This document shows positions 1-25,514 of a stretch of DNA of 25,514 nt, one piece after another. Numbering within the stretch: the first letter of the stretch is position 1; each line of letters begins with the position of its first letter. This DNA comes from a virus. The notes beneath the pieces were generated by a model. That model did no database searches and was not told where the DNA came from. It saw only the letters and a program-made list of their open reading frames with translations. The stretch is taken from positions 1 through 25,514 of IMG/VR virus record IMGVR_UViG_3300035661_000308; one strand, 5' to 3'. A program made the position numbers and the translations under genes.

Positions 1-127
1 CAATGTTTAACCCTACCTCTCTTTTTTCACACTTATTACATATAGTGCATGTACGATATTGGTACGTACCTGAATAGGTATTAACTAACTCTGACCACTT
101 TGACCAGTTGTGAAAAATATGGATCAT
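1..127 (-). CDS. Hypothetical small protein, partial (3' end outside window)
   Basis: An open frame starts at the ATG complementary to 125-127 and runs off the left edge, so only about 42 residues are visible. Its start overlaps the TGA of the preceding gene as ATGA, the same coupling used by its neighbours, which is the main support. The visible part holds a C-x2-C-x2-C cluster (CTICNKC) in a basic, Trp-rich context, so a small zinc-binding protein is possible. No function is recognised. Confidence 0.6.
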   Translation of the reverse strand, partial: MIHIFHNWSKWSELVNTYSGTYQYRTCTICNKCEKREVGLNI

Positions 128-627
128 TTCCCAGCCTCATTGAATTCATCCAGCGCTTTCCAGTAGGCTTCAATTTCTGAACGATAAGTAGACAGCATAT
201 ATTCAATATCTGTTCTCTCTAATGAACCTAATGTTGGTATCACTGGTGCTGTGCAAGGCCATCTATGTCTATCAAAGTTTTTGTTATCTTGCCGCATTCT
301 TCGCCAAACACTAAGGTTAATTCGGTAATTACCAAGCCCATCTTTAAAAAGAGTCTCTCCAACAAACACAGGCTTGCCTTCGCAGTAGCCTAGTGGGAGC
401 ATAATTAAGTCATTCTCATAGAGCGGACCAGTCTTATGGAAATGCCCATCATTAGTCCATGATGACGCAACTTCAATTTCGTTAGTGCAGCTCTTAACAC
501 CAGCTAACGGGTAGCTTCCTATTGCATCCCAAATCCCAATGCGTGCAGCTAGTCCGTTTCGCTGTGCGAAGGGGGCGCCAGCTTTTGCATGTTCTGCGTT
601 GAAAGGTTTTGTATGTTCTGGTTTCAT
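124..627 (-). CDS. Conserved phage-type hypothetical protein (167 aa)
   Basis: This is a complete soluble protein with no signal peptide or membrane segment. The opening (KPFNAEHAKAGAPFAQRNG) resembles a group of uncharacterised phage early proteins that begin with 'F(N/D)xExAxxGxPxxxRxG', here recalled as a general pattern. It starts at an ATG overlapping the TGA of the upstream gene and ends overlapping the start of the next one, so it is an integral member of the leftward early operon. The C-terminal third is acidic and Tyr/Trp rich. The biochemical role is unknown. Confidence 0.75.
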   Translation of the reverse strand: MKPEHTKPFNAEHAKAGAPFAQRNGLAARIGIWDAIGSYPLAGVKSCTNEIEVASSWTNDGHFHKTGPLYENDLIMLPLGYCEGKPVFVGETLFKDGLGNYRINLSVWRRMRQDNKNFDRHRWPCTAPVIPTLGSLERTDIEYMLSTYRSEIEAYWKALDEFNEAGK

Positions 628-917
628 TTCCCATCCTGAATAGCTGCATCAATAACGTCGTTCATTCTAAATTCACAGACTTTGTATTCTTCACCATCAA
701 TATCGAATATGCAGCCAAGATAATTTAAAAACCTATAACGCTCCGCATCCTTCTGCGCATCTGCCAATTCGCGCTCTAGTTGCTCTATGCGGTCATGTAG
801 AGCATCAACTACTCTGCTTGGCAAAACTACTGTGCTTTGCGCAGATGGGATCATTTTTAGTGTTATTGGCGTATGCGGGTAAGTCGTATCACCAATCAGT
901 AGATTTTTATCGCTCAT
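624..917 (-). CDS. Hypothetical coiled-coil protein (97 aa)
   Basis: A short variable N-terminus is followed by a predicted coiled coil (about residues 38-60, with RIEQLERELADAQKDAERY) and a small C-terminal part ending DAAIQDGK. The arrangement 'coiled coil + DAERYRFL...DAAI' is common in small phage early proteins of unknown function. ATGA overlaps link it to the genes on both sides. No catalytic motif is seen. Confidence 0.7.
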   Translation of the reverse strand: MSDKNLLIGDTTYPHTPITLKMIPSAQSTVVLPSRVVDALHDRIEQLERELADAQKDAERYRFLNYLGCIFDIDGEEYKVCEFRMNDVIDAAIQDGK

Positions 918-1093
918 ACATCCTCGCCATTTAATAATTTCATGGCTTGTTGATTTCTAATTTTATAATCGACTAAATCATGCAGATAGCTATTTCCAGC
1001 TCTCTGCGCCGTTTGTTTTTCACTTGTCAGTACAAGCACAAGAGTTTCTAGCCATTCAATCTTGCGCTTTAGTGCTGGTATTGATTCTTTCAT
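914..1093 (-). CDS. Hypothetical small protein (59 aa)
   Basis: The ATG at 1093 is preferred because it overlaps the TGA of the upstream gene as ATGA. An in-frame start nine codons further upstream would lie deep in the neighbour. The product is a basic, helical peptide with a heptad-like N-terminal half (ALKRKIEWLETLVLVLTSE), probably an oligomerising small protein. No family is recognised. Confidence 0.6.
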   Translation of the reverse strand: MKESIPALKRKIEWLETLVLVLTSEKQTAQRAGNSYLHDLVDYKIRNQQAMKLLNGEDV

Positions 1094-1395
1094 TCTGACA
1101 ACTCTAATACTGAAAACCATTGAGCCTTTGATGTCGGTATCACTGGCGGCTTACTCTTGCGGCACAGCGTAAAGTCATCCAGATTGCGCTCGGCTTTTAC
1201 CTTCTTTGGTCTTACTGGTACGTTCGTTCGTAGTGTCATAATGTCGTCAAGACATGCTTGCGTGATGTTGTAAATATCCAGTACGATTCGCGCTGCTATT
1301 ACCTCGTCAAAATCGCGCAATCTTCGGCGATATGATTTTCTGATGCACATTACGGCGTTTTTGTTTGGCCGGTTATTTGTTGGTAATAATTGCAT
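1090..1395 (-). CDS. Hypothetical basic protein (101 aa)
   Basis: The protein is Arg/Lys-rich, with an N-terminal basic stretch (IRKSYRRRLRDFDEV) and a proline-rich tail. It starts 29 bp after the exonuclease gene behind a purine-rich GAAGAGA sequence and ends in an ATGA overlap with the next gene. Basic character and position beside single-strand-DNA processing genes would fit nucleic-acid binding, but that is only inference from composition. Confidence 0.6.
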   Translation of the reverse strand: MQLLPTNNRPNKNAVMCIRKSYRRRLRDFDEVIAARIVLDIYNITQACLDDIMTLRTNVPVRPKKVKAERNLDDFTLCRKSKPPVIPTSKAQWFSVLELSE

Positions 1396-1424
1396 AGTCT
1401 CTTCGGGAATTACCCCGCACCTGG

Positions 1425-2102
1425 TTATTGAAACGTCATGCGCTTAAATAATGCGCGTGTCATGTTGATGTCGTCTTTGCAGTAGTCCGCAACTTCTAAA
1501 ATACGACCATCGCGCACATAATCAGCAACCATCGAACCGTCAATATCGCCTTTGCCTTTCAAGCCGCAAGCCTTACTGATCTTGTCTAAGCTGCCGCCAA
1601 CTCTTACGCCCCATTTTTGCATCGTGTCATAAACAGAGTCGTCCCATGGCTTGCAACTAAACGGGATTTCTTTGCTTGGCTTCACTTGCAAAACTACTGA
1701 GCGCTGGAATAAAAATCTCAGGTCAAACTCGATCAGGTTATGACCTATGAAACGTGGGCGCTCGTTTGGTCGTGCTTTGCATACTTTGTCAATTTCAGCA
1801 GAGAATGCAGCAAGCAAGAGAATCTCTTGCGCCATATCCTGTACTCCTGAGATATGCAACTCTTGCGCTGGCTCGTCATCAATTGCCCATCCAATTACAC
1901 ATACATGACCGAGTGCGCCATCGAATGATGTCTTACGCCAGGCTGCATCGCCTTCGGACTCGCGGTTTTCTTCAAGCCATGCTGCGATAGTTTCAGGCTT
2001 CTTGTGTGTTGCTGGCGGTTTTACGTTTGCGATAAATTCATCACGTACCGCTTTGCTTTGCGCTGGCAAAGTCTCAATATCTAGAAAAATGTTCATGTTC
2101 AA
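1425..2102 (-). CDS. DnaQ-like (PolB-type) 3'-5' exonuclease
   Basis: This is a 225-residue DEDD-superfamily nuclease. ExoI is the motif DIETLP with acidic residues D8 and E10. ExoII is HNLIEFDLRFL in the middle of the protein. ExoIII is YCKDDINMTRALF near the C-terminus, with the final Asp. Family members remove nucleotides from 3' ends using two metal ions. In phages this stand-alone form usually lies with SSB and an annealing protein, as here, where it follows ssb by 6 bp. That suggests a role in end processing during recombination or replication. The start could be codon 1 or codon 3, both Met. Confidence 0.88.
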   Translation of the reverse strand: MNMNIFLDIETLPAQSKAVRDEFIANVKPPATHKKPETIAAWLEENRESEGDAAWRKTSFDGALGHVCVIGWAIDDEPAQELHISGVQDMAQEILLLAAFSAEIDKVCKARPNERPRFIGHNLIEFDLRFLFQRSVVLQVKPSKEIPFSCKPWDDSVYDTMQKWGVRVGGSLDKISKACGLKGKGDIDGSMVADYVRDGRILEVADYCKDDINMTRALFKRMTFQ

Positions 2103-2108
2103 TCCGAT

Positions 2109-2498
2109 CTAAAAAGGAATTTCTTTGTCTATATCACTAAAATCTTGCGCTCTTGGCGCTGGTCGTGTTGCTGGTCGTGGCACCTCTGATTCCTCGCGCT
2201 TGCCACCTTGCAAAGCCACATCGCCCACACGAACGTCCATGCTCTTTCGCTTCTGTCCGTCTTTGTCCGTCCATTCGCGCTCTGTAACGTTACCCGATAC
2301 AGTGACCGATTTCCCCTTAGTTAAATACTGCGCTAATGATTCGGTACGCTTGCCAAACAATGAACAATTCCACCAGATAGTCGGCTTATCTTTTCCCTGC
2401 GAATCAGCAACAGAAAACGATGCTACTGGATCGCCATTGCTAAGAAATTTTACTTCTGCATCTTTACCTAATTGACCAGCGATAGTAATGTTGTTCAT
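2109..2498 (-). CDS. ssb: Single-stranded DNA-binding protein
   Basis: A 129-residue SSB with an N-terminal OB fold (NNITIAGQLGKDAEV, FSVADS, WWNCSLFGKRTESLAQYL, VTVSGNVTEREW), a short Pro/Arg-rich linker and the acidic tip DIDKEIPF that recruits partner proteins in bacterial SSBs. It is shorter than host SSBs (about 170-180 aa), as usual for phage copies. The ATG overlaps the TGA of the ERF annealase gene, so the two are translationally coupled and probably act together on single strands. Confidence 0.95.
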   Translation of the reverse strand: MNNITIAGQLGKDAEVKFLSNGDPVASFSVADSQGKDKPTIWWNCSLFGKRTESLAQYLTKGKSVTVSGNVTEREWTDKDGQKRKSMDVRVGDVALQGGKREESEVPRPATRPAPRAQDFSDIDKEIPF

Positions 2499-3082
2499 GC
2501 TGCTTCCTTTGTAGTGAGTTGTAATTTTCTTGCCGTAGCTACTGCGCGTAATTTTGAAAGCTGTTCTTCTGTCGCATTGGCCTTAACAGAAGCCTTTAAT
2601 AACTTGGCTATTTCTTCCACGTTTTCAGCATCGGTAATTTGCGTTTGCATATCAACAAACTGACTCTGTGAAAACTTATTTTCGGGTTGTGGCTTCACTG
2701 CCTCTGTGCCATCGTCATCTGCTTGATAAAGCCCTGTAATCGCTGCCAGTGCATATCTTCGGGAATAGGTCGCTGCGCTGCCATAACCCTGTGCATCGTT
2801 CTTTTGTAGTGGCATTGTTAGCTCATCTTCTAGCCATTCGCCCGACTCATGCATCAAGCGAGTAGTTAGGTTTAACTTTCCCGATTCACTCGGTGAGAAT
2901 GACTGTATAAATACAATACCGTTCGCGTTTAATGCAGGTTTAACCGCATCAATCACCGATTCAAGGTTGGCGTATGTATTCTTAAAATGTGGGTTCGTAG
3001 CGTCTTTGGCTGCGAATGTGATCGCCTGTTGCGCCTTGAGTAGCGCTGGTGCTAACTTGCTTATTTCTAGTGAGGTTTTCAT
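2495..3082 (-). CDS. erf: ERF-family single-strand annealing recombinase
   Basis: A 195-residue protein with the hallmarks of the ERF superfamily (P22 Erf-like): LAPALLKAQQAI, NPHFKNTYANLESVIDAVKPAL, the GI-x-F-Q segment, and the diagnostic QGYGSAATYSRRYALAAITGLYQADDDG block around residues 100-125. The family anneals complementary single strands and promotes circularisation or RecA-independent recombination. The start at 3082 has an AGGA ribosome-binding site 9-10 nt upstream. The 100-bp overlap with the preceding small gene is unusual but both starts have credible ribosome-binding sites. Confidence 0.92.
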   Translation of the reverse strand: MKTSLEISKLAPALLKAQQAITFAAKDATNPHFKNTYANLESVIDAVKPALNANGIVFIQSFSPSESGKLNLTTRLMHESGEWLEDELTMPLQKNDAQGYGSAATYSRRYALAAITGLYQADDDGTEAVKPQPENKFSQSQFVDMQTQITDAENVEEIAKLLKASVKANATEEQLSKLRAVATARKLQLTTKEAA

Positions 3083-3182
3083 CGTCTTTTCCTAGTTGGT
3101 CGTAATACATCTTGTAATCTGCCATTCCGTTATCGTCCACTTCTTGCAGATCATCGAAGTGGTGATTTTTTATCTTGCTCAT
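2982..3182 (-). CDS. Hypothetical small acidic protein overlapping erf (66 aa)
   Basis: The ATG at 3182 has an AAGG site 9 nt upstream and lies where the downstream part of the interrupted small gene ends (AAATGA). The first 33 residues are acidic (HHFDDLQEVDDNGMADYKMYY). The last third overlaps the erf N-terminus in another frame and looks like low-constraint sequence. A short leader protein whose stop was lost, extending it into erf, is an alternative. The overlap of about 100 bp is far longer than the 1-4 bp overlaps elsewhere in the operon, so confidence is moderate. Confidence 0.45.
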   Translation of the reverse strand: MSKIKNHHFDDLQEVDDNGMADYKMYYDQLGKDDENLTRNKQVSTSATQGATGDHIRSQRRYEPTF

Positions 3183-3307
3183 TTGGTCGCCTTAAAATAA
3201 ATTGCAACGTTGTATTTCCAAGTCATCCGAATCGCGTCAATAATTGGGACTTTAAAGCTGCGCTATTCTTTGTAATCCTTGATTGCTTTCTTGATTGGCT
3301 GCTTCAT
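3179..3307 (-). pseudogene. Small gene interrupted by an in-frame amber codon
   Basis: The ATG at 3307 overlaps the TGA of the upstream gene, and the reading frame ends in a TGA overlapping the ATG at 3182, so the frame exactly fills the gap between two genes. It encodes 14 residues (MKQPIKKAIKDYKE), then TAG at 3265-3263, then 27 more residues ending YNVAIYFKATK. The fit at both ends implies one 42-codon gene with a nonsense codon, possibly a TGG-to-TAG change. Suppression or a genuine 14-residue peptide cannot be excluded. Confidence 0.45.
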
Positions 3308-3504
3308 TTCTGCACCATCGCAAAGCCGGTCATATACTCGCCACGCTTCGCTAGGTCATATAAAACCTTGTCCTTCGCGGTTTTCTTTTGTTGTGCTACA
3401 CGAACGCGATACGCCTCATTTGCTGCGTGTTCTTTTTCTTCCATGTATCCGTTTAATGCACAGAGAGCGAGAAATGCAGCTATTCCAATGATCCAGAATT
3501 TCAC
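3304..3504 (-). CDS. Small single-pass membrane protein (66 aa, GTG start)
   Basis: The GTG at 3504 is chosen because it overlaps the stop of the upstream gene (GTGA) and has a GGAG site 7-10 nt upstream. An ATG six codons earlier would lie inside the neighbour. The N-terminus is a hydrophobic helix (KFWIIGIAAFLALCALNGYM) that should anchor it in the inner membrane. A basic, Lys-rich cytoplasmic helix follows. No holin or spanin motif is present. The role in early infection is unknown. Confidence 0.65.
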   Translation of the reverse strand: MKFWIIGIAAFLALCALNGYMEEKEHAANEAYRVRVAQQKKTAKDKVLYDLAKRGEYMTGFAMVQK

Positions 3505-3773
3505 GGTGTCATCTCCAAGCATTGCAGCTTAGAAATTGAATCTTCAACGCTGGCTATATCAAGATGGTATTGCTCTTTGATTGCCTCTTTCTTCGCATTA
3601 AGTATTTCAAGTTGACCAGCGGTCATGCTGAAATTTTCAGGTATTTCAAACTCAACATCTACCTCGCAAACCTGCACAGCGCCATCAACTTTCAAAGAGT
3701 AGATTGCAAACTCTGGCTTTGCCTGCCACGCGTATTGAGTCGCTTGTACAAAACATTTCATTGTGTGTTTCAT
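3501..3773 (-). CDS. Hypothetical protein (90 aa)
   Basis: A soluble protein with a beta-rich first half (CEVDVEFEIPENF) and a helical second half with coiled-coil tendency (LEILNAKKEAIKEQYHLDIASVEDSISKL). It starts behind a GGAG site and is the first gene downstream of the folded untranslated region at 3795-3981, so its translation may depend on that RNA. It overlaps the following membrane-protein gene by 4 bp. No family is recognised. Confidence 0.65.
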   Translation of the reverse strand: MKHTMKCFVQATQYAWQAKPEFAIYSLKVDGAVQVCEVDVEFEIPENFSMTAGQLEILNAKKEAIKEQYHLDIASVEDSISKLQCLEMTP

Positions 3774-3794
3774 TTCATCTCCAAGTTAAATTAA

Positions 3795-3981
3795 GTGGTG
3801 CCGTATTACTACGGAACGACAGAGAAACCCCCCCTGTCCTCACCACTGATAATCACTCTCTCGCTAAAGCTACGAATTGCGGGAAATATCAAAAACCGCT
3901 TGGAGCTAACCCAATTGAAAGCGATTATCAGTAGTTGCTCGTAACGTGAGCCATTCGGCGATGAAGGTCTAGGATCATCGC
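3795..3981 (-). ncRNA. Candidate structured RNA or 5' leader (multi-helix)
   Basis: There is no gene in this stretch. On the minus-strand transcript it forms successive helices: a 7-bp hairpin (3975-3981 with 3958-3964), a 4-bp hairpin (3948-3951 with 3937-3940), a 15-bp helix with two G-U pairs (3917-3931 with 3846-3860), then a possible three-way junction. The junction is closed by GTGGTG/CACCAC (3841-3846 with 3795-3800) and contains GACAG/CTGTC (3834-3838 with 3818-3822) and CCGTA/TACGG (3810-3814 with 3801-3805). The wobbles pair only on the minus strand, which is the coding sense here. No known RNA family is recognised. Confidence 0.45.
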
Positions 3982-3991
3982 GGTAGGTATA

Positions 3992-4837
3992 TCAAGCAGC
4001 CTTAACTTCTTCAATTGCAGGAGTCCACAACTCAGCATGCTTTCTAATTAAAACCAATGCAGCGCGGTACTCTTCGCCATGATTATTTGAACCATGCTCT
4101 GCATCTAGCGACAATTCAAATTCTTCAATCGATCCTGAAAAGCAACCTGCTTTTAATTGAATGCCATGGTCTGTAATGAATGCTTGAAGATAATCACTTC
4201 TTGATCCAATCGGGCTAAGTTGAAAATAAGGACGTTCGCCAATAAGTTTTTTACCGCCCAGATCAGCACAGTACAGATTGGCACCGCCCAGATCAGCACC
4301 GTACAGATTGGCACCGCCCAGATTGGCACCGTACAGATTGGCACCGCCCAGATTGGCACCGTACAGATTGGCACCGCCCAGATCAGCACAGTACAGATTG
4401 GCACCGCCCAGATCAGCACCGTACAGATTGGCACCGCCCAGATCAGCACCGCCCAGATCGGCACCGCCCAGATTGGCACCGCGCAGATTAGCACCGTACA
4501 GATCGGCACCGCCCAGATTGGCACCGTACAGATTGGCACCACCAAGATCGGCACCGCCCAGATCGGCACCGCCCAGATTGGCACCGCCCAGATTGGCACC
4601 GCCCAGATCAGCACCGCGCAGATTGGCACCGCCCAGATTGGCACCGCCCAGATCAGCACCGCGCAGATTGGCACCGCCCAGATTGGCACAGTACAGATCG
4701 GCACCTCCCAGATCGGCACCGCGCAGATTGGCACCTGCTTTCAATGCCATCAGCAAAGTAATCTTCAGTGAGTTTTCCTCTACATCATGCGAGAACAAAA
4801 CTGAATTTGTGTAGTGATTTTTTATTTCAATTATCAT
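3992..4837 (-). CDS. Pentapeptide-repeat protein (281 aa)
   Basis: Residues 1-35 form a short N-terminal region (MIIEIKNHYTNSVLFSHDVE). Residues 36-200 are about 33 tandem pentapeptides A(N/D)L(G/R/Y)(G/C), with Leu at the central position in every unit, expected to fold into a right-handed quadrilateral beta helix. Residues 201-281 are a C-terminal domain (FQLSPIGSRSDYLQAF...) also seen on other phage pentapeptide proteins. Some family members mimic DNA and bind gyrase, but most are uncharacterised. The repeats are almost identical at DNA level, implying recent expansion. A GGAAAAG site precedes the ATG. Confidence 0.9.
   Translation of the reverse strand: MIIEIKNHYTNSVLFSHDVEENSLKITLLMALKAGANLRGADLGGADLYCANLGGANLRGADLGGANLGGANLRGADLGGANLGGANLGGADLGGADLGGANLYGANLGGADLYGANLRGANLGGADLGGADLGGANLYGADLGGANLYCADLGGANLYGANLGGANLYGANLGGANLYGADLGGANLYCADLGGKKLIGERPYFQLSPIGSRSDYLQAFITDHGIQLKAGCFSGSIEEFELSLDAEHGSNNHGEEYRAALVLIRKHAELWTPAIEEVKAA
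4238..4732 (-). repeat. 15-bp tandem repeat array encoding the pentapeptides
   Basis: About 33 copies of a 15-bp unit, on the plus strand GCCCAGATYRGCACC with a GTACAG or GCGCAG variant. From about 4256 to 4450 the unit alternates between GCCCAG and GTACAG, giving a higher-order 30-bp period. Copies differ at only a few positions, and because the period is a multiple of three, several other frames stay open by chance. Confidence 0.95.
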
Positions 4838-4854
4838 TTTCTTTTCCGGTTAAA

Positions 4855-5172
4855 TTAAGAAACCAAATCAACAAGATGCTTAGTCCAATAATCAACACTG
4901 GTTTTCTTTAAAAATTCCACCAATTTGTCGCCTTGATTTTGACGAACTAATTCAGCAAGTTTTGTTTCAAATGGAAATGCAACGTCCCGTGAAGCGCCCA
5001 TCGTTTCACCGATAGCCTCAGACATATTGTCGAATTGTCCCCAGTAGTAATCTGTTCTGAAATCATTTACCTTCGCTTCAATCTCTTTCTCTTTTGCATC
5101 TTGAGCAGCTTCTAACTGCTCTTTTTCGCAGTAATGCTTGGCGGTGTCAACTTCGACTTGGCAGTAGTTCAT
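4855..5172 (-). CDS. Hypothetical helical protein (105 aa)
   Basis: The start at 5172 is chosen because its ATG shares a base with the TAA of the KilA-N gene (TAATG) and an AGGGG site precedes it. An in-frame ATG 19 codons upstream would overlap the neighbour. The N-terminal half is a charged helix (EKEQLEAAQDAKEKEIEAKV), followed by a part rich in Trp, Tyr and Asp. It lies between the KilA-N and pentapeptide-repeat genes in the leftward operon. Function unknown. Confidence 0.7.
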   Translation of the reverse strand: MNYCQVEVDTAKHYCEKEQLEAAQDAKEKEIEAKVNDFRTDYYWGQFDNMSEAIGETMGASRDVAFPFETKLAELVRQNQGDKLVEFLKKTSVDYWTKHLVDLVS

Positions 5173-5957
5173 TACATTCCCCTTGCTAGAGTTAATTGAC
5201 TTGCGACTGATTGAGCAGCTTTGTTGCACTCAAATACGCAAGCGTGATTTCCAAATGATTTTTGAGCTTCAACTTTATCGATTGCCAGAAGTTCAGCAAA
5301 AGCAATCGTGACCAACTCACGAGCAGACATGCTGTCGCGGACATTAGATTTTTCTGAAAGATTGCGAGACCGGCGCAATTCTTTGGCAGTGCCATTGAAC
5401 AGCGGTACATACATCGCATTTGTGCAATCACCAAAGCCCTGACCAGTAACACCATGCGATTGAAGTTTTCCGGTAAAGTCTTTACGAGTTGCTACACCAG
5501 CAGAACGGGCGATATGACGTTTTAAATCTTCTTGCGACATGCGATCAACAATGCTATCTGCGATCTCTGGCGATGCCGCTTGCACCTTCATAAACACATC
5601 ATTGACTTCCATGTGTAAAGCAGGGCTGAGATACTTTGCATAAGCCAAGGCGATTTGTTTATGGGCAAATGTGCCGCCGCCATTACCTCGGGTAGTTTTC
5701 CAAATGCCCGCTGCGTTCACGTTTGAATTTACTGCAACAAAATCAATAAAGTCACGACCAGGACCGCCACTAATTGACATCACTCCGGTGCTTCCTGATT
5801 TTTTAGCATATGGAGCTTGACCCCATTTTTTAGGCTCCATCTTTCCATTGACTAAACCGCGTACCTGCGCTTGTTTAAAAATGTCAGTCAATGAGACTAG
5901 ATCATCTTTGGCAGTGAAGTCGATTCCTGTCTTTGCTATATCTATTTGCGTTTTCAT
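5172..5957 (-). CDS. KilA-N domain protein (261 aa)
   Basis: The N-terminal half matches the KilA-N DNA-binding domain: LVSLTDIFKQA, the W-x-R/T-x-G-x-GGTFAH block (IWKTTRGNGGGTFAHKQIALAYAKYLSP) and F-x-KV near residue 130. The C-terminal half (about 140-261) is a separate domain of the type found in phage antirepressor-like proteins, with DSMSARELVTIAFAELLAIDK. It is the first gene of the leftward early operon, directly downstream of the operator-controlled promoter, with an AAGGG site before the ATG. Antirepressor or early regulator is the likeliest role, by family and position. Confidence 0.85.
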   Translation of the reverse strand: MKTQIDIAKTGIDFTAKDDLVSLTDIFKQAQVRGLVNGKMEPKKWGQAPYAKKSGSTGVMSISGGPGRDFIDFVAVNSNVNAAGIWKTTRGNGGGTFAHKQIALAYAKYLSPALHMEVNDVFMKVQAASPEIADSIVDRMSQEDLKRHIARSAGVATRKDFTGKLQSHGVTGQGFGDCTNAMYVPLFNGTAKELRRSRNLSEKSNVRDSMSARELVTIAFAELLAIDKVEAQKSFGNHACVFECNKAAQSVASQLTLARGM

Positions 5958-5985
5958 CTTTTACCCTTCGGTGAGTTGATGAGTC

Positions 5986-6014
5986 ATTAAACACCATGTT
6001 TAAACAAAACGCAA
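5986..6014 (-). promoter_or_regulatory. Leftward early promoter (pL-like)
   Basis: On the minus strand, a -35 TTGCGT (6014-6009), a 17-bp spacer and a -10 TTTAAT (5991-5986) lie just upstream of the KilA-N gene. The spacer (TTTGTTTAAACATGGTG) differs at only two positions from that of the rightward early promoter at 7410-7438, and both share the same -10. The palindrome 5987-6003 covers the -10, so repressor binding would block it. Confidence 0.65.
5987..6003. promoter_or_regulatory. Repressor operator, left (TTAAACA-CCA-TGTTTAA)
   Basis: A 17-bp perfect inverted repeat with 7-bp arms around a 3-bp centre. The same arms occur at 7421-7437 beside the repressor gene. It overlaps the -10 of the leftward promoter. 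This is the expected arrangement for CI/Cro-type control. Confidence 0.75.
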
Positions 6015-6028
6015 ACAATTTGTTTAAA
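5999..6028. promoter_or_regulatory. Second left operator candidate (TTTAAACAAA ... TTTGTTTAAA)
   Basis: Perfect 10-bp inverted arms at 5999-6008 and 6019-6028 are separated by 10 bp. The half-site contains the same GTTTAA core as the 17-bp operators. The right arm covers the -35 of the rightward promoter at 6020-6049, so one operator cluster could control both divergent promoters. Confidence 0.55.
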
Positions 6029-6049
6029 ATATTTAAAATAATTTATAAT
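6020..6049 (+). promoter_or_regulatory. Rightward promoter of the gene at 6082
   Basis: A -35 TTGTTT (6020-6025), an 18-bp AT-rich spacer and a perfect -10 TATAAT (6044-6049). It lies 32 bp upstream of the ATG at 6082 and its -35 is inside an operator arm, which predicts repression by the phage repressor. Confidence 0.6.
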
Positions 6050-6081
6050 CGATACACAATCAAATAAAAATTGAAAAACTT

Positions 6082-6408
6082 ATGAATATTAAAAGTGTCG
6101 CTATGCAATTAATCGCTAATGGAATTTTAGAAAGTGGGAATGAAATGACTCATGCAGAACTAATTGCAGAAAATAAGCGACTTAAATTAAGCATTGCTAA
6201 TGCACTTACATACGTTCAGGCATGGGATCGGCATAAGCCATTTGAAAATCCCGATATGTGTGGAGAAATGGTTTCAATACGGTTATCTGGTCTTTGTTTG
6301 TTAGCGGAAATTATTCAGCCGGGGTGCCGAAAAATTGCCGATGCTAGATTTTTAACTGGATATGAGCATCCGGTTGATATTGAAAGAAAAAGCTTTAATA
6401 AAGATTGA
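6082..6408 (+). CDS. Hypothetical protein in the immunity region (108 aa)
   Basis: A soluble protein with a charged helix in the first half (HAELIAENKRLKLSIANAL) and several Cys in the second half. The ATG at 6082 has a poor ribosome-binding site; the Met 20 codons later (gaATGAAATG context) is an alternative. It has its own operator-overlapping promoter and converges on the repressor operon at a shared terminator. Its position between the two operator clusters, next to the repressor, is where lysogeny-expressed accessory genes often sit, but no such function can be read from the sequence. Confidence 0.7.
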   Translation: MNIKSVAMQLIANGILESGNEMTHAELIAENKRLKLSIANALTYVQAWDRHKPFENPDMCGEMVSIRLSGLCLLAEIIQPGCRKIADARFLTGYEHPVDIERKSFNKD

Positions 6409-6415
6409 TAGACGT

Positions 6416-6437
6416 AAAAAAACCCCGACTAGCGGGG
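6416..6437 (-). terminator. Terminator of the repressor operon
   Basis: A hairpin CCCCG-ACTAG-CGGGG (6423-6437) with seven A residues on its left (6416-6422), which read as a T run on the minus strand. It should end transcription from the repressor operon. The plus-strand side lacks a strong T run, so it is weaker for the converging gene. Confidence 0.85.
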
Positions 6438-6487
6438 CTTGAAACTGCTTTTTAGGTATTTGCGATATTTACAGGCGAGTTTTTAAT

Positions 6488-6694
6488 TTAGTCATCATTA
6501 ACACAGTCAAAATCTTCTAATATTCCATAGGCATTATTTCCAAATGAGTGAAACTCATAATGTTTATCAATTCCGCATGACTCGCCATTCACGGGATGCA
6601 AATGACCCCTACTATCATTAATAAAAGTAATGAAAAGATAAATAAAAAATAATGTAGCAAGTATTCCTGTTACTTGTTGCCATAGTTTTTTCAT
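6488..6694 (-). CDS. Small membrane protein downstream of the repressor (68 aa)
   Basis: One N-terminal transmembrane helix (TGILATLFFIYLFITFI) after a short basic start (MKKLWQQ), followed by an acidic, His/Cys-containing domain (residues 28-68) that should lie outside the cytoplasm. The start overlaps the repressor stop by 4 bp, so it is cotranscribed with the repressor and expressed in the lysogen. Lysogen-expressed membrane proteins often affect superinfection or host surface traits, which is only a contextual inference here. Confidence 0.7.
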   Translation of the reverse strand: MKKLWQQVTGILATLFFIYLFITFINDSRGHLHPVNGESCGIDKHYEFHSFGNNAYGILEDFDCVNDD

Positions 6695-7362
6695 ATCTTC
6701 TCAGTCTGATGATGAACAACTAGCCCAATAATAATGCAAGAATCTCCTGCGCATAGCTTCCTGGCATATCTGATTTGATCTGGATTGTCGCTAGATAGCC
6801 ACCATTGGCCGGCATCGCGCACCATTCGTTTAATTACAGCCTCGCCTTCGTAATTTACAGCAAATACCTTTCCGTCAACTGGCGTTTTATCTGAAGTATT
6901 GATAACGACTGTATCGGTATCGCTTATTCTTGGTTCCATCGAATCACCTTTAACCCTCACGGCTAATAGGCTAGATGGGTTATATCCGCGCGATTGATAC
7001 CAATATTTGCCGAAAACTAATGGCGCATGGCTTTCTTCTTCCATTTCAACCGAAAACCCAGAGATACCAGCCGACAATGCTAGCTTAACCCTGCGCACAG
7101 CGGGATAGTCTGGATTGTTGTCCATGCTGATTTCTTCGCGGTACTCACCAATAACCATTGATCCATTTCCCGTTTGCAACCATACAGCAGAACAACCGAT
7201 TATTTTTTCTGCATCAAGTAATCCTGCTTTTGATATTCCTCTCGCCTCCCAATTATTAATTGTTTGCGGGGATGCATTCATTGCCCTACCTAGATCGGAT
7301 TGACCTTCGATATCTTTTAGTTGCTTTGCAGCTAAGTAAATCCGTGTCATTTGAATATTCAT
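6691..7362 (-). CDS. cI: LexA/CI-type phage repressor with S24 autoprotease domain
   Basis: From the chosen start the protein has 223 residues. An N-terminal helix-turn-helix (SDLGRAMNASPQTINNWEARG, about 22-42) precedes a C-terminal S24 peptidase domain. The Ala98-Gly99 pair is the likely cleavage site, Ser141 (KGDSMEP) the nucleophile and Lys178 (EAVIKRMVR) the general base. The repressor should bind the TTAAACA/TGTTTAA operators and be inactivated by RecA-stimulated self-cleavage. The exact start is uncertain: Met codons at 7389, 7362 and 7350 are possible and none has a clear Shine-Dalgarno. The 7362 start keeps the operators outside the gene. Confidence 0.93.
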   Translation of the reverse strand: MNIQMTRIYLAAKQLKDIEGQSDLGRAMNASPQTINNWEARGISKAGLLDAEKIIGCSAVWLQTGNGSMVIGEYREEISMDNNPDYPAVRRVKLALSAGISGFSVEMEEESHAPLVFGKYWYQSRGYNPSSLLAVRVKGDSMEPRISDTDTVVINTSDKTPVDGKVFAVNYEGEAVIKRMVRDAGQWWLSSDNPDQIRYARKLCAGDSCIIIGLVVHHQTEKI

Positions 7363-7380
7363 GAGTTGAATTTTCGCGCA

Positions 7381-7414
7381 GTCAAACATCTTGTTGTTAC
7401 ACAATATGTTTGAC
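7381..7414. promoter_or_regulatory. Right operator candidate (GTCAAACAT ... ATGTTTGAC)
   Basis: Perfect 9-bp inverted arms (7381-7389 and 7406-7414) are separated by 16 bp between the repressor and cro-like genes. The CAAACA/TGTTTG core is close to the half-site of the 17-bp operators. Its right arm overlaps the -35 of the rightward early promoter. Confidence 0.5.
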
Positions 7415-7438
7415 TTTTGTTTAAACACCGTGTTTAAT
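7410..7438 (+). promoter_or_regulatory. Rightward early promoter (pR-like)
   Basis: A -35 TTGACT (7410-7415), a 17-bp spacer and a -10 TTTAAT (7433-7438). It drives the cro-like gene 30 bp downstream and presumably the whole rightward early operon. It is almost a copy of the leftward early promoter. Confidence 0.75.
7421..7437. promoter_or_regulatory. Repressor operator, right (TTAAACA-CCG-TGTTTAA)
   Basis: A 17-bp inverted repeat with the same 7-bp arms as the left operator at 5987-6003. It overlaps spacer and -10 of the rightward early promoter. Confidence 0.8.
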
Positions 7439-7467
7439 GATGCCAAGTTAAAACAAAAAGGTTTGCG

Positions 7468-7671
7468 ATGAAAGATGACATTGAAATTATTGAAAGCCTC
7501 GGCGGGGCAACCAAGCTTGCCGAAATACTTGGGTACGACAAACAAGCCGGTGGAGTTCAAAGGGTTCATAACTGGCTTTCTCGCGGTATTCCACCGCAAG
7601 TGAAATTAGACCGGCCTGATTTGTTCATGCCGACTTGGAAAGTTCCTAGATCAAACAAAGCCACAGCATGA
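7468..7671 (+). CDS. Cro/YdaS-like DNA-binding protein (67 aa)
   Basis: A small protein with a helix-turn-helix of the Cro/YdaS type: GGATKLAEILGYDKQAGGVQRVHNWLSRGIPPQVKL, where the second helix is followed by the typical 'W-x-x-RGIPP' turn. The ATG has an AAGG site 10 nt upstream. It is divergent from the repressor and the first gene after the rightward promoter, which is the classic cro position. It should compete with the repressor for the shared operators and favour lytic growth. Confidence 0.85.
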   Translation: MKDDIEIIESLGGATKLAEILGYDKQAGGVQRVHNWLSRGIPPQVKLDRPDLFMPTWKVPRSNKATA

Positions 7672-7880
7672 GCGCAGATCAAAAAGAATTGCGCGGCCTT
7701 GCTGATGCCGATCTCGTTAAAGCACTTGACGCGATTGCTCTCGCTAAAGGTCTTGATCGCAATGCCTACGTGAATAAAGTTCTGACTGCGCATGTTTCCT
7801 CCTACTTCGTTGAACTTAGGTTAGTGCAAGCCATGTGCCGAGACAATCCATTGCTTGCGGAAGATGCGGGGAAGGTATGA
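7668..7880 (+). CDS. Small DNA-binding-type protein, possibly ribbon-helix-helix (70 aa)
   Basis: The segment LVKALDAIALAKGLDRNAYVNKVLTAHV has the spacing of a ribbon-helix-helix or Arc-like fold. The start overlaps the cro-like stop (ATGA), so it is coupled to it. A second early regulator is a reasonable guess by fold and position, but no diagnostic residue proves it. Confidence 0.65.
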   Translation: MSADQKELRGLADADLVKALDAIALAKGLDRNAYVNKVLTAHVSSYFVELRLVQAMCRDNPLLAEDAGKV

Positions 7881-7960
7881 CGACTCTACAAAATATCCTG
7901 ATTTACGGCGGCTTGGCGCTGATCTTTTTCTGTCTTATTGACACGATTTGGAACGATTGA
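7877..7960 (+). CDS. 27-residue membrane microprotein
   Basis: The ATG overlaps the TGA of the previous gene (ATGA) and the stop lies 1 nt before the next ATG. The product is essentially one hydrophobic helix (MTTLQNILIYGGLALIFFCL) with an acidic tail ending DTIWND. Perfect packing between neighbours and a clean membrane helix support a real gene. Function unknown. Confidence 0.6.
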   Translation: MTTLQNILIYGGLALIFFCLIDTIWND

Positions 7961-7961
7961 A

Positions 7962-8372
7962 ATGACTTCTCTTTACCGTGAATTTCCTTTGAAATCGCCT
8001 GGAATATGGCCTTTGTTTATTGCGTTCATTAAAGCCAATGCAGATTCATTTGCAGAGAAGGGCGAACACTTGCGGCTGATCGTGACTTCAGATGAAAAGA
8101 AGCGCACGAACGAGCAGAACAGGTTTTATCATGGGCCGGTACTGGACGCGATTGTTGATCAAGCTTGGTGGAATGGTAAGCAATTTCCGAAAGAATTTTG
8201 GAAAGAATATTTCCGCAAACGCTACTTGATGAAGGATGAATTTACTACGCCAGCCGGTGAGATCGTCAACACGTATTGGAGTACGGCAGATTTAAAAGTC
8301 GGCCCGATGTCTGAATTTCTGAACAAAGTGCAAGTTGAAGCAGGTCAGGAATGGGGAGTGATTTTCGCATGA
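7962..8372 (+). CDS. ninB: NinB/Orf-type recombination mediator
   Basis: A 136-residue protein matching the NinB (lambda Orf) family: LRLIVTSDEKKRTNEQNRFYHG near residue 40-60, followed by the W-rich core (AWWNGKQFPKEFWKEYFRKRYL) and TAGEIV..STADL...MSEFLNKVQVEAG. The family binds single-stranded DNA and helps load recombinase. The start at 7962 is preferred to an in-frame ATG eight codons earlier, which would overlap the microprotein. It is coupled to ninG by ATGA. Confidence 0.9.
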   Translation: MTSLYREFPLKSPGIWPLFIAFIKANADSFAEKGEHLRLIVTSDEKKRTNEQNRFYHGPVLDAIVDQAWWNGKQFPKEFWKEYFRKRYLMKDEFTTPAGEIVNTYWSTADLKVGPMSEFLNKVQVEAGQEWGVIFA

Positions 8373-8923
8373 TCGCCAAGCGCACAAGCAAATGCCGTGT
8401 ATGCCGTGGCGAATACTCAAAACGGTCTATGACTCATAGCGCTTGTTCGATTGAATGTTCGTTGGTCTTGGTCGCTAAAGAGAATCAAAGCAAAGAAGCG
8501 AAAGCCGACAAGTTGCGCAAAGAAGCGATCAAGTCGCTCTCTGATTTAAAGCGCGAAGCACAAACAGAATTTAATAAATTTATTCGCACTAGAGACTCAC
8601 ATCTGCCGTGCATTAGTTGCGGTCGATCTACTGGCTGCAAGGTCAATGCCGGTCACTATCTGAGCGTTGGAAGTCATCCACAACTGCGCTACAACGAGCA
8701 AAACTGTCATTTGCAATGTGAACACTGCAATACCTACAAGTCAGGAAATCAGGCTGCTTACCGCCCTGAACTGATTAAGAAAATAGGCTTATCGGCTGTC
8801 GAAGAACTCGAAGCGATGAACGATTTTACTAAATTTACCCGCGATGGCTTGTTGCAGATTAAAGCCGAATACCGCGCAAAAACTAAAGAATTATCAGCAG
8901 TAAAACAAGGAGAAGTGAAATGA
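8369..8923 (+). CDS. ninG: NinG/Rap recombination nuclease
   Basis: A 184-residue protein of the NinG (Rap) family. It has an N-terminal zinc-binding region (C-x2-C near residues 9-12 and two later Cys), a charged coiled-coil segment, and a C-terminal HNH-like zinc site: PCISCGRSTGCKVNAGHYLS, then NCHLQCEHCNTYKSGN. Lambda Rap cuts branched DNA such as D-loops and Holliday junctions. The start at 8369 is chosen because it overlaps the ninB stop as ATGA. Confidence 0.93.
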   Translation: MIAKRTSKCRVCRGEYSKRSMTHSACSIECSLVLVAKENQSKEAKADKLRKEAIKSLSDLKREAQTEFNKFIRTRDSHLPCISCGRSTGCKVNAGHYLSVGSHPQLRYNEQNCHLQCEHCNTYKSGNQAAYRPELIKKIGLSAVEELEAMNDFTKFTRDGLLQIKAEYRAKTKELSAVKQGEVK

Positions 8924-9279
8924 ATTTAGTGGAGGATTTGAACAAGCATCAAATTAACGCGCTCAAAGTGCTTTGCGACATAGGCGGGTGGGCAACATCT
9001 AGTCAGTTGCACTATCACGGCGTTAATGCGGCCAGCGCGGTCGCTTTAGAGAAGCGTAATTTTTTAGAGCGAAGAACGATTGGTGATGAAATGTACGGCA
9101 CATCAGAGTGGCGAATTAATTTAGATCGTCTTGATGAATTGGTGGATTTTGTAGAAGAGGGATCTGTGTATCAAAAGTTGATGTGGTCATTTCATAAAAC
9201 CCATCAACTGATGAGTCAAGTACACAGTATCACAGCAAACAATGTTTTAGAAAATATGGACGAATCATTAATGCAGTAA
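8920..9279 (+). CDS. Hypothetical protein with winged-helix-like N-terminus (119 aa)
   Basis: The first 70 residues (HQINALKVLCDIGGWATSSQLHYHGVNAASAVALEKRNFLERR) have the pattern of a winged helix: helix, helix, recognition helix, then a beta hairpin. The rest is helical. It is coupled to ninG by ATGA. A stem-loop follows the gene. DNA binding is an inference from pattern only. Confidence 0.65.
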   Translation: MNLVEDLNKHQINALKVLCDIGGWATSSQLHYHGVNAASAVALEKRNFLERRTIGDEMYGTSEWRINLDRLDELVDFVEEGSVYQKLMWSFHKTHQLMSQVHSITANNVLENMDESLMQ

Positions 9280-9285
9280 AGCAAA

Positions 9286-9314
9286 ACGCGACTCAGGTTT
9301 GAGCTGAATCGCGT
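9286..9314 (+). other. Stem-loop in the early operon
   Basis: Arms ACGCGACTCAG (9286-9296) and CTGAATCGCGT (9304-9314) pair at 10 of 11 positions around a 7-nt loop. No T run follows, so it is not a canonical intrinsic terminator. It could be an mRNA processing or stabilising element. Confidence 0.5.
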
Positions 9315-9344
9315 CTCTATCAACGTACTAACCGAGGTAACACG

Positions 9345-9464
9345 ATGAATCGAATAATTTTAACACACTTAAAAATGGCCGTCATGTGGCTGGCAATCCG
9401 TGAAGTCATTTCAGCCAAAACTACAGCACGCCTGTTCCTTACTTTTAACTTGAGATCCGCATGA
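9345..9464 (+). CDS. Small basic hydrophobic protein (39 aa)
   Basis: The ATG is preceded by a strong GAGG site 8-11 nt upstream, and the stop overlaps the start of the ParB-like gene (ATGA). The product is basic and partly hydrophobic (MNRIILTHLKMAVMWLAIRE, then AKTTARLFLTFNLRSA). The ribosome-binding site and coupling support it as a real gene. It may be a short regulatory or leader peptide for the ParB-like gene. Confidence 0.55.
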   Translation: MNRIILTHLKMAVMWLAIREVISAKTTARLFLTFNLRSA

Positions 9465-10318
9465 GCGAAATTACCAACATTGAATTTGAACATATTAGCC
9501 TTGACGGTGGAACTCAGACACGCGAACAATTAAACGAATCTTCTGTGCTTGAATATACAGAAGCATTTAGAAATGGCGCTGTTTTCCCTCCTGTTACAGT
9601 ATTTTTTGACGGCTCATCATTTTGGCTTGCTGACGGCTTTCATCGCTATTCTGCATGTAAAGACGCTGGCTTTGAGTCAATTTTAGCCAATGTCATCGAT
9701 GGAACAAAGCGCGATGCAGTTCTGTTTTCAAAGGGTGCTAATGCAGATCATGGGTTTCCAAGATCAAATGCAGTGAAGCGCCAAGTAGTTACCGATATGC
9801 TTAACGATGAAGAATGGGCAAAGTGGAGTAACGAAGCTATTTCCAAGCATTGCAGCGTATCACCTCACACAGTTGCAGATGTTCGTAAGTCTATCTCTGC
9901 AAATGCAGAGATGCCAGTCACGAGAACTGTTGAACGCAACGGCAAGACCTACGAGCAAAACACTTCCAATATTGGCAAAACTGTGGCTACACCAAAGCCC
10001 GTAAAAGAAGTTGCGCCTGTTGTTGATGCCGAAATTGACTACGAAGCCGAGGAAACACCGGATTTTGTGCAGATTGCAAACGATCTGGAAAAGGAATTAA
10101 TTGAAGCTCAAGACTTATTAAAACGCTTTGAAAATACCGATGTGCAGAAAGTTGTAAATGATTTTGACGGTCTGGCGAATCGTCTTGCATGTGAAACACG
10201 GGACCATAACGAATTGAAGCGCAAGTACAAATTTCAATCTGATTTATTGAAAGAGATACGTTTAGCGGTTGGTGCTGAAAGCAATTTTGACATTGTGGCG
10301 AAGGTGAAAAAGCCATGA
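9461..10318 (+). CDS. ParB/Srx-fold protein (285 aa)
   Basis: Residues 1-75 form a ParB N-terminal domain with the phosphate-binding box ADGFHRYSA (G59, H61, R62). The following part (KGANADHGFPRSNAVKRQVV, then SNEAISKHCSVSPHTVADVRK) is a helix-turn-helix-like helper region. The last 90 residues are an acidic linker and a coiled coil. ParB-box domains bind CTP or act as nucleases in different families; the biochemical activity here cannot be assigned. It is coupled to the helicase gene by ATGA and opens the replication block. Confidence 0.85.
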   Translation: MSEITNIEFEHISLDGGTQTREQLNESSVLEYTEAFRNGAVFPPVTVFFDGSSFWLADGFHRYSACKDAGFESILANVIDGTKRDAVLFSKGANADHGFPRSNAVKRQVVTDMLNDEEWAKWSNEAISKHCSVSPHTVADVRKSISANAEMPVTRTVERNGKTYEQNTSNIGKTVATPKPVKEVAPVVDAEIDYEAEETPDFVQIANDLEKELIEAQDLLKRFENTDVQKVVNDFDGLANRLACETRDHNELKRKYKFQSDLLKEIRLAVGAESNFDIVAKVKKP

Positions 10319-11778
10319 CGCTACAACTTAGACCACTTCAAGAAAAAGCAATTGCGGCTGTACAACAGGCTTTCCGTGATGGCTATAAAAATGTGCTATT
10401 GCAAGCGCCTTGCGGATTTGGCAAGACCGAATTGTCCACAGCGATGTTGATAAAAACACGCGAGAACATGAAGCGCGGCGCTTTTGTCTGTGATCGCCTT
10501 TCGCTCATTGAGCAAACGGGCGAGCGCTTCGATAAGTACGGCTTGAAATACGGCGTGATGCAAGCGCAACACGAAAAGACCGATAAGCGCGAACGCATTC
10601 AGCTTTGCAGCATTCAAACAATCGGGCGCAAAAAATGGCCTGATGTCGATTTGATTATGGCTGACGAATGCCATGTATTGCCTAAGGCATTAACTGAAAG
10701 AATAGATAAGCGCGATTGCTACACGGTCGGACTATCTGCTACGCCATTTACTAAAGAACTAGGCCTGCATTTCGACATTGTGATTAATGCCGCTACCACA
10801 AACGAATTAATCGAGGCTGGCTTACTTGTTCCTTTCCGAGTATTCGCGGTAGCCGAACCTGATTTATCCGATGTAAAAGTGGTAGCAGGTGAGTGGGACG
10901 AAAAGCAACTTGAAAGTAAAGTTTTGCCAGTGGTCGGTGATTGCGTCAAGGAATATCAGAAGCTTGGCGAAGGTAAAAAGTTTATATGCTTCGCGGTGAG
11001 TATCTTGCACGCTGCTGAGTTAAAACGCCAATTTGCCGAGGCTGGAATTGTTACGGAGCTTTACACGTACAAAGAAACGGCAGAGGAAAAAATCGAGGCG
11101 GTGAACGAGTTTCGAAAGCCTGATTCATACATTCGTGGCCTGATTAGTATCGAAAGCCTGACGCGAGGTTTTGACGTTTCAGACATTGAAGTACTGATTA
11201 TAGCGCGGCCTCTACGCAATGCTATTGCGGTGCACATTCAAATGATGGGCAGAGTTTTACGCACATCACCAGGCAAAGCCATTGCAACAATTTTAGACCA
11301 TAGCGGAAATTGTGCGCGATTCTGGAATCAAGTTGCAGACTTCTTTGAAAACGGAATTAGCGTTCTTGATGACGGTAAAAAGAAAACTAAGGAAGAGGCA
11401 GAGAAGGACAAGCCAAAGGACAAAGAGGCGGCGAAGTGTCCTAAGTGCTCAATGATTCACGAGGTCAAGATTTGCCCGGGCTGCGGCTTTGAATATATTC
11501 GCGCTTCTGGCGTGCTTCAAATTGCGGGTGAATTGTCGGAAATTAAAGGCGGTAAAACCTTCAGCATGGAGTTTAAGCAGCAGTTTTATTCTGAATTGCT
11601 TACCTATGCAGCTTCAAAAGGTCGCGCTGATGGATGGGCTGCGAATCAATATCGCTCTAAGTTCAACGTGTGGCCTAACTCTATGAAACGAGAGCTAAAA
11701 CCATTAAGTATTGACACGGCAAACTATATTAGATCACGCCAAATTGCTTACGCTAAATCAAAGAAGGCGGCAGCATGA
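10315..11778 (+). CDS. Superfamily 2 DEAD/DEAH-type helicase with zinc ribbon (487 aa)
   Basis: Two RecA-like domains are visible. Walker A is APCGFGKT (31-38), Walker B is ADECH (116-120), motif III is GLSATP, and motif VI is HIQMMGRVLRT. After the helicase core a four-Cys zinc ribbon (CPKC...CPGC, about 370-395) and a C-terminal domain follow. The family unwinds or translocates on nucleic acid using ATP. Next to a TOPRIM primase and with no DnaB-type helicase in the window, it is the best candidate for the replicative or origin-melting motor, which is inference. It overlaps both neighbours by 4 bp. Confidence 0.93.
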   Translation: MTLQLRPLQEKAIAAVQQAFRDGYKNVLLQAPCGFGKTELSTAMLIKTRENMKRGAFVCDRLSLIEQTGERFDKYGLKYGVMQAQHEKTDKRERIQLCSIQTIGRKKWPDVDLIMADECHVLPKALTERIDKRDCYTVGLSATPFTKELGLHFDIVINAATTNELIEAGLLVPFRVFAVAEPDLSDVKVVAGEWDEKQLESKVLPVVGDCVKEYQKLGEGKKFICFAVSILHAAELKRQFAEAGIVTELYTYKETAEEKIEAVNEFRKPDSYIRGLISIESLTRGFDVSDIEVLIIARPLRNAIAVHIQMMGRVLRTSPGKAIATILDHSGNCARFWNQVADFFENGISVLDDGKKKTKEEAEKDKPKDKEAAKCPKCSMIHEVKICPGCGFEYIRASGVLQIAGELSEIKGGKTFSMEFKQQFYSELLTYAASKGRADGWAANQYRSKFNVWPNSMKRELKPLSIDTANYIRSRQIAYAKSKKAAA

Positions 11779-12743
11779 ATTTTCTTGCCTTTCTTCAATC
11801 ATCGGGCTTTATTGTTGATCGCGTTGACCCAGATGGCAAATGGCATCGTTGTGGCACACAAGACCATCCAAAGACGAAAAACGGCGCTTACAAATTGACG
11901 CTGGATGGCTTAGTCGGCTTCATGCAAAACCACGCTACAGAAACCGAGGTCACGACTTGGAAAGCTGGCAGCGATGTAGCCCGTCCAGATCTAATGATCT
12001 CAATGCAACGCGCCAAAGAAGCCAGAGAACAATCTATAAAAATTATAGTTGAAGCCACGCGCCAAGCAGGTGAGTTCTGGAAACGCTGTAAGCCTTTACG
12101 TTCTGGTCATCCGTACTTAGACGCAAAATTATTGACGATGCAGGGCTGTACGAATCTCAAAATTGATAGCGACGGATGGCTAGTCATACCAGTGGAAGTC
12201 AATGGTTGCATTATCTCGCTGCAAAGAATCGCCCCAGATGGCACAAAACGCTTCTGGTCAGGCGCAAGCGTCAAAGGCGGGTGTTATGTGCTGGCACGTC
12301 CTACGGCGTCGTGTACCGTGCTTTGCGAAGGTTTTGCAACGGGTCTAGCTATCTACCAAGCGGTATCGGATTGCAGAGTCATTGTTTGCTTCGACGCTGG
12401 CAACATGATTGCAGTGGCTAATCGTTTGAAATTATCTGGTCTGTGCGTTGTGGCTGCGGATAACGACATCAAGACATTTGAGAAAATCGGCAAGAACCCT
12501 GGCATTGAAAAAGGCACGGAAGCGGCAGGAATCATCGGATGCGGCATTGCTTATCCCGAAGGCATACAAGGCTCGGACTATGCCGATATGCACTTTGAGA
12601 AGCTTACTGAGCTAATCCAGAAGAACGAGACAGCTACGCGCAACCGGGTAACTGAATCAATGATGCGGATTGTGGTCGGCGGTGTGATAACGCGGCTGAT
12701 TAAATCAAAGATGAAATTTATTTCTAACAGGAGGGCTGCTTGA
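11775..12743 (+). CDS. Phage DNA primase with TOPRIM domain (322 aa)
   Basis: An N-terminal region with a degenerate nucleic-acid-binding part (PDGKWHRCGTQDHPKTKNGAY) is followed by a linker and a TOPRIM domain: VLCEGFATGLAIYQA carries the catalytic Glu185, and AADNDIK carries the DxD pair (D229, D231). The family makes RNA primers at the replication fork. No helicase domain is fused, unlike T7 gp4-type proteins, which fits a partnership with the adjacent helicase. A basic C-terminus ends the protein. Confidence 0.9.
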   Translation: MNFLAFLQSSGFIVDRVDPDGKWHRCGTQDHPKTKNGAYKLTLDGLVGFMQNHATETEVTTWKAGSDVARPDLMISMQRAKEAREQSIKIIVEATRQAGEFWKRCKPLRSGHPYLDAKLLTMQGCTNLKIDSDGWLVIPVEVNGCIISLQRIAPDGTKRFWSGASVKGGCYVLARPTASCTVLCEGFATGLAIYQAVSDCRVIVCFDAGNMIAVANRLKLSGLCVVAADNDIKTFEKIGKNPGIEKGTEAAGIIGCGIAYPEGIQGSDYADMHFEKLTELIQKNETATRNRVTESMMRIVVGGVITRLIKSKMKFISNRRAA

Positions 12744-13601
12744 TGAGAGATCCGTTCAAAATTAATTCAAGAACAGCCATCAGCATGAGTGGTGGCCAGA
12801 ACTTCCGCATACATGCTGTGGCGCGTGTTGCAATCAAATGATGGGCTTCCTGATGGCGTGGAGGTTTGCTTTGCGAATACGGGTAAAGAAATGGAAGAAA
12901 CGCTTGAATTTGTTCGTGCTATCGAAACAAATTGGAGTGTTCCCATTCGATGGATTGAATATAGAGATGATGAACAAGGCTATGCACTGGTGAACTTTGA
13001 AACGGCTAGTCGTAATGGTGAGCCGTTTAAAGCGATTGTACAAAAGAGACATTATCTTCCAAATCCGGTTACTCGGTTTTGCACCGTTGAATTGAAAATC
13101 AGGGCAATACACAAGCATCTGAAGTCGCTCGGCTGGAAGGATAAAGAGTCTGAAGGATGGGATCAGATGGTAGGTATCAGATCAGACGAACAAAGACGTG
13201 TTTCAAAGATTCGCGCTCGGCCTAGTCCAGAAACTAGCAAGGAAACAATGATATTGCCGCTGGCTGATGCTGGAATTACTAAAAAGCATGTGGGCGACTT
13301 TTGGAAATCACAGTCATTTGATCTTGGGTTATTCAATAACAACGGACAAACGATGCACGGCAATTGCGATTTATGTTTTCTCAAAGGTGCAAATCAAGTC
13401 TTTACTCTCATTAAAGAAAAGCCAGAGCGTGCGATTTGGTGGGCTGGTATTGAATCGTTAGCGTTAGCGTCAAAGCCTAGTGGCGCGGTGTTCAGGTCTG
13501 ACCGCCCAAGCTATCAGCAAATGCACGACTACGCACTGAATCAAGACGATATGTTTGATGGTGTAGAAGATGAATCAATTTCTTGTTTTTGTGGAGACTA
13601 A
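12743..13601 (+). pseudogene. PAPS-reductase-like PP-loop protein with a single-base frameshift
   Basis: The natural start is the ATG at 12743: it overlaps the primase stop (TGATG) and follows an AGGAGG site. The frame encodes MRDPFKINSRTAISMSGG, then runs out of frame and stops at 12841. Skipping one C of the CC at 12796-12797 joins it to the frame open to 13601, restoring SMSGG-RTSAYMLWR, the PP-loop of phage PAPS-reductase-family proteins. The remainder (CFANTGKEMEETLEFV, a four-Cys region) matches the family. Translation from the internal ATG at 12789 would lack the PP-loop. A sequencing error, a real mutation or recoding are all possible. Confidence 0.85.
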
Positions 13602-13607
13602 CTAATT

Positions 13608-13979
13608 ATGGCTAACCCATGGTTCAGGCTTTATTCAGAGTGTTACGACGATTTCAAAATGATCTCAATACCAGAGGTTATGCGGTGGCGCTATGTTGCT
13701 TTGATGTGCTTGCAGTGTAGCGAGACACTTAAAAATCTTCCTGATGCTGGCGTCGCTCTCAAATTAAGAATATCACTTGGAGAGGTCGCAGAAACCAAAG
13801 CGATTTTGACCAAGCAAGGATTTATTAAGGGCAATTGGGAATTGGTTAATTGGGACAAACGGCAGTTCTTATCTGACTCAAGTACGGAGCGCCAACGCAA
13901 GCATAGAGCTAAGTTAAAGGCGGCTGAAATAACGAGGAAAGCACGCATGAAACGTGACGGTGACGTGACGGTGACGTGA
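13608..13979 (+). CDS. Replication-type DNA-binding protein, probably shortened (123 aa)
   Basis: The N-terminus (MANPWFRLYSECYDDFKMISIPEVMRWRY) and the motif SSTERQRKHRAKLKAA resemble the first part of phage replication proteins with a winged-helix N-terminal domain. Those are usually longer, so this copy looks truncated: it ends inside a cluster of GTGAC repeats. It lies in the replication block and a GGAG site precedes it. Whether the stop is natural is unclear, since it overlaps a GTG that could start the next frame. Confidence 0.65.
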   Translation: MANPWFRLYSECYDDFKMISIPEVMRWRYVALMCLQCSETLKNLPDAGVALKLRISLGEVAETKAILTKQGFIKGNWELVNWDKRQFLSDSSTERQRKHRAKLKAAEITRKARMKRDGDVTVT

Positions 13980-13997
13980 CAGTCACGGCGTTGTCAC
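13954..13997. repeat. GTGAC/GTCAC repeat cluster
   Basis: Five direct GTGAC copies (from 13954, 13960, 13965, 13971 and 13976) with an 11-bp period, then GTCAC at 13982 and 13993 in inverted orientation. GTGAC-A-GTCAC (13976-13986) is a perfect palindrome. The cluster sits at the 3' end of the replication-type gene and may be an iteron-like binding site or origin element. Confidence 0.55.
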
Positions 13998-14062
13998 AGG
14001 ATAGATACAGAGTATTAGGGAAAAAAGAACCTAATACACACCGGAAATTCAAGGACAAAAGC

Positions 14063-14296
14063 ATGAGCCAAGAAGAAATTACAACAACAGCAAGGAAGTG
14101 TTTTGAATGTGCAAGTCTTTCCATTCAAGACAGCTTTAAATTAAACAAGGACACAGGCTTGGCAATCTGCCGCAAGAAACCTGAACCAGTGGCATTGAAC
14201 TGGAACCGGCCTTGTGGGGACTTTGAACCAGCACCAGAAGCAAGCATTTTAAAAAGACGTCAGTGGAGAGATTCTAAAAATGAGACAACTAAATGA
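14063..14296 (+). CDS. Small four-cysteine protein (77 aa)
   Basis: The ATG at 14063 has an AAGGA site; a longer GTG start at 13976 overlaps the previous stop and is less likely. Four Cys in the spacing C-x2-C ... C ... C (KCFEC, ICRKK, PCGDF) suggest a small zinc-binding fold, seen in uncharacterised phage proteins near replication genes. The stop overlaps a second ATG (14293) that opens the alternative frame within the methyltransferase gene. Confidence 0.65.
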   Translation: MSQEEITTTARKCFECASLSIQDSFKLNKDTGLAICRKKPEPVALNWNRPCGDFEPAPEASILKRRQWRDSKNETTK

Positions 14297-15014
14297 GCTG
14301 GCATTGTTCGCCGGTGCTGGTGGCGGAATACTCGGCGGTCACTTGCTCGGATGGAAAACAGTCTGTGCAGTCGAATACAACGCATACGCCAGATCAGTAT
14401 TACTGGCCCGACAAAACGACAGAACACTCGCGCCTTTCCCGATTTGGGATGACGTGCGAACTTTTGACGGGAAACCGTGGCGAGGAATTGTTGACGTGGT
14501 ATCTGGCGGGTTTCCCTGTCAAGACATTAGTGTCGCAGGAAAAGGCGCGGGACTTGACGGTGAGCGAAGCGGATTATGGACTGAGCAAGCCAGGATCATT
14601 CGCGAAATACAACCACGATTTGCATATATGGAAAACAGTCCAGCACTCACTATTCGAGGACTTGGAATTGTCCTTGGCGACTTGGCCGAAATGGGGTTCG
14701 ATGTTGAATGGGGTGTCATATCGGCAGCAGATACCGGAGCCAAGCACGATAGAGAAAGAATTTGGATTTTGGCCGACTCCGTGCGCAAGGGATGGCAAGG
14801 GGACGTCAGCAAACAGAATACCAGGTCATCCTCGACACAATCACAATTTAGATTCAAAAATAGAGTTAGAGACTGGTGTCATAGTTGGCCGGCTGAACCC
14901 GCAGTGGGTCGAGTGGTTAATGGGATGGCCCATCGGGTGGACAGACTTAAAGCCATTGGAAACGGGCAGGTTCCAAGAGTGGCGGCAACAGCATTCAGGG
15001 AGCTAACAGCATGA
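14280..15014 (+). CDS. DNA cytosine-C5 methyltransferase (244 aa)
   Basis: The C5-methyltransferase motifs are in order: I, LFAGAGG (9-15); IV, GGFPCQDIS with catalytic Cys80; VI, ENS (118-120); VIII, RERIW (158-162); and X, GNGQVPRVAAT (227-237). The target-recognition region between VIII and IX-X is short, which makes the enzyme smaller than most family members. It should transfer a methyl group from SAM to a cytosine, probably protecting phage DNA from host restriction. A GGAGAG site precedes the ATG. A second full-length frame inside this gene also looks coding. Confidence 0.93.
   Translation: MRQLNELALFAGAGGGILGGHLLGWKTVCAVEYNAYARSVLLARQNDRTLAPFPIWDDVRTFDGKPWRGIVDVVSGGFPCQDISVAGKGAGLDGERSGLWTEQARIIREIQPRFAYMENSPALTIRGLGIVLGDLAEMGFDVEWGVISAADTGAKHDRERIWILADSVRKGWQGDVSKQNTRSSSTQSQFRFKNRVRDWCHSWPAEPAVGRVVNGMAHRVDRLKAIGNGQVPRVAATAFRELTA
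14293..15006 (+). CDS. Overprinted protein inside the methyltransferase gene (237 aa, +1 frame)
   Basis: This frame is open for 237 codons, lies wholly inside the methyltransferase gene, and starts with an ATG overlapping the stop of the preceding gene (ATGA). Its sequence resembles a family of phage proteins I recall independently of the methyltransferase frame: YLAGFPVKT (70-78), SFAKYNHDLHIWKT (102-114), TWPKWGSMLNG (130-140), WPTPCARDGKGTS (160-172), and LNPQWVEWLMGWPIGWTDLK (201-220). Each conserved block lies over a methyltransferase motif, for example over GGFPCQ and GNGQVP. Function unknown. The family recall cannot be checked here. Confidence 0.6.
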   Translation: MSWHCSPVLVAEYSAVTCSDGKQSVQSNTTHTPDQYYWPDKTTEHSRLSRFGMTCELLTGNRGEELLTWYLAGFPVKTLVSQEKARDLTVSEADYGLSKPGSFAKYNHDLHIWKTVQHSLFEDLELSLATWPKWGSMLNGVSYRQQIPEPSTIEKEFGFWPTPCARDGKGTSANRIPGHPRHNHNLDSKIELETGVIVGRLNPQWVEWLMGWPIGWTDLKPLETGRFQEWRQQHSGS

Positions 15015-15433
15015 AAAAGCGAAACAAAAAGCACATGCCGAAAATGGTACTGATACCGAAGATCATTCCACGCATAACAGCACTGCAAGCGTATCCAGAC
15101 TTGGCAAATAACATTGCCACGATTAACCAAATGAGCCATGAACTCTGTGTAATTGCTGGCGCCATGTCTTACGAAAGCAACTGCAAGCCGCTACTTGGCA
15201 GAAAGGATATGGAAGCACTCGCGATTATGTCGGCAATTAAAGTCTTGGAATCAATTGTGGATCGCCACGACCGCACTGGCAAGGTTTTCGTCAGTGAGTT
15301 AGAGGGTAAGTCGCTTGATGCAGCAGTAAAGGGCATACACAGCGTTTTGAGCAGGATAGGCAATAACAGTTATGAAACAGCTTTACACGAAGTCGATGGG
15401 TATATCAATGAGATGAAAAGGATTGCGGCATGA
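15011..15433 (+). CDS. Hypothetical helical protein (140 aa)
   Basis: A basic N-terminus (MKKRNKKHMPKMVLIPK) precedes an all-helical body (LANNIATINQMSHELCVIAGAM, EALAIMSAIKVLESIVDRHDR). ATGA overlaps connect it to the methyltransferase gene and to the next gene. No motif identifies a function. Confidence 0.75.
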   Translation: MKKRNKKHMPKMVLIPKIIPRITALQAYPDLANNIATINQMSHELCVIAGAMSYESNCKPLLGRKDMEALAIMSAIKVLESIVDRHDRTGKVFVSELEGKSLDAAVKGIHSVLSRIGNNSYETALHEVDGYINEMKRIAA

Positions 15434-15765
15434 AAATCAATCACGGAACAATGGCAAAAGATGTACTCAACTACTTACTAGAGCAAAACGGTAGAAAGTT
15501 TAGAGTAGGCACATTGGCAAAGACGTTTGGCGTATCGCAAGCAAGTATGAAGATCATTTTGGCGAAAATCAGTGCTGTTGAATCTGCATCAGACAGTCAC
15601 AGAATGATGTTCTTTATTCCAAGCCCTGACATGATCGCAGAACGGGCAAGAGTCGCAGGATTGCTACGTAGGACTCATGCCAAGCCCTATGTTCAGCCGA
15701 AAGGAATGGGCGAACGATGTAGTGAGTTGTACCCAGTTGGACGTGGTTTTATTTCAATATCTTAG
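15430..15765 (+). CDS. Small helix-turn-helix protein (111 aa)
   Basis: Residues 9-50 form a winged-helix pattern: AKDVLNYLLEQNGRKFRVGTLAKTFGVSQASMKIILAKI, where TLAKTFGVSQASMKIIL is a good helix-turn-helix. The second half is basic and ends FISIS. It lies just upstream of the late-regulator gene, so it may be another regulator in the delayed-early phase. Confidence 0.7.
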   Translation: MKINHGTMAKDVLNYLLEQNGRKFRVGTLAKTFGVSQASMKIILAKISAVESASDSHRMMFFIPSPDMIAERARVAGLLRRTHAKPYVQPKGMGERCSELYPVGRGFISIS

Positions 15766-15774
15766 GGACTAGGC

Positions 15775-16149
15775 ATGAAGCGAGACATACCAATACATCA
15801 CATCACTTTTACACCATTAGATAAGCTTTTAGACTTGTGGATAAGATCCCAGCGCAGGAGAGACAATAGGGGGAATGGTGGATTTAAAGGGCGCGACTCG
15901 ATCCTGCAATCAGACGGCTTGAAAGACTCTGAGCAGCTTTGCGATGGAATTGACGAAGAAGTAGCTCAAGGAGTGGACGCTTGCATCTCAAGCTTGACAT
16001 CGCAGCATTCATGGGCAATTAAGAAGCGGTGCAACATTGCAAGTGTATGGCCTTTTCCGAAGCTTGATTATCAATCAACACTGAAGATTGCCGAGTTTGA
16101 ATTGAATAGGAAGCTAAAGCGGAATATTGCTACTGCTAATTATTTTTGA
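15775..16149 (+). CDS. Q-like late-gene antiterminator candidate (124 aa)
   Basis: The C-terminal half (GVDACISSLTSQHSWAIKKRCNIASVWPFPKLDYQSTLKIAEFEL) resembles the conserved end of phage antitermination and late-transcription proteins, where a helix ends in Ala/Ser-x-V-W before an AEE-type helix. An AGGGA site precedes the ATG. Its place as the last gene of the early operon, ahead of a leader with intrinsic terminators and the late operon, is where Q sits in lambda-like phages. Assignment rests on weak similarity plus position. Confidence 0.65.
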   Translation: MKRDIPIHHITFTPLDKLLDLWIRSQRRRDNRGNGGFKGRDSILQSDGLKDSEQLCDGIDEEVAQGVDACISSLTSQHSWAIKKRCNIASVWPFPKLDYQSTLKIAEFELNRKLKRNIATANYF

Positions 16150-16202
16150 TGCGCTGCACAACAGATAAATACAGTTATTTTAAGTATTCGCATAAATAAA
16201 GC

Positions 16203-16231
16203 TTGCATTGTTAAATGTATGCGCATATACT
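16203..16231 (+). promoter_or_regulatory. Promoter of the accessory block
   Basis: A -35 TTGCAT (16203-16208), a 17-bp spacer and a -10 TATACT (16226-16231). It lies upstream of two AT-rich genes and is independent of the early promoters, so these genes could be expressed from a prophage. Confidence 0.65.
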
Positions 16232-16261
16232 CTATTCATCGACGCAACATTGCGAAGACCG

Positions 16262-16278
16262 AAGCAGCGGAACTGCTT
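16262..16278 (+). promoter_or_regulatory. Leader hairpin with CGGAA loop, copy 1
   Basis: A 6-bp stem AAGCAG/CTGCTT closes a 5-nt CGGAA loop, 17 nt before the ATG at 16296. A near-identical arrangement precedes the next gene. Confidence 0.55.
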
Positions 16279-16295
16279 ATAGAGAAAGAAATAAA

Positions 16296-16679
16296 ATGAA
16301 AATAACTTTTGGCGCTGTAGTTAAAAATCCAATCAATGCTTACGCAATGACAAAAAAAGCAGTTTTTCAATTTACTATTAAAGAATCAATAACAAAAGAG
16401 AACTATAAACAATTAGCGCGTTTAGCGTTTCTCTTTAAAAATAATTCTGGTTACATTTTGCCAACGAACAAAGCTGCTTTTCTTTCTCTTATTGATGCGA
16501 TTGAAGCGAGTGATTCGGCAGTATGCAAAGCATCTCATGAAAAAACATTAGCAAAAAAAATCGCATCATCAAAAAATAAAGAAACCATCGAAGATTTTAT
16601 TGAAGATTATTGCGATATTTATGGCGATAGATCAGAAAAGGCTATTTCGGATGCAAAAAAAGAATATTCAAAAATTTAA
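16296..16679 (+). CDS. Accessory hypothetical protein (127 aa)
   Basis: The start at 16296 (MKITFGAVVKNPINAYAMTKK) is preferred over an upstream in-frame ATG, because the latter would begin inside the promoter. The protein is Lys-rich and mostly helical, with an acidic segment (KETIEDFIEDYCDIYGD). The gene is more AT-rich than its neighbours and has its own promoter, so it may be a recently acquired cargo gene. No function is recognised. Confidence 0.7.
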   Translation: MKITFGAVVKNPINAYAMTKKAVFQFTIKESITKENYKQLARLAFLFKNNSGYILPTNKAAFLSLIDAIEASDSAVCKASHEKTLAKKIASSKNKETIEDFIEDYCDIYGDRSEKAISDAKKEYSKI

Positions 16680-16693
16680 CGATTAATAACCCG

Positions 16694-16710
16694 AGCCAGC
16701 GAAACTGGCT
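16694..16710 (+). promoter_or_regulatory. Leader hairpin with CGAAA loop, copy 2
   Basis: A 6-bp stem AGCCAG/CTGGCT closes a 5-nt CGAAA loop, 18 nt before the ATG at 16729. It matches copy 1 in stem length, loop type and distance to the start. Confidence 0.55.
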
Positions 16711-16728
16711 ATTTGATGAAAGAAGAAA

Positions 16729-17172
16729 ATGAAAATAAGATTCTTAGCTAAAGTTGCACATAAAGACAGTGCTGCAAAAATTGAAAATACTAGTCTTAAA
16801 TTGTTCAAGCCTTTCAAATTGAAAGAGCGTTTTTATGTCAATCAATGCGACTTTTTTGAAGTTGACATTCAAGACGGAGAACAAACTTTTGATGAGTTTT
16901 GTGATGATTTGGGCTTTGTCGTCGCCCATGCATACTTTCAAGATATGAATGGAATCGAGGCGGCATACACGTTTTTAAAAACGGCACAAGTTGAGCATGC
17001 ACCAACAGTTAATTATGCTGATATGAGTCCTGCCGCTGTTTTGACTCGTGCAATTCTGCAAGAGTACCCGCACTGCTCAGCAAGTGAATTTAAGAGATTG
17101 GCAGTCATAGAATCAATTGATCGCGGATATGACAATTCAATCGCAATGCAAGCGATAACAAATTACGCATAA
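16729..17172 (+). CDS. Accessory hypothetical protein (147 aa)
   Basis: The N-terminus (MKIRFLAKVAHKDSAAK) parallels the MKITF start of the preceding gene, and the two leaders are alike, so the genes may form a related pair. The middle is acidic and Phe-rich (CDFFEVDIQDGEQTFDEFCDDLGFV). The C-terminal part (LQEYPHCSASEFKRLAVIESIDRGYDNSIAMQAI) is helical. No known domain is recognised. Confidence 0.7.
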   Translation: MKIRFLAKVAHKDSAAKIENTSLKLFKPFKLKERFYVNQCDFFEVDIQDGEQTFDEFCDDLGFVVAHAYFQDMNGIEAAYTFLKTAQVEHAPTVNYADMSPAAVLTRAILQEYPHCSASEFKRLAVIESIDRGYDNSIAMQAITNYA

Positions 17173-17175
17173 ATC

Positions 17176-17358
17176 ATGTCAACAGAAAAATCAGAGTTGC
17201 ACATCACAGACATCAATCGAGCGGACAAAGGCCAATGGGTAGCAGCCGCGCGTCTTAAAAATCAAACTCTCGCGCAATGGTCTATCGATGCGCTTAATCG
17301 TGCCGAAGCTGATCAAGCACTGGCAAAGCATAGTATAGAAAGCGGATATTATGATTAG
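17176..17358 (+). CDS. Small protein, possibly ribbon-helix-helix type (60 aa)
   Basis: The segment RADKGQWVAAARLKNQTLAQWSIDALNRAE has the pattern of ribbon-helix-helix DNA-binding proteins found in phages and plasmids (…W-x-x-AAR…T-x-xxW-x-x-x-L). It begins 3 nt after the previous stop. It overlaps the next small gene by 8 bp, and the two may act together as small regulators. Confidence 0.65.
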   Translation: MSTEKSELHITDINRADKGQWVAAARLKNQTLAQWSIDALNRAEADQALAKHSIESGYYD

Positions 17359-17515
17359 CGAGAAGAAGCCGAAAGGCTTTCAAAAGAAAATGGAAGGAGG
17401 CAAGCGCGTGTTTGCCTATCTTGACCAAGCTAGTATTGATGCTGCTAAGAATCTAGGAAACGGCAATATTTCCGAAGGAATAAGAATTGCATTAAAAGCG
17501 CTTGCACAAAGTTAA
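17351..17515 (+). CDS. Small ribbon-helix-helix-like protein (54 aa)
   Basis: The ATG at 17351 lies inside the end of the preceding gene. After a basic N-terminus (MISEKKPKGFQKKMEGGK) comes a beta strand and two helices: RVFAYLDQASIDAAKNLGNG followed by NISEGIRIALKAL. The ISEGIR-type second helix is characteristic of small ribbon-helix-helix proteins of phage origin. It is the last gene before the terminator at 17558. DNA binding is inferred from this pattern. Confidence 0.7.
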   Translation: MISEKKPKGFQKKMEGGKRVFAYLDQASIDAAKNLGNGNISEGIRIALKALAQS

Positions 17516-17557
17516 ATTACAGTTTATTATTTTGTCAGCCGGATTCCGTGCGTCTAA

Positions 17558-17593
17558 AAAAAGCCTCTTACCTTAATCGGTCAGGGGCTTTTT
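17558..17593 (+). terminator. Terminator of the accessory block
   Basis: Arms AAAAAGCC (17558-17565) and GGCTTTTT (17586-17593) with further pairing inside (CTtACC/GGTcAG) around a TTAATC loop. A runs on the left and T runs on the right make it bidirectional. Confidence 0.9.
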
Positions 17594-17620
17594 GCATTGT
17601 AATCTGCAAATTGTGATAGT
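17592..17620 (+). promoter_or_regulatory. Candidate late promoter (pR'-like)
   Basis: A -35 TTGCAT (17592-17597), 17-bp spacer and -10 GATAGT (17615-17620) with an upstream TG (17612-17613) forming an extended -10. It lies between a terminator and a leader ending in another terminator, the arrangement of lambda pR'. The match to consensus is only moderate. Confidence 0.35.
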
Positions 17621-17782
17621 CGGCTTAATGCGCAATTAGCCCAAGGGCAGCATGTAGCTTGCGAGTGGCGAACGCTTAACGAATCAATCAGCCTTAATGA
17701 ACTACGATAGCCAGTAAGGGCTTAAACAATCAGTCATGCAAGCTAATGACCTGGGACGCTGTAATCCAGAACAAACAACGAA

Positions 17783-17806
17783 GCTCACCAAAAAGGTGGG
17801 CTTTTT
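17783..17806 (+). terminator. Leader terminator (tR'-like)
   Basis: A stem GCTCACC/GGTGGGC (17783-17789 with 17795-17801, one G-U pair) closes an AAAAA loop and is followed by five T. It would end a leader RNA of about 180 nt from the candidate promoter. Confidence 0.88.
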
Positions 17807-17864
17807 GCTTTGCGGCCTCCTATTCGGTTGGCGCACCAGAGGCGCACTGGTTAACACGCTCATT

Positions 17865-17899
17865 GCCCCGAACTACATTCAATTGTAGCGGGGCTTTTT
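17865..17899 (+). terminator. Second terminator before the late genes
   Basis: GCCCCG/CGGGGC (17865-17870 with 17889-17894) plus CTAC/GTAG (17873-17876 with 17885-17888), followed by five T. It lies only 17 nt before the first late gene, so the late operon must be read through it. Confidence 0.88.
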
Positions 17900-17916
17900 C
17901 TTTTATGGGAAACATC

Positions 17917-18180
17917 ATGTCATTACAAGATCAAATCGCAGCAGACCAAGCTGCCGTAGTTGCCGCCCAAGCCGTTTTGGATGCTGCAAATGTAGCCTTG
18001 GCCGCAGATCAAGCCAAGCTTGCCGCTGTTCAACCGCATCTCGACCTGCTTGATCGTATCGAAGCGGAATTAGCGCTCGTTGAAGATGGCGTTGACGAAG
18101 CTTTGCGTACTGCATTGCTTCAAGTTGCCGCAAGTATCGTGCCATTCGTGGCCCAGATGCGCTCACTGTTCACGGAGTAG
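17917..18180 (+). CDS. Ala-rich coiled-coil protein (87 aa)
   Basis: The start at 17917 has a GGGA site and follows the terminator; longer in-frame starts would lie inside the terminator. The first 45 residues are a heptad-like Ala/Gln/Asp helix (SLQDQIAADQAAVVAAQAVL, then ANVALAADQAKL). Similar small proteins occur near the terminase genes of several Burkholderiales phages, by recall. It is probably a small structural or assembly protein. Confidence 0.75.
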   Translation: MSLQDQIAADQAAVVAAQAVLDAANVALAADQAKLAAVQPHLDLLDRIEAELALVEDGVDEALRTALLQVAASIVPFVAQMRSLFTE

Positions 18181-18183
18181 ATC

Positions 18184-18510
18184 ATGGCTGAAATTACAGT
18201 TTGCATTGAAATAGACGAAGACGGTACGATTTCTGTTGGGGCTGAACCATCTGAATCAGAAGATTCTAGTGATCCAAGCCAAGCGCAAGGAATGACTGAC
18301 CTTTCTCAACCACCAGAAGCAGGGGAAGAGGATGCGGAAAAATCCTATATGAAGCCAGTCAACTCGATTGAGCAAGCTTTATCAGTAGCGCGAGATCTTC
18401 TGAAGAATGCAAATCAGGTATCGGGCGCAACAATGGGCGGTGATCCAGGCGGTCCAGGAGCGCAAGACGCAGCAAACGCCGCATTTCAAGCGCGCAGAGG
18501 TGGTCGATAA
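18184..18510 (+). CDS. Acidic hypothetical protein (108 aa)
   Basis: An N-terminal beta segment (AEITVCIEIDEDGTISVG) leads into a Ser/Glu/Asp/Pro-rich disordered part, a helix (NSIEQALSVARDLLKNA) and a Gly-rich tail. It begins 3 nt after the previous gene and overlaps the next by 1 nt. Such proteins before the terminase are often assembly or scaffold-like, but nothing identifies this one. Confidence 0.7.
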   Translation: MAEITVCIEIDEDGTISVGAEPSESEDSSDPSQAQGMTDLSQPPEAGEEDAEKSYMKPVNSIEQALSVARDLLKNANQVSGATMGGDPGGPGAQDAANAAFQARRGGR

Positions 18511-18809
18511 TGGGTTCCGTTGCTGAAAGAATCGAAGACAACGTTCAAGCAATGCGTTGCAAGCCAAGCGGTGACGATATCATTGAAATGTCTGGCGACA
18601 TCATGGCAGCAGTCGCATTGGCTTATGACTCACCTGTAGACTTTGACGGAGTAACGATTAGCGTACTACGTGAACCAGGCTCATGCCGTTTGCTGGCAAT
18701 GATCATCAGCCCTGTTGATATGCATGCGGGTGAGCCATACCCAAGATACCAAGTTAATCCTGATGCGGTAGCTAAGCCAAAAGAGAAGAAGCTTATTCTT
18801 CCGTCATAA
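18510..18809 (+). CDS. Hypothetical protein (99 aa)
   Basis: A compact alpha/beta protein (ERIEDNVQAMRCKPSGDDII, DFDGVTISVLREPGS, RLLAMIISPVDM). The start shares one base with the stop of the previous gene. It immediately precedes the small terminase gene in the late operon. Function unknown. Confidence 0.7.
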   Translation: MGSVAERIEDNVQAMRCKPSGDDIIEMSGDIMAAVALAYDSPVDFDGVTISVLREPGSCRLLAMIISPVDMHAGEPYPRYQVNPDAVAKPKEKKLILPS

Positions 18810-18816
18810 ATTAATC

Positions 18817-19374
18817 ATGAGCGATAGCAAGAAAGTAGCGGGTACTCGGTCAAGCACAAAGACGAGTAGCCGCGTAGTAACGCGTAAAGTTACTAGTAAT
18901 ACAATAAAAACAAGTAAAAGTGTCGAAAAACACGGGGTTATGACTGCAAGCGAGAAATTAGCGGCATTTGGTATTGATGCTATTTGCGAGCTTGTTGCAG
19001 ACGTTACGCCACAAAGAACTATCGCAGCGCAGATTGGCGTTAGTTGGGTTACTTTTACCAAGTGGATTGATAGCGATCCAGCGAGGAGTGAGCAATACGC
19101 GCGCGCGAGGGAGGCTCAAGCCGATAAGATGGCTGATGACATCCTTACTATTTCCGATGATGGCAGCAACGACACTTACGAGACAGAAGACGGTACGCGC
19201 ACGAATCAAGATGTAATTGCTCGTTCTCGTTTGCGTGTTGATGCGCGTAAATGGTTGGCTTCAAAAATGGCCCCGAAAAAGTATGGCGACAAACAAACCA
19301 TCGATCTCAATGCAAAGATAGAAGTTGATGAAACAAAGCTTGATGAACGGCTAAAGTTTTTACTTAGCAAGTGA
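18817..19374 (+). CDS. terS: Terminase small subunit (185 aa)
   Basis: After a Ser/Thr/Lys-rich tail (about 1-40), a helix-turn-helix region is seen (QRTIAAQIGVSWVTFTKWIDSDPARSEQYARAREAQADKMADDIL). The conserved ARSRLRVDARKWLASKMAPKKYGDK block (about 140-165) is typical of small terminases with this organisation. The protein recognises the packaging site and loads DNA onto the large subunit. Its stop overlaps the large-subunit start. Confidence 0.92.
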   Translation: MSDSKKVAGTRSSTKTSSRVVTRKVTSNTIKTSKSVEKHGVMTASEKLAAFGIDAICELVADVTPQRTIAAQIGVSWVTFTKWIDSDPARSEQYARAREAQADKMADDILTISDDGSNDTYETEDGTRTNQDVIARSRLRVDARKWLASKMAPKKYGDKQTIDLNAKIEVDETKLDERLKFLLSK

Positions 19375-20870
19375 TGGACTTGTCGAAGTATTCCATCGCA
19401 GAGAAGCAGGAAATTCTGGCGATATTAGAAGCAAAAGAAGCAATTTCAGCAAGAGAGAGTCTGGCTAAGTATGCAGAACTTACGCTCGAAGTCATTCCAG
19501 CGCGACATCATTTGTTACTAATTGATGCACTAGAAGAGGTAGAGCAAGGCATGTTAGACGTGCTTATTGTGACGATGCCGCCAGGCAGTGCTAAATCAAC
19601 TTACTGCAGCGTAGCTTTCCCCGCGTGGTATATCGGGAGGCATCCTGAACGTTGCGTAATCGCTGCTTCACACACAGCCGAACTCGCTGAGCGATTTGGT
19701 CGCAGAGTACGAAATATTGTTGGAAGCCCTGAACATCTAAGAGCATTCCCGCTTGGTGGGCTGTCTGAGGATAGCACTGCAGCAGGGCGTTGGGATACAA
19801 AGCGAGGCGGCGAATACTTTGCTGCTGGCGTGGGCGGTTCGGTGACTGGTCGTAGGGCAGATTTAGCAATTATTGACGATCCAGTAAAGAGTAGAGAAGA
19901 CGCGGATAGCGAAACGATTAGAGAAAAGCAGTGGGCTTGGTGGCGCGATGATATGAGTACGCGCTTAAAGCCAGGTGCGGCAACAGTATTAATTATGACG
20001 CGCTGGCATGAGCAGGATTTAGCTGGTCGCATGATTGCAGATTTAAAGCAATCGGGACAACGAGTAAAAGTGCTATCCCTTCCAATGGAGGCGATGGACA
20101 ATGATCCTCTTGGGCGAGAAATAGGAGATCCACTCTGGCCTGAATGGTTCACATCTCAGATGATCGAGAATGCCAAACGTGAGCCTAGAACGTGGTCTGC
20201 ATTGTATCAACAAGAGCCTAGACCAATTGGCGGCGGTGAATTTAAGATTGAATGGCTATCGTATTTTATCCAGCCGCCAGCGAACATTAATAAAATTATT
20301 CTGGTCGATCCGTCTAGCGGAAAGAGTCGAACCCGTGGCGACTATACGTCAATGTGGGTAGTCGGTTCTGGTGCTGATGGAAATGATTATGTTGTTGACG
20401 GACTGCGCGATAGGCTCAATCTCACAGAGCGCACCGATGCATTGTTTAAGCTGGTACGAAAGCATAAACCTGCTGCAGTTGGATATGAGCAGTATGGACT
20501 TCAGGCAGATATTGAGCATATCAAGACCGTACAAGAGAGCCAACAGTACCGATTTAAGATCATCGAACTTGGTGGTGCAGTAAAAAAGGAAGACAGAATC
20601 AGGCGATTAATTCCGTCATTTCAGCAGTCACGTATCTGGATGCCTCAGTCAATGAAGCGTCAGATGGTTGATGGGCATATTAGAGACATCATGGATGATT
20701 TTAAATCTGAGTTTCTTTCATTCCCTGTTGGCGCTCATGATGATGCCTTAGATTGTTTAGCAAGAAAAGAAGAGTCAGAGATGCGTAAGTTTTTGACTGC
20801 TCCAAAAAGGCAGGAGCAAGAGGATCGATACGATTCATTCATTCCGCTAGATTCCGAGTTCAACTATTAA
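19374..20870 (+). CDS. terL: Terminase large subunit (498 aa)
   Basis: The ATPase domain has Walker A MPPGSAKST (68-76), Walker B LAIIDDP (164-170) and the coupling motif IMTRWHEQD (207-215). The nuclease domain starts with LVDPSSGKSRTRGDYTS (D312 as a likely metal ligand), continues with GYEQYG, and ends with HDDALDCLA near the C-terminus. The enzyme packages and cuts the concatemer. The ATG at 19374 overlaps the small-subunit stop (TGATG); a GTG three bases earlier is possible. Confidence 0.97.
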   Translation: MDLSKYSIAEKQEILAILEAKEAISARESLAKYAELTLEVIPARHHLLLIDALEEVEQGMLDVLIVTMPPGSAKSTYCSVAFPAWYIGRHPERCVIAASHTAELAERFGRRVRNIVGSPEHLRAFPLGGLSEDSTAAGRWDTKRGGEYFAAGVGGSVTGRRADLAIIDDPVKSREDADSETIREKQWAWWRDDMSTRLKPGAATVLIMTRWHEQDLAGRMIADLKQSGQRVKVLSLPMEAMDNDPLGREIGDPLWPEWFTSQMIENAKREPRTWSALYQQEPRPIGGGEFKIEWLSYFIQPPANINKIILVDPSSGKSRTRGDYTSMWVVGSGADGNDYVVDGLRDRLNLTERTDALFKLVRKHKPAAVGYEQYGLQADIEHIKTVQESQQYRFKIIELGGAVKKEDRIRRLIPSFQQSRIWMPQSMKRQMVDGHIRDIMDDFKSEFLSFPVGAHDDALDCLARKEESEMRKFLTAPKRQEQEDRYDSFIPLDSEFNY

Positions 20871-20874
20871 TTAC

Positions 20875-20897
20875 AACCGCCCACTGAGGCGGTTTTT
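20875..20897 (+). terminator. Terminator after the terminase genes
   Basis: Stem AACCGCC/GGCGGTT around a CACTGA loop, followed by a T run, directly after the large-terminase stop. Confidence 0.85.
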
Positions 20898-20933
20898 GCA
20901 TTTTGATATAGCCAAATTTAAGAGGGTACAAAA

Positions 20934-21461
20934 ATGGATCTACTCCAAGCTGCTGAAGCGATACAACGCGCAGCCAAGATGTACAAAGATATGAGCGATG
21001 CAGCAGACGCTTTGCAGACGATTGGATTAATGGATCAAACCGTGCGCGAACGTCAAGCATTGATTGATGCGGCAACAAATCAACTTGATGTGGTCAATGC
21101 CGATCTGCTTAATGCCAAATCAAAATTAGCTGAAGCAAAAATTCAGGCTCAAAAGGTTGAGGAATTAGCCAATGAGAAAGCAGTAACGATTGTTGCTGAT
21201 GCTCAATCTGCTACTGACGAGATGCGACGTAGAAATGCAGTAGCTATAGACGAGTCAAATACTAAATCTATTGCTGATGTAACTGCGCAACGTACTGCCA
21301 TCGTACAGGCGGCGGCAAGAGTGCAATCTGATCTTGATGCGATGATTGTGCAACTCGCAGAGAAGCAAGCATCACTCGATGTAGTCAATTCAAGCGCAAT
21401 AGATGCTGAAAACAGACTCGCTAAAGCCCAAGCAGCAATTACTAAAATGCTAGGAGGGTAA
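20934..21461 (+). CDS. Long coiled-coil protein (175 aa)
   Basis: Almost the whole chain is helical with heptad patterns (ALIDAATNQLDVVNADLLNAKSKLAEAKIQAQKVEELANEKA, and a second block at about 140-170). Four Ala-rich helical stretches suggest a rod. It has a GAGGG site. The first gene of the cassette between terminase and portal; it is probably a virion or assembly component, by position. No catalytic residue is visible. Confidence 0.8.
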   Translation: MDLLQAAEAIQRAAKMYKDMSDAADALQTIGLMDQTVRERQALIDAATNQLDVVNADLLNAKSKLAEAKIQAQKVEELANEKAVTIVADAQSATDEMRRRNAVAIDESNTKSIADVTAQRTAIVQAAARVQSDLDAMIVQLAEKQASLDVVNSSAIDAENRLAKAQAAITKMLGG

Positions 21462-21463
21462 TC

Positions 21464-21922
21464 ATGGCAGTCGGAACAATCATATTATTCTCAAAGAATA
21501 AAGCAGATCTTCGCATCAACGATATCGTCGCTGGTACGTGCAAGATTGCATTAGTCACTAACTCATGGACACCAGACGCAACGGTCACGGGCAATAGCCT
21601 ATGGGCTGACATGAGCGCGAATGAACTTGCTACAGCGAACGGTTACACGGCTGGCGGGATCTCGCTTTCTTCGATGGTCGCTACAGCAATCACGTCAGGT
21701 TATAAATTCTCTTCTTCTAGTCCGGTATGGACTGCGGCTGGTGGTTCAATTCCAGTCTGGCGCTATGCGGTGATTTATATGTCTGGAACTGTCTGGGGAA
21801 AAGTCAATCCAGTAGTGGGTTACTTCCTTGGGGACACGACTCCTGCCGATGTACCTGCAACGACTTCGGGTAATACGTTGACGATTACCGTACCGGCTGG
21901 CGGCTGGTTTGACATGGTGTAA
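21464..21922 (+). CDS. Probable virion protein (152 aa)
   Basis: A beta-rich, Ser/Thr/Gly-rich protein (CKIALVTNSWTPDAT, YTAGGISLSSMVATAITSGY, GNTLTITVPAGGWFDMV). It starts 2 nt after the coiled-coil gene behind an AGGAGG-like sequence. The composition and the W-A-D/Y-T-A-G-G pattern resemble small phage decoration or capsid-associated proteins. The exact structural role is not determined. Confidence 0.75.
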   Translation: MAVGTIILFSKNKADLRINDIVAGTCKIALVTNSWTPDATVTGNSLWADMSANELATANGYTAGGISLSSMVATAITSGYKFSSSSPVWTAAGGSIPVWRYAVIYMSGTVWGKVNPVVGYFLGDTTPADVPATTSGNTLTITVPAGGWFDMV

Positions 21923-21924
21923 GC

Positions 21925-23322
21925 GTGGCTGATAATTCAACACTCCCCGCAACTGGCGACGTTATCGCAGCTGATGAAATATCGGCAGTTAAATATCAGC
22001 GCATAAAGTTGATCTATGGTGATGATGGTATTAATGTGGGCGATGTATCGGCAACAAACCCATTTCCCGTTTCTGTCAATTCCGCCAACTTTATCATCTC
22101 GACCAATAACAGCTCTACCACACAACTAGCGGCAGGAGCAACATTTACGGGCATTATTGAGGCAGTGTTATATCAGCCATCAATTTCATTGCTCGAAACG
22201 TCGGATCAGACAATGCAAGTTATTGTGCATCAGTACATCGATGCTGCTGGAACGTTTGAAGTTGCGCCAATTACGATCAATTTGTTAGCGGGTCAAACAA
22301 TCGACCAGTCATTTACTCTAAACGGAAACTATTACAAGGTCACCGCGCAAAATACGAGTGGTTCGACTACTACTACATTCAATCTCAATACAGCAGTCGG
22401 CACTATAGGAGCCGCAGATTATTCCGGTAGAACTCCAGTTACGGCTCAGTATGCAGATTTAGAATTGAACAAATATAGCGTCGCTGGTGTCATCGCTATT
22501 AACACAGTCTTAATGACAATTGATTGCACGCGTTTCGCTTCATTGTTGATCCAGTGCTTAGCAATGGGAACAACAGGCGTAGTAACGGCTCAATGGTCTA
22601 GTGATCTTGCTTTTACCGCACCGATTACTGCAACTCTAATATCCGAATCTGGCGCAACATCAACCACGTTTAATGCTGCTGTCTTGCGTGCAACGAACAA
22701 GCTTGCACGGTATTTCCGATTGATTCTAACGACTGCAACAACAGCAGGTACGACTACGATTAACGTGCATGGCTCGCATGTAGCGATAATACCAATTGTA
22801 ACGACTCAGCCAGTTTCCGGTACGGTATCCGTTACTAACATGACGACCGCAAGTTCGCTTGCGGATGGTGCCAGTAATCCAACTATTGCTTATTTTGGCG
22901 CGTATGGGATGCTGCATAACGGCACAACATGGGATCGTGCTAAGTCAAATTTTAATACGACAACTGGCGATACTGGTGCCAAGACCGTCACAGTAGCAGG
23001 GGCAACTCAGACTAACTTTAATGCGCGTGGAGCTGCAATTAGTATCAATATGGGTACGGTATCAGGTACAACACCAACCTTTACCGCACAGGCGCAGTTC
23101 TCACCTGATGGCGGTACGACATGGGTAAATATTGCAGGAGCAGTGACGGCAAGTATTACGGCTACTGGTGTTTATACGCTGATTATCTACCCTGGTGTGA
23201 CCGTAGCAGCAAATGCATCAATTAGCTATCCACTACCTCGCACATGGCGCTTGAACTACACAATAGGCGGCACAACACCGTCATTCACAATCACCAACGT
23301 GCAAGTTGCATACATCAAATAA
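21925..23322 (+). CDS. Large beta-rich virion protein (465 aa, GTG start)
   Basis: The N-terminus (MADNSTLPATGDVIAADEI, then YQRIKLIYGDDGIN) is typical of a family of phage structural proteins I recall from Burkholderiales and other phages. The rest is Thr/Ala-rich with repeated beta-sandwich-like segments, for example FSPDGGTTWVNIAGA near 390, suggesting several Ig-like or fibre-type domains. It is the largest gene of the cassette. Neck, decoration or fibre roles are all possible. Confidence 0.8.
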   Translation: MADNSTLPATGDVIAADEISAVKYQRIKLIYGDDGINVGDVSATNPFPVSVNSANFIISTNNSSTTQLAAGATFTGIIEAVLYQPSISLLETSDQTMQVIVHQYIDAAGTFEVAPITINLLAGQTIDQSFTLNGNYYKVTAQNTSGSTTTTFNLNTAVGTIGAADYSGRTPVTAQYADLELNKYSVAGVIAINTVLMTIDCTRFASLLIQCLAMGTTGVVTAQWSSDLAFTAPITATLISESGATSTTFNAAVLRATNKLARYFRLILTTATTAGTTTINVHGSHVAIIPIVTTQPVSGTVSVTNMTTASSLADGASNPTIAYFGAYGMLHNGTTWDRAKSNFNTTTGDTGAKTVTVAGATQTNFNARGAAISINMGTVSGTTPTFTAQAQFSPDGGTTWVNIAGAVTASITATGVYTLIIYPGVTVAANASISYPLPRTWRLNYTIGGTTPSFTITNVQVAYIK

Positions 23323-23331
23323 GGGTAAGTC

Positions 23332-23649
23332 ATGTCAAATTACGATGCGTCACAAATTGGCGTTCCTTATACACGAGTACACCGAATCGAGATTCTTTAC
23401 CCTGATGCGGGATTGCAATCAACTGCGGTCTTAGATCAATCCGAAGCGGTCAAGATGGCTGATGGCACGGTGAGAAAGTTACGCGAATTACCAAGTCTAT
23501 ATGTGACATTTGATTTTAAAAATGATGGTAGTACATCTATCCCGCTGATTAATCCAAATGACGGATCGACCATTGGCAGCACTACATTAAACACGGCCAT
23601 GTTAAATATTCTCGCAGTTGTACGGTATGAGCAATTAAAAGTCGTTTGA
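23332..23649 (+). CDS. Probable virion protein (105 aa)
   Basis: A small beta-rich protein (YTRVHRIEILYPDAGLQ, LYVTFDFKNDGSTSIPLINPNDGST). It lies 9 nt after the large virion gene. The N-terminal phrase and the position suggest it works with the large protein, perhaps as a connector or attachment domain. This is inferred from context only. Confidence 0.7.
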   Translation: MSNYDASQIGVPYTRVHRIEILYPDAGLQSTAVLDQSEAVKMADGTVRKLRELPSLYVTFDFKNDGSTSIPLINPNDGSTIGSTTLNTAMLNILAVVRYEQLKVV

Positions 23650-23666
23650 ATTTGAAAGGGCAGTAA

Positions 23667-24368
23667 ATGTCTCTGCTCGTTCTATTTAACAGGTCAAGCG
23701 GTAGCGGAACAATAATATCGCCGCTCAAGGGCAGTATAGTTTTAAGTGGCAAAACACCGAGCGTTGTACAGCCAATAAATGTTGTTGCGGTAAAAGGTTC
23801 GTTAGTATTCACTGGATATTCTGCTGGATTACTTCAGCCGAAAGCAGTAGCGCCTGCAGTCGGGCATCTTGTTTTAACCGGATACATTCCATCGGTAACA
23901 GTTAGTTCAAGTGGTGCAATTAATCCGTTCAAAGGCTCTATCCTGTTGAGTGGATATGCACCAAGTATTCAGCAGCCGAAGTCAATTACTCCGGTAGCCG
24001 GACACTTAGTTTTAACAGGATATGCACCAAGCTTTTCCAGTCCACAAACTATTAATTTAGTCACTGGTCATTTGACATTAAGCGGATATGTTCCATCGAT
24101 AAGTCAGCCGCGCAACATTGCAGCGGTAGCGGGTCATGTCACTTTGTCAGGCTATATACCAAATATTAGCCAGCCAAGAACGGTAGCACCTAGTACTGGG
24201 CATATCAATTTAAGTGGGTATGTTCCAGTAATTACATCAGGAGGGGCGCAGTCGATTGCGCCAATTGCGGGACACATTATTTTAACGGGCTATGCGCCAG
24301 GTGTTTCGGGAGTTGTAGCGCAAAATAGTTACTTACTTCCAATGCATCGGCATCGAGGTAATCGTTAA
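23667..24368 (+). CDS. Repetitive beta protein with 22-residue repeats (233 aa)
   Basis: From residue 22 the protein consists of about nine repeats of 22-24 residues with the pattern G(H/S)xxL(S/T)GYxPSIxQPxxIxPVA. The first units start GSIVLSG, the later ones GHLVLTG. The repeats predict a regular beta solenoid or fibre. An AAAGGG site precedes it. Such repeat proteins in the virion cassette would suit a tail-spike or decoration role, but no receptor-binding domain is seen; the C-terminus is short and basic (HRHRGNR). Confidence 0.8.
   Translation: MSLLVLFNRSSGSGTIISPLKGSIVLSGKTPSVVQPINVVAVKGSLVFTGYSAGLLQPKAVAPAVGHLVLTGYIPSVTVSSSGAINPFKGSILLSGYAPSIQQPKSITPVAGHLVLTGYAPSFSSPQTINLVTGHLTLSGYVPSISQPRNIAAVAGHVTLSGYIPNISQPRTVAPSTGHINLSGYVPVITSGGAQSIAPIAGHIILTGYAPGVSGVVAQNSYLLPMHRHRGNR
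23730..24365 (+). repeat. 22-codon repeat array in the virion protein
   Basis: Nine imperfect repeats of 66-72 bp, well diverged at DNA level (unlike the pentapeptide array), indicating older duplication. The core GGxCATxTxxTTTxAxxGGxTAT encodes the GHxxL(S/T)GY motif. Confidence 0.8.
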
Positions 24369-24387
24369 GTCAGACAACACATTAACT

Positions 24388-24411
24388 AACCCGCAAATCG
24401 CGGGTTTTTTT
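24388..24411 (+). terminator. Terminator after the repeat protein
   Basis: Stem AACCCGC/GCGGGTT around AAATC, with a run of seven T. It separates the cassette from the next two genes. Confidence 0.9.
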
Positions 24412-24430
24412 ATATTCAAAAGGAATCAGC

Positions 24431-24799
24431 ATGGCAACTATTACACCGACACTTACCTATGTTAGCGATGACAGATCAGTCGCCCGTTTTACATGGGGGC
24501 CAATGGCAAATGGTGATGTTGGATCGCCTGTTTCTTTTGTTGAGTGGGCAGATCGATCTGTTCAGGTAACAGGTACATTTGGCGCGGGTGGGAATATGAG
24601 ATGGCAGGGCAGTAATGATACCGTGAACTTTTCAGTACTTACCGACCCACAAGGAAATGCATTGGATTTAACGGCGGCAAAGATCAAGGCAGTTACAGAA
24701 CTTACGACAAAAGCACAGCCTTCGATTACTGCTGGCGATGGCACAACTGCATTGACGGTAACGCTTATCGCTCGTCGCGCGCAACCATTAAGAGCCTAA
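24431..24799 (+). CDS. Ig-like virion protein (122 aa)
   Basis: A beta-sandwich-like small protein (RFTWGPMANGDV, VTGTFGAGGNMRWQGSNDTVNFSVLTDPQGNAL, AKIKAVTELTTKAQPSITAGDGTTALTVTLIARR). The pattern W-x-GSND-x-x-NF-x-x-L-x-DPQGNAL is recognised from phage decoration or head-associated proteins. An AAAGGA site precedes it. It stands directly before the portal gene. Confidence 0.8.
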   Translation: MATITPTLTYVSDDRSVARFTWGPMANGDVGSPVSFVEWADRSVQVTGTFGAGGNMRWQGSNDTVNFSVLTDPQGNALDLTAAKIKAVTELTTKAQPSITAGDGTTALTVTLIARRAQPLRA

Positions 24800-24802
24800 T
24801 CC

Positions 24803-25514
24803 ATGCTCGATCAACTGGATGAATTAACGCCTGAGCAGCAGCAAGCACAACAGGCGCAGATTGAGCGTCTGGACGCGTTCTCTGACACGATACGCAAGAT
24901 GCGAAAAACGGCAATTGATGCTAGAGCGCAAATGGGCATTGAGGATCAGTGGCAAGAAGACGAGGATCATTACGAAGCAATTGATGATGCGACTCGGACT
25001 ACTTCAAGCAGATTAAAGCCGTATGATTTTGGTGGAACTGGAACAGGCCCGACTCGCTTACCGGAAAAAACACTGACACGCAGTACGGTATTTGTTCCAA
25101 TGACGCGCCCTTATGTCGATATGGCATCGGCACTGATCTCTGATTTGTATCTACCAACAGACGATAGGAATTGGGACGGTGAGCCTACGCCAATTCCAGA
25201 TTTGATCAAGCAAGCAAAAGACATAACGCCATTAGTACAGCAAATGCCAGCCATGCCTTCCATGATGGGACGCATTAAAAGTATATTTGCACCGCAGCCA
25301 CAACCAGCTCAACCACTACAACCAGGACATCCGCCAATGCAAGGCGCAGCACCTCAAACAGTAGGCGATGTAGCGCAGCAACAGATAGACGCGGCAAATG
25401 ACGCATGGAAAAAAGCACGGACACAGATTGATGACTGGTTAGTTGACTGCTCCTACAATGCGGAAATGCGCAAAGTCATCAAAGATATGGCGCGTATTGG
25501 CACGGGAATTATGA
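24803..25514 (+). CDS. Portal protein, partial (N-terminal 237 residues)
   Basis: The frame is open from the ATG at 24803 to the window edge. The visible part has a helical, Gln-rich N-terminus, then RSTVFVPMTRPYVDMASALISDLYLP, and a segment MRKVIKDMARIGTGIM. These match large portal proteins of short-tailed phages of the P22/BPP-1 kind, where this helix leads into the clip and stem. A Pro/Gln-rich insertion (residues about 155-190) is unusual and may be a flexible loop. The rest lies outside the window. Confidence 0.85.
   Translation, partial: MLDQLDELTPEQQQAQQAQIERLDAFSDTIRKMRKTAIDARAQMGIEDQWQEDEDHYEAIDDATRTTSSRLKPYDFGGTGTGPTRLPEKTLTRSTVFVPMTRPYVDMASALISDLYLPTDDRNWDGEPTPIPDLIKQAKDITPLVQQMPAMPSMMGRIKSIFAPQPQPAQPLQPGHPPMQGAAPQTVGDVAQQQIDAANDAWKKARTQIDDWLVDCSYNAEMRKVIKDMARIGTGIM

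Follow-up and report, generated by a model that had tools for sequence, protein, structure and literature searches.

The window, a complete IMG/VR virus record of 25,514 bases, holds a gap in a leftward operon in which a highly folded, untranslated RNA had been noticed from the sequence. Is this a real RNA, does it have relatives, and what might it do for the phage? The window genes include those for an Erf recombinase, an SSB, a CI-like repressor, NinB and a terminase, indicating a temperate-type tailed phage. The operon runs from a regulator-like gene through a 124-aa gene, the pentapeptide gene, the RNA, a 90-aa gene, a 72-aa gene and a 66-aa ORF to Erf and SSB. Between the end of the pentapeptide gene (3992) and the start of the 90-aa gene (3773), 218 nt contained no plausible gene, in line with the preliminary description. 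A scan of the 90-aa protein yielded nothing informative. The repeat leaves several frames of the pentapeptide region (4153–4814) open, on either strand (193, 183 and 178 aa). The motif CTTAATTTAAC or TTAATTTAAC recurred just 5′ of ribosome-binding sites in the window operon and its relatives (Table 1), perhaps as a common recombination boundary.

Folding of the window RNA

The minus strand of 3795–3981 folded at −68.7 kcal/mol (z −4.53), and none of 200 shuffled sequences folded as well. The strand had been assigned from G-U wobbles, and the plus strand indeed folded more weakly (z −2.08). A plus-strand RNA was rejected on the basis of this weaker fold and since the plus-strand model matches (17.9–21.8 bits) mirrored the same hairpins. 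The long helix described earlier was recovered, with 19 bp instead of 15 and three G-U pairs instead of two. This helix, P1, encloses three hairpins (P2, P3 and P4) and thus forms a four-way junction (Table 1). The proposed three-way junction closed by GUGGUG/CACCAC can form around two hairpins and ends 12 nt before GGAG (3779–3782), within the spacing given for it; however, it competes with P1, as its stem takes the same 3′ strand.

In the 175 nt compared among the three close homologues, nearly every frame was closed early or repeatedly, and one sense frame of L001 had a late stop only. With no conserved open frame, protein coding through the RNA was rejected, and the sequence was untranslated as proposed. 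Positions 3760–4010 had no match at the gathering score or at E ≤ 10 among 4227 Rfam models, which agrees with the earlier failure to recognise an RNA family. A tRNA or tmRNA identity was also rejected. On all three grounds named beforehand as tests (covariation, folding energy relative to shuffled sequence, and coding), the outcome favoured the proposed folded RNA.

Table 1. Positions of the RNA, its parts and adjoining features (window numbering unless a locus is named).
Feature	Position	Strand	Basis or remark
Pentapeptide-repeat gene, upstream of RNA	3992–4837	−	other gene there in L001, none in L004
5′ hairpin GCUC-[ACGUUAC]-GAGC	3937–3951	−	found in window, L001, L004
Core, four-way junction, part common to the whole family	3842–3935	−	R2 match 3850–3928, R3 match 3847–3931, fold
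P1 5′ strand (19 bp)	3917–3935	−	fold; 8/8 modelled P1 pairs covary in family
P2 hairpin UUGG-[GUUAGCU]-CCAA	3900–3914	−	UUAGC, first conserved family loop
P3 hairpin GCGG...CCGC	3879–3899	−	variable within family
P4 hairpin UCGU-[AGCUUUA]-GCGA	3861–3875	−	GCUUUA, second conserved family loop
P1 3′ strand	3842–3860	−	fold
Alternative outer stem GUGGUG (3841–3846)/CACCAC (3795–3800)	3795–3846	−	sequence; consistent with L001, L004
3′ hairpin GACAG...CUGUC	3818–3838	−	window type only; L004 without one pair
3′ hairpin CCGUA-[GUAA]-UACGG, GNRA loop	3801–3814	−	GCAA loop in L001 and L004
90-aa gene, downstream of RNA, phrog_2479 (function unknown)	3501–3773	−	GGAG at 3779–3782
CTTAATTTAAC/TTAATTTAAC copies, window	~3786–3796, ~4852–4862	−	
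CTTAATTTAAC/TTAATTTAAC copy, L001	9–21	−	
CTTAATTTAAC/TTAATTTAAC copy, L009	about 3058–3068	+	

Close homologues

Two close homologues were found, L001 with a long-helix pattern and L004 with a paired-helix pattern; the other three new matches to the latter, L003, L005 and L006, were unrelated on inspection. The element was 97.7% (L001) and 89.4% (L004) identical to the window at the nucleotide level, and the genes of the window and L004 were 78.4% (Erf), 72.8% (SSB), 62.5% (124-aa gene) and 53.4% (72-aa gene) identical. Upstream of the RNA, the pentapeptide gene of the window gives way to a gene of the gp49/66 family in L001, and in L004 the 124-aa homologue itself adjoins the RNA. Downstream, L004 carried a different gene in place of the 90-aa gene, and a leader tied to the 90-aa gene was rejected on this basis. 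Thus the RNA persists where the genes around it are exchanged. Because the three sequences are so similar, they showed no both-sided changes, and the hairpins at 3937–3951 and 3801–3838 therefore rest on folding energy and one-sided consistent changes. A further hairpin (3959–3982) was present in the window and in neither homologue.

Covariance searches reveal an RNA family

A covariance model of the three window-type sequences (R1) gave nine matches in 86 sources, mostly Erf-homologue loci, among them L067 (E 0.033) and L060 (E 3.2). L067 was the first sense-strand match beyond the window-type sequences. Its element, which lies in the leader of a Cro-like gene, has a nine-bp P1, the P2 loop UUUAGCU, P3 and the P4 loop UGCUUUAU. 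A pattern common to the window and L067 matched 28 viral contigs, of which 25 were members; L097 was a chance match, and L094 and L100 were judged by eye to be chance. A second model (R2), built from 12 members with no window-type sequence, scored L067 and L060 as strong members (69.2 and 54.7 bits) and found the window at 27.7 bits (E 2.6e-5; unfiltered E 4.2e-6). With a relaxed pattern, at least 120 contigs were obtained. Strong R2 matches were present in 74 of 77 new loci and then in 38 of 38 further ones; the three of these 115 newly fetched loci with no strong match were L179, L182 and L196. A third model (R3) was built from 80 R2 matches, three of them weak and not counted as members, again excluding window-type sequences. 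In 719 kb searched, it scored the window at 25.8 bits (E 1.5e-4), and no non-member exceeded 11.6 bits. Six R2/R3 members (L055, L056, L060, L067, L044 and L048) came from Erf loci fetched without any RNA motif. When the window was aligned to R3, all modelled pairs were standard and P1 enclosed P2, P3 and P4 in the family order. The window loops GUUAGCU and AGCUUUA agree with those of the family, the search patterns having been drawn from the window and L067.

The family comprised 123 distinct cores in 72 clusters at 80% identity, after removal of six rows (L115, L097, L148:12728, L179, L157:1087 and L235:9339); L048, a later member, lies outside all counts. The counts given below for upstream hairpins, terminator density, int-alpA RNA and co-directional ORFs refer not to the 123 distinct cores but to 130 rows analysed out of 132 cores, in which the ends on the minus strand were one base too short. 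Two copies per phage were found in three (G002, G018 and G019) of the 26 complete records that contained a match. The window RNA is a real RNA, one of more than 100 relatives in uncultivated phages, and the window copy is a diverged, promoterless, elaborated and operon-internal member.

An Rfam search of nine and of ten member loci gave no match on the element. Against phage and plasmid records, blastn of the window and family members returned chance-level pieces or none, and genome scans with stringent patterns found no member, a result that does not extend to prophages. The single match from these scans, in a Paenibacillus genome (L115), was attributed to chance (19.9 bits; no match at E ≤ 1e-3 in that genome). 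None of four annotated phages with related TerL or helicase genes (MW202674, MW202520, OR577172 and NC_007024) was matched by R3, and among the papers that came up in literature searches none was recognised as an earlier description of this RNA. A new RNA family of tailed phages, absent from Rfam, is well supported; we refer to it as the cloverleaf RNA.

Covariation and conserved loops

About 80 nt fold into the four-way junction, with the conserved loops UUAGC in P2 and GCUUUA in P4. In alignment A9 (78 distinct rows), 94.8% of the cells were paired versus 63.6% in shuffles, and in A10 (38 distinct rows) 97.5% versus 62.2%; because both alignments had been fitted to the model, they are biased towards the structure. 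On the same fitted alignments, the covariation score was 0.593 versus 0.131 shuffled (A9) and 0.685 versus 0.137 (A10), with none of 500 shuffles as high. Sliding the pairings lowered the paired cells to 31–49%. Both-sided changes in A9 occurred at all eight pairs of P1, two of four in P2, four of four in P3 and two of three in P4. P3 was the weakest helix and variable in length (80% paired in A9 and 88% in A10). P1 ranged from 6 to 20 bp across the family and was shown to be kept by pairing, not by sequence, which indicates selection for RNA function. The invariance of the loops is partly due to construction, since both search patterns contain TTAGC and GCTTTA, and the same holds for P3 in the narrower pattern, which included it. 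Variants were still seen (UGCUUCAU, UGCUACAU and UGCUUGAU, as well as AGCUUUAG in the window).

Promoter position and transcription units

A −10-like hexamer ended 5–7 nt before P1 in 52 of the 123 cores and in 28 of the 72 cluster representatives, compared with nine of 123 at the control distance of 25–27 nt and three of 122 at 45–47 nt. Thirteen of these 52 cores also had a perfect TTGACA 16–18 nt further upstream. With the usual sigma-70 geometry, a −10 box at this distance places the transcription start at P1, so the transcript would begin there. In many cases the RNA seems to be synthesised ahead of everything else in a newly activated phage operon. The −10 box is frequent in the family but was not made part of its definition. 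Same-strand intrinsic terminators occurred at 0.62 per kb just upstream of the element versus 0.10 per kb just downstream. The element therefore tends to open transcription units, and the rarity of downstream terminators led us to reject a free-standing sRNA with its own terminator. Many of the members with no −10 box were intergenic, and many followed a second conserved hairpin (see below); the window copy, in the middle of its operon, had neither a −10 box at P1 nor this hairpin upstream.

Neighbouring genes and orthologous junctions

A co-directional ORF with a Shine-Dalgarno sequence started within −30 to +60 nt of the P1 end in 50 of 119 usable members, compared with 86 of 595 random places; divergent starts were found in two of 119. 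The 73 downstream genes scored among the 109 members then known fell into 29 clusters and included genes for Cro-like proteins, a minor head protein (phrog_13900), terminase subunits, glutaredoxin, acyl carrier protein and unknown proteins. Upstream genes included those for SNF2-type helicase, TerS, TerL, HNH and Toprim proteins. With such varied neighbours, a leader dedicated to a single downstream gene is unlikely; the core is a family member found before unrelated genes, not a leader private to the window operon. Directly 3′ of the element, a tRNA gene was present in L215 (4487–4558, minus strand) and L228 (4299–4370, minus strand).

At orthologous junctions with and without the module, the gap lengths differed by approximately the length of the module itself. 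The gap between the helicase and minor head genes was 129–190 nt with the element and 74–91 nt without it (L132, L148, L151 and L193), and that between terS and terL was 67–86 nt with it and −10 to 21 nt without it (L191, L217, L218 and L227). In this comparison, the membership of L203–L240 was taken from the R2 search; neither L205, L206, L208, L213, L220, L222, L226 and L230 nor the duplicates L244, L245, L254 and L256 were taken as absences. G002 carried one copy at the leader of a Cro-like gene and another across the terS stop and terL start. The terS/terL copy of L125 held the terS stop and a possible terL start in its loops.

A second hairpin and chained elements

Directly upstream of many promoterless members lay a second hairpin, ACACGCAUGG(A/G)GAUUG...CAGUC(C/U)(C/U)CAGCCGUGU, whose 3′ strand CGUGUUGG doubles as the 5′ strand of P1. 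A regular expression run over the loci collected found 36 occurrences, 19 of them adjacent upstream of a member. Examples were L197, L189, L143, L211, L204, L215 and L235, and more than one copy was present in L143, L146, L168 and L219. In L235, the variant AACAAGUAUGAGGAUUG...CAGUCCUCAUUCUUGUUGG had matching changes in both strands and was repeated as an array. Strand sharing also occurs at the other end of the window RNA, as the P1 3′ strand can pair with CACCAC. One rather unlikely extension would make the RNA a portable operon signal: a tRNA-like four-way junction, transcribed first and starting at +1, would capture the transcription apparatus of the host in cis. In some phages it would form a chain with other modules having mutually exclusive helices, so that folding is handed over along the chain as the RNA emerges. 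In L145 (1800–2330), L162 (3600–4100) and L238 (1390–1890; all oriented coordinates), the second copy of the element lies between a small unit with a promoter-like and a terminator-like sequence, on its 5′ side, and a long stretch of noncoding appearance, on its 3′ side.

Possible mode of action

The function and mechanism of the RNA are proposed with less confidence than the family itself. Its placement in cis, its co-direction with genes, its start at +1 or between genes, its unrelated neighbours and its presence in different operons of a single phage fit a general transcript signal and suggest that the cloverleaf RNA is a portable control signal on phage messages. Tentatively, with somewhat less than an even chance, we take it to be a portable leader or intercistronic RNA that would act in cis on the transcript carrying it. 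The fold may be made compact by contact between the P2 and P4 loops, AGC with GCU; covariation does not bear on this contact, because the search patterns required TTAGC and GCTTTA. As the least certain step, the RNA could act on the polymerase transcribing it or on the elongation factors of that enzyme. The nascent RNA would then let transcription of the operon pass pauses and terminators, as do HK022 put and the Bacillus EAR, both unrelated to it.

The put RNA is known for binding the beta′ zinc-binding domain and for readthrough of terminators in cis, and the eps-associated RNA (EAR) of Bacillus, intercistronic in a long operon, promotes readthrough as well. In the published account, putL of HK022 lies just 3′ of its early promoter and acts as nascent RNA on polymerase, and the put RNA, of about 70 nt with two stem-loops, needs no dedicated phage protein and occurs in two copies per genome (PMC9378689). 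The cloverleaf RNA resembles put in that account as a phage RNA that would act in cis, in many members just 3′ of a predicted promoter and in some genomes in two copies, and that may likewise need no dedicated protein; unlike the two adjacent stem-loops of put, it is a four-way junction with other loops. R2 and R3 gave no match on the HK022 record, and identity with put was rejected by fold and by this model search. EAR likewise is an intercistronic RNA inside a long operon, but its structure, host and genes are different. The C4 antisense RNA of P1/P7 is a branched phage RNA with exposed loops, but it regulates one gene in antisense. The EAR and C4 models are presumably part of the Rfam library, in which the window RNA had no match at E ≤ 10.

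Taken with the behaviour of HK022 putL, the features of a general transcript signal led us to rank action on the elongating polymerase highest, itself a cautious choice, ahead of protection or processing of mRNA. Several observations go against a put-like action. Downstream intrinsic terminators were not in excess, though a put-like element might be expected to serve them; the window copy lies mid-operon with no promoter at P1; and the second copies in L162, L145 and L238 lie, as judged by eye, just after a terminator-like hairpin and T run.

An unlikely but next-best explanation is that the compact 5′-terminal or intercistronic fold shields the message from host ribonucleases, or presents it to them, so that downstream expression is raised or separated. 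The predicted start of the RNA at +1 with a base-paired first nucleotide (the 52 cores above), the copies between genes in operons and the 19-bp helix of the window would suit such a role. A P1 of 6 to 20 bp fits a ruler-type ribonuclease poorly, an RNase P-type ruler being rejected on this account, and simple shielding would not need two conserved loops. It is less probable again that the cloverleaf is a building block of larger, trans-acting structural RNAs, with the leader as its simplest form. The adjacent second hairpins (19 of 36 occurrences), the hairpin arrays in L235, the long stretches of noncoding appearance that follow second copies (L145, L162 and L238) and the tRNA genes adjoining the L215 and L228 members would accord with it, but co-directional genes start just 3′ of the element far more often than at random, one member overlaps the terS stop and terL start, and a downstream terminator of its own is absent. 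A leader controlling initiation at the next start codon through binding of a small molecule or phage protein is slightly more doubtful still: P1 ends about 11–40 nt before many start codons, and the L125 loops hold the terS stop and possible terL start, but the window core ends 68 nt from the start codon of the next gene, and no single ligand or autoregulator fits downstream genes as unrelated as these (29 clusters among 73). A selfish or recombination element spreading as a short module between intergenic sites, as presence and absence at orthologous junctions might suggest, is very improbable given the P1 pairing kept despite sequence divergence and the co-direction with genes.

This covarying family occurs in more than 100 phage contigs, has no match in Rfam and gave none beyond chance when phage and plasmid records were searched with blastn, which suggests that environmental phages have a regulatory layer not described before, within the reach of our searches. 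If the cloverleaf RNA acts on RNA polymerase, it would join a very small number of RNAs known to need no protein for this; its simple form of promoter plus RNA makes this directly testable in vitro. Should the put-like reading be true, the mode of action would vary on a known kind, while the RNA family itself is new.

Other RNA features in related phages

An int-alpA RNA (RF02996) was seen in some of the same phages, approximately 230–240 nt downstream of the element and after the Cro-like gene (L090 734–802 and L104 6277–6346, both minus strand). It is a separate element with its own fold, containing CUAG, GAAAAG and CCUG. Int-alpA-like sequence lay downstream of four of 130 members and on the opposite strand of none, and the RF02996 model gave no match in the window's own record. 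At the place of the window RNA, a phage with an Erf 65% identical (L009) had a 350-nt gene-free stretch with long inverted repeats (2680–3050, plus strand), the fold of which reached a z of only −1.2 and which matched no Rfam family above the gathering score. At the orthologous helicase/minor-head junction of Xanthomonas phage Xp15 (L266, about 4430–4545), a −10-like TACAAT preceded a long hairpin of a different kind, perhaps a leader RNA with an analogous role.

Follow-up and report, generated by a model that had tools for sequence, protein, structure and literature searches.

The smaller polypeptide of the M.EcoHK31I methyltransferase is encoded in an alternative frame inside the larger gene, and we know of no long frame overlap in M.AquI. 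Both enzymes are C5 methyltransferases made of two polypeptides (PMC3404938). The phage locus described here resembles them in that two polypeptides are proposed to form one enzyme, from a C5-cytosine methyltransferase frame (alpha) and a second frame shifted by one base (beta) that are both open across largely the same 714 bases. The likeness to M.EcoHK31I (and M.EaeI), as two-polypeptide C5 methyltransferases, is one of description, and there are several differences. M.EcoHK31I comes from a bacterial restriction-modification system (YGGCCR), whereas the alpha/beta family is mostly in phages; its predicted TRD is in the larger polypeptide, whereas the variable modules of the present pair are in beta; and the frame overlap of the present pair is nearly complete. 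M.AquI also has two polypeptides, as in the proposed alpha/beta enzyme, but motif X of the present pair is in alpha, unlike in M.AquI. By analogy, there is a good case that alpha and beta would work in principle like M.EcoHK31I and M.AquI. Single-chain C5 methyltransferases (M.HhaI, PF00145) have the large domain in common with alpha and, unlike alpha, carry the small domain in the same chain. Four Enterobacterales plasmid candidates for M.EcoHK31I-like systems were examined, and all were ordinary single-ORF methyltransferases. A literature search for the two-frame arrangement in phages, in which coverage of subscription journals was thin and a prior description is possible, found no description of it.

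Locus organization

The window (the whole stretch of DNA analyzed, 25,514 bases of the source record) carries the tailed-phage genes NinG, ERF, and terminase, and it is assigned to a tailed phage on the basis of these genes. The original prediction described a methyltransferase frame containing a second, +1 frame of 237 codons that begins with an ATG coupled to the previous stop. Both frames are present with these limits, and the ATG does overlap the stop of the preceding ORF (Table 1). Three beta peptides had also been quoted as other-frame readings of methyltransferase motifs; the peptides are all present, and two of the three motif pairings needed correction. WPTPCARDGKG, which had been assigned to the RERIW region, corresponds in the other frame to the stretch that directly follows RERIW (alpha residues 164-174). 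The block LNPQWVEWLMGWPIGWTDLK, which had been paired with GNGQVPRVAAT, is the other-frame reading of AEPAVGRVVNGMAHRVDRLK, immediately upstream of GNGQVP, and GNGQVPRVAAT itself reads ETGRFQEWRQQ in beta.

Table 1. Positions of the alpha and beta frames, their motifs, and the elements of their start region in the window.
Feature	Position	Strand	Remarks
Small Cys-containing ORF upstream	14063..14296	+	From ORF list; GTG at 13976 (listed 13976-14296), ATG at 14063
Shine-Dalgarno-like GGAGAG	14265..14270	+	Ends 9 nt before alpha ATG and 22 nt before beta ATG
Alpha, short C5-cytosine methyltransferase, proposed catalytic subunit	14280..15014	+	244 aa; TRD and motif IX absent
ATGA, beta start overlapping upstream ORF stop	14293..14296	+	From sequence; stop TGA at 14294-14296
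Beta, +1-frame protein, proposed TRD and motif IX subunit	14293..15006	+	237 aa
Alpha motif I FAGAGGG, SAM binding	14307..14327	+	Conserved in relatives; aligned to HhaI
Alpha motif IV GGFPCQ, catalytic Cys	14505..14522	+	GFPC invariant in relatives; same bases read AGFPVK in beta
Beta element YNHDLHIWKTVQHSLFEDLELSLATWPKWGSMLNGVSY	14605..14721	+	Overlaps alpha motifs VI-VII; beta P132 and G135 invariant; codon-shuffle null identity 0.22-0.33
Alpha motif VI ENS	14631..14639	+	N invariant in relatives
Alpha motif VIII HDRERIW	14745..14765	+	H, R, R invariant in relatives
Beta WPTPCARDGKG, first module of variable TRD-like region	14770..14802	+	Module number differs among relatives
Beta LNPQWVEWLMGWPIGWTDLK, motif-IX-like block	14893..14952	+	Conservation; same block in single-ORF relative
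Alpha motif X GNGQVP	14958..14975	+	Block sits in beta frame in minority of relatives

Elsewhere in the window, a pentapeptide-repeat protein with many AN/DLGGA units is encoded on the minus strand (3992-4837), and its repeats leave long open other frames (4153-4814) that are repeat artefacts. Upstream of the pair, a 270-aa protein (12789-13601, plus strand) looks by eye like PAPS reductase-type phage proteins; it has no Pfam match at 0.001.

The alpha protein

Alpha matches PF00145 (E=1.4e-31) and PHROG 363, which is named DNA methyltransferase (E=8.9e-65). Motifs I, IV (PCQ), VI, VIII, and X of C5-cytosine methyltransferases (PF00145) were all found in alpha, within a Rossmann-like domain. 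In the AlphaFold model, residues 1-168 and the motif X helix are mostly confident and residues 172-229 are disordered. The model superimposes on HhaI methyltransferase with a Z of 19.1 and rmsd of 3.1 over 185 aligned residues. A TRD and motif IX were sought in the alpha chain and are absent from it: the Pfam match stops at residue 198, the 172-229 region of the model is disordered, and the linker is unconserved. As modeled, alpha is a C5 fold without an ordered small domain.

The beta protein

Beta matches PHROG 1008, also named DNA methyltransferase (E=9.7e-24), as do 108 of the 109 members of the beta alignment. Searches of Pfam and NCBIfam gave no family match for beta, and profiles of beta and of its IX-X part found no C5 methyltransferase in PDB or in Pfam. 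The AlphaFold model of beta alone was poor (mean pLDDT 58.5), and structural comparison of this low-confidence model with PDB gave no match, which is not counted against a small-domain fold.

The blocks of beta are, in order, an entry element, WPTP modules of variable number, and LNPxWVEWLMGWPxGWTDL. The last of these corresponds, in sequence as well as in location, to the motif IX block found in single-ORF relatives. Over most of the corresponding window block (Table 1), beta identity is 0.56-0.93, and alpha identity in the same codons is 0.15-0.93 and lower at most of them. On this one short block and its position in single-ORF relatives, we describe the beta block as motif-IX-like. The WPTP modules would serve in target recognition, by analogy with the enzyme class. 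The original prediction had not recognized the nature of the second protein, which from its sequence resembles the missing TRD and motif IX part of the same enzyme and not an unrelated novelty.

Division of motifs among relatives

The placement of motifs was scored in 376 loci, a redundant set fetched mostly with queries from the alpha/beta family. Motif IX is in beta and motif X in alpha in approximately 312 of these loci, and both are in beta in 19. The conserved motifs are split between two polypeptides, with an IX-like motif (assigned by position and short similarity) in beta and motifs I-VIII and X in alpha. Each block (IX, X) is present once per locus in relatives, as a split enzyme would need. 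Motif X switches between frames in loci L145, L155, L241, and L244; in the first two, alpha ends before motif X and beta runs on into it. The single-ORF gp66 of Mycobacterium phage DillTech15 carries motifs I-VIII, LPTP modules, the same IX block, and then motif X, all in one frame.

These placements bear on the possibility that beta is a real protein outside the enzyme, such as an overprinted accessory protein (e.g., anti-restriction or regulatory) that shares the methyltransferase DNA. Such a protein would be in keeping with the lack of a Pfam or NCBIfam family for beta, with its N-terminal half having no recognizable methyltransferase counterpart, and with the failure of beta alone to fold confidently. 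However, alpha is without exactly the TRD and motif IX, single-ORF relatives have the C-terminal block of beta in one frame with motifs I-VIII and X, and motif X shifts into beta in some loci, so we consider an accessory role unlikely.

Several relatives have other arrangements. In mycobacteriophage-type single-ORF methyltransferases (L382-L424), motifs I-VIII, IX, and X and the LPTP modules all lie in the main frame. Beneath their motifs VI-VIII, the beta element (SETLPTSGMTRNG..LPTP) persists in the +1 frame, more than expected from shuffling, in all 23 tested, and in several of them the +1 ORF with this element ends (..AVMDL followed by a stop) near the entry of the main frame into VDLLPTP. 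The element in these phages could be a leftover of the pair, a small protein in its own right, or a site of frameshifting. Neighboring DNA methylase gene pairs that overlap partially in +1 or are adjacent occur in Mycobacterium phages Twister and Catdawg and Gordonia phage Upyo (L377, L378, and L380), and judged by sequence these appear to be versions of the same split enzyme with less overlap. Beta ORFs of L155 and L262-L265 have an extra conserved segment of approximately 130 aa (SHVKMCFWLMG..GRWEDA) between motifs IX and X. Alpha stops after motif VII or VIII in L183, L213, and L215, with beta intact and motif X in a separate downstream open stretch. In-gene frame changes in L362, L368, L125, L234, and L270 could be assembly indels or real mutations.

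Start region of the pair

The alpha and beta starts are 13 nt apart in the window. With the Shine-Dalgarno-like site 22 nt away, the window beta would depend on coupling, and translation of the small Cys-containing ORF upstream is possibly coupled to it. Among relatives, a 4-nt spacing of the starts is seen in 99 of 161 loci, nearly all with the sequence (A/G/T)TGAATG, and an in-frame stop immediately precedes the beta start in 126 of 161. Relatives with the 4-nt spacing have one Shine-Dalgarno-like site, where seen, approximately 5 nt before alpha and 9 nt before beta, and this arrangement suggests that one site serves initiation of both proteins.

An alternative is that ribosomes shift frame within alpha and make beta as part of a fusion, with no separate initiation. 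This is very improbable: most relatives have the beta ATG 4 nt away from the start of alpha and immediately behind an in-frame stop, and the conservation of beta extends to its very first residues, features that a frameshift would not require.

Coding capacity of both frames

Relatives were collected twice, by beta and by the alpha protein alone. In 74 of 76 viral relatives picked by alpha alone, the +1 frame has zero stops across approximately 240 codons. Synonymous codon shuffling of these 76 relatives gave an expectation of 4.4 stops in +1, and 0.6% of shuffles were open; their +2 frame has approximately 14 stops. The +1 frame is also open in 57 of 58 alpha-selected members that are <85% identical, and in 152 of 154 viral relatives measured overall. 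For alpha of the window, synonymous shuffling gave 6.1 stops in +1, and none of 200 shuffles was open. As negative controls, four canonical single-ORF methyltransferases on Enterobacterales plasmids had 27-28 stops each in +1. A Nostoc plasmid relative (L260), approximately 34% identical to alpha, has a +1 frame that is open for approximately 210 codons and ends at the block LNPEFLRWLMGFP.

Substitutions were compared in 119 close pairs. For beta, dSN/dSS was 0.37 and dNN/dNS was 0.25, vs. 0.69 and 2.57 for the +2 control frame; for alpha, dNN/dSN was 0.11 and dNS/dSS was 0.16. Changes that are silent in alpha and alter beta are depleted, and changes that alter both proteins are depleted relative to those that alter alpha only. 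These ratios indicate that purifying selection acts on both frames. Across 120 divergent members, beta identity was 0.46 vs. 0.28 under shuffling; part of this excess comes from codons inherited in common. At alpha residues 205-226, beta conservation is mostly above that of alpha (beta L, M, and W at 0.70, 0.92, and 0.92 vs. alpha A205, N214, and M216 at 0.15, 0.34, and 0.50), and by this comparison shared codon descent cannot account for the higher conservation of beta.

The locus thus has the features of an overprinted pair, namely openness beyond chance across relatives and purifying selection in both frames. The original prediction had asked whether the other frame is intact in homologues and how synonymous and nonsynonymous substitutions compare, and there is strong support for its proposal that both frames are coding, from the conserved openness, the selection on both frames, and the paired start codons. 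That the +1 frame is an untranslated shadow, open and similar merely through conservation of alpha (which does force some other-frame similarity, as in the null identity of 0.28), is rejected as very improbable on the strength of the openness, the substitution rates, the geometry of the paired starts, the conservation of beta above alpha at the motif-IX block, and the stops in the four plasmid controls.

Distribution and annotation

The pair was found in phages of Pseudomonas, Salmonella, Vibrio, Klebsiella, Mycobacterium, Microbacterium, Bacteroides, and cyanobacteria. Of 80 genome contigs from a wide range of bacterial phyla, 76 carry it as well, and two further variants are in archaeal bins or similar; the pair is probably part of proviruses there. 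The overlap is widespread and apparently old.

Annotation usually covers one frame of the pair. Vibrio phage 1.236.O and Pseudomonas phage phPA-G have only beta annotated and Salmonella phage S9-5 has only alpha, with both frames intact in all three. In Paenibacillus phage Jacopo, two overlapping CDS are annotated, each named DNA cytosine methyltransferase. It had been suggested that homologues keeping one frame would be remnants of the pair. This explanation was rejected, as both frames are open in the DNA of phage and plasmid records annotated with one, and on this sequence comparison the single-frame annotation stems from the gene caller and not from gene loss. PHROGs keeps 363 (alpha) and 1008 (beta) as separate families, both named DNA methyltransferase, and we found no statement that the two are frames of one DNA.

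Discussion

The locus very probably encodes a heterodimeric split C5 methyltransferase in two almost completely overlapping frames with neighboring starts, for which both the complex and its activity are predicted. One C5-cytosine DNA methyltransferase would be made as two polypeptides from nearly the same DNA. Alpha would be the large catalytic domain, which binds SAM and contains motif IV with its catalytic Cys, motif VIII, and, as its closing helix, motif X. Beta would supply the small domain, with the conserved entry element, variable target recognition through the WPTP modules, and motif IX. We infer that beta is translated, that the two subunits are initiated at starts a few bases apart and assemble into an active heterodimer, and that beta has the role in recognition. 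The heterodimer would methylate cytosine in a specific short sequence of phage DNA. The biological purpose of this methylation would most likely be protection from host restriction, a role for phage DNA that is suggested by analogy with the enzyme class.

Long same-strand overlaps of two well-conserved, functionally linked proteins are, to our knowledge, rarely documented in DNA phages. A broader reading, which we put forward tentatively and hold to be somewhat less probable than its opposite, is that the pair represents an old and very widespread class of phage enzyme in which two interacting subunits are kept on the same DNA. Each frame would then combine overprinted sequence with an ancestral portion, namely motifs I-VIII and X for alpha and the TRD with motif IX for beta.

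The likely recognition subunit of these phage methyltransferases is systematically absent from annotation. This gap bears on predictions of methylation specificity and on gene callers that drop one of two overlapping frames. It also matters when such enzymes are cloned, and we predict that alpha alone is probably inactive. There are hundreds of natural examples, ranging from single ORFs through adjacent and partly overlapping genes to nearly nested ones, and this makes the origin of the overlapping pair traceable. If the pair does represent an old two-frame class, catalysis and recognition in these phage enzymes would be inseparable by recombination and would be made from one start region.
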